IMG/VR virus record: IMGVR_UViG_3300050343_000235
Location: 1 to 48,392 of that record
From: a virus
Reading direction: 5' to 3' (one strand)
DNA length: 48,392 bases
A program made the translations under genes and the position numbers. Below are positions 1 to 48,392 of the stretch, piece after piece. The notes beneath the pieces were generated by a model. The model was not told the DNA's origin and did not search any database. It worked only from the letters and a program-made list of their open reading frames with translations. The stretch's first letter is position 1, and each line of letters begins with the position of its first letter.

Positions 1-7
1 TAAAAAT

Positions 8-498
8 ATGGCACATTTCGCAGAATTAAAAACAAAAGCAGATCCAACAGGATTTACATCAGATACTCATCAAGTAGTTGAAAGAGTAGTAGTTGTAGGA
101 AACGATTGTGTTCCTTCAGACATGCACCAAGATGGTGAAACATGGTGTATTAATTTTTTCAAAGGTGGAATTTGGAAACAAACTTCTTACAATAATAATT
201 TTAGAAAACAATATGCAGGAATCGGAATGATTTATGATCCTGTAAAAGATAAATTTTTATCACAACAACCTCATGCTTCATGGTCATTAGATTCAAGTGA
301 CGATTGGCAAGCACCAATAACTTATCCAACAGTTACAGATGATGGAGCAACTCCATCAGTATGGATATACATAATTTCTTGGAACGAAACAAAATACAAC
401 GCTGACAACACAAAGGTTGGGAAGCAACAAAATCAAACGACGAATCGGAAACACCTACCAAATATAATTGGAATGGCACAGCTTGGGTGTCCGAATAG
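8..498 (+). CDS. Conserved small tail/virion protein (frameshifted)
   Basis: Begins MAHFAEL and carries the conserved core GGIWKQTSYN, RKQYAGIGMIYD and a W-rich C-terminus (KYNWNGTAWVSE), a pattern known from short virion-associated proteins of marine phages. Function is unknown; a tail or fibre-accessory role is inferred from the next gene, a glycine-rich fibre. The first frame runs on to 532, but the conserved tail lies in another frame after about position 412, where ACAAAGG would need one more A. The true stop is therefore TAG at 496-498. The ribosome binding site AAGG lies at the far end of the window, which supports a circular genome. Confidence 0.7.
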
Positions 499-507
499 GA
501 GACTCAC

Positions 508-2070
508 ATGGCCAGATCTAATGGCGGAATAATCGGTAAAACAAATAAAACTTCTTTCGGGAAGTGTACGGTTACATCTAAAACATCTTCAGGATGTTTA
601 ACACTACAACCAGGAACTAGAGTTATTAAAGCAGGTGGCTCAGGAATAGTTATAGTAAAAGAATTAGATAAGGCAAGGAGTCTGGAGTCAATGAAGTCAA
701 TTTAGTGCCAAGAACCAAGGAACATGGCCATCAAGAACAGCATCAGTAGATTACATGGTAGTCGCTGGTGGTGGTTCTGGTGGAAGTCAACCAGGACAAG
801 GTGGAACCGGTGGTGGTGGTGCAGGAGGTTATCGTGCATCAGGATATGGACCAAGTCCACTTCAAGGATCAGCACAAGAATTAGGTTTAGGAACATACAC
901 AGTAACAGTTGGAGCTGGTGGTGGAGGAGCTCCTTCTCCTTGTGGAGCAGGTAACTCTGGTAGTGGAACAAATTCAGTATTTGGAATGTATAACATCAGC
1001 AGGTGGTGGAGGTGGTCTATCCAGCACCAACATCAGCTGGTGGATCTGGTGGATCTGGTGGTGGAGGTGGACCAAGAGAAAATGGAGGACCTGGAGGTTC
1101 TGGTGGAGCAGGTAATACTCCTCCAGTTAGTCCCTCACAAGGAAATCCTGGAGGTAACTAGTAGTCCAGATCCAGGAAATAACTCAGGTTCTGGTGGTGG
1201 TGGAGCAACCGCAGCAGGTAGTGCTGGAGCAACTAGTGGGGATGGTGGTGCAGGAGCACCAAATGCAATTACAGGAACAGCAACAACTTACGCTGGCGGT
1301 GGAGGTGGTGGTTCAAGATTTAGAACTGCTGGTTCAGGTGGAGCAGGTGGTGGTGGAGGTGGTGAACAGGATGTGGAAATCTCAGGAACTGCTGGAACAG
1401 CTAATACTGGAGGTGGTGGTGGTGGTTCTGGAAGAGGATCGGCTAATGGTGGAGCAGGTGGTTCAGGTATCGTGGTCGCAAGAGCAAATGCAGGTCAAGG
1501 AGTTACGTTATCAACAACTCCAGGTGGTTCAGTTTCTTATGTAGCAAATGGTTCAAGTGTTGACCAAATAGCAAGTTTTACAGCATCAGGATGTTTAACA
1601 ATTTCTGATGGAGATCCAGATGTTGTTGGAGCAGATTATTTAGTAATCGCTGGTGGTGGTGGAGGTGGAAATATAGGTGGTGGAGGTGGAGCTGGAGGTG
1701 CTTTAGAACTTCATTTCCATAAGAGGGATAGGATCATACAATTACAGTTGGAGCTTTCACCAAGTTCTACCAGGATGTCATACAGTATAACTACAGTGGT
1801 GGTGGAGGCTGGTGCTTCATATCAGCTAATAAGCTCACCAGGAGGTTCTGGTGGTGGAGCAGGCAATAGCTGCTAATACAGCTGGATCTGGTAACACACC
1901 TCCTGTACAGTCCTCCTCAAGGAAATAATGGTGGTATAGGTAAATGCTGGAACCAGGTGGAGGTGGTGGTGCTGGAGCGAGTAGGTTCAGGTAATGCAGC
2001 TGGAGGTTCAGACCAACTTGCTGGTGGAGTTGGTGGATTTACAGTTTCAGGAACATTGACTATTTCATAA
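508..2070 (+). CDS. Glycine-rich tail fibre-like protein (several frameshifts)
   Basis: Starts MARSNGGIIGKTNKTSFG, a common N-terminus of marine phage glycine-rich fibres, then has repeated blocks of DYMVVAGGGSGG, GLGTYTVTVGAGGGG, GGSGIVVARA and a second DYLVIAGGGGGG, ending VSGTLTIS. Such Gly-rich polyglycine-II-like domains form receptor-binding tips in other phages (family knowledge); adhesion to the host surface is inferred. The reading frame breaks near 650-700, 980, 1150, 1720 and after 1880, yet total length is divisible by 3. NTPPV-containing segments occur twice, near 1110 and 1890, so the protein carries two homologous Gly-rich modules. Frameshifts make exact domain limits uncertain. 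Confidence 0.7.
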
Positions 2071-2099
2071 TAAATGTTATATTAAGTTCATAAAGACAT

Positions 2100-2730
2100 A
2101 TGAACCTTACAAACTATTATTGGTATTTTAAATCAGCCATTCCAGAACGTATCTGTGATGACATTGTAAAGTATGGTCAACAATTGCAAGATCAAATGGC
2201 AGTCACTGGTGGTTATGGTGATGTTAAAAAATTAAATAAAAAAGCAAATAAAAGATTTAAAAAAGAAAAGAGATTCAGATATTGTTTGGATGAATGATAG
2301 ATGGGTTTATAAAGAAATACAACCTTATGTGCATCAAGCAAACGCTAGTGCAGGTTGGAATTTTAATTGGGACTTTAGTGAGTCTTGTCAGTTTACAAAA
2401 TATAAAAAAGGCCAGTATTATGATTGGCATTGTGATAGCTGGGATCAACCTTATCAACGACAACAAGGTGATCCATCACATGGTAAAATTAGAAAACTAT
2501 CTGTAACCGTTACTTTATCAGATCCTAAAGATTATAAAGGTGGTGAGTTAGAATTTGATTTTAGAAATCTTGATCCAGATAAAAAAAGAAATGTTAAGAA
2601 ATGTACAGAAATATTACCTAAAGGATCATTGGTTGTGTTTCCTTCATTTGTATGGCATAGAGTATGTCCTGTTAAAAGTGGAGAAAGAAACAGTTTAGTA
2701 ATATGGAACTTAGGATATCCATTTCAATAA
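2100..2730 (+). CDS. 2OG-Fe(II) oxygenase, prolyl-hydroxylase-like (first of three)
   Basis: Double-stranded beta-helix dioxygenase. Visible are the Fe ligands HxD in YYDWHCDSW, the distal His in FPSFVWHRV and the 2OG-binding Arg in GERNSLVIW, all in canonical order over about 210 residues. Such enzymes couple 2-oxoglutarate decarboxylation to hydroxylation of a protein, nucleic acid or small molecule; the substrate here is unknown. A one-base loss near 2270 (AAAAGAG) splits the N-terminal 58 residues from the rest. It is followed 9 bases later by a second oxygenase with ribosome binding site AGGAG, so the genes are probably co-transcribed. Placement right after the glycine-rich fibre suggests virion-protein modification, which is inference. 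Confidence 0.8.
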
Positions 2731-2739
2731 AGGAGAAAT

Positions 2740-3462
2740 ATGAAAAAGAAAAAAGCTAAAGCTAGAAAACAAAAAGTAAAAAAAGAAGTTGCAGGTTATC
2801 CTCAACAATTACAATTAGAAGAATTTTTTAAATGTCCTATATGGTTTGCAGATGAACCAAAATTTGTAGATAGTTTAAATAAAGCATCAGACAAATATAT
2901 TGAAGCATCAAAGAAAAATTTAAAACCAGCTATTGATAAACGTAATAAAAAGTTTGGTGACAAAGGAGACATGGGTCATGTATTTCATTCAACATCATTA
3001 ATTGGTGATCCTAACTTTAAACAATTACAAGATTATATAGGTGCAACATCTCATAATTTATTAGGTGAGATGGGTTTTGATATGTCTGGTCATCAATTAT
3101 TTACTACAGAAATGTGGGTACAAGAGTTTGCTAAAAAAGGTGGTGGACACCATACTTTACACACTCATTGGAATGGTCACATATCTGGTTTCTATTTTTT
3201 AAAAGCAGATGAGTCTACATCATTACCAATGTTTGAAGATCCAAGACCAGGTAATGTTATGAATCTTTTACCAGAAAAAGATAAAACAAAAGTAACCTAT
3301 GCTAGTTCAGCAATAAATTATCAAGTAAAACCAGGTAGAATAATATTCTTTCCATCATACTTACCTCATCAATATATTGTTGATATGGGATATAGTCCAT
3401 TTAGATTTATACATTGGAATTGTCAGGCAATACCAAAAGGAGTATTAAATCCTAATGTCTAA
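2740..3462 (+). CDS. Putative 2OG-Fe(II) oxygenase, TIGR02466-like (second of three)
   Basis: Intact 240-codon gene with a Lys-rich start (MKKKKAKARKQK). The pattern HTHWNGHISGFYFL followed by GRIIFFPSYLPHQY and PFRFIHWN matches the marine phage and bacterial TIGR02466 oxygenase family (HxH..N..SGxYYL, then FPSxLxH, then R). His in HTHWN and His in LPHQ are the likely iron ligands, and Arg in PFRF binds 2OG (family knowledge). Ribosome binding site AAGGAG precedes the start. The stop overlaps the start of a small gene at 3455. The substrate is not predictable from sequence. Confidence 0.82.
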   Translation: MKKKKAKARKQKVKKEVAGYPQQLQLEEFFKCPIWFADEPKFVDSLNKASDKYIEASKKNLKPAIDKRNKKFGDKGDMGHVFHSTSLIGDPNFKQLQDYIGATSHNLLGEMGFDMSGHQLFTTEMWVQEFAKKGGGHHTLHTHWNGHISGFYFLKADESTSLPMFEDPRPGNVMNLLPEKDKTKVTYASSAINYQVKPGRIIFFPSYLPHQYIVDMGYSPFRFIHWNCQAIPKGVLNPNV

Positions 3463-3604
3463 TAAAAATTTTAAAAAATCTTTTATAAATACTATCTTAA
3501 ATTCTGATACTAAAAACAAAGAGTCTGATGATTTTGTTAGAATGTTTTTAAAAGATATACAAAAAAAATTAAAAAGGATAAAAAATGTCGTTCAAAAAAA
3601 ATAA
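3455..3604 (+). CDS. Small Lys-rich hypothetical protein
   Basis: ATG lies inside the last codons of the upstream oxygenase (ATGTCTAA overlap), giving 49 codons beginning MSNKNFKKSF and ending RIKNVVQKK. It overlaps the start of the third oxygenase by 20 bases. The predicted protein is basic and helical with no recognised domain. Support is only the overlap with both neighbours and an open frame in an otherwise empty 120-base gap; it may be non-coding. Confidence 0.4.
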   Translation: MSNKNFKKSFINTILNSDTKNKESDDFVRMFLKDIQKKLKRIKNVVQKK

Positions 3605-4222
3605 ATATACAGTATTAAAAAAAGCTATCTCACCTGAGATTGCAGAGTTTGTTTATAAATATTTCTTAAACAAAAGAGAAGTTGCAAGATTTTTATTTGA
3701 TCAAAAATATTTATCACCTTTTACAGAATATTACGGTATATGGAATGATGAACAGGTACCAAATACTTATTCACATTACTCAGTGATATTGCAATGGAGA
3801 CTTTATTAAAAGAAGTAAAACCAGTAATGGAAAAACATACAAAATTAAAATTATCTGAGACTTATTCATATGCAAGAATATACAAAGAAGGTGATGTCCT
3901 AGCTCGTCACAAAGATAGATACTCATGCGAGATATCTACTACATTAAATCTAGGTGGTGACCCATGGCCCATTTATCTTGATCCAACAGGTAAAACTGGT
4001 CAAGCTGGTGTTAAAGTGAGTCTTGAACCAGGTGACATGTTAATCTATTCTGGTTGTGATCTTGAACATTGGAGAGAAGAATTTAAAGGCAAGAACTGTG
4101 GACAAGTATTTTTACATTATAATAAATCTAGTTCTAAAACAGCTAAAGAAAACTACTTAGACAAACGACCTTTACTAGGTGCACCTGCTTGGTTCAAAGG
4201 TGTTAAGTTGACAAAAATCTAA
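3585..4222 (+). CDS. 2OG-Fe(II) oxygenase (third of three; frameshifted)
   Basis: Matches the cyanophage-type 2OG-Fe(II) oxygenase with core YARIYKEGDVLARHKDR (HxD iron ligands), CEISTTLNLGG, a PGDMLIYSG strand and distal His in DLEHWRE, then GQVFLHY. About 212 residues, usual for the family. A single-base indel near 3785 divides the N-terminal 70 residues from the catalytic part. It is the last gene of the oxygenase trio; a strong hairpin follows. The three paralogues differ greatly in sequence, so they are not recent duplicates and probably have different substrates. Confidence 0.85.
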
Positions 4223-4245
4223 AAAATAGTCTATACATTAGGCTT

Positions 4246-4278
4246 GCAGGGGGATGATCCACCACAGATTCCCTCTGC
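4246..4278. terminator. Stem-loop between oxygenase and nozzle-like genes
   Basis: GCAGGGGGAT at 4246-4255 pairs with ATTCCCTCTGC at 4268-4278 with one bulge; the flanking AATAGT and ACTATT can extend the structure. It sits in the 113-base gap between two rightward genes. The T-run after it is short, so it may be an attenuator, RNA-processing site or weak terminator. Confidence 0.45.
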
Positions 4279-4335
4279 TTTAAACTATTGAAATCAATAG
4301 ACAATGTGATATATTACCTAATAAACAGGATTTTT

Positions 4336-6518
4336 ATGTTACAAAAATAGGTTTTCAACCAGGATTTAATAAACAATTACAGAAACTACAGCCGAAGGAC
4401 AATGGGTTGGTGGAGATAATGTACGTTTTAGATATGGTACACCTGAAAAAATAGGTGGTTGGTCACAATTAGGTGAGTCTAAACTTACAGGAGCTGCAAG
4501 AGCTTTACATCATTTAGTCAATAAATCTGGTAATAAGTTTGCAATCATAGGTACAAACAGAATTTTATACGCTTACACAGGTGGTGTATTTTATGACATT
4601 CATCCTATCAAAACTACAACAACATTAACAAATGCATTTAGTACAACGAATGGTTCAACAACGGTTACTATTAACATTCAGCACGGACCATAATATAGCA
4701 GTCAGACGATTTTTACTTTTAGATAATTTTACAGCTATTACAAATTCTAACTATTCAGCATCAGATTTTGATGATAAAAAATTTATGGTGACATCTGTTC
4801 CAACAGGAACAACTTTAACTATTACAATGCCATCTAATGAGACAGGTTCAGGTGCAACTACATCTGGTGGTATTAGAATACAACATTATTATCCAGTAGG
4901 ACCCGCAGAACAATTACCTGGTTTTGGTTGGGGATTAGCTTCTTGGGGTGGAACTGTAACAGGTGAAGCAACTACAACTTTAAATGGTGGTATTAATGCA
5001 GGTCAACAACAACTATTGTATTAACAGATGCATCTTTGTTTCCAACATCAGGTACAAACTTTATACAAATAGGTTCAGAAGAAATTTCATATACAGGTAT
5101 ATCTAGTAATACTTTAACAGGTGTTACAAGAGGAGTTAGAAATACAACAGCTGCAACTCATTCTAATGGTGCAACATACTAAATAGTTCTGATTATATTG
5201 CATGGGGTGAAGCAGCATCTGGTGACTTAGTTGTTGATCCAGGTTTATGGTCTATTGATAACTTTGGAGATAAAGTAATTGCATTAATTCATAATGCACA
5301 AGTATTTGAATGGGATTCAAATGCAACAAACGCTGTAACAACATAGAGCAACTATTATATCAGGTGCACCAACAGCATCACGTGATATGTTAGTATCTAC
5401 ACCTGATAGACACTTAGTATTTTTTGGAACAGAAACAACTATTGGTGATCCATCTACACAAGATGAAATGTTTATTAGATTTTCAAATCAAGAAGATATT
5501 AATGACTTATCACACCAACAGCAGTTAATACAGCTGGTACACAAAGACTTGCAGATGGATCTAAAATTGTAGGTGCAGTTAGAGGTAGAGATGCAATTAT
5601 GTTTGGACAGATACATCTTTATTTACTATGAGATTTATTGGTCAACCTTTTACATTTGGTTTTCAACAAGTTGGAACTAACTGTGGATTGATTGGACAGA
5701 ATGCTGCATTAGAAGTTGATGGTGCTGCATATTGGTTGTCAGAAAATGGTTTCTTTAAATACTCTGGTAACCTTAGAGACTATGATTTGTTTAGTAGAAG
5801 ATTTTGTTTATGATGATTTAAATACAACAGCTAACCAATTAATTAATGTTGGATTAAATAATTTGTTTGGTGAGATTACTTGGTTTTATTGTACAGAAAG
5901 TTCAACTGTAATTAATAGATGTGTAACATATAATTATCATGGACTCAACTCCACAAAGACCTGTATGGACTACAGGAACTTTATCAAGAACAACATGGCA
6001 AGATTCATCTGTGTTTGGTTTACCACATGCAACTAGTTTTACTGCAGGTGATGACACATCTTTTGATGTAGTAGGTAATACTGAAGGAAGCACAATATAC
6101 TTTGAACATGAAAAAGGAACGGATGAAGCATTAGCAAGTGGTGTAAATGTAATTACTTCTAATATTGAATCAGGAGACTTTGATATTACACAACAAAGAT
6201 CTGGACAAGGTCAACAAACAGGTGTTGCAACGTTTCCAAGGAGATGGTGAATTTATTATGAAGATAAGAAGATTTATACCTGACTTTTTATCTCAAACAG
6301 GAAATACACAAGTAACTTTACAGCTTAGAAACTATCCAAATAGCTCACAAGCAAGTTCACCACTTGGACCCTTTACAATTACTTCAGTTCTACTGATAAA
6401 GTAGATACACGTGCAAGAGCAAGAGCTATATCTTTGAAAGTAGCTAATACAGCTGCTAATCAAAGTTGGAAGCTTAGGTACGTTTAGATTAGACACACAA
6501 CCAGACGGAAGAAGATAA
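4336..6518 (+). CDS. Nozzle-like tail structural protein (about 12 frameshifts)
   Basis: Good protein sequence runs across all three frames from MLQK..GFQPGFNKQ to FRLDTQPDGRR. Recognisable marine-phage segments are GQWVGGDNVRFRYGTPEK, GGWSQLGE, AARALHHLVNKSGNKFA, then propeller-like strands such as GLWSIDNFGDKV, TPDRHLVFFG and VDGAAYWLSENGFFKYSG. Late position after capsid and adaptor genes, a size near 720 residues and beta-propeller-like repeats suggest the tail nozzle/hub (P22 gp10 or SU10 nozzle role); this is inference, not a clear family match. Breaks occur about every 170 bases (near 4350, 4690, 5025, 5180, 5345, 5515, 5600, 5770, 5940, 6235, 6395, 6470). Ribosome binding site is CAGGA. 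A bead-like module near 5020-5180 recurs in the 46359 gene. Confidence 0.6.
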
Positions 6519-6958
6519 TGGCGTGGTAGTTTCTATAATGAAGGTAATATTGTTTTGATCCAAGCACTCTTATTCAAATGGCTGATGGTTCAACTAAAGA
6601 AATTAAAAATATACAACTTGGTGATGATACTAAAGGTGGAGAAGTTACAGGTGTATTCCAATTTAAAGCATCTGATGAAATTCACGATTACAAAGGTGTT
6701 ACTGTTGCAGGTAGTCACTATGTTAAAGAAGATGGTAGATTTATTATGGTTAAAGATAGTCCACTGTCCGTTAAGATTGATAAGATACCAGTTGTCTACT
6801 CACTAGATACAACTGGTCGAAGAATCTTTATTAACGATATTGAGTTTGCTGATTACAATGGTGATGGTGTTGCTAAAAACTTCTTAACAAATGCAGGTGT
6901 AGATCTAACTGGTTTTGATAAAGAAGTATTAAGACAAGTAGAACACAGATTAATATAA
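6518..6958 (+). CDS. Hint-domain (hedgehog/intein fold) virion-associated protein
   Basis: After a short lead (SFYNEGNI) comes the Hint block A with N-terminal Cys: CFDPSTLIQMADGS, KEIKNIQLGD, then the block-B-like TVAGSHYV and a DGRFIMVKD strand, ending FINDIEFADYNGDG and about 30 further residues. Hint domains use the block-A Cys and block-B Thr/His for N-S acyl shift and self-cleavage (family knowledge). There is no C-terminal His-Asn plus extein, so this is not a full intein. The Cys codon is TGT at 6551-6553. Two indels, near 6526 and 6548 (one T short), hide the start, which overlaps the upstream stop as TAATG. About 145 residues. Confidence 0.7.
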
Positions 6959-7174
6959 TGGCAAAATGGTAACACAGAGATAAAAGCTTTTGTATATGAC
7001 ACTTCTGCAGGTAGAGCTTATCAGTTTGCAGAGCATACTGTAAACTCAGGTAATTCAAAATCTATATCTGATGGTACAATTATATTAGAAGAGAGTGACA
7101 AGTTACAATTACAAGCAGCAACAGCTGACATATTTGAGGGAACAGTATCAATACTAGAGTTTGATAGAACATAG
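6958..7174 (+). CDS. Small beta-rich structural protein (frameshifted start)
   Basis: Starts MAKW as a TAATG overlap with the Hint gene, then an indel near 6970 shifts into NGNTEIKAFVYDTSAGR, AYQFAEHTVNSGN and a C-terminus GTVSILEFDRT. About 70 residues, predicted all-beta. It may instead be the C-terminal domain of the Hint protein if the stop at 6956-6958 is itself a sequencing error. No named family recognised; position in the tail module suggests a virion component. Confidence 0.5.
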
Positions 7175-7181
7175 GAGAAAA

Positions 7182-7352
7182 ATGCAAGTAATAAAACCAG
7201 AAAAGATAATAGAAAAAATAACTAACCTTAAAACAGGTGAAGAATACAAAGACGATAACGAATGGAAATCAAAAGGAATAGCGGAAGAAGATATCAGAAG
7301 AGATATAAAACTTATTATGCCAAGCCTTGATATTTTCGGAAAAACAAAATAA
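7182..7352 (+). CDS. Conserved small marine-phage protein
   Basis: Start chosen at ATG 7182, preceded by AGGAGAAAA; 56 residues, MQVIKPEKIIEKITNLKTG to DIFGKTK. The KTGEEYKDDNEWKSKGI pattern is familiar from small hypothetical proteins beside structural genes of marine phages. Charged and soluble with no known function. Intact. Confidence 0.7.
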   Translation: MQVIKPEKIIEKITNLKTGEEYKDDNEWKSKGIAEEDIRRDIKLIMPSLDIFGKTK

Positions 7353-7364
7353 ACTAATAAAACT

Positions 7365-7677
7365 ATGCCAATTTCAAGAATGCAAATGCCCAGACAATTA
7401 AGAAGAGGTGGCGGAATAATGAACGTCGCACCAAGACAAGGTTATTTCCTTGGAGGTATTGGTGATTGTAAAAGAGCTAGATTTAAGAGAAACAGGTGGA
7501 TTTATTCCTCCAGTTGGTGTAAAAGAAAAGGCAGATGACATTCCTGCAATGTTATCAAACAACGAATTCGTATTTACTGCTGATGCTGTAAGAGCAGCAG
7601 GTGGTGGTAGTGTAAATAAAGGTGCTCAGATTATGTATGACACTATGAAAAAATTAGAAAACGGAGGAACAGTATAA
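7365..7677 (+). CDS. Conserved virion-module protein with ADDIPAMLS motif
   Basis: N-terminus MPISRMQMPRQLRRGGG and C-terminal block IPPVGVKEKADDIPAMLSNN, EFVFTADAVRAAGGG, KGAQIMYDTMKKLE. The DDIPAMLSxxEFVFTADAVR block is widespread in internal or tail-tip proteins of marine phages, where it appears to be a conserved binding or processing element of unknown function. An indel near 7465 joins the two halves. Stop overlaps the next start (TAATG). Confidence 0.65.
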
Positions 7678-8714
7678 TGGCAGTTAGTGAAACTAGAGTC
7701 AGGCCACCGGAATTTATAGAAGCAGCGGGTAAAACTTATTTAGAAGATCTTTCAACAGCAGTAGGTGATTTTAAAGGTGCTGATCTTTCCAAAGTATATG
7801 GTGCTCAAAATGTAGCTGGATTAGATCCTTTACAACAAGAAGCAATTAAACAATTACAAGCAGGTATTGGTGCATATGAACCATACATTCAAGCTGCAGG
7901 AGCAGCTACTGGGTCCTACAGGCTATCAACAATTTATGTCTCCTTATCAACAAGATGTCATTGATGCAACTTTACAAGAATATGATCTTCAAGCACAAAA
8001 AGGTTTAGGTAATTATCTCAAAGTGCTATTGCTTCTGGTGCTTTTGGTGGTGCAAGAGAAGGTGTTGCACAAGCAGAATATATGTCAAACTCAGATAGAA
8101 ACAGAGCAGCATTACAAGCACAATTATTAGGTCAAGGATTTACACAAGCTAATCAATTAGCTCAAAATCAATTTAGTAATCAAATGAATTTAGCTCAACA
8201 ATGTTCCTGCATTACAAGGTCAACAAGTTGCAGGTCTAACTACATTGGGTGGAGCATTACAAGCACAAAGACAAAATGAATTAACTGCTAACCAACAATT
8301 AAATATACAAAATTTAAATCAACCATTAACTGCTGCACAGCAATATGGTTCAGGAAAGATTATTCACCTGAAAGAATTTACTACGAAAGTTTAAAACAAT
8401 TAACTGATCCAAAAGCTGCTACAGGTTTTACAAGAACAATTGAACAAGATTATCCAGAAGCTTATGCAGAATATAGAGCATATATTGGTCCGAGTATAAG
8501 AAAAAATCCAGAATTAAAACAAAAATTTATAGGAACATTACCTAATCAGAAAAAAGGAAAAACCAGACAATTCAGATTTGAAGAAATGATTCCTGGAGGA
8601 TTATATTTTAAACCTGATGTTAAAAAATTATACGAAAGAGATCCTGAAAAAAATATATTAATAGAGTACAGCCCATATACAGGTGAAAAGTTAAGAGAAA
8701 TACCTTTAGGATAG
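7677..8714 (+). CDS. Q/A-rich internal virion-like protein (frameshifted)
   Basis: Begins MAVSETRVRPPEFIEAAGK. The middle is rich in Ala, Gln and Gly with helical repeats (QQFMSPYQQDVIDATLQEYD, AGLTTLGGALQAQRQNE, NQPLTAAQQYGSG), resembling small ejection/internal proteins of podoviruses. From about 8356 the composition changes to a charged, globular segment (KDYSPERIYYESLKQL, FRFEEMIPGGLYFKP, EYSPYTGEKLREIPLG). Indels near 7910, 8015, 8205 and 8350 break the frame. Whether the C-terminal segment belongs to this protein or is a separate gene that lost its start cannot be decided here. Confidence 0.55.
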
Positions 8715-8722
8715 GAGCTTAA

Positions 8723-11700
8723 ATGGCATCATACTACGATCCAACAAAAAGCCTTCCACCAAAAAAAACTTAATCAAGGCGAAATAAAAGATTATATTAA
8801 TTTAACTCCTGAAGCTGAAGAAGATAATGAGATAAGTCAATTTGAAGCTGGATTAGCAGGTGTTGCATCAGGTGTTTTAAAAATACCAGAAGGTTTTGTA
8901 TCATTAGGTGCAGAACTTATGGACGCAACAGGGATGACACAAAACGCTGCTGCAAGAGTAGAATCAGTTTTTGACACTATAAATCCCTTTGAAGAAATAG
9001 CACAAGAAAAAGCAGCCGGAAAAATTTTAGAAGCAATAATTCAAATAGGTGTGCCTGCAGGAGCTGGTGCAAAAATTGCATCTAAATTAGCAACTAAAGC
9101 ATTACAAGCTAGAAAAGCAGGAAACTACGTAAATCTAAAAGGCAAAAATATTAAAAAAGGTCTTAAAAAAGTTCAAGAATTAAATGACAAAGAAAGATAT
9201 GCAAGATTTGGAGCTGCTGTAGTTGGTGGAGCTGCTGGTGAAGTATTTGTAGGAGATGCTGAAAAAATTGGAACGTTTGGTGATGCATTCGATATAGGTC
9301 CTACTCAATTAGATTTAGATGAATCTCAAGGTCCTAAAGAAGATGCAAGTAGAAAATTAATTAATAGATTAAAATTTGGTGCAGACTCAATAGTTTATTT
9401 TCCATTTGTTTATGGAGCAACTAAATTAGTTGGTAAAGTAGCACAATACGGAAAAGAATTAGCTTTTAGCTCATCTAAAATAAATAAATCTATAGATAAA
9501 ATAGCAGGAGTTGTGAGACCTACTTCCGATAAACCTGAAGCAATGTTTTTAGCTAAAAATGCAGAAGAAGCAGGAAAAGCAGCGGATGCTAACTTTGCAA
9601 TGGAACAAGTAAAGAGAATAGATAATGAAGTTGGTAAAATGTTTCCAAGTATTAAAACACTTTTCAATAAAGGTTTAAGAGAACAATACACTAAACAACA
9701 AGATCAATTTTATAAAGATTTAAAAGAACTAATGTTTGAAGGAGATTTATCAAAAAAATTAGGAAACACAAAGCTTTCACAAAAATTACAAAGACAGATG
9801 AAAAATGGTGGTTTGAATTCTGATTCACAAAAAATTGTGTTTGATTCTATTTATAATACTAGACAGAAATTTGGATCTTTAGTTGAAACCGTTAAAGAAG
9901 GTAGTACGGCTAAAGTTACTCTTCCAAAAAATATGAGAGATTTACCTGGTTTAATGGGAGATAGATTAAAAATAATGTTGGGTGGAACATATAAAATATT
10001 TCAAAACCCATATGTGGATTCGTTAACAGGATATAAACCTACGGATGAATCTATAAATACAGTGAAACAAATATTGAAAAGACATGGAGAAAGACATGGA
10101 AGAAATTTATCCAATGATGAATTAAGTTACAGAGTGAATGAAATATTGGATAGTGCAATTAAGTTTACACCTAAAACACAATTACCTTCATTTAAAATGA
10201 CTGACTTAACAATAGGTGCAAAAACACCTGATGTAAGAAAAAATTTTTTACAAACTTTAAGTAAAAAAAATAAAAACGGTGATTCAGCTACCGAAATTAT
10301 AGGTAAGGGAAGTAAAGCTTTTAGAAAATTATTTGGAGAAGTAGATGATGCAAGAGAATCAATTTACAGCGGTATAGGATTACTTTCTAATTTAGCAAGA
10401 AGATCAGAGTTTATAGATACTGTTTTAAAACAAAATGATGAAGCTATTGCAAAAGGTACTAAGGGACTTTTTTATTCTGAAAAACAAGACGCAATTAGAG
10501 AATTAGGAGCTGGTGGATTAAATAAAATTGTATCATTAGATGAAACATTAGAAGGTATGTTTAAAAATGGTGTTCTTGTTAATAGATTAAAAGGCTTACA
10601 CACAACAAAAAGAAATATCTGAATCATTTGAAGCTGTAAATAAATTAAGTGATTGGTTTACAAGTAAAGGTGGAAATGCATATAAATATGTTTTTCTATA
10701 TCCAAAAGCTGGTGCACAAGTTGCAAAAACAGTTTTGTCTCCTACAACACACGTAAGAAACTTTTTAAGTGCTTCAATGTTTTCAGTAGCCAATGGAACT
10801 TTATTTACAAATCCTGCTTTAGTTTTAAAAGCAATGAATAAAGCACGTAAATCTGTGCAACTAGGTGTTAGATCTCCTGAAGCAATGCAGGAATATAGAA
10901 GATTATTAGAATTAGGTGTTGTGAATACCAACACTAAAATGGGAGACTACCAAGCTTTATTAAGAGACATTGAATTAAATCCAGATGGTGGTTTTTCAAC
11001 AAATGTATTTAAAAGAATGTTACAAAAATTATCAAGAGTAACTAAACCAGCGCAAGATTTATATACAGCAGAAGATGATGTTTATAAAATTTATAATTAT
11101 TGGGTAGAAAAAGAAAGATTAGGTGATGCATATTTAAAAGCAGGTATTAAAAAAACTTTTACTCAATTAGAAGAAGAGGCAGCTGATATTGTTAGAAACA
11201 CAGTTTCCAAACTATGCATATGTATCTGATATTGTAAAAGGATTACGTTCAACTCCTTTTGGTAATTTTGCATCTTTCCCAACTGCAGTTATGAATAGCG
11301 CTGTTGGTGTTGGTAGTAGAATATTAAAAGAGATGAGACATTCTAAGCCTACGAAAGGTTCTAATATGTTACCTATGGTTTTTGAAACAGGAAAAGGATT
11401 AGTTAAAAATGATAATCCTCTTTATGGTATTGGTATGAAAAGGTTAATGGGAGCTTCAGCTGCATTTGGAAGTGTAGGTGTCGGAATAGGTGAAGGATTT
11501 AAAGCAATACTTGGAACTACGGATGAACAAGAAACAGCTCTTGAAAGATGGGTTGCACCATATGAAGTTGGTGACAAAAAATTTATTTCTTATGATGAAG
11601 ATGAAAATGGAAAAAGAACTTATTATTATCAAAACTGGAGTAGTAATAATGCCTACGATTATTTAGAACAACCTTTTAGAACTCTTTTAAGATCCGTCCA

Positions 11701-12009
11701 AGAGGGTATTGAAAAAGATGAACAATTAATGACAGGTTTCATTAAGGGTATATCGGATGCTTTTACAAGATCAATAGAACCATTTACATCAGAATCAATT
11801 GCACCAGAGGCAATTATAGATATTATTATAAGAGAAGGAGTAACCGATACAGGTAGTTACCACTTACACCAATGCCTAATCAACAAGTGGTTCAGACTGC
11901 GGCTATACCAGCAGCAGGCGCCATGAATCAGGGATTGACGCCAACTGAAAATGCATTATTATCCGAAGAAGAGAAACAAATTAAACTAAGATCAAGAGGA
12001 CTGGCATAA
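8723..12009 (+). CDS. Large internal virion/ejection-like protein (about 1,095 codons)
   Basis: Starts MASYYDPTKSLPP with ribosome binding site TAGGAG; an eight-A run at about 8765 has one A too many. Further breaks lie near 10612, 11200 and 11860. The protein alternates amphipathic helices with Gly/Ala-rich hydrophobic stretches (GVPAGAGAKIASKLA, FGAAVVGGAAGEVFVGD, SPTTHVRNFLSASMFSVANG, AFGSVGVGIGEG). The C-terminus after 11860 reads PMPNQQVVQTAAIPAAG and ENALLSEEEKQIKLRSRGLA. Size, position at the end of the tail module and membrane-active-looking segments suggest a T7 gp16- or P22 gp16-like ejection protein. No transglycosylase or other catalytic motif was seen. Confidence 0.55.
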
Positions 12010-12206
12010 TGCCTAAAAAAGATTTAGCACTGGAGAGAATAGAATCTCACGAAAAACTTTGCCGTATTATGCAAAAACAAACTCATCAAAAAATTTCAGG
12101 AATAGAGAACGATATTAAAGAAATTAAAAATCATATGCGTTATGCAATGACTGCTTTAGTAGCAGGTATGTTTACTATTATAGTAATACTATTCGAAAAA
12201 CTGTAG
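12009..12206 (+). CDS. XhlA/holin-like membrane protein
   Basis: 65 residues: a charged N-terminal coiled coil (ALERIESHEKLCRIMQKQ, ISGIENDIKEIKNHM) followed by one C-terminal transmembrane segment (TALVAGMFTIIVILF). This is the layout of XhlA-type hemolysin/holin accessory proteins that help lysins cross the membrane. The start overlaps the upstream stop (TAATG). It is the last rightward gene before a symmetric hairpin and the opposite-strand helicase. A lysis role is inferred; another holin candidate lies at 38840. Confidence 0.65.
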   Translation: MPKKDLALERIESHEKLCRIMQKQTHQKISGIENDIKEIKNHMRYAMTALVAGMFTIIVILFEKL

Positions 12207-12242
12207 TTATTTTGGGAGGTTAGGCACTCAGCTGCCGGGATT

Positions 12243-12264
12243 GATTATAGTGGGGACTATAATC
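12243..12264. terminator. Bidirectional hairpin between convergent genes
   Basis: Perfect inverted repeat GATTATAG / CTATAATC with a 6-base loop (TGGGGA), centred between the end of the rightward holin-like gene and the end of the leftward helicase. Convergent placement supports a two-way terminator, though no long T-tract follows on either side. Confidence 0.6.
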
Positions 12265-12265
12265 G

Positions 12266-13701
12266 CTATATCCATTCTCTAAAATCTTCATCCATTATTT
12301 TATTTGCAATATTAACTTTGTTACGCAAAGCTTTTACAATTCTTTCATCAATAGTATCTTGAGTCATTATATCAATGTAAGTCATTTTTCTTGTTTGACC
12401 TATACGATCAATACGTGCTTCTGATTGTTGACGCTTCTCAAGATCATAACCATTTGAAAAATAAATCATATTGCTTCCAGCAGTTAATGTAATACCATAA
12501 CCACCTGTATGAGTAGTACCTACAAAGAATCTACACTTATCATCGTTTTGAAATTTTTTAATATTAGCTGATCTTGCATCAGTATCGGTTGCACCATAAT
12601 AATCTACAACAGATCATCACCATATACTCTTTTTATTTCTTTAATTATTCTTCTTACATCATGTGTGTAGTGGGACCATATAATAGTTTTACCTTCTACG
12701 TTTTCAAGTATGCTCATTAATTCACCAAGCCTACTACAAGGTAAATCTTTTATGGTACCATCATCTGCAGTGAAATGTCCACAAGTAATTTGATGTAGTC
12801 TCATTAATTGAGTCATAACTGTAGCTGAAGATTGCATCTTGCCATCTAAAAAAGCTATTGCTTCTTTTTTCATTTGCTCATATACTTTCTTTTGCTCTTT
12901 TGTAAGCTCAACATAATGCTTGACATAACTTTTTTCAGGTAGATCTAAACAATCATCTTTTAATATTCTTTTAGAAAAAGGTTTTATCTTATCAGATAAC
13001 TCACCAAGATTTCTATAACCTACAACTATTTCTACTTGACGACCATTGACTTGAATTTTTTTACAGATAGAATATCTGGCACGAAATGTATAGTAAGATT
13101 GATGATCTAGGAGCCAGGGATCAAGGAATTGACATTGACTATATAAATCTAATGGTGATTTAGTTACAGGAGAACCTGTAAGTATTCTTCTATATTTACA
13201 ATGATCACTTAGTTTTAATATGTTTTTAGTTCTATTAGAAGTAGGTGTTTTAATAGTAGTAGATTCATCAATAGCAACCATTGATTTAGGATGTGCAGAT
13301 AAAAATTTATATGCAAATTCTGCACCATTACCTGATGAAAAAGACTCTACATTCATAATTAAAATGTTTAGATGTGTACCTGATTTAAACAAAGTATTTA
13401 AAAGTAACTGTTGTTTTTTTGATTTATCTGATGTTTTCCAAAGTACTATATTTTTTTCTATATGGTCTGGTAGGTGTGTAGGTATTTCTGAGTCATACCA
13501 GTTTTTATACACACCTTTAGGAGCAATTAATAACAGACCATTTATTAAACCTTTATCATATAATACAGCTGCATTATCTAATAATACTTTAGATTTACCT
13601 GTACCCATTTCCATAAAGTACGCAAAATTTTCTTTATCCCAAGATGCTTCTAATGCATCTAATTGATGGCCATAAGGCTTAGTTTTAAATTTGTAGTTCA
13701 T
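12266..13701 (-). CDS. SNF2-family DEAD/H helicase (frameshifted)
   Basis: SF2 helicase of about 478 residues. Motifs in order: PYGHQLDALEA (Q-like), Walker A FMEMGTGKSKVLL, motif Ia LLIAPKGVYKNW, Walker B variant VAIDESTTIK, motif III RILTGSPVT, C-lobe GKTIIWSHYTHDVRR, GTTHTGGYGITLTAG and motif VI QSEARIDRIGQTRKM. The DxxHRIGQ-like motif VI is diagnostic of SNF2/RapA-like translocases. An indel near 12604 separates the second RecA lobe's C-terminus. It is the only leftward gene in the left half and is bounded by a hairpin. Stand-alone SNF2-like helicases are common in marine phages; the role is probably in replication or recombination. Confidence 0.85.
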
Positions 13702-13731
13702 TTGCTTTTTCTTTCTAATTTGTTATATAAT
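13702..13731 (+). promoter_or_regulatory. Candidate promoter in divergent gap
   Basis: TTGCTT at 13702-13707 and TATAAT at 13726-13731 with an 18-base spacer, just upstream of the rightward gene at 13750 and overlapping the leader of the leftward helicase. The short AT-rich gap may serve both directions; on the minus strand TATTAT/TATAAC boxes are also present. Confidence 0.45.
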
Positions 13732-13749
13732 ACAAAAGAATAAAAGTCA

Positions 13750-14088
13750 ATGAGCAAAGTTTATTTAGTACAAGACATACCTGTCGACAGAGAAAGTGGT
13801 CAACCAAAATATAATGTTATGGGTGCACAAAAGTATGGCGATATTACGGTTATGCTTCCTGCAAAAGCTCAAATGATTTTTTCTCCTGGTCCATTAATTT
13901 TTCAAATAAAAGATAAATTAAAAAATTTTACAACCGACGATTACTTATTATTATCTGGTGATCCTGCAATTATCGGAGTGACATGTTCTGTTGTTTCTGA
14001 TATGACTAACGGCAAATATAAGTTGTTAAAATGGGACAGACAGGAAAAAACATATTATCCACTAGAGATAAATATTTTTCAAAACTAG
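13750..14088 (+). CDS. Conserved hypothetical protein at start of replication module
   Basis: 112 residues, MSKVYLVQDIPVDRESGQPK, then beta-rich GDITVMLPAKAQMIFSPGP and LLLSGDPAIIGVTCSVVSD. It resembles small conserved proteins that open the replication cluster of marine podovirus-like phages. No catalytic motif. Intact, divergently arranged to the helicase, and followed by a consensus promoter, so it may be transcribed separately from the genes after it. Confidence 0.7.
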   Translation: MSKVYLVQDIPVDRESGQPKYNVMGAQKYGDITVMLPAKAQMIFSPGPLIFQIKDKLKNFTTDDYLLLSGDPAIIGVTCSVVSDMTNGKYKLLKWDRQEKTYYPLEINIFQN

Positions 14089-14090
14089 TA

Positions 14091-14119
14091 TTGACATTTC
14101 AATATAATAATCCTATATA
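14091..14119 (+). promoter_or_regulatory. Consensus sigma70-type promoter
   Basis: TTGACA at 14091-14096, exactly 17 bases, then TATATA at 14114-14119. The spacer ends in AATCC directly before the -10, a feature shared with other candidates at 23985 and 26615. It drives the 14141 gene and probably the replication operon. Confidence 0.75.
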
Positions 14120-14140
14120 CCTTTTACGAAAGGCAATATT

Positions 14141-14686
14141 ATGGATATAAATTTAAGACAAGATGCACCGGATCAAACTGATATTATTGATCCTAAAAAA
14201 TTATCAGAAGAAGTAGAGAAATTAAAATCTTTACAATCTGAAATAAAAAATCTAGAAGATAGAGTGAAAGATTTAAAAGAAGATGAAAAACATTTTAGTT
14301 GTGTTATTATTCCAAAGTTAATGGAAGATATGAATTTAAAAAGTTTAAAACTACAAGATGGTTCTGAACTTACAATTAAAAAGATTTATAGTGCCTCAAT
14401 GAGAGCTGACAAAAAAGCTGAGGCGATACAATGGCTTCGAGACAATGGCTTAGGTGATATTGTAAAAAATAATATTACAGTAACATTTGGTCAAGGCGAA
14501 GATAACAAGGCTGTCGAATATGCTGGCCTTGCGAGGGAGCGTGGCTATGAACCAACTCAAGACGAGAAAGTTCACCACGCTTCACTCACAGTAGTGATGA
14601 AGGATTACAAAGAAAAAGGTAATGAGATCCCTTCAGATCTATTTAGTACGTTTGACGGAAGTCAGACTAAATTAAAAAATAAATAA
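14141..14686 (+). CDS. Coiled-coil replication-cluster protein
   Basis: 181 residues. The N-terminal MDINLRQDAPDQTDIIDPKK leads into a long coiled coil (EVEKLKSLQSEIKNLEDRV), then IIPKLMEDMNLKSLKLQDGS and a C-terminal helical domain. This architecture (IIDPKKL plus coiled coil plus a LxLxDGSxLTI beta segment) is common in marine phages next to a putative DNA-binding protein and primase. Function is unknown; a replication-accessory role is inferred. Its GC-richer 3' part (about 14500-14640) suggests some mosaicism. Confidence 0.65.
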   Translation: MDINLRQDAPDQTDIIDPKKLSEEVEKLKSLQSEIKNLEDRVKDLKEDEKHFSCVIIPKLMEDMNLKSLKLQDGSELTIKKIYSASMRADKKAEAIQWLRDNGLGDIVKNNITVTFGQGEDNKAVEYAGLARERGYEPTQDEKVHHASLTVVMKDYKEKGNEIPSDLFSTFDGSQTKLKNK

Positions 14687-14712
14687 TAACGATTAACTAA
14701 TAGGAGTTATAT

Positions 14713-15490
14713 ATGAGTACAGAAAGTACAATCGTAAAGAAAGATAATGCAGGTGCATTATCTACAATAAACCTAAGAGCTGATTCAGGTAAAGGAACTG
14801 AGGAGTTAAATCGGATGATGTATCAACACCGATTTTAAAAATTCTTCATCAGTTATCACCTGAATGTAACTCAAGAAATGCAAAGTACGTTGAAGGTGCA
14901 AAACCTGGAATGATCTATTCTGGTAGTTTTGGAAATTTAATTGATGGTGAGAAAGGACTAGATATAGTTGTTGCTCATACTCAAACTAGATTTCCAGAGT
15001 GGCAAGAAAGAGGAGACAGCGCAGCTCCTGTAGGAACTCATTTAGAGATACCTGCAGATGCTACTGAAGAAAAAAATGGTAGATATAGATTACTAATGGA
15101 AACTATGTAGAAAAAACTATGTATTTCTATGTAGTTGCTATAGTTGGTAATGAGTTTAGAAAAGCTGTTATTGCCATGAGATCATCTAATTTAACTCCAG
15201 GTAGAGAGTTAAACAACTTGATTGCTAACTTGAGAATGACAGATTCACAAGGTACATTTCAACCGGCAGCATACACTGCAGTGTTCAACTTAAAAACAGT
15301 TGGAAAAAACTGGGGTGATAAAAGCTGGCATGTGTACAAGCCGTCATTAGTAAAAATGTTAGATGTATCCAAAGGTATGGATGCTGAAGCTTATACTATG
15401 GCACAGAATCTACAGAAAGAAGTTTCTAAAGGTTCTGCTAAACCAAAGTATGATAAAGTTGAAAACAAAAATACTAAAGACATTATCTAA
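14713..15490 (+). CDS. Putative ssDNA-binding-like protein (frameshifted)
   Basis: About 258 residues, starting MSTESTIVKKDNAGALST with ribosome binding site TAGGAG. Conserved blocks: DVSTPILKILHQLSPECN, GAKPGMIYSGSFGNLIDGE, FPEWQERGD, NYVEKTMYFYVVAIVG and YTAVFNLKTVGKNWGDKSW. This family lies beside the primase in many marine phages, where a single-strand-binding protein is expected. I see no clear OB-fold signature or acidic C-tail, so the function is inferred from place only. Indels near 14815 and 15100. Confidence 0.55.
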
Positions 15491-15570
15491 TTCCCTAGAG
15501 GAATGTAGCTACAGAGGCGCTGAAGGGAGACTGGAGGCGCCTTTAGAAATTATTAAAAGGACAGGAATAA

Positions 15571-17189
15571 ATGCAGGAATATATAAAATACTTTTCAGGA
15601 TTGAAAAGAAACTACGGAGTTTGCAAGACTACTGAAGGTTTTGTAGATGGAGAGACAGGTAAGAAAAGGTATCCACACGAATGGTCCTCAATACCTGTTG
15701 TTGAACAAGATTATTTAGATCACTTATCTGGTGTTAAATCTATTGGTATACAACCATGTACTGATGAAGGTAAAGCTAGATTTGGTGCAATTGATGTAGA
15801 TAAATATCCAATAGATAGAAAATTTTATTTAGACATCATACAAGAAAAAAAGCTTCCGATAATACCTGTCCTATCGAAGAGTGGTGGACTACATTTATAT
15901 GTGTTCACCACTGAGTATGTAAAAGCAAAAGCGATAAGAGACTTTTTAGAACAGGTTTTATTTTTATTTAAACTACCAATCAATACAGAAATATTTCCAA
16001 AACAAACTTCACTAGGTGAAAATGCTGATGGTGAAAAGACTAACGGTAACTTTATAAACTTACCTTACAATAGTATTTCTAGAAAAGCATTACTACCAAG
16101 TGGTGAAGAAATGCAAATTGATATGTTTTAAAAGTTGTTGCAGCAAATGCACAAACAGAAGATCAACTAAAAGATATACAAAAAAGAATTGTAGAAGATG
16201 AATTATCGGGTGGTGGAGAAGAGTTTGTAGATGGTCCACCATGTTTAGGTATACTAACAAAACAACTAATGAAAGATGGTAGAGATAGATTCTTATATAA
16301 CTATATGGTGTTTGCTAAGAAAAAGTATCCAGACAAATGGCAAGACAAAGTAATAGAAGCTGCAAGAAAATATTTTGAGTTTGATAATAACTGGACAGAT
16401 ATACATGTAAATCAAAAGATTAAAAGTTGGAGTAAAGATACTAAAGGTCATACTTGTAATGATCCATTACTAGCACCGGTGTGTGTAAAGTCTGTATGTA
16501 TGAAAAGAAAGTTCGGGATTATATCAGATAATAAACCGGTATGGCCAGCGTTATCAGCATTACAAAAACTAAATATAAAACCTACACCTGAATGGTATTT
16601 TACTGTTGAGAATGAAGAAGGACAAACAAAACAAGTGCACGCAAAGAATGTGCATAGAATAGAAAGCCAAAAAGAATTGAGAGCATTATTAATGGAGCAA
16701 GTACATATAGTACCACCAACAATAAAAGGTAATGACTTTTATGAAATACTAAAAAATTTATTTGAGAAATCTAAGATAGAAGTATTAGAACCTGCAGAAG
16801 GAACTAATCCATCTGATATATTAAAAGCACATATCAATAGATATATAAATGATCCACAAGCTAAGAAATATAATTCTTTCAAAAGTGGTAGACCATTGTT
16901 AGATGATGAGTATGCATACTTTTTATATAGTGCATTCTATGATGATTTAAAAACATATGAATGGAAAGAATCATCAGCTAAAACATCACTAATGATTAAA
17001 GCATTATTTCCTAGTAAGAAACCAGAAGACCAAGCTAAGTTTGATCACAGTAAAAAATTTCCTGGAAAAGATTCTGACAACAAACAATATCCACCATTAA
17101 AGACTTTACGAATACCATTAAAGTATTTTGAAAGTGAAGAAGAAGTTAATGAACAACATCAGTTTGAAAGTGAAGAAGACATAGTATGA
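15571..17189 (+). CDS. Archaeo-eukaryotic-type (AEP) primase (frameshifted)
   Basis: The N-terminal third carries AEP catalytic motifs: motif I FGAIDVDKY (hxDxD), motif II SKSGGLHLYVF (sGGxHh), and EIFPKQ before motif III, as in TOTE-type/PrimPol-like primases. The C-terminal ~310 residues (RDRFLYNYMVFAKKKYP, a Cys cluster CNDPLLAPVCVKSVC) resemble PriCT-like helical and Cys-rich domains of such primases. About 539 residues. One indel at about 16130 (poly-A/T context) splits it in two. It probably makes primers for the family-A polymerase encoded 3 kb downstream; the stop overlaps the next helicase start by 4 bases (ATGA). Confidence 0.8.
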
Positions 17190-18617
17190 TTTATAAATAC
17201 TATGGTCCACCAGGAACCGGTAAGACATTTAAACTTATAAGTAGATCAAAAGCATACGCAAGACTAGGAACCCCACTTCACAAAATAGGTTACTTTGCAT
17301 TTAGTAAAAAAGCTGCAGGTGTTGCAAAAGAAAGAATGCCTGCTAATGAAAAGAATCTTCCATACTTTCAAACACTACATTCTTTTTGTTTTAATTTTTT
17401 AGATATGAAGAAAGAAGATATCATGCAGCCATATCATTATGAAAAGTTTGGTAAAGAAATAAATGTAAAAGTAAAATACGCAGACAAATATAACAAAGAA
17501 GAAATAAGTTATTTAACTTGTGACAATCCTTATTTTCAATTGATACATAAAGCAGTAAATAAATGTATTACTGTTAGAGAAGAATACGAACTATGGGAAC
17601 ATGATACAAAAGAAATAGTATGGTCAACTCTAAAATATATAAGTGATAATTTAATTAAATATAAAGATGCTAAGAATCTATATGACTTTAATGATCTGGT
17701 AGATCTTACAATTAAATCTAAAGACAAAGAAAACTTTCCTACATTCAAAGCAGTATTTATTGATGAAGCACAGGATCTATCACCATTACAATGGAAACTA
17801 TTTGATGTGTTTAAAGAAAAATCACAAGATATCTATTTAGCAGGTGATGATGACCAGGCTATATTCGTATGGGCTGGTGCAGATGTAGAGAGATTTATAA
17901 AGAACCGGCTAAAGAAAGGGTCCTAAAGTACTCTAAACGTGTGTCTAGAACCGTCCAGGAGGAGTCTCAGAAGCCGATTGAGAAGATTATGGGTATAAGG
18001 AAGGAAAAACACTATTTACCCCGAGATTTGAAGGAGAATCATTTACCATAGGTAACCTGAGTCAAGTAGATTTGACTAAAGGTAAGTGGTTAATTTTAAG
18101 TAGAACTATATCTAGACAAGTAAAGATAGCTGAAGAATTGAAACGTAAAGATTTATTCTATGAAACTAATAAAGGTAAAAGTTTTGCAGTAACTATGTAT
18201 CGAGCTGCAATGCAATACGAGTCTTGGACCAGGCATCAGGAATTAGAAGATAGAATTATAAAAGATATAAAAGAATACACAGGTGATGTTGAATGGAATC
18301 GAAACAAAGATTGGTTTGATGCATTTGTTGAAGCTGATGAAAAAGAAAAATTGTATATAAAAAATATGTTAGACAATGGAGAGAATTTAAATACTGATGC
18401 TAGAATATGGCTATCCACAATACACGCAGCAAAAGGTGGAGAAGAAGATAACGTAATTTTATGTTTAGATATGGGAAAGAAAATTCTTAAATCTATTAAA
18501 CGTAGTCAAGAGAAAAATGATGAAGAACATAGAGTCTGGTACGTAGGAACCACAAGAGCAAGAAATAACCTATATAAACTAAAAGCAAAAATACAAAGAA
18601 CAGGATATCAACTATGA
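17186..18617 (+). CDS. UvrD/Rep-like superfamily 1 helicase (frameshifted)
   Basis: SF1 motifs in order: Walker A YYGPPGTGKTF, Ia IGYFAFSKKA, TLHSFCF, Walker B VFIDEAQDLSPLQW, motif III YLAGDDDQAIFVWAGAD, motif V LSTIHAAKGGEEDNV and motif VI HRVWYVGTTRARN. About 477 residues, compact for UvrD and similar to phage replicative SF1 helicases. Indels near 17905 and 18035 break the middle. It is coupled to the primase by an ATGA overlap. With no DnaB-type helicase seen anywhere, this is the best candidate for the main unwinding enzyme. Confidence 0.85.
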
Positions 18618-18694
18618 GAATAATTACATCAGATATATTTATAACAATCACATTAACATTTTTTGTCATCAACATAATGGAGGTATTAAAATGA
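18614..18694 (+). CDS. Tiny predicted membrane peptide
   Basis: 26 residues (MRIITSDIFITITLTFFVIN then IMEVLK), almost entirely one hydrophobic segment. Both ends are translationally coupled: its ATGA overlaps the helicase stop and its stop TGA overlaps the next ATG. The ribosome binding site of the next gene (GGAGG) lies inside it. Either a real micro-protein or a leader that couples translation. Confidence 0.45.
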   Translation: MRIITSDIFITITLTFFVINIMEVLK

Positions 18695-18954
18695 CACACA
18701 AAGATATATTTAAAGATTCATTTCCACAAGATAAACAAATTGGAGGATCACATTACAAAGACTTTCACATTCAACCTTATGAATTTATATCAAAGAATGA
18801 CCTTTCTTTTTTTCAGGGCAATGTTATAAAGTATGTTTGTCGCTATAAGAACAAGGCTGTAGGAATACAAGATCTTGAAAAAATAATTCATTACTGTGAA
18901 TTAGAAATTAAAACAATGAAAGATAGACCACGACCACGAAACAAAAAAATTTAG
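18691..18954 (+). CDS. DUF3310 family protein
   Basis: 87 residues with the DUF3310 signature QIGGSHYKDFHIQPYEFI, NVIKYVCRYKNK and DLEKIIHYCELEI. The family is common in phages, sometimes called nucleotide-kinase-like, but its biochemical role is not established. Strong ribosome binding site GGAGG. Lies directly upstream of the DNA polymerase gene. Confidence 0.88.
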   Translation: MTHKDIFKDSFPQDKQIGGSHYKDFHIQPYEFISKNDLSFFQGNVIKYVCRYKNKAVGIQDLEKIIHYCELEIKTMKDRPRPRNKKI

Positions 18955-18968
18955 AGGATTAAAAAGAA

Positions 18969-26662: not shown

Positions 26663-26947
26663 ATGACATATAAAAAATCAAAATACAGACACGTAGTTAT
26701 AAACAAGAAGCGATACTACTTCTACAAGATAACTTGGTTAGATATCCTGGGAGACAGCGGACACGCTGACAACAATGAATTTATGGATATGAAGCCTGCT
26801 GTAATGATTACTAGTGCATATGTATTTCATAATGATTCTAAAGTACTTAGAACCTTTGCTAGCTATGATGCTAACTCTGAATGCTTCAGCGATCGTAATG
26901 TGTTTCCAAAAGGTTGTGTTAAAAAGATGGAGAAGATTTTAATTTAA
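26663..26947 (+). CDS. Conserved hypothetical protein
   Basis: 94 residues, MTYKKSKYRHVVINKKRYYF, YKITWLDILGDSGHAD, MKPAVMITSAYVFHND. The ITWLDILGDSGHA block looks like a conserved beta-strand core of a small phage family, function unknown. It converges on the small terminase gene, overlapping its 3' end by 9 bases. Confidence 0.65.
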   Translation: MTYKKSKYRHVVINKKRYYFYKITWLDILGDSGHADNNEFMDMKPAVMITSAYVFHNDSKVLRTFASYDANSECFSDRNVFPKGCVKKMEKILI

Positions 26948-27454
26948 TGAGTCTTCTTTTTTGTTTGGTGGGGTCTTTACTTTTTCTATTAGTTCTTCCA
27001 CTTCAACGTCTTCGAGAATCGGTGAGTAATCGTCTATTATCTGCTTCATTCTTAGCTCTAATTCTTCTGTTGATAGGTCTTCAAGTTTACCAGTTCTTAT
27101 TATCTTTTGTTCTATATACAAGCCCGCTGCTTTTCCTCTCGCAACTTCTGCATTCACCGCAGCTGACCACGCTTTCTTATCTCTTGCTTCATCTCTAAGT
27201 TTAGATAATTCTCTAACGTGACTTCCGAAAGTTACTTCATATTTCTTTTGGTATTCTTCTCTAAGTTCACCGATATATTTAACTACTAGTGGGTATGATT
27301 TTGGATTCTGTAATACACTTGATTGTTGTCTAGCGGCTTCTTTAGAATAACCTGCATCGATAGCGCATTGTGTGCCTGTCTTCCTACCTTCATTGGCAAC
27401 TAATTCTTGAGCAAATTTCATTTGCATTTCTGTTAATTTTTTTGGTACTCCCAT
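26939..27454 (-). CDS. terS: Terminase small subunit
   Basis: 171 residues on the minus strand. The N-terminal helix-turn-helix domain KKLTEMQMKFAQELVANEGR, CAIDAGYSKEAARQQ, SVLQNPKSYPLVVKYI is the classical Terminase_2-like DNA-recognition pattern; a helical oligomerisation region follows. It binds the packaging site and stimulates the large subunit. Unusually it is on the opposite strand and about 5 kb from the large subunit gene. Confidence 0.82.
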   Translation of the reverse strand: MGVPKKLTEMQMKFAQELVANEGRKTGTQCAIDAGYSKEAARQQSSVLQNPKSYPLVVKYIGELREEYQKKYEVTFGSHVRELSKLRDEARDKKAWSAAVNAEVARGKAAGLYIEQKIIRTGKLEDLSTEELELRMKQIIDDYSPILEDVEVEELIEKVKTPPNKKEDSLN

Positions 27455-27455
27455 G

Positions 27456-27620
27456 CTATTCTTCTTCCTCTAACATTTTCTTTTCTTCTTCGAATCCTTC
27501 CATCAATAACTCTGATGTAGTTTTTTCTTTTTTAAATATTTCATTCCACCTTTTTGAGTATAAATCGTTGGTAGGTCTTGATCTACCATCGTATTGCCTG
27601 TCTTTTGTTTTCTGTGTCAT
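27456..27620 (-). CDS. Small conserved protein upstream of terS
   Basis: 54 residues from ATG 27620: MTQKTKDRQYDGRSRPTND, LYSKRWNEIFKKEK, then a Glu-rich helix. DRQYDGRSRxxND and W/FNEIF are a pattern I know from small conserved phage proteins. An in-frame ATG at 27647 would add nine residues (MLEVKADTN). One base separates its stop from the terS start, so the two are co-transcribed. Confidence 0.65.
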   Translation of the reverse strand: MTQKTKDRQYDGRSRPTNDLYSKRWNEIFKKEKTTSELLMEGFEEEKKMLEEEE

Positions 27621-27784
27621 ATTTGTATCTGCCTTGACTTCTAGCATGACAATGATAAAAAAGCAATGATTGTAATGTTTTCATTACGCTCACTTTGTTG
27701 GTTATAAGGTTGGGGTCGGCTTACGACGTAGTTTTATCAACTCTTTCTACGAGATACTGGGCCCCATCCAAAAAGATAAAAGTT

Positions 27785-28009
27785 ATGAATGGAAAATTAT
27801 TAAGACAAGTTTTAGACAAGATGATAAAGGCTCCAGCTGTGCAACAAGCTAGAGTTCAAGTTTGTTTGCCTGATGGTAAATATTATGACGTTTCCTCTTT
27901 ACAATTAATGGAAAATAAAATATTGGGAGCTAGAGAAACTCATCGACTAGTCTTAACAGTCAAAGCAGAAACATGGAATATGGGTCAAGTTTTGAACAAA
28001 ATTGGATAG
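27785..28009 (+). CDS. Hypothetical protein
   Basis: 74 residues from ATG 27785: MNGKLLRQVLDKMIKAPAVQ, QARVQVCLPDGKYYDVSSLQ, RETHRLVLTVK. The helix followed by AxVQVxLPDGKxYDVSxLxL and RLVLTVK fits a small alpha-beta protein seen in marine phages. Weak ribosome binding site. The frame is open upstream to 27695 but that part is not protein-like. Function unknown. Confidence 0.55.
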   Translation: MNGKLLRQVLDKMIKAPAVQQARVQVCLPDGKYYDVSSLQLMENKILGARETHRLVLTVKAETWNMGQVLNKIG

Positions 28010-28018
28010 CCTGTTAGT

Positions 28019-28381
28019 TTGAAACCTGAGACCAAATTTTATGGAAATGTTAAGAAAAAAATTAATCAAATATCCTGGATTAGGATTGAAAACCTTGCTG
28101 TTCCTGGTACTCCCGATCTATTGGGTTATAATAATAATGGCGTCTTTTTCACTGTTGAATTAAAATATACAAAAACTAATAAAGTTACCATCTCCCCACA
28201 CCAGATTGCGTTTCACGTGAAACACCCAAACAATACTTTTATCCTAGTTTTGGATGGCTCTTGTAGCCTGCCAAAACTTTACAGAGGAGAAAGAATCCGG
28301 GAGCTTGTTGCTTGTGGCTTGAAGCTTGAGCCTTGCGTCATGGGTTATGACGCTTGTGGCTTGCTGCTTGAGTCTTTGTAG
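28019..28381 (+). CDS. VRR-NUC-like PD-(D/E)XK nuclease
   Basis: About 120 residues from a TTG start, MKPETKFYGNVKKKINQISW, RIENLAVPGTPDLLGYNNNG, VFFTVELKYTKTNKV, SPHQIAFHVKHP. PGTPDLLG plus FFTVELK gives the D...ExK catalytic core of VRR-NUC/Holliday-junction-resolvase-like nucleases. It may resolve replication or packaging intermediates. The last ~26 residues (from RELVACGLKLEP) are encoded entirely by a 7-bp tandem repeat array, so the natural C-terminus is uncertain. Confidence 0.75.
   Translation: MKPETKFYGNVKKKINQISWIRIENLAVPGTPDLLGYNNNGVFFTVELKYTKTNKVTISPHQIAFHVKHPNNTFILVLDGSCSLPKLYRGERIRELVACGLKLEPCVMGYDACGLLLESL
28302..28378. repeat. Heptamer array 1 (about 11 units, NGCTTGN)
   Basis: Consecutive 7-base units AGCTTGT, TGCTTGT, GGCTTGA, AGCTTGA, GCCTTGC, two degenerate units (GTCATGG, GTTATGA), CGCTTGT, GGCTTGC, TGCTTGA and GTCTTTG. 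Lies inside the 3' end of the nuclease gene on the plus strand and a possible gene on the minus strand. Confidence 0.8.
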
Positions 28382-28605
28382 TCCGAGGCATTATACCGCG
28401 CGACATTTTGTCGCAGCTTGTGTCTTGGAGCTTGAGCCTTGTAACCATTCTCATAGGCCCAGGCATCATGAAGAATCTTTATCAGAGTCTCCAGCTTGTG
28501 GCTTGACGCTTGTGGCTTGCGCCTTCGTGCTTGTTGCTTGTTTCTTGGCATTTCTTTCCCTTTCTTGTTGTTGAAATTGTTTGCGCTTCCTGCGCAGCTC
28601 TTCAT
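28345..28605 (-). CDS. Possible repeat-encoded basic protein
   Basis: Minus-strand frame; the likely start is the internal Met before PRNKQQARRRKPQ. It contains KPQASSHKLETL, a more ordinary central stretch IKILHDAWAYENGYKA, and ends SSSKPQAS. Most Ser/Lys/Gln/Ala-rich parts are translations of the heptamer arrays (three units = seven codons). The central LIKILHDAWAYENG resembles a motif of small marine-phage proteins, so it may be real, but repeat translation alone could make the open frame. It overlaps the nuclease gene end. Confidence 0.4.
   Translation of the reverse strand: MKSCAGSANNFNNKKGKEMPRNKQQARRRKPQASSHKLETLIKILHDAWAYENGYKAQAPRHKLRQNVARYNASDYKDSSSKPQAS
28400..28442. repeat. GCGACA palindrome plus heptamer array 2
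   Basis: GCGACA-TTT-TGTCGC at 28400-28414, followed without gap by AGCTTGT, GTCTTGG, AGCTTGA and GCCTTGT (28415-28442). The same order (palindrome, then AGCTTGT...) recurs at 29449. Confidence 0.75.
28493..28548. repeat. Heptamer array 3 (8 units)
   Basis: AGCTTGT, GGCTTGA, CGCTTGT, GGCTTGC, GCCTTCG, TGCTTGT, TGCTTGT and TTCTTGG in tandem. Starts with AGCTTGT, as do arrays 1, 2, 4 and 5. Confidence 0.8.
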
Positions 28606-28739
28606 AAAATTTTGGATGTTTGAATACGTGCATTTTTTACCTTTAATTTTTTAAAAAATTTTTTACATTTTCTAACATAAGCTGGTGACAGCTGCGAGTC
28701 GTTATATAAAAAATAATTTAATAAGTTATTATGTTTTGA

Positions 28740-29339
28740 TTAATGCTTGCCATATACAACCGCCTTTACTTCAGGATCCCAGCATTGTCTACAGTCACCG
28801 CACTTGCCGCTTTGATCCGGGGCTGGACATGTTCGAGCTTCACCAGTCGTGACTCCTGACTCATGACTCCAGGCGCTGGAAGCAGGCCCATCTATTTTAG
28901 ATCTTGATAATCTTATCACCAGGTTAGCAGGGACCTCTTCAGGTGCTGGCAAGAACTGACGTTCTTGAGTTGGTAACCAGTGACGCGTATCAGGTGTTAA
29001 CCTGCACACCTCCAAAATTTTTTGCATATGCTCGACTGATTGAACGTCTCCGGCGTCATGCCATCTAAACCATTTTTGATTTTTAATTTTAGCGGCCATT
29101 GCCTGAACCCATAGCGGGTTTTCAATTGCTGACAGCCTTCTATATTGAGCTGCTTTTATAGCTGGGTATCTTGTATAGTTGCCCTTCTTAGCGTAACAGC
29201 TAAAGCAAGGCGTCCCAGGGACCTGAGCAAGCTTCCATCCTGTTTTACACTCCCAGGCTGGTAGGCTGTACGATAGGCCCGGCATCTTAGACGTTTTTGT
29301 AAACGAGTCTGTTATTTTTAATGCGTCTTTTATTTTCAT
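28740..29339 (-). CDS. Phage Gp88-like protein
   Basis: 199 residues on the minus strand: GLSYSLPAWECKTGWKLA, TPCFSCYAKKGNYTRYPAIK, WFRWHDAGDVQSVEHMQKIL, HWLPTQERQFLP and a C-terminal Cys cluster (CPAPDQSGKCGDCRQCW). CxxCYAxxGxY plus FRWHDAGD is the signature of the phage gene-product-88 family, whose activity is not established; the Cys pattern suggests a metal or Fe-S site. Ribosome binding site AGGAGG. The gene is GC-richer than its surroundings, contains a TGACTCC-type heptamer triplet (about 28848-28868) and is flanked by repeat arrays, suggesting transfer. Confidence 0.75.
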   Translation of the reverse strand: MKIKDALKITDSFTKTSKMPGLSYSLPAWECKTGWKLAQVPGTPCFSCYAKKGNYTRYPAIKAAQYRRLSAIENPLWVQAMAAKIKNQKWFRWHDAGDVQSVEHMQKILEVCRLTPDTRHWLPTQERQFLPAPEEVPANLVIRLSRSKIDGPASSAWSHESGVTTGEARTCPAPDQSGKCGDCRQCWDPEVKAVVYGKH

Positions 29340-29402
29340 ATATTCCTCCTGAATCGATTCTTAACACGTCGACCCGGTACAAAACATTGTACACTTTGAC
29401 GC

Positions 29403-29486
29403 AGCTTGTTGCTTGACGCTTGAGGCTTTGTCAATTTACCAAATTGTCCTGCGACAATTTGTCGCAGCTTGTGGCTTGGGGCTTGT
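29403..29486. repeat. Heptamer arrays 4 and 5 with CTGCGACAA palindrome
   Basis: Array 4 (29403-29430): AGCTTGT, TGCTTGA, CGCTTGA, GGCTTTG, preceded by GACGC. Then palindrome CTGCGACAA-T-TTGTCGCAG (29449-29467), which runs into array 5 (29466-29486): AGCTTGT, GGCTTGG, GGCTTGT. Located upstream of the Gp88-like gene in a 590-base stretch with no gene. Confidence 0.78.
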
Positions 29487-29574
29487 GCTTTTACTTTCAT
29501 AATAATTTTTACTTTATAATCATTCTAAACTGGATCAGCACCAGAGATTAACCAACCATCCTTTCAGGTCATAG

Positions 29575-29790
29575 TCTCTAATGATCAATTAGAGATTTAG
29601 GTTAAGTTAGTACTGATCCCAGGTCCCTTATTCTCTAGTAGATATCTCCACCGCCCATAGCTATTGGGGCATAAGGAACCAGGGATCAGTACTGGTCCAG
29701 TGGCTATCTTCCAGGACCAGTCTAATCCTACTTGCTTTTGCCGGTGCAAGTCCCGTTAGAGTTTATAGTTTTGTTTCAGCGATAAACTCT
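29575..29790. ncRNA. Candidate structured non-coding RNA or structured leader
   Basis: Successive inverted repeats fill this gene-free stretch: TCTCTAAT/ATTAGAGA (29575-29595); a 22-base arm at 29610-29631 pairing 20 of 22 with 29671-29692 around an inner GCCC/GGGC stem; CTGGTCC/GGACCAG (29692-29698/29714-29720); CTTGC/GCAAG (29731-29750); AGAGTTTAT/ATAAACTCT (29758-29766/29782-29790). Strand is undecided; on the minus strand it would lie in the leader of the Gp88-like gene. No match to a known RNA class was recognised. The rest of the 29340-29930 gap holds arrays 4-5 and TGAC half-sites. Confidence 0.45.
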
Positions 29791-29930
29791 CAAATGAGGC
29801 TGAGTATATATAATAATATAGGATTGTGGCAGAAGTAAGGCGTAGGGTGGTCAACATTGACGCAGGGGTGTGACAATAATGACCAATGGTTTGACATAAT
29901 CTTGCCACAATTTTTTTGTAAACTATTCGC

Positions 29931-30128
29931 ATGAAAGTCAAAAGAGAAAATGTAAAACTAAATTGTGAGATGACAAATCTTACAAATCAAACTTTTATTT
30001 TTGCTCAAGAAATTTGGGAGAGTGAAAGTATAATTGATGATTTAGATTTTTATATACCTATTGATTTAAAAATAAAGCCAACAACTAAGAGGAGAAATAA
30101 ATGGACAAAGAAAGTAAATTTTTCATAA
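29931..30128 (+). CDS. Hypothetical protein
   Basis: 65 residues, MKVKRENVKLNCEMTNLTNQ, FAQEIWESESIIDDLDFY, with a basic C-terminus (KRRNKWTKKVNFS). Unrecognised. No Shine-Dalgarno is visible before ATG (TATTCGC), so initiation may be leaderless or weak. Four TGAC half-sites lie just upstream. Overlaps the next gene, whose ribosome binding site (GAGGAGA) lies inside it. Confidence 0.5.
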   Translation: MKVKRENVKLNCEMTNLTNQTFIFAQEIWESESIIDDLDFYIPIDLKIKPTTKRRNKWTKKVNFS

Positions 30129-30346
30129 TTGAAAAAGAGTATTTTTTGGGCGAGGCTAGATATAGCATTTACTCAAAAGACATATTTAATTTAACTACTG
30201 CTACTAGAAAATTATTAGCTTTAGATGAGTTGAATAATAATAAAGACATTACTTATCATTTACAAAAGGTTGATCCTTATTTAGATGATAGTAAAGACAC
30301 AGTAATTTTGGCTAATGGTAGTCATAATTCGGACACAATGATATAA
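30101..30346 (+). CDS. Hypothetical protein
   Basis: 81 residues, MDKESKFFIIEKEYFLGEAR, LTTATRKLLALDELNNNKD, ITYHLQKVDPYLDD. Acidic, mixed alpha-beta. Not recognised. Strong ribosome binding site AGGAGA; overlaps its upstream neighbour by 28 bases. Intact, like all genes of this accessory stretch. Confidence 0.6.
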   Translation: MDKESKFFIIEKEYFLGEARYSIYSKDIFNLTTATRKLLALDELNNNKDITYHLQKVDPYLDDSKDTVILANGSHNSDTMI

Positions 30347-30369
30347 TAATATAAATACAGAAAGCGAGG
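30339..30369 (+). promoter_or_regulatory. Extended -10 promoter with AAAGCGAGG ribosome binding site (cassette 1)
   Basis: TGA-TATAAT at 30339-30347 is an extended -10 box; AAAGCGAGG at 30361-30369 is the ribosome binding site of the gene at 30374. The same arrangement precedes the genes at 31391 and 32151. Confidence 0.6.
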
Positions 30370-30373
30370 TCAA

Positions 30374-31321
30374 ATGACTAAAAGACTAACACTAAATGCA
30401 GAAAAAAGAAAAACTATTGCAGATGTTTTCAAAGCACATTGGGAAAGTGAAGATAATCCCAAAAGACAATCACATCTAAAAGCAATAGAAAATTACAACC
30501 ATGCAAGAGAGATTACAAAATCACTTGCAGAAAAAGTTGTAAGAGCACATCAACCTCAAGAAGATGTTGATACAATTAGAAGTATGAGAGCAAAATATAA
30601 TTCAGCAGGTGGCGAGTTGTATGAAGATAATTGTTTTCACTTCACGCAACCAATCACTAAAGTTGATGATGAGGGTAGAGAGTACCAATCCGAAAATGAC
30701 GAACATGTTAAGTTTAGTTTAGATGATAGAGATTTTGCAAGGTCTTATTATAGAGATGAGATTAATGCAAATGGTCTTGACGCAGATTATAAATTAAAAC
30801 TTCAAGATGATTACTCAAAAAGAAATCCTGTATATTATGACATGGAAAGTAAAGTTGAAAACTTTTTGGGTTATGGTCGTAGGAATGATAAGACAGGAAA
30901 TACACTCTATCATCAAGACGAATGGGAAAACGATTTTAAACTTTGGACAATAGGAACTTCTTATTGTCATTCAAGACAGTTTAAAGTTGATGAAGATACA
31001 ATTAAAGTTTTTCAAATGTATAACCAAGCAGTTGAAAATGTAAAATTATCTCATCAACAAATGTTTTCTTATGTTGAAGATAAGATGAGCAAATTGAGAT
31101 TAGGTTTAAAATCTTATAAATACTTTGATCAAGCTAAAGAACTAGCTGACAAAGTTGGAGTTGCTTTGAATGAAAGTGTATTGAATGAAAGTAGCTCAAT
31201 GGCATTATCAATTTATAGTCCAGAAAATTTGGCTAGTCTTTTAGAAGATAAAGTTGAATTAACTAGAGATCAAAAAATTGCTATTGCAAAAGGTTTAATG
31301 CAACAAGAGGCAATCAACTAA
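30374..31321 (+). CDS. Unrecognised 315-residue accessory protein
   Basis: Intact. MTKRLTLNAEKRKTIADVFK, then a helical N-terminal half (LAEKVVRAHQPQEDVDTIRS), a middle region ELYEDNCFHFTQPITKVDDE, VENFLGYGRRNDKTGN, and a helical C-terminal half (EDKMSKLRLGLKSYKYFDQ), ending TRDQKIAIAKGLMQQEAIN. No membrane segment, signal peptide or catalytic motif is evident. It is the largest gene of the accessory island, with its own promoter cassette, and is followed by a perfect 11-bp hairpin. Likely abundant or independently expressed; the function is unknown. Confidence 0.7.
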   Translation: MTKRLTLNAEKRKTIADVFKAHWESEDNPKRQSHLKAIENYNHAREITKSLAEKVVRAHQPQEDVDTIRSMRAKYNSAGGELYEDNCFHFTQPITKVDDEGREYQSENDEHVKFSLDDRDFARSYYRDEINANGLDADYKLKLQDDYSKRNPVYYDMESKVENFLGYGRRNDKTGNTLYHQDEWENDFKLWTIGTSYCHSRQFKVDEDTIKVFQMYNQAVENVKLSHQQMFSYVEDKMSKLRLGLKSYKYFDQAKELADKVGVALNESVLNESSSMALSIYSPENLASLLEDKVELTRDQKIAIAKGLMQQEAIN

Positions 31322-31334
31322 CTGCGACAAACTG

Positions 31335-31387
31335 CACAATGGCGATACTCTCGCCATTGTGTTATAATGGGCACATAGAAAGCGAGG
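31335..31387 (+). promoter_or_regulatory. Perfect hairpin plus extended -10 promoter cassette 2
   Basis: CACAATGGCGA (31335-31345) and TCGCCATTGTG (31351-31361) form an 11-bp stem with loop TACTC. The extended -10 TGT-TATAAT (31360-31368) begins at its foot, followed by AAAGCGAGG (31379-31387). GTTATAATGGGCACATA (31361-31377) is an exact 17-base copy of 32119-32135. The hairpin may end transcription of the gene before or be an operator. Confidence 0.65.
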
Positions 31388-31390
31388 AAT

Positions 31391-31588
31391 ATGATAAACA
31401 ACAAACCATTTAAAGTAAGATACTTTTCGGCAAAAGATAAAATGACAATTACAAGAAATGCACTTTGGACAGACAAGTGTAAGTATTGGACATCAAAAGC
31501 AAATAGAATGTTAATGACTTATTTTGATGTTGATAAAAACGAATACCGAACTGCAACAGACAGTTGGACAATAATAGATAGAGGTTAA
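31391..31588 (+). CDS. Small hypothetical protein
   Basis: 65 residues, MINNKPFKVRYFSAKDKMTI, then WTDKCKYWTSKANRMLMTYF and YRTATDSWTIIDRG. Beta-rich, aromatic. Not recognised. Ribosome binding site AGCGAGG. Separated by one base from the next start. Confidence 0.6.
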   Translation: MINNKPFKVRYFSAKDKMTITRNALWTDKCKYWTSKANRMLMTYFDVDKNEYRTATDSWTIIDRG

Positions 31589-31589
31589 T

Positions 31590-31766
31590 ATGGCACAACA
31601 GAACGAAGAACATTTTGAAGTGATAAGTGAAAATAGAGCAAGGGCTCATGAGCAACAAAAAGAAATGCGACAAGAATTAATCGAGTGGGTTAAGACTTGC
31701 GACAAGTTACAAATGGGCGAGCTATATAGTGAAATGAAAAGAATGAAAAGGAGTTGGAATGAGTGA
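31590..31766 (+). CDS. Small charged helical protein
   Basis: 58 residues, MAQQNEEHFEVISENRARAH, EQQKEMRQELIEWVKTCDK, then MKRMKRSWNE. Probably one long helix with a Q/E-rich surface. Overlaps the next start by 8 bases, which carries its ribosome binding site (AAGGAG). Not recognised. Confidence 0.58.
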   Translation: MAQQNEEHFEVISENRARAHEQQKEMRQELIEWVKTCDKLQMGELYSEMKRMKRSWNE

Positions 31767-32094
31767 ATATAATTGGTGTCATGGACCAAGTTGCCATAAG
31801 CATGAAACACAAGATAGAGTGCGAGGTGTTAAAGGTCAAAAGGTTTTAAGAACTCGTAAGATCGCAAAAAATAATTGGAATGAAAATAATTTCTTTTCAC
31901 ATTTTTGTAGTCAAGGTTGTTGGAATGAATTTGCATATGCGCATTGGCAAGAATTCATTGGGCTATATCCAAGAGCCGAGGCTCTTGAAACACCGATCGA
32001 AGTTTCAAAAGTCAAGCACCCAGAAAACACAACTGAGTATGGGTGGACTCAAAGAGCATGGACAGAAACAAAGATTGAGGTGCGACAAGATTGA
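31759..32094 (+). CDS. Conserved zinc-binding hypothetical protein
   Basis: 111 residues: WCHGPSCHKHETQDRVRG, VKGQKVLRTRKI, FFSHFCSQGCWNEFAYAHW. CxxxxCHxH plus HxxCSQGCxxEF is a FLAP/MYM-type zinc-knuckle pattern; I recognise similar proteins in uncultured marine phages. Basic N-terminal half suggests nucleic-acid binding (inference). Confidence 0.65.
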   Translation: MSEYNWCHGPSCHKHETQDRVRGVKGQKVLRTRKIAKNNWNENNFFSHFCSQGCWNEFAYAHWQEFIGLYPRAEALETPIEVSKVKHPENTTEYGWTQRAWTETKIEVRQD

Positions 32095-32104
32095 CAATGT
32101 ACTC

Positions 32105-32146
32105 ATGTGCCCATTGATGTTATAATGGGCACATAACAAAGCGAGG
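32105..32146 (+). promoter_or_regulatory. Palindrome with embedded extended -10 (cassette 3)
   Basis: ATGTGCCCATT (32105-32115) is inverted as AATGGGCACAT (32124-32134); the extended -10 TGT-TATAAT (32118-32126) lies partly in the right arm, and AAAGCGAGG follows at 32138-32146. A protein bound to the palindrome, or its RNA hairpin, would directly affect transcription start, so an operator is plausible. TTGACA at 32091 is too far (24 bases) to be its -35. Confidence 0.62.
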
Positions 32147-32150
32147 AAAT

Positions 32151-32381
32151 ATGACACAAGAAAGAACACACAAAAGAGAAAACAGATTCAATGGCGAATC
32201 TGTAATGCTAACAAAAGAAGAGGCTAAGAAACATGACGCTATATTCTATTATGAATATCTAGCGACTTTAGAAGATAAAAAAATTGGTCAGGGTAGTTCT
32301 AAACTATGGGATAAGGTTCGAGCCAATCTTAATTGGTTTAGACAGAACAACGCTGACGCTTACATGGTTCTACTAGACTAG
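32151..32381 (+). CDS. Small conserved hypothetical protein
   Basis: 76 residues, MTQERTHKRENRFNGESVML, TKEEAKKHDAIFYYEYLATL, WDKVRANLNWFRQNNADAY. Helical. The TKEEAKxHDxIxxxE pattern is seen in small marine phage proteins. Last gene of the accessory island; palindromes follow. Confidence 0.6.
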   Translation: MTQERTHKRENRFNGESVMLTKEEAKKHDAIFYYEYLATLEDKKIGQGSSKLWDKVRANLNWFRQNNADAYMVLLD

Positions 32382-32394
32382 CCTCCTAGTACAA

Positions 32395-32443
32395 GGTGCG
32401 ACAATACGTCGCACCAAGCAGCCTGCGACAAAATGTCGCAGGC
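32395..32443. repeat. Two GCGAC palindromes between island and terL
   Basis: GGTGCGAC-AATAC-GTCGCACC (32395-32415) and GCCTGCGACA-AAA-TGTCGCAGGC (32421-32443, 10-bp perfect arms). Both contain the GCGAC core of the palindromes at 28400 and 29449. They may end transcription of the island, but neither has a clear T-run. The rest of the 32382-32630 gap is AT-rich with no gene seen. Confidence 0.7.
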
Positions 32444-32630
32444 GCCTCGTAGAGGTACCAAGCCCCAGGCAAAATTTGAAATTTCTTTATTTTTAGTTTA
32501 AGGTGCGACAAAAAAGAATCTTGATATATACGTATTTATACAAAGGTTTGGATAATCGTAGCCGTAAAATACTTTAAGGTTCTGAAAACATAACTGAAAA
32601 AATTTTGCAAAATTTTTTTTCGAATGCACT

Positions 32631-34107
32631 ATGGATATAGATAAACTAAAGAAATTTGAAAAGCTCCCACCTGATGTCAAAAGACAATTAGCTCTGTATA
32701 TGGCTAAATGGAAAGATAAGAAAAAAGAAGCTGATATACAACAGGACTTTATGAAGTTCGTTAAACATGTTTGGCCTGATTTTATTGAAGGTAAACACCA
32801 CAAACAAGTTGCTAAAAAATTCAATGAGATTGCTTCTGGTAAAACTAAACGTGTAATTATTAATATGGCTCCTAGACATACTAAGTCTGAGTTTGCATCT
32901 TACTTATTACCTGCCTGGATGGTTGGTCGTAATCCTAAACTAAAAATTATTCAATCTACTAACACAACTGAATTATCTGTAAGGTTTGGTCGTAAGGCTA
33001 AACAACTTATGGATTCTCCTGAATACAAAGAAGTCTTTCAAACAAGACTCAAAGAAGATTCTCAAGCTGCTGGTAAATGGGAAACCTCAACAAGGTGGTG
33101 AATACTACGCTGCCGGTGTTGGATCTGCAATTACTGGTCGTGGTGCCGATCTCTTGATTATTGATGATCCACATACTGAACAAGATGCAATGAATGCTCA
33201 AGCGTTAGATAGAACTTATGAGTGGTATACATCTGGTCCACGTCAACGTCTTCAACCTGGTGGAACAATTGTAATTGTAATGACTAGATGGAATGAAAAA
33301 GATTTAGCAGGTCGTTTGATCTCTGCACAAAAAGAACCAAAGGCTGATCAATGGGAGGTGATTGAGTTTCCTGCGATCCTACCAAGTGGTAAACCCCTGT
33401 GGCCTGAATACTGGAACTTGTCTGACTTAGAATCAGTTAAGGCTTCTATTCCCGGTTCAAAATGGAATGCACAGTATATGCAGAATCCTACTTCAGAAGA
33501 AGGAGCATTAATAAAACGTGAATGGTGGCAACCTTGGGAGAAAGATGGTTTGCCTGCAATCGAACATGTCATTCAATCTTACGATACAGCTTTTATGAAA
33601 AAACAAACTGCCGACTATTCTGCTATTACCACCTGGGGCGTGTTTCATCCCAATGAGGATAGTGGTCCCTGTCTCATGCTTCTTGATGCAATAAAAGGTC
33701 GGTATGAGTTTCCAGAACTAAAACGTATCGCCATGGATCAATATGGTTATTGGAATCCAGAGACGGTTATAATCGAGAGTAAGGCATCAGGGTTACCGCT
33801 TACTTATGAATTAAGAAAGATGGGTATACCTGTTTTAAATTTCACACCATCAAAAGGTAATGACAAGCACACCAGAGTTAACTCTGTATCTCCATTGTTT
33901 GAGTCTGGTAGAATCTGGGCTCCAACTGAAATGGAGTTTGCACAAGATGTAATTGAAGAATGTGCTGCGTTTCCTTATGGAGATCATGATGACTTGGTGG
34001 ATTCTATGACACAAGCTGTAATGAGATTCAGACAAGGTGGATTAATTAATCACCCAGATGATTATGAAGATGAACCTTTACAACAGACACCAAAAGTGTA
34101 TTATTAG
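32631..34107 (+). CDS. terL: Terminase large subunit (frameshifted)
   Basis: About 492 residues. The ATPase part has a Walker A-like NMAPRHTKSEFAS, Walker B ADLLIIDDPHTE and coupling motif IVIVMTRWNEKDLAGR. The nuclease part has the RNase H-like acidic motifs VIQSYDTAF, VIIESKASG and YGDHDDLVDS. One indel near 33085 (GGAAACCTC) lies between the Walker motifs. It packages DNA into proheads with the small subunit encoded at 26939-27454 on the opposite strand. Start of the head operon. Confidence 0.92.
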
Positions 34108-34110
34108 GTT

Positions 34111-34593
34111 ATGGACGATTATAAGTACAAAATTGTTGAGATTGCTGAAGATATGGCAGGAGAAGACGGTTTAGATTATTCTGAGCTTTCAGATAAGCAA
34201 CAAATGGGTTATTATAAAAAGGCTTATGAATATTATTTGGATAGAGATCCAAATGCAATGGGAGGACAAATGATTAGAGAAAATTACGCAATGGGTTCAG
34301 AAGATATCCCTGAAATGGAAGAAACTTCTAGCGAAGAATACAAAGAATTATTAAGACAAATGGGTGCACCAACCGAGACTCAGGAATCAGGAATCATGGG
34401 TTTAAAAGAAGGCGCTCCTTCAATTAAGATGGCAGGCGGAGCAGATCCAATGTTGCTTAGAGAATATGAGCAGTATGTTTTTGAAATGCGAGAAATGGGT
34501 AGAGACCCAATGCCTCTTAAAGATTTTATTAGACAGATCATAGCTGAAGCTAGAATGGGTGTTAAAGCTGGTGGCATTACATCAGTAATGTAA
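34111..34593 (+). CDS. Conserved protein between terL and portal
   Basis: 160 residues, N-terminal MDDYKYKIVEIAEDMAGEDG, EEYKELLRQMGAPTE, then MAGGADPMLLREYEQYVFEM and a C-terminal AEARMGVKAGG. DPMLLREYEQYVFEMxExGxxP is a conserved block in marine podovirus-like phages at this position. Acidic with no catalytic motif. Possibly a head-assembly accessory; the function is unknown. Confidence 0.68.
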   Translation: MDDYKYKIVEIAEDMAGEDGLDYSELSDKQQMGYYKKAYEYYLDRDPNAMGGQMIRENYAMGSEDIPEMEETSSEEYKELLRQMGAPTETQESGIMGLKEGAPSIKMAGGADPMLLREYEQYVFEMREMGRDPMPLKDFIRQIIAEARMGVKAGGITSVM

Positions 34594-34603
34594 AGGTCTT
34601 ATA

Positions 34604-36007
34604 ATGGACCAAATCCCAAAACCAAAACCCTTCACAGAAGAGCAGTTTAAACTAAACACAGACAGACGTATCAAAGGTGCGTTAGGTGGTTTCGATCGTG
34701 GTGAGATGGTTGACTTGATCCAAAAAGATTTAAGAAAGATCGAAGAGTCAGGCACCATGGATTACAATGATGCACTTAAATTTATTAAAGAAAGAACACA
34801 AGAGTTAAAACAATTTTTAGAAAATAATCCAGGAGAAGAGATGCCAACTCTACCAGGTTTTGAAGAAGAGGAGAGAGTTAACTTCTTAGATGGTGGTGAC
34901 ACTGAATACAATTCAATGGTTACAAAGAAGTACATTGAACTTGGTGGTCAAGAAGGTACAGGCATGGATATAGATAAATTTGCAGAAGAGTATTTTCCAA
35001 AGATGGCTGATGGTGGACGTATTAATTTTGATGAAGGATCTCCAGGTAAAACAGATTTTAATAGAAACCCCGCAGGTGCAAATCAATTTACTGGTAAGAT
35101 GAAATCAATAGAACAAATAAGACAGATTCAAAAAGATAATCCCACTTTCCGTCCCAAAGATTTTAGAGGTGAAGGAACATTAAATAAACCTGAACTTGGA
35201 AAAGAAAATTACAAAGGAAAATTATTAACACGAGATGATATTAAAAGAGGAAAAGCAGCAGGAATAGTATTTCCTACAGGTAAAATAAAATTTAAAGATA
35301 CAAGAGGAGATCAAAATTTAAAAGCATCTCAGTTCTATAAATCAGCTCAAGGTTCTTCTATATCAATGGATAAGATAAATAACTTTGCACACTATGCACC
35401 TAAATTAAAAACTTTTTTAACTTCAACAGCAGATACAGGTCCATTAAAAGCGTCAGTTAATAGATCCGCTGAAGGTTATGATAAAGCAGCTTTAAAGATT
35501 GCTCAAAAGCAAGAAACTTTATTAAAAGAAAAACCAAAAAACTATAAAGACTTATTAATAAAAGAAAATTACAAAGCTGCAAATTTATCTAAAAAAGCAA
35601 ACAAAGAATTACCAAAAGGACTAAAAGGGACTCTTGGATATTTTGTAGTAAATCCTACTACAGGTAATTTTACTTTAAAAGGAGTAGATAGAGCAAAAAC
35701 ATTCGCTGGTATTTCTGGAGAAAGACGAGAGTTTAAAAACATGAATCCATCTGAAAGAGTTGCGTTTGGACCAACTCAATCTAAGGTTCAAAGTTTAATT
35801 GATTTAGTTAAATCAAAAGTAAAAGATTCTAATCCAATGAGAGCGTCTAACGCACCTATCCCACAAAAAACAAAAATAAATAACCTATTTAAAAATTTTA
35901 AAATTAGAATACCTGGAGGATCTGCAGGACAGATGAAAGATCCACTTGGTGGACCAGATTTAATTGATGTTAAAAAACTAGATAAGAACCCATATAATGA
36001 CATCTAA
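34604..36007 (+). CDS. Conserved large head-module protein
   Basis: 467 residues, intact. The N-terminal segment MDQIPKPKPFTEEQFKLNTD, GALGGFDRGEMVDLIQKDL and ADGGRINFDEGSPGK is shared by marine phages at this locus (DGGRI motifs). The C-terminal 300 residues are strongly basic (KPELGKENYKGKLL, TRDDIKRGKAAGIVFP, GTLGYFVVNPTTG), suggesting DNA contact or a separate module. No enzyme motif recognised. Its position before the portal suggests a virion or packaging accessory role. Confidence 0.6.
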   Translation: MDQIPKPKPFTEEQFKLNTDRRIKGALGGFDRGEMVDLIQKDLRKIEESGTMDYNDALKFIKERTQELKQFLENNPGEEMPTLPGFEEEERVNFLDGGDTEYNSMVTKKYIELGGQEGTGMDIDKFAEEYFPKMADGGRINFDEGSPGKTDFNRNPAGANQFTGKMKSIEQIRQIQKDNPTFRPKDFRGEGTLNKPELGKENYKGKLLTRDDIKRGKAAGIVFPTGKIKFKDTRGDQNLKASQFYKSAQGSSISMDKINNFAHYAPKLKTFLTSTADTGPLKASVNRSAEGYDKAALKIAQKQETLLKEKPKNYKDLLIKENYKAANLSKKANKELPKGLKGTLGYFVVNPTTGNFTLKGVDRAKTFAGISGERREFKNMNPSERVAFGPTQSKVQSLIDLVKSKVKDSNPMRASNAPIPQKTKINNLFKNFKIRIPGGSAGQMKDPLGGPDLIDVKKLDKNPYNDI

Positions 36008-36152
36008 GAGATTGACCAAGACAGTTCCACCTAAATCAGGACCCACGAGTCAGGGGTTGAATATTAATTATAATACTGTTAGAACAGTAAAACATACGGA
36101 GAAAATAAATGGCAGACAATACAATAGACAAAGCTCTACCAAACGAGCCTAG
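35997..36152 (+). CDS. Small basic conserved protein overlapping portal start
   Basis: 51 residues from ATG 35997, overlapping the upstream stop: MTSKRLTKTVPPKSGPTSQG, LNINYNTVRTVKHTEK. The KRLTxTVPPKxGPxSQG pattern is a known small protein just before marine phage portal genes. Codons after about 36100 overlap the portal start, and the true stop is probably earlier, hidden by an indel in the AAAATAAA run. Confidence 0.6.
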   Translation: MTSKRLTKTVPPKSGPTSQGLNINYNTVRTVKHTEKINGRQYNRQSSTKRA

Positions 36153-38607
36153 AAAAGAAATTACGCTTCCTGGAGAAGAAGAGATTCAAGAAACTTTAGT
36201 AGAAGAAGTTGAAGCTGAATTAGAAAAACCAGGAGAAGTAGAACAAGTTCAAAATGAAGATGGTTCGGTTGATATTAACTTTGATCCAAAAGCTGCCTCT
36301 CAAGAAGGTGGTGATGACCACTATGCAAACTTAGCAGAATTTTTACCTGATGATACTTTAGGATCATTAGGCTCAGACTTAAATCAAAAATACACAGACT
36401 ACTCTGTATCAAGAAAAGATTGGGAAAAAACTTATACACAAGGTCTAGACCTTTTAGGATTTAAATACGATCAAAGAACAGAACCGTTTCAAGGAGCTTC
36501 AGGTGCAACTCACCCAGTTCTTGCAGAAGCAGTTACACAGTTTCAAGCTTTAGCTTATAAAGAATTATTACCATCAGATGGACCTGTAAGATCACAGATA
36601 CTTGGATTACAAACTCCAGATAAAGTTCAACAAGCTGATCGTGTAAAAGATTTTATGAATTATCAAATTATGGATCAGATGAAAGAGTATGAACCAGAAT
36701 TTGATTCTATGTTATTCCATCTACCATTAGCAGGATCTACTTTCAAAAAAGTTTACTTTGATGAAGTAGAAGGTAGAGCAGTTTCTAAATTTGTTCCTGC
36801 GGATGATTTGGTTGTTCCGTACACGGCTACCTCATTGGACGATGCGGAGGCAATCATTCATAAAGTAAAAATTTCTGAAAACGAATTAAGAAAACAACAA
36901 GTCGCAGGTTTCTATAGAGATATAGATTTAGCTGCGCCACAAGATAAAGAATCAGAAGTTGACAGAAAAGAGAGAGAACTTGAAGGAGTATCAAAATCTA
37001 AAAATGATGATTTATATACTTTGTTAGAGTGTCATGTGAATTTAGATCTTGAAGGTTTTGAAGATACAGATCCACAGACTGGTGAGCCATCAGGAATTAA
37101 GGTCCCTTACATTGTAACACTAGAAGAAGGATCAAGAGAAATTTTATCTATCAGAAGAAACTATGAAATAGGAGATGCAAAGAAAAACAAAATTCAATAT
37201 TTTGTTCACTTTAAATTTTTACCTGGACTAGGTTTTTATGGGTTCGGTCTAATCCACATGATTGGTGGACTGTCAAGAACAGCGACCGCAGCTTTAAGAC
37301 AGCTCTTGGATGCGGGAACGTTATCTAATCTGCCAGCTGGTTTTAAAATGAGAGGAATAAGAATTAGAGATGACGCACAGTCAATCCAACCCGGTGAATT
37401 TAGAGATGTAGATGCACCTGGTGGAAACTTAAAAGATTCATTTATGATGTTACCATTTAAAGAACCATCACAAACATTATTACAATTAATGGGTGTTGTA
37501 GTTGGTGCAGGTCAAAGGTTTGCATCGATTGCAGATTTACAAGTTGGTGATGGTAATCAACAAGCAGCAGTTGGAACTACAGTTGCATTATTGGAACGTG
37601 GTTCAAGAACTATGTCTGCTATACACAAAAGAATTTACTCAGCTCTTAAAAATGAATTCAGATTAATGGCTAGAGTATTCAAGTTATATCTACCCCAAGA
37701 GTATCCGTATGATGTAGTTGGGGGCCAAAAGATGATTAAACAATCTGACTTTGATGATAGGGTGGATATATTGCCAGTTGCCGACCCCAACATTTTTTCA
37801 CAGACTCAGCGTATTTCCCTCGCTCAGACGGAATTGCAGCTGGCAACTTCTAATCCACAAATGCACAACATGTACCAAGCGTACAGAAATATGTATGAAG
37901 CTTTAGGTGTAAAAAATATTGATTCTATTTTAGTTAGACCAATGCAACCCACACCAAAAGATCCTGCGTTAGAACACATCGATGCACTAGGTGGTAAACA
38001 GTTTCAAGCTTTTCCAGGTCAAGATCACAGAGCACACATTACATCTCACCTAAATTTCATGGCAACAAACATTGCTAGAAACAATCCAATGGTTATGGCT
38101 TCATTAGAAAAAAATATTTTTGAACATATTAGTCTAATGTCTCAAGAACAGATTGAATTAGAGTTCAGAGATGAATTAGTTCAACTTCAACAGATGCAAC
38201 AGATGGCTCAACAGAATCCACAGATAGGTCAACAAGCTATGATGATGCAACAAAAGATTGAAGCAAGAAAAGCTCAACTAATTGCTGAGATGATGGAAGA
38301 ATTTATGAATGAAGAGAAGAAAATTACTTCACAATTCGACAATGATCCTATCGCTAAACTAAGATCAAGAGAATTAGACCTTAGAGCAATGGAAAATGAT
38401 AGAAAAGCTAAGGATGCTGATGAAAGATTTAATCTTGATAAGATGAGAACAATGATGAATCAACAAAATCAAGAAAATAAACTTCAACAGAACGAAGAAT
38501 TAGCTAATTTAAGAGCTGATACATCCATTGAGAAGACTGTTTTAAGTAAAACGCTTCCAAATGCTAAAGACATGATGCCAAATGTTGAGATTTTCAGGAA
38601 AGGCTAG
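36109..38607 (+). CDS. Portal protein, P22 gp1-like
   Basis: 832 residues, intact. Acidic N-terminus, then DDHYANLAEFLPDDTLGSLG, SVSRKDWEKTYTQGLDLLGF, GASGATHPVLAEAVTQFQAL, SMLFHLPLAGSTFKKVYFD, PADDLVVPYTATSLDDAE, and the central wing/stem region FLPGLGFYGFGLIHMIGG and RQLLDAGTLSNLPAGF. The long Q/M-rich helical C-terminus (QQMQQMAQQNPQIGQQAMM) matches the barrel of P22-type portals. It forms the dodecameric DNA channel and binds the terminase and adaptors. Ribosome binding site GGAG. Confidence 0.88.
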   Translation: MADNTIDKALPNEPRKEITLPGEEEIQETLVEEVEAELEKPGEVEQVQNEDGSVDINFDPKAASQEGGDDHYANLAEFLPDDTLGSLGSDLNQKYTDYSVSRKDWEKTYTQGLDLLGFKYDQRTEPFQGASGATHPVLAEAVTQFQALAYKELLPSDGPVRSQILGLQTPDKVQQADRVKDFMNYQIMDQMKEYEPEFDSMLFHLPLAGSTFKKVYFDEVEGRAVSKFVPADDLVVPYTATSLDDAEAIIHKVKISENELRKQQVAGFYRDIDLAAPQDKESEVDRKERELEGVSKSKNDDLYTLLECHVNLDLEGFEDTDPQTGEPSGIKVPYIVTLEEGSREILSIRRNYEIGDAKKNKIQYFVHFKFLPGLGFYGFGLIHMIGGLSRTATAALRQLLDAGTLSNLPAGFKMRGIRIRDDAQSIQPGEFRDVDAPGGNLKDSFMMLPFKEPSQTLLQLMGVVVGAGQRFASIADLQVGDGNQQAAVGTTVALLERGSRTMSAIHKRIYSALKNEFRLMARVFKLYLPQEYPYDVVGGQKMIKQSDFDDRVDILPVADPNIFSQTQRISLAQTELQLATSNPQMHNMYQAYRNMYEALGVKNIDSILVRPMQPTPKDPALEHIDALGGKQFQAFPGQDHRAHITSHLNFMATNIARNNPMVMASLEKNIFEHISLMSQEQIELEFRDELVQLQQMQQMAQQNPQIGQQAMMMQQKIEARKAQLIAEMMEEFMNEEKKITSQFDNDPIAKLRSRELDLRAMENDRKAKDADERFNLDKMRTMMNQQNQENKLQQNEELANLRADTSIEKTVLSKTLPNAKDMMPNVEIFRKG

Positions 38608-38655
38608 TGACAAAAACTAAAAAAACAGTTAAAATAAATTAATTAAGGAGAAAAT

Positions 38656-38838
38656 ATGGAAAAACTAGATAAAATTGTTGAGATCCCGTCAGAAGACAAG
38701 ATGAAACTTGAAATTGACCCGAGATCAAAGACAACTTCTAATGGTTCTAACAACTACATCGCTGTTGGCGAAGAAGTTGAAGTAAGAGGAACTAAAAGAA
38801 TGCTAAAAGAGAAATCTAAAAAAGCTAAGTGGATCTAA
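38656..38838 (+). CDS. Small conserved hypothetical protein
   Basis: 60 residues, MEKLDKIVEIPSEDKMKLEI, NNYIAVGEEVEVRGTKRMLK, then Lys-rich. YIAVGEEVEVRGTKRML is a conserved block in phage small proteins after the portal. Possibly a decoration or head-completion factor; no evidence beyond position. Ribosome binding site AAGGAG. Confidence 0.6.
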   Translation: MEKLDKIVEIPSEDKMKLEIDPRSKTTSNGSNNYIAVGEEVEVRGTKRMLKEKSKKAKWI

Positions 38839-38839
38839 C

Positions 38840-39229
38840 ATGTGGTTATCGGCAATAAAATTAGCCGTTTCTGCTGGAAGTAAAATTTATGCTAATAAGC
38901 AGAAGACGAAAATAGCTATGTCAGACGCACAGCTTATGCATGCATCTCGTATGGCCGAAGGTAAGGAAGCTTACCAAGGAAAACTTTTAGAAGCCAGACA
39001 ATCGGACTGGAAGGACGAGGCCGTTTTGATAATTCTCTCGGCGCCAATAGCAATTTTGGCCTGGGCAGTCGTATCGGATGATCCGGGAGCTATGGACAAA
39101 GTAAATATTTTCTTTGAGCATTTTGCAGCACTCCCTTCATGGTTCACAAATTTATGGATCCTTGTCGTGGCGAGCATTTATGGTATAAAGGGAACACAAA
39201 TATTTAGGAATAACGGAGGAAAAAAATAA
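38840..39229 (+). CDS. Holin-like protein, GTA 3-TM type
   Basis: 129 residues. N-terminal amphipathic helix, then SDWKDEAVLIILSAPIAILA, WAVVSDDPGAMDKVNIFFEH and LPSWFTNLWILVVASIYGIK. The W..EAVLI..SAPI...W and P.W......V.ASIYGxK pattern is that of the GTA-type three-TM holin family. Forms membrane lesions for lysis. Intact; TAATG overlap with the next gene. Confidence 0.78.
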   Translation: MWLSAIKLAVSAGSKIYANKQKTKIAMSDAQLMHASRMAEGKEAYQGKLLEARQSDWKDEAVLIILSAPIAILAWAVVSDDPGAMDKVNIFFEHFAALPSWFTNLWILVVASIYGIKGTQIFRNNGGKK

Positions 39230-39372
39230 TGAGAAACTATTACAATAAAGGTGGCCCAACTTTAACTAAGGCACAAAAAACTTTACCAAAAGAATTACAG
39301 AAAAAAATTATAATGGCTAAAGGTAAAAAGAAAAAGAAAACACCTAGAGAAAAAGCAATGGGAATGGCATAA
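39229..39372 (+). CDS. Small Lys-rich protein
   Basis: 47 residues, MRNYYNKGGPTLTKAQKTLP, KELQKKIIMAKGKKKKK, ending KAMGMA. Recognisable as a tiny basic protein in marine phage head modules. TAATG overlaps at both ends. Nucleic-acid contact or a peptide of the capsid interior is possible, unproven. Confidence 0.62.
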   Translation: MRNYYNKGGPTLTKAQKTLPKELQKKIIMAKGKKKKKTPREKAMGMA

Positions 39373-39894
39373 TGGCTAAACTCTGTCCAAAAGGAAAAGC
39401 AGCAGCGAAGCGTAAATTCAAAGTTTACCCTTCGGCGTACGCGAACATGTATGCTTCAGGTGTTTGTTCAGGGAAAATAAAACCAGGCGGAAGAAAAAAA
39501 GCTAAAGATGGTGGAATTCAAAAAGCTGGTTTAGCAAGAAGAAAAAGATGTCTTCTAAGAAAATGGGTTTCAGAGAAATGGGTAGATATTGGAGCTCCAA
39601 AGAAGGATGGAAAATATCAACCTTGTGGAAGAAGCAAAGGAAGCAAAAGGAAGTATCCGAAATGCGTCCCACTTGCAAAAGCCACACGGATGACAAAAGG
39701 CGCAAAAGGCCTCTGCTGTCAAACGAAAGAGAGCTGCAGGTAATCCTGGAGGCAAACCAACTAACGTTGCAACATTTACAAAAAGAACTAAAAAATCTAT
39801 GGGTGGATATACAGGACCAGCAATCAATTCTGATTACGCTGGAGTAAAATTAAATAATTCATCTTACACAAAATATTATAAAGGTATGATCTAA
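39372..39894 (+). CDS. DUF5872-like Cys/Lys-rich protein (frameshifted)
   Basis: About 174 residues: MAKLCPKGKAAAKRKFKVYP, SAYANMYASGVCSGKIKP, KWVDIGAPKKDGKYQPCGR, KRKYPKCVPLAKATRMTKG; after an indel near 39705 it continues ASAVKRKRAAGNPGGKPTN, SMGGYTGPAINSDYAG to YYKGMI. The N-terminal part matches the DUF5872 pattern (AKRKFKVYPSAYANxYASxVC), common in phages and algae-like viruses, function unknown. Highly basic; may bind packaged DNA. Confidence 0.72.
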
Positions 39895-40049
39895 TGAATT
39901 TAGAAAAAGATTTACAAAGATTGAAAAAAGAAAAAGCATTAAAAGAATCTGCTATTGCACAACTTAGAAAAAGAAGTAAAGACTCTGTTGCAAGACCAAG
40001 AGCAGAAAAAAATATTTTATCAACTAACCCGGAGATGCAAAAAATATAA
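39894..40049 (+). CDS. Small helical hypothetical protein
   Basis: 51 residues, MNLEKDLQRLKKEKALKESA, IAQLRKRSKDSVARPRAEKN, ending STNPEMQKI. Single charged helix. TAATG overlaps at both ends support translation. Not recognised. Confidence 0.58.
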   Translation: MNLEKDLQRLKKEKALKESAIAQLRKRSKDSVARPRAEKNILSTNPEMQKI

Positions 40050-40171
40050 TGGTAAAAGGATTAAAAAAAGTAGTTAAAGGTTTAGAAAAAGCATCAAAGA
40101 CACATGCTAAACAAGCTAAGATAGTTAAAAAACATATTAAGAAAATGAAACCACATGCGAAGAAGCGATAA
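40049..40171 (+). CDS. Very basic short peptide
   Basis: 40 residues, MVKGLKKVVKGLEKASKTHA, KQAKIVKKHIKKMKPHAKKR. Nearly half Lys/His/Arg, one amphipathic helix. Coupled by TAATG to its upstream gene and overlapping the next gene by 17 bases. May neutralise DNA or be membrane-active; neither is shown. Confidence 0.55.
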   Translation: MVKGLKKVVKGLEKASKTHAKQAKIVKKHIKKMKPHAKKR

Positions 40172-40436
40172 ACAACCACCTAAAACTAAAAAATATTTTA
40201 GAAAAACTGAATCTGGTGCAGGTATGACTAAAGCAGGTGTTGCTAGATACCGAAGAGATAATCCTGGTTCAAAATTAAAAACAGCCGTGACTGGAAAAGT
40301 GAAGCCAGGATCAAAAGCTGCAAACCGTAGAAAGTCATACTGTGCAAGAAGTGCAGGACAGATGAAGAAATTTCCTAAGGCTGCAAAAGATCCTAATTCT
40401 AGACTACGTCAGGCTAGAAGACGTTGGAAGTGCTAG
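40155..40436 (+). CDS. DUF6321-type basic phage protein
   Basis: 93 residues: KTESGAGMTKAGVARYRRD, NPGSKLKTAVTGKVKPGSKA, ANRRKSYCARSAGQMKKFPK, AAKDPNSRLRQARRRWKC. This is the strongly conserved DUF6321 pattern common in marine phages. Strongly basic with CARSxGQM; role unknown, likely virion- or DNA-associated. Intact. Confidence 0.82.
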   Translation: MRRSDKQPPKTKKYFRKTESGAGMTKAGVARYRRDNPGSKLKTAVTGKVKPGSKAANRRKSYCARSAGQMKKFPKAAKDPNSRLRQARRRWKC

Positions 40437-40597
40437 ACAGATTTATATATAATTTTTTTGGAGTATTAGATAATACTATTGCTAAAATAGAAACGTATGC
40501 TATTAAATGCACTGAATGGTGTTGGCATTCAAGAGTAAATTTATTAAAGAAAAGGAGAAAGAAACATGATGGACGACGAACTAATATACATAAGTAA
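40430..40597 (+). CDS. Small protein from a GTG start
   Basis: GTG at 40430 overlaps the DUF6321 stop. 55 residues: VLDRFIYNFFGVLDNTIAKI, ETYAIKCTEWCWHSRVNLLK, KRRKKHDG. An amphipathic helix with aromatic and Cys residues followed by a basic end resembles small membrane-peripheral proteins at this locus in marine phages. It overlaps the next gene by 32 bases. Confidence 0.45.
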   Translation: MLDRFIYNFFGVLDNTIAKIETYAIKCTEWCWHSRVNLLKKRRKKHDGRRTNIHK

Positions 40598-40814
40598 AAT
40601 ACAAAAGTATTTGAAAGAAGAGTATCAACAAATCGGCGATGCAATGATTGCTGGAGGTGTTGACAATATGGAAAAATACAAGTATATGATGGGACAGGCA
40701 CATGCCTATTTAAAAATATCACAGGAAATCTCTAACCTGCTAAAACCAAAGGAGCCAAAAAATGATACTAAAAGACCAGACAACGTCGTCGACTTCGGAT
40801 TCGACAAAGACTAA
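40566..40814 (+). CDS. Conserved small helical protein
   Basis: 82 residues, MMDDELIYISKIQKYLKEEY, QQIGDAMIAGGVDNMEKYKY, MMGQAHAYLKISQEISNLL. GGVDNMEKYKYMxGQAHAYLxISQEISNLL is strongly conserved in marine phages at this site, upstream of the co-chaperonin. Function unknown. Ribosome binding site AAGGAG; the 3' end overlaps the next gene by 53 bases. Confidence 0.75.
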   Translation: MMDDELIYISKIQKYLKEEYQQIGDAMIAGGVDNMEKYKYMMGQAHAYLKISQEISNLLKPKEPKNDTKRPDNVVDFGFDKD

Positions 40815-41223
40815 ACCAGCGCTACTAGATAAGTATAAAGATGATCATCAAAAAGAGGTTGATGGTTACGAGCGTTTAAAATCAAAAGAAACAAACAAAT
40901 TACCAAATCCAACTGGATGGAGAATGTTAGTTCTGCCATTTAAGATGCCAGAAAAAACTAAAGGTGGATTATTCCTGGGGCAGGATACATTGGAGAGACA
41001 ACAAGTTGGTTCAACTTGTGGACTTGTATTAGCTATGGGACCACATTGTTATGACAAAGATAAATTTCCAGAAGGACCTTGGTGTAAAAAAGGTGACTGG
41101 ATAATTTTCGCAAGATATGCTGGATCAAGAATTCAGATCGATGGCGGGGAAGTTAGATTGCTAAACGACGATGAAGTTTTAGCAACCATCGAAAACCCTG
41201 AAGATATACTTCATCAATATTAA
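40762..41223 (+). CDS. GroES-like co-chaperonin
   Basis: 153 residues. Core NPTGWRMLVLPFKMPEKTKG, GLFLGQDTLERQQVGSTCGL, VLAMGPHCYDKDKFPEGPW, CKKGDWIIFARYAGSRI and the C-terminal VLATIENPEDI follow the Cpn10 fold: N-terminal LVLP, mobile loop (KTKGGLFLGQDT), dome, and KxGDxVxxxxYxG. Phage GroES homologues (T4 gp31 role) pair with host GroEL to fold capsid protein; location before the scaffold and capsid genes agrees. Confidence 0.85.
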   Translation: MILKDQTTSSTSDSTKTKPALLDKYKDDHQKEVDGYERLKSKETNKLPNPTGWRMLVLPFKMPEKTKGGLFLGQDTLERQQVGSTCGLVLAMGPHCYDKDKFPEGPWCKKGDWIIFARYAGSRIQIDGGEVRLLNDDEVLATIENPEDILHQY

Positions 41224-41238
41224 TCATAGGAGAAAACT

Positions 41239-42222
41239 ATGCCAAACGTAGAAGAAAATAAAACAGTTGATATCGATACATCTGGTCCGGGTGCGGAGAT
41301 AGAACTGCAAGAAGAAAAAGATGAATCAGTAGTTGATACTGGAGCATCAAGTGAAGAAAAAACGGAACAACCTTCCGAGGACAAAACGTTTGAAAACGAA
41401 CGTGAGACTAAACTAGAAGAGGCAACAGAGGATAAAAAAGAAGATGATAATGAGTTAGAACAATATTCTAAAGACGTTAAGAAAAGAATATCTAAACTTA
41501 CTCATAAATGGAGAGAAGCAGAGAGACAAAAAGACGAAGCCTTAGGTTATGCTGAAAAAATGATTTTAGCTAAAAGAAGCGCTGAAGATAAACTCTCGAA
41601 GCTTGAACCAGGATACTTGAAGTCTACAGAAGACAGTATTGTTTCTGGTGTTCAAGCAGCCCAAGCTAAACTTGCAGCAGCAAGAGAAGCAAATGATTTA
41701 GCAGCTGAAGCAGAAGCTTTAACCGCTATCTCTGAATTGGGTTATAAAAAAGCTAAACTTGAAGAGACGAAAGTCGCTCAAGAAGAGTACAACAAGAAAC
41801 AGGAATCAAAACCTGCTTCTGATATTAACTTAAATAGACAGCCAGCGGCACAGGGAACACCTGATCCAAAAGCTGAATCATGGGCTCAAAGTAACTCATG
41901 GTTTGGTCAGGATACAGCTATGACTTATACTGCTTTTGATCTACATAAAAAGTTAACGGAAGAAGAAGGGTTTGACCCATCAAGTGACGAATATTATGTT
42001 GAAATAGACAAGAGAATAAGACTTGAATTTCCCCATAAATTTGGTACAACAGAACCTACGGAAACGGCTAAGCCTGTCCAACAAGTTGCTTCGGCAAGGC
42101 GTACGACAAAATCTAGTCGCAAAACTGTAAGACTCACACCTTCACAGGTAGCAATTGCTAAAAAATTAGGTGTGCCACTTGAAGAATATGCGAAACAATT
42201 AAATATCACGAAGGAGGTATAA
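41239..42222 (+). CDS. Scaffolding protein
   Basis: 327 residues, intact. Very acidic N-terminus, then a long charged helical middle (VKKRISKLTHKWREAERQKD, EALGYAEKMILAKRSAEDKL, QAAQAKLAAAREANDLAAEA), QSNSWFGQDTAMTYTAFDLH, and a basic C-terminal helix (LTPSQVAIAKKLGVPLEEYA). Acidic-coiled-basic order directly upstream of the capsid genes is the classical scaffold layout; the basic C-terminus would bind coat protein. Confidence 0.82.
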   Translation: MPNVEENKTVDIDTSGPGAEIELQEEKDESVVDTGASSEEKTEQPSEDKTFENERETKLEEATEDKKEDDNELEQYSKDVKKRISKLTHKWREAERQKDEALGYAEKMILAKRSAEDKLSKLEPGYLKSTEDSIVSGVQAAQAKLAAAREANDLAAEAEALTAISELGYKKAKLEETKVAQEEYNKKQESKPASDINLNRQPAAQGTPDPKAESWAQSNSWFGQDTAMTYTAFDLHKKLTEEEGFDPSSDEYYVEIDKRIRLEFPHKFGTTEPTETAKPVQQVASARRTTKSSRKTVRLTPSQVAIAKKLGVPLEEYAKQLNITKEV

Positions 42223-42226
42223 GCAT

Positions 42227-42691
42227 ATGGAAAATAATAACGATAAAAGAACCTCACGTGCGAGTCAAACTAGAGAAAAAACTTCTCAGAAAAAAGTTTG
42301 GTCTCCACCATCATCTTTAGATGCACCCCCTGCGCCAACAGGTTTTAAACATAGATGGCTAAGAGCCGAATCTTTAGGATTCCAAGATACTAAGAATATT
42401 TCTGGGAGACTGAGATCTGGATACGAATTGGTTAGATCCGATGAATATCCTGATGGCGATTATCCTATTGTTGAAGACGGCAAATACAAGGGAGTGATCG
42501 GAGTTGGCGGCCTAGTGCTGGCTAGGGTACCGGAAGAGATCGCAAAACAGCGTAATGAATATTATGCTAGACAACATGAAGACAAGGTAAAAGCTGTCGA
42601 CAACGATCTTATGAAGGAGCAGCACCCCGACATGCCAATCAATATTGAGAGGCAGTCACGTGTAACCTTCGGTGGTACAAAGAAAAGTTAA
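42227..42691 (+). CDS. Conserved head-module protein between scaffold and capsid genes
   Basis: 154 residues: KKVWSPPSSLDAPPAPTGFK, HRWLRAESLGFQDTKNIS, GRLRSGYELVRSDEYPD, GLVLARVPEEIAKQRNEYYA and MPINIERQSRVTFGGTKK. The HRWLRAExxGxxDxxNxxxRxRxGYExVR pattern is conserved in many phages at this locus; structural role unknown. Ribosome binding site AAGGAGG upstream of the chosen ATG. Confidence 0.72.
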   Translation: MENNNDKRTSRASQTREKTSQKKVWSPPSSLDAPPAPTGFKHRWLRAESLGFQDTKNISGRLRSGYELVRSDEYPDGDYPIVEDGKYKGVIGVGGLVLARVPEEIAKQRNEYYARQHEDKVKAVDNDLMKEQHPDMPINIERQSRVTFGGTKKS

Positions 42692-42730
42692 TTTTTTAAC
42701 AATTCCTTAACCGCTGGATAAACTTAACCC

Positions 42731-42759
42731 GTGAGTGGAGGCCCGCAAGGGTAGCTCAC
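42731..42759 (+). promoter_or_regulatory. mRNA leader hairpin before capsid genes
   Basis: GTGAG (42731-42735) pairs with CTCAC (42755-42759); inside it CCC-GCAA-GGG forms a GNRA tetraloop stem. It stands 4 bases before the ribosome binding site AAGGAG of the gene at 42776. It could stabilise the capsid mRNA, be a processing site, or weakly end upstream transcripts; no T-run follows. Confidence 0.6.
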
Positions 42760-42775
42760 ATAAGGAGAAAATATA

Positions 42776-43303
42776 ATGGCAAATAAAGACGCAGCTTTCG
42801 GTTTGAGAGCAATCGGAAAAGTTGGCCAGAATAGAGACAACCAAGGTTTATCCGAATACGATATCGCAGCATCTGCATCAGCGATTTACCAAAATGACCC
42901 TGTCGAAATGGCAGCCACTGGTACAATCACTGTAGCGGCAGCAACAGATACCCTATTAGGATCACTTAATGGTGTTTTCTTTACTGATGCTAACACAAGC
43001 AAGCCTACATATGCTAATCACCTTAACGCATCTAACACTGCAACTGACATTGTTGGATTCGTATCTGATGACCCATATGAAAGGTTTGAAGTACAATCAG
43101 ACGGCGCAACTGCAGCAGCAGACGTCGGTCTAAACGCTGACATTGTATACGCAGCTGGTAGTTCACCAGATTATGTATCAAAAGTTGAGTTAGACTTTTC
43201 TGATCAAAAAACTGCAACAGCGCAATTAAGAATACTTGCAATATCTAATGACATTGAAAATAACGAAGCAGGTAATGGCAATATCAAGAGCACAACTAGT
43301 TAA
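42776..43303 (+). CDS. Capsid-associated (decoration-like) protein
   Basis: About 165-175 residues: MANKDAAFGLRAIGKVGQNR, DNQGLSEYDIAASASAIYQN, DPVEMAATGTITVAAATDTL, LGSLNGVFFTDANTSKPTYA, DIVGFVSDDPYERFEVQSDG, NADIVYAAGSSPDYVSKVEL. Beta-rich and strongly conserved beside the capsid gene in marine phages; decoration or head-stabilising role inferred. The ending is uncertain: the frame stops at 43303 inside the capsid gene, while TAA at 43273-43275 would make the usual TAATG overlap if an indel lies at about 43265. Confidence 0.68.
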   Translation: MANKDAAFGLRAIGKVGQNRDNQGLSEYDIAASASAIYQNDPVEMAATGTITVAAATDTLLGSLNGVFFTDANTSKPTYANHLNASNTATDIVGFVSDDPYERFEVQSDGATAAADVGLNADIVYAAGSSPDYVSKVELDFSDQKTATAQLRILAISNDIENNEAGNGNIKSTTS

Positions 43304-44229
43304 AGAACTAGAGCCAGGTTTGAATGCACTATTCGGTCTGGAATATAAACAATACGGCGAGCATGCTGAAATATTTGACACTGAATCATCAGACAGAGCT
43401 TTTGAAGAAGAAGTGATGTTATCTGGTTTCGCAAATGCAGCAAGTTAAAGCTGAAGGCCAAGTGGAGTTACTTTTGACAATGCTCAAGAAACTTTCACTG
43501 CTAGATACACTAACGAAACTGTTGCTCTTGCATTCGCAATAACTGAAGAAGCAATCGAAGACAACTTGTATGACAGACTTGCGTCTAGATATACAAAAGC
43601 TTTAGCTAGATCTATGGCGAATACTAAACAAGTTAAATCTGTTAATCCACTTAATCAATGCATTTACCAGGTAACTTTCACTTCAGGTGATGGTGACTTA
43701 AGGATTAACACTGCTCACCCAACAATCGCTGGAACTGTTTCTAATGAATTAGCTACAGCAGCTGACTTAATGAAACTTCATTAGAACAGTCGTTGATTGA
43801 CATTGCTGCAATGACTGATGAAAGAGGTCTAAAAATTGCGGCAAGAGGAGTTAAAAATGATTATTCCTTCTGAGCTCTTCAATTCACAGCTGAGAGACTT
43901 ATGAAGTCTCAAGGTAGAGTTGGAACAGCTGATAATGATTAACGCAATCAGAAATATGGGAATGATTCCTCAAGGTTATAGAGTAAACAATTTCTTAACT
44001 GCTGCGACAGATGCTTTCTACATTAAAACTGATGTGCCTAATGGTATGAAGTACTTCGAAAGATCACCTATCAAAACTTCTATGGAAGGTGACTTTGATA
44101 CTGGTAACGTAAGATACAAAGCTAGAGAAAGATACTGTATTTGGAGTTTCTGACTTTAGAGGTATCTTTGGTTCAAACGCAAGCGTAATCAATAATTTTA
44201 AAGGGGGACATAATTCGGCCCCTTTTTAA
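43275..44229 (+). CDS. Major capsid protein (about 6 frameshifts)
   Basis: About 310 residues read across frames: MAISRAQLVKELEPGLNALF, SDRAFEEEVMLSGFANAA, VTFDNAQETFTARYTNETVA, LAFAITEEAIEDNLYDRLAS, RYTKALARSMANTKQVK, TAHPTIAGTVSNELATAADL, LIDIAAMTDERGLKIAARG, INAIRNMGMIPQGYRVNNFL, FYIKTDVPNGMKYFERSPIK, TGNVRYKARERY and GVSDFRGIFGSNASV. HK97-fold capsid proteins of marine phages share this sequence. Indels near 43446, 43660, 43780, 43870, 43938 and 44140. The last codons enter the terminator hairpin, so the stop may be a few codons earlier. Confidence 0.85.
44200..44227 (+). terminator. Rho-independent terminator after capsid gene
   Basis: AAAGGGG (44200-44206), a 12-base loop, then CCCCTTT with a run of five T (44219-44227). 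A classical terminator at the end of the capsid gene; it fits strong capsid transcription ending here before the small gene at 44247. Confidence 0.8.
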
Positions 44230-44246
44230 ATATAAGGTAAAAAGTT

Positions 44247-44372
44247 ATGAAAAAATTCCTAGTAAATATATGGGCTTACGACTACCACGGAAAATTTGAA
44301 GTGGAGGCAGAAGACAATCCAACCTCATTGGAAAATGCAATCCTTGACAAACTAGGAGAAAATGAGTATTAG
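44247..44372 (+). CDS. Small hypothetical protein
   Basis: 41 residues, MKKFLVNIWAYDYHGKFEVE, AEDNPTSLENAILDKLGENE. A beta-hairpin then helix (FEVEAEDxxxALExAI) resembles tiny conserved phage proteins that sit downstream of the capsid gene. Ribosome binding site TAAGG. Stop overlaps a GTG start of the next frame. Confidence 0.58.
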   Translation: MKKFLVNIWAYDYHGKFEVEAEDNPTSLENAILDKLGENEY

Positions 44373-44431
44373 TGTGGGAAAGAACGGGAATGTTCGCCCA
44401 AATAAACAGAATAACCTATGAGGAGGTTATT

Positions 44432-44641
44432 ATGATACAAGACCTATACAAAGCAAAAAGGTCCTTGGAGTTGAAGTGGGAACAGGAGCATCTGGATAAT
44501 AACAGATATACTCTTGAAATGGTCAGAATTGATGACAAAGTTAAAGAAGTCATTACAAAGATCAAGCTGGAAGAAGCAGCTATTGCCCACAGACAGAATA
44601 GCGTTGAAGGCGCTGCTCCACAAGTTTCTGTAGCTACTTAA
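44432..44641 (+). CDS. Small coiled-coil protein
   Basis: 69 residues from ATG 44432, chosen for its strong ribosome binding site GAGGAGG: MIQDLYKAKRSLELKWEQEH, LDNNRYTLEMVRIDDKVKE, then Ala/Val-rich end. A GTG at 44372 would add 20 residues (MWERTGMFAQINRITYEEVI). Helical; function unknown. Confidence 0.6.
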   Translation: MIQDLYKAKRSLELKWEQEHLDNNRYTLEMVRIDDKVKEVITKIKLEEAAIAHRQNSVEGAAPQVSVAT

Positions 44642-44687
44642 TCAAAAGCTACATCGTTGGAAAAATCACTCCACATTACAGGCTCTC

Positions 44688-44716
44688 TTGCACTCTACTA
44701 AAAACTAGTATATAGT
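44688..44716 (+). promoter_or_regulatory. Candidate promoter for the tail-connector genes
   Basis: TTGCAC (44688-44693), 17 bases, TATAGT (44711-44716). It lies in the 165-base gap after the capsid cluster terminator and before the gene at 44809. That gap otherwise contains no gene. Confidence 0.5.
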
Positions 44717-44808
44717 TTCAGCACTATACATTAATTAATATGAATGCATAGACGCAGTATAGTCGACGGCCTAGAGACTATTGGAATATAACTAGGAGGA
44801 ATATAATC

Positions 44809-45278
44809 ATGGCAAATACTACATTTTCGGGACCAGTAAAAGCGGGAACGATTTCAAACACAACAGGTACAACACTTGGACTAACATTGCTAATGTTGGA
44901 CAAGTTGTAATGGCTCAATCAGTAAAAGTTGATATTATTGGTGCTTCACATTTAAATCAAGTTTGCGCAGTAGTTCCAGCAAATTCACAAATAGTAGACG
45001 TTATTCTTAACGTAACTACAGTGAATAATGATGGTGGTGCAGCAACTGTTTCAGTGGGAACAGTAGCAGATGCAGATGCATTTATAACTACAGTTAATGC
45101 TAAAGCTTTAGCAACTACTCACGGTACTTTAGATACAGAAGCAACTAATGTTGGTACAACTGACATACAAGTTCTTGCTGATTTTACAGGTGCTAATGGA
45201 GATGGTACAACTGGTGCAGCTACAGTTACTGTTATGTACATACAAAATAATTCTGTTCAAGACGCAGCAGACTTATAA
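44809..45278 (+). CDS. Structural beta-rich protein (frameshifted)
   Basis: About 156 residues: MANTTFSGPVKAGTISNTTG, then after an indel near 44880 IANVGQVVMAQSVKVDIIGA, SQIVDVILNVTTVNNDGGAA, TVSVGTVADADAFITTVNAK, TVTVMYIQNN. The N-terminus MANTTFSGPVxxGTIxxTTG is a well-known conserved start of marine phage virion proteins. Possibly a head-fibre or decoration protein. Ribosome binding site AGGAGGA; a hairpin follows. Confidence 0.68.
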
Positions 45279-45290
45279 TAAATAATTGAT

Positions 45291-45307
45291 GTGGGCTTCG
45301 GGCCCAC
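45291..45307 (+). terminator. UUCG-loop hairpin
   Basis: GTGGGC-TTCGG-GCCCAC, a short GC-rich stem with a CUUCGG-type loop, between the genes at 44809 and 45332. An AT-rich tract (TTAAATTTAA) follows, so it is a likely partial terminator or mRNA-stabilising end. Confidence 0.65.
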
Positions 45308-45331
45308 TTAAATTTAATAGGAGAAAATAAT

Positions 45332-45622
45332 ATGTCATCAGACCAAAAATTTACAACACTTACAGCTGACGGACAGGTAAAAACTTTTTCAGGAGGATCT
45401 ACTAATATTGGTCCTGCTAGAGTTACATACATTCAAGCTACAGGTATTACAAATATAAAACTTTATGATGCAGCAACTGCATCTGGAAATATTGTATTTG
45501 AATCTACTTTTGGAAGTGAAGGATTAGATATGTATATGCCTGGAAACGGAATTAGATTTGAAACTACTATCTATGCAGATGTAACTGGATCAGGATCTGT
45601 TACTATCGGATACACTGGCTAG
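45332..45622 (+). CDS. Small structural protein
   Basis: 96 residues, MSSDQKFTTLTADGQVKTFS, GGSTNIGPARVTYIQATGIT, NIVFESTFGSEGLDMYMPGN, GIRFETTIYADVTGSGSVTI. A short beta-sandwich with GIRFETxIYADVT, resembling small virion proteins found at this place in marine phages. Ribosome binding site TAGGAG. Intact. Confidence 0.65.
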   Translation: MSSDQKFTTLTADGQVKTFSGGSTNIGPARVTYIQATGITNIKLYDAATASGNIVFESTFGSEGLDMYMPGNGIRFETTIYADVTGSGSVTIGYTG

Positions 45623-45630
45623 GAGGCTAA

Positions 45631-46359
45631 ATGGCTAACACTACCTCAGGTACAACTACTTTTGATAAGACTTTTGCTATCGATGAAATAATAGAAGAAG
45701 CTTATGAAAGAATAGGTATGCAAGGTGTATCTGGAAATCAGTTACGACTTGCAAGACGTTCTTTAAATATAATGTTTCAAGAGTGGGGAAACAGAGGACT
45801 TCATTATTGGGAAGTTGCAAATAACTCATTTACATTAGTAGATGGTCAAGCTGAATATACTATGTTTAGATCTACAGCGGATGGAACTTCAAGTGCTACA
45901 GCAGTTTATGGTGTTGATGATGTGTTAGAAGCTGTATATAGAAATGCTTCTAATGTTGATTCACCTCTTACAAAAATTAATAGATCAACATATCAAGGTC
46001 TTTCAAATAAAACTTCTGAAGGAACACCTACACAATATTTTGTTCAAAGATTTATTGATAAAGTTACAGTAACTTTATATTTAACTCCAGGAAGTTCTCA
46101 AGCTGGACACACAGTTAATTATTATTACGTAAAAAGAATTCAAGATGCAGGAGGCTATACGAATGCAACTGATGTGCCTTATAGATTTGTACCTTGCATG
46201 GCATCTGGTTTAGCTTTTTATTTAGCACAAAAATTTAATCCACAATTAGTTCAGCAAATGAAATTGTTATATGAAGATGAACTAAATAGAGCTTTACAAG
46301 AAGATGGTTCTTCTTCAAGCTCATACATTACACCTAAAACTTATTACCCAGGAACTTAA
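45631..46359 (+). CDS. Head-to-tail adaptor, P22 gp4-like
   Basis: 242 residues, intact. The N-terminal helical domain DEIIEEAYERIGMQGVSGNQ, LRLARRSLNIMFQEWGNRGL, HYWEVANNSFTLVDGQAEY is the adaptor pattern (AxxxxG...A...LN.M..EW...G). Later AVYGVDDVLEAVYRNAS and VPCMASGLAFYLAQKFNP, LYEDELNRALQEDGSSS. In P22 this protein binds below the portal. Family assignment by pattern and position after the capsid gene. Confidence 0.68.
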   Translation: MANTTSGTTTFDKTFAIDEIIEEAYERIGMQGVSGNQLRLARRSLNIMFQEWGNRGLHYWEVANNSFTLVDGQAEYTMFRSTADGTSSATAVYGVDDVLEAVYRNASNVDSPLTKINRSTYQGLSNKTSEGTPTQYFVQRFIDKVTVTLYLTPGSSQAGHTVNYYYVKRIQDAGGYTNATDVPYRFVPCMASGLAFYLAQKFNPQLVQQMKLLYEDELNRALQEDGSSSSSYITPKTYYPGT

Positions 46360-47207
46360 TGACAGCGTTTTCAAAAGGTAAATACGCTCAGTTCATATCA
46401 GATAGATCAGGGCAAGCTTTTCCATATACAGAAATGGTTAGAGAATGGAATGGTGCAAGAGTTCATATTTCAGAATTTGAACCAAAGCAACCACAGTTAC
46501 AACCAAAACCTGTAGGAGCAGATGCTCAAGGTTTACCTCAAGCTAGACCTGCAAGAGTTGAACCTGCAACTACAATTATTGCACCAGAGAATTCTATATC
46601 AGCAACAAGTGGATCAGGAACCATGACTGTAACTATGGGACCAATAGTTAATTCTACTTTGGAAGCAAAAGTTGCAGACACTAATCCGTATCAAACCGGT
46701 GATGTAGTGAGAATATCAGATTTACAAAGTGATATAGGTGGTCTGACAGTAGATAATTTTCAAACAGAAACAACACTAGCTTCTAATATATCAGCATCAG
46801 CTACAACAATATCCTTAACAGACGCATCTAAATTTCCAACTAGTGGATACATTGTGATACAAAAAGTTTTAACATCTTCTGATACATCAGATCCTGTGCA
46901 AGTGGGAAACATTGCAGATGAAGTTATTCAATACACAGGCAAGAGTAGCAACGATTTAACTGGTTGTACTAGAGGGACTTCTGGTATAATATACGGCGTA
47001 AGACAGCCAACAACTACAGCTGGAACACATTCATCTGGTGCAAAAGTATTTGGATCATTTGTTGTAACCAGATTAACAAGAACTGTTGGTTCAGTTTCTT
47101 ACAGTTGTCAATTTACATTTAGCACTGTATCTAATGCAACAGCGACTGATTCAGGATCGGGTGGCACTACAATTACTACAGGTCCAATAAATATAAGACG
47201 AGGATAA
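46359..47207 (+). CDS. Tail-module structural protein
   Basis: 282 residues. A conserved N-terminus MTAFSKGKYAQFISDRSGQA, FPYTEMVREWNGARVHISEF is a short proline-rich connector seen in marine phages. The C-terminal half carries a bead-like module (ISLTDASKFPTSGYIVIQ, DEVIQYTGKSSNDLTGCTRG, GTHSSGAKVF) that is also present in the nozzle-like gene near 5020-5180. A tail component is inferred. TAATG overlap with the adaptor gene. Confidence 0.65.
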   Translation: MTAFSKGKYAQFISDRSGQAFPYTEMVREWNGARVHISEFEPKQPQLQPKPVGADAQGLPQARPARVEPATTIIAPENSISATSGSGTMTVTMGPIVNSTLEAKVADTNPYQTGDVVRISDLQSDIGGLTVDNFQTETTLASNISASATTISLTDASKFPTSGYIVIQKVLTSSDTSDPVQVGNIADEVIQYTGKSSNDLTGCTRGTSGIIYGVRQPTTTAGTHSSGAKVFGSFVVTRLTRTVGSVSYSCQFTFSTVSNATATDSGSGGTTITTGPINIRRG

Positions 47208-47208
47208 T

Positions 47209-47916
47209 ATGGCAGGATTTACATACGCAACATTAACAACAGCAATACAAAATTACACTGAAACGGATACAAACGTTTTAACTGCTACTATTACAGATCA
47301 ATTTATTGAAAACTCTGAACTTAGAATTTTAAGAGATGTACCATTAGATGCATATAAAAAACAATCTATTGGTAATTTAGTTACAGGACAAAATACAATC
47401 AACGTACCAGCTCAAACTTTATTTGTAAAAGGTGTACAAGTTTATGATTCAACTTCTGCTTCAACAGGTAATAATGTTTGGCTAGAGAAAAAAGATGAAT
47501 CTTATTTACAAGAATACCAACCATCTACAGAAACTTCAGCTAGAGCACAGCCAAAATACTATGCTATGTTTGGTGGAGCAACAGGTGTGTCAGATACTAC
47601 TTCAGGAAGATTATTCCTGGCGCCTGCACCAGATAGCACGTATGTATTTAAAATACATTATGAAGCTATTCCAACTGGATTATCGGGTTCAAATACTACA
47701 ACTTATGTAAGTCAATATTTTCCAAATGGCTTACTATATGCTTGCTTAGTAGAGGCATTTTCTTATTTAAAAGGTCCAACAGATATGTTGACATTATATG
47801 AAAATAAATATAAACAAGAGGTAGAGAAGTTCGCAGCAGAACAACTTGGTAGACGTAAAAGGGACGACTACACGGATGGTACAGTTCGTATTAAAGTTCC
47901 TTCACCGACACCTTAA
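47209..47916 (+). CDS. SU10-type adaptor-like protein
   Basis: 235 residues: TYATLTTAIQNYTETDTNVL, TDQFIENSELRILRDVPLDA, ASTGNNVWLEKKDESYLQEY, GRLFLAPAPDSTYVFKIHYE, FPNGLLYACLVEAFSYLKGP. Helical N-terminus, beta-rich centre (WLEKKDESYLQEY, PxYYAMFGG) and C-terminal helix match phage adaptor proteins of the SU10 type, which lie between portal and nozzle. Intact; ends just before the ribosome binding site of the last gene. Confidence 0.68.
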   Translation: MAGFTYATLTTAIQNYTETDTNVLTATITDQFIENSELRILRDVPLDAYKKQSIGNLVTGQNTINVPAQTLFVKGVQVYDSTSASTGNNVWLEKKDESYLQEYQPSTETSARAQPKYYAMFGGATGVSDTTSGRLFLAPAPDSTYVFKIHYEAIPTGLSGSNTTTYVSQYFPNGLLYACLVEAFSYLKGPTDMLTLYENKYKQEVEKFAAEQLGRRKRDDYTDGTVRIKVPSPTP

Positions 47917-47931
47917 TAGGAGAAAAAAATT

Positions 47932-48390
47932 ATGGCAATAACATCAGCAATATGTTCAAGTTTTAAACAAGAACTTTTAGAAGGAAAGCATGACTTTCAA
48001 ACATCAGGTTCTGGTGGTCATACTTTTAAAATAGCATTATTTACAAGTTCAGCATCTTTAGGTGCAGCAACAACTGACTATTCAACTTCAAACGAAATTT
48101 CAAATACATCTGGATCAGCATATTCTGCTGGTGGTAAAGCATTAACAAACACAGGAGTTGGTTTAACTTCAACAACTGCGTTTACAGATTTTTCTGATAT
48201 TTCATGGACATCAGCTTCATTCACTGCAAATGGTGCAATGATTTATAATACAACAACAAATGGTGGTTCAGGTACAACTGATGCTGTTTGTATTATAGCT
48301 TTTGGTTCTGATAAAACTGCAACTAACGGAACTTTTGAAATACAGTTTCCTGCAAACGATTCATCAAACGCAATCATAAGATTAGCATAA
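47932..48390 (+). CDS. Conserved marine-phage virion protein
   Basis: 152 residues: MAITSAICSSFKQELLEGKH, GHTFKIALFTSSASLGAATT, YSAGGKALTNTGVGLTSTTA, FTDFSDISWTSASFTANGAM, VCIIAFGSDKTATNGTFEIQ, FPANDSSNAIIRLA. A very widespread beta-rich structural protein of marine podovirus-like phages. Probably a tail or capsid fibre component. Ribosome binding site TAGGAG. Stop at 48388-48390; AAGG after it may serve the gene at position 8 if the genome is circular. Confidence 0.72.
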   Translation: MAITSAICSSFKQELLEGKHDFQTSGSGGHTFKIALFTSSASLGAATTDYSTSNEISNTSGSAYSAGGKALTNTGVGLTSTTAFTDFSDISWTSASFTANGAMIYNTTTNGGSGTTDAVCIIAFGSDKTATNGTFEIQFPANDSSNAIIRLA

Positions 48391-48392
48391 GG

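Follow-up and report, generated by a model that had tools for sequence, protein, structure and literature searches.

The pac site of phage P1 consists of hexamer arrays that serve as the recognition site of TerS, and the cyanobacterial STRR, like other bacterial heptanucleotide repeats, are composed of homogeneous units made by slippage. Two plasmid systems involve short repeats and ribbon-helix-helix (RHH) proteins. On pSM19035, omega2, a ParB of RHH type, binds runs of 7–10 non-palindromic 7-bp repeats that overlap promoters (PMC9499535). The ParG boxes in the parH/operator of plasmid TP228 comprise a very short word with variable spacers and are read by an RHH dimer, which is also a repressor (PMC7308502).

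We analyzed IMG/VR record IMGVR_UViG_3300050343_000235, positions 1–48,392, one strand, hereafter called the window. The locus of interest has the order TerS(−)–nuc(+)–[array]–gp88(−)–[array]–TerL(+). It is bordered on the left by the gene of TerS, the terminase small subunit (26939–27454, − strand), and on the right by a TerL match (32986–34107, + strand; phrog_38, E 1.1e-80). Between them lie nuc (28019–28381, + strand), encoding a small nuclease-like protein whose PHROG matches, to helicase/Holliday junction resolvase families, are weak; gp88 (28740–29339, − strand; GP88, PF17338, E 5.9e-31); and, after gp88 in the leftward direction, an ORF at 28466–28633 (− strand) with a conserved start, MHVFKHPKFYEEL... 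With a strict motif, 116 of 282 loci showed a counterpart of this ORF, and in relatives it often lies antisense over the nuc 3′ end.

The word pair GCTTG-NN-GCTTG occurs 13 times in the whole window, always on the + strand and always between 28303 and 29485, compared with 0.07 copies in shuffles. The three-unit pattern with a leading A gave four matches in a scan of the whole window, all within the array locus, and the reversed control pattern gave none. These counts and the start positions confirmed the initial annotation, which had described five arrays of NGCTTGN in about 1.2 kb, each opening with AGCTTGT (28302, 28415, 28493, 29403, and 29466). All five are on the + strand. Array 1 (28302–28378, described as 11 units) lies inside the 3′ end of nuc and encodes the C-terminal tail of its product; its 7-step GCTTG runs, at 28303–28335 and 28352–28370, keep the same 7-bp phase (28303 to 28352, 49 nt), and arrays 4 and 5 are likewise in phase with each other (63 nt). 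Array 2 (four units, 28415–28442) lies between nuc and gp88. Array 3 (eight units, 28493–28548) falls within the leftward ORF, whose low-complexity Q/A/S/K-rich tail is encoded by the array on the − strand. Array 4 (four units, 29403–29430) is upstream of the leftward gp88, followed by array 5 (three units, 29466–29486). The arrays thus run into the end of the nuclease gene and flank the Gp88-like gene, as had been annotated.

Arrays 2 and 5 follow, without a gap, two palindromes of the form GCGACA-N3-TGTCGC, GCGACATTTTGTCGC (28400–28414) and GCGACAATTTGTCGC (29451–29465), the A-GCTTG of each array coming directly after, and the array at 29403 is preceded by a half-site, GACGC, in TTTGACGCA. 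The initial annotation was accurate on this arrangement in the window, and it had further taken the palindrome-then-array order to be a fixed unit. The relatives contradict that generalization: among 139 distinct palindromes, 35 lie one base before an array, 8 more within 4 bp, and 11 within 400 bp, and the other 85 lack any array in the 400 bp that follow. A palindrome arm is present at about 59 of 522 distinct array starts. We therefore rejected palindrome and array as a compound element of general occurrence, their fusion being confined to part of the lineage; on the sequence evidence, the palindrome is a separate motif found in part of the relatives. GCGACA half-sites are also clustered on the + strand at 31324–32510 of the window (31324, 31667, 31699, 32082, 32398, 32425, and 32505). 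The half-site at 32082 immediately precedes a TTGACA...TATAAT pair resembling a sigma-70 promoter, and the cluster could plausibly be an operator of a phage regulator.

HTVC023P-type pelagiphages are the commonest ocean group of SAR11 viruses. The arrays occur in these phages and in more than 100 IMG/VR contigs. A scan of IMG/VR for AGCTTGNNGCTTGNNGCTTG gave at least 120 stretches; among the matches listed, nearly all represent the same locus, with an array in the 3′ end of nuc(+) or behind it, then gp88(−) and another array, and gp88 was found in 92 of 121 oriented sequences. The isolate HTVC027P has the order TerS(−), nuc, arrays, gp88(−), array, gp34(−), array, TerL(+). We gathered 240 further loci through gp88, TerS, and nuc searches, a set not selected for arrays. 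The three-unit pattern was present in 34 of 48 whole records, with all matches within each record on one strand and none for the reversed control. The initial annotation had proposed a mobile element. Neither copies at several sites nor variable insertion points were seen among the relatives; the arrays occupy one syntenic locus in one orientation, and the proposal is not supported. A literature search with the array sequence returned just coincidental primer-like matches in papers unrelated by their titles.

TerS, nuc, and gp88 occur together in 135 distinct loci. Heptads are present in 121 of the 123 whose TerS is at least 45% identical to that of the window and in 0 of the 12 below this value, although gp88 in the latter is 82–88% identical. 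Identity of gp88 is a poor predictor of arrays (AUC.19), and loci without gp88 keep them. We therefore rejected gp88 as the partner of the arrays. It is an exchangeable cargo gene between them: in 53 loci, TerS is at least 75% identical but gp88 less than 65%, showing exchange independent of TerS and nuc; the reverse pattern, gp88 kept and TerS diverged, was found in 12 loci, and other leftward genes replace gp88 in some loci. The locus therefore recombines, and to that extent its earlier description as recombination-prone holds, without extending to the arrays as the cause.

The heptad-less clade carries 13–17 same-strand GCTYG copies at the array position, mostly at 4-bp spacing. Other relatives show 8-bp (L268 and L277) or 6-bp spacing (L365 and L390), and every clade examined shows an excess of one-strand GCTYG at this position, with a spacing of 7, 6, 8, or 4. 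Judged by these clades, the constant feature is the pentamer on one strand, and the step varies by clade. It is established that one phage locus bears arrays of a conserved pentamer on a single strand.

Each of the two spacer positions carries 0.03 bit. Adjacent spacers are identical at a frequency of 0.056 versus 0.075 after shuffling, and spacer likeness at lag 1, taken by array class, is at or below expectation except for a mild excess in the last class. Homogenization of neighboring units over the whole unit was not found. Since adjacent spacers are alike less often than shuffled ones, slippage is not maintaining the arrays, and we rejected it, in line with the earlier remark that simple slippage would not account for them.

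We measured conservation in gap-free, flank-anchored alignments that took the units from one of the two sequences and then scored whatever the partner had at those positions. Because alignment pairs are not independent, the identities are effect sizes and not p-values; for core, spacer, and flank, they were.943,.576, and.720 in nuc-tail arrays,.975,.594, and.832 in arrays of the nuc–gp88 interval,.975,.619, and.842 in arrays on the gp88 5′ side, and.970,.636, and.847 in arrays further on. Arrays of the last two classes stand upstream of leftward genes; they were taken as non-coding. Within nuc, the third codon base is kept more often in core codons than where those codons recur in the rest of nuc (GGC,.982 versus.522; GCT,.891 versus.595; CTT,.939 versus.864), with no difference for TTG, and spacers change freely, including amino acid-changing ones. 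A leftward ORF partly overlapping the nuc tail could add constraint there, not in the promoter-side arrays. On this evidence, natural selection maintains the GCTTG clusters whether or not the array is coding.

Leftward promoters were called as a −35 hexamer with a −10 at 16–18 bp and at most two mismatches. In relatives, 40% of the gp88 5′-side arrays and 51% of the arrays further on adjoin a leftward −35, compared with 1% of random positions, and the distance from array to −35 in such cases is mostly exactly 0. The same scan found no leftward promoter adjoining nuc-tail or nuc–gp88 arrays. In the window, gp88 has no consensus promoter at the array edge, and the GCGACA/GACGC motif occupies the place beside the array where relatives have the promoter. 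The genes behind the two array-abutted promoters of HTVC027P are gp33 (equivalent to gp88) and gp34, which make up a separate expression cluster with high levels at 6–9 h (PMC12753301).

The candidate reader of the arrays is a 52-amino acid RHH-like protein encoded at 24042–24200 (+ strand). It begins MTDISKYKSVALSHEACGKLDKICKVIVPTVRVSRAKALELIINEKV... and, by our own reading, appears to have the strand-helix-helix pattern of RHH proteins. Candidate stretches were found in 330 relatives from IMG/VR and, in the phage collection, in one record, HTVC027P, where the gene lies at 11641–11844 in the gp21 region. With a broader profile, the gene was recovered in every one of the 30 distinct loci whose left flank spans 7 kb or more; heptad arrays are present in 25 of these, weak in 2, and missing from 3. 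The encoded proteins have 52–60 amino acids, and the gene lies mostly 2.9–6.4 kb left of nuc. One of the three loci without heptads (L590, in the 4-bp clade) has a diverged form, as does the heptad-less 023Pt_psg01 (MADPAKYKSLSVPKNDWEQLGVLATKTNRTRSKMIGRLIRFFLDNKG). The diverged form matches Pfam RHH_1 with E 0.0023 and 18.3 bits, under the curated cut-off of 20.5. The main form gave no confident family in Pfam, PHROGs, or the PDB, and a low-confidence monomer model gave weak fold matches to solved structures. An RHH fold is predicted for the small phage protein. We had considered presence or absence of the gene as a discriminator and rejected it, since the broader profile found the diverged homologue in 023Pt_psg01; the evidence is therefore divergence, not absence. 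The gene is also present in loci whose heptads are weak, short, or missing (L553, L556, L563, and L565). An automatic scan found no different array cores beside diverged RHH-like proteins; by eye, L553 and L565 have short degenerate 7-bp repeats, too weak to use.

The best reading of the arrays is probably that of a protein-binding element, one of the possibilities in the initial annotation. They would offer a DNA-binding protein many copies of its site, one per GCTTG (or GCTYG when all clades are considered), with two free bases giving the usual 7-bp step, and they would bracket one or more leftward accessory transcription units, gp88 and its neighbors, between the terminase genes. The likeliest reader may be the phage's own RHH-like protein. 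Its dimers would line up along an array in the way that omega occupies its 7-bp repeats and would control the leftward promoters, perhaps with bridging of the arrays on both sides of gp88. Control of the leftward unit by this protein, acting through the arrays, is the inference best supported by our data, and we give it an even chance. Several observations count against it. The TerS clade predicts array type equally well; the window's gp88 is without a consensus promoter at the array edge; the RHH-like gene accompanies weak, short, or missing heptads in some loci; and the RHH assignment falls below curated cut-offs. Nuc-tail arrays adjoin no promoter, and bridging or another role must therefore be assumed for them. 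A further proposal, which we regard as decidedly unlikely, is that RHH-coated arrays flanking the cargo gene are bridged into a segrosome-like complex with two tasks, the timing of leftward transcription and the marking of the genome for packaging, its sites being written in synonymous bases of the overlapping nuclease gene. To our knowledge, little is known about the timing of genes and DNA packaging in these phages. Such questions become testable now that a cultured phage-host pair offers a strongly conserved cis element together with a named candidate for its reader, and related clades with 4-, 6-, 7-, and 8-bp steps offer a natural series for studying spacing change.

The main rival, itself unlikely in our estimate, is terminase recognition, in which the arrays are a pac/cosB region where TerS multimers bind the pentamers of the TerS–TerL interval and direct terminase cutting, with the short repeats in the role that the hexamers have in P1 pac. 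The position between TerS and TerL, the single orientation, the split of heptads at 45% TerS identity, and the independence from gp88 all suit this reading, which leaves unexplained the exact adjoining of leftward −35 boxes; moreover, the sites spread over at least 1.2 kb around cargo genes, and in the deposited HTVC027P sequence the ends lie about 15 kb away from the locus. It is improbable that the arrays are recombination linkers, conserved joints at which a phage recombinase exchanges leftward cassettes of promoter and gene. Random spacers leave matches of only 5 bp, a poor homology, and rare exchange hardly explains the strength of selection at synonymous sites, even though arrays are found at every boundary of leftward genes, stay while gp88 is swapped or replaced, and share the phage with an exonuclease gene (25695–26399).

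An element acting in the transcript, with repeated GCUUG (or CAAGC) as sites for an RNA-binding protein or in termination, is highly improbable. Arrays upstream of −35 boxes would lie outside the leftward transcript, and no Rfam family was found in the window locus, the scan of 26500–33500 giving nothing near gathering scores. The restriction to one strand speaks for it, as does the combination of a repeated word with free spacers, which also fits ring-shaped RNA binders such as TRAP. Scarcely tenable, and largely refuted already, is the notion that the heptads arose by slippage as repetitive codons in the nuc tail or the leftward ORF: the arrays do encode repeated peptides on both strands, and similar tails occur in a clade without heptads, but arrays upstream of gp88 promoters are equally conserved, synonymous sites are held while amino acid-changing spacers drift, and spacers are not homogenized.

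Other elements were seen in the course of this work. A hairpin family lies right of the arrays, in the window at 29609–29693 and in L273, L269, L255, and many other loci, with the conserved ends GATCCCAG...CAGGGATC. It numbers 226 copies in 161 loci, 1–4 per locus, with 0 of the opposite-strand type. The inner stem is variable yet complementary (mean of 6.2 pairs versus 0.5 when shuffled; 92 distinct 5′ stems), and the window copy has no Rfam match. RF02976 (Flavobacterium-1 RNA) scored above gathering in the same intergenic block of three relatives, pelagiphage HTVC027P included (L269:2798–2919, L244:5477–5597, and L273:3325–3445). GCTTGNN arrays are also dispersed in some bacterial genomes, of Pseudomonas, Flavitalea, Hymenobacter, Alcanivorax, and Halopseudomonas (those behind L133, L151, L166, L157, L159, and L183), with 68 to 431 three-unit matches each and 0 for the reversed control. 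Arrays that neighbor each other mostly form divergent −/+ pairs (30 of 38), and such arrays are absent from most sampled Gammaproteobacteria and Bacteroidota.

Compared with known systems, the phage arrays share with STRR a period of 7, unlike them having random spacers and a fixed locus. As in P1 pac and other TerS sites, short repeated words stand beside terminase genes and partly inside coding sequence; unlike at pac, leftward promoters adjoin them. The ParG boxes of TP228 likewise repeat a very short conserved word between variable spacers; they are, however, tetramers with AT-rich spacers and a partition ATPase partner, outside a phage. From the heptads of pSM19035, the phage arrays differ in their core (GCTTG, not ATCAC), in their constant orientation and their spacing of 6, 8, or 4 in relatives, and in lying in the terminase interval of a lytic phage, partly inside a coding frame. 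They are nevertheless tandem, non-palindromic short repeats with a fixed core and a regular step, an anatomy that resembles the operator-centromere arrays of omega/ParG-type RHH proteins. The likeness is to the omega2 parS/operator heptads of pSM19035, where non-palindromic 7-bp repeats with an invariant core follow one another without gaps inside promoters or beside them (PMC9499535), and it may extend to a small protein encoded on the same replicon, of RHH type in omega2 and RHH-like by sequence in the phage.
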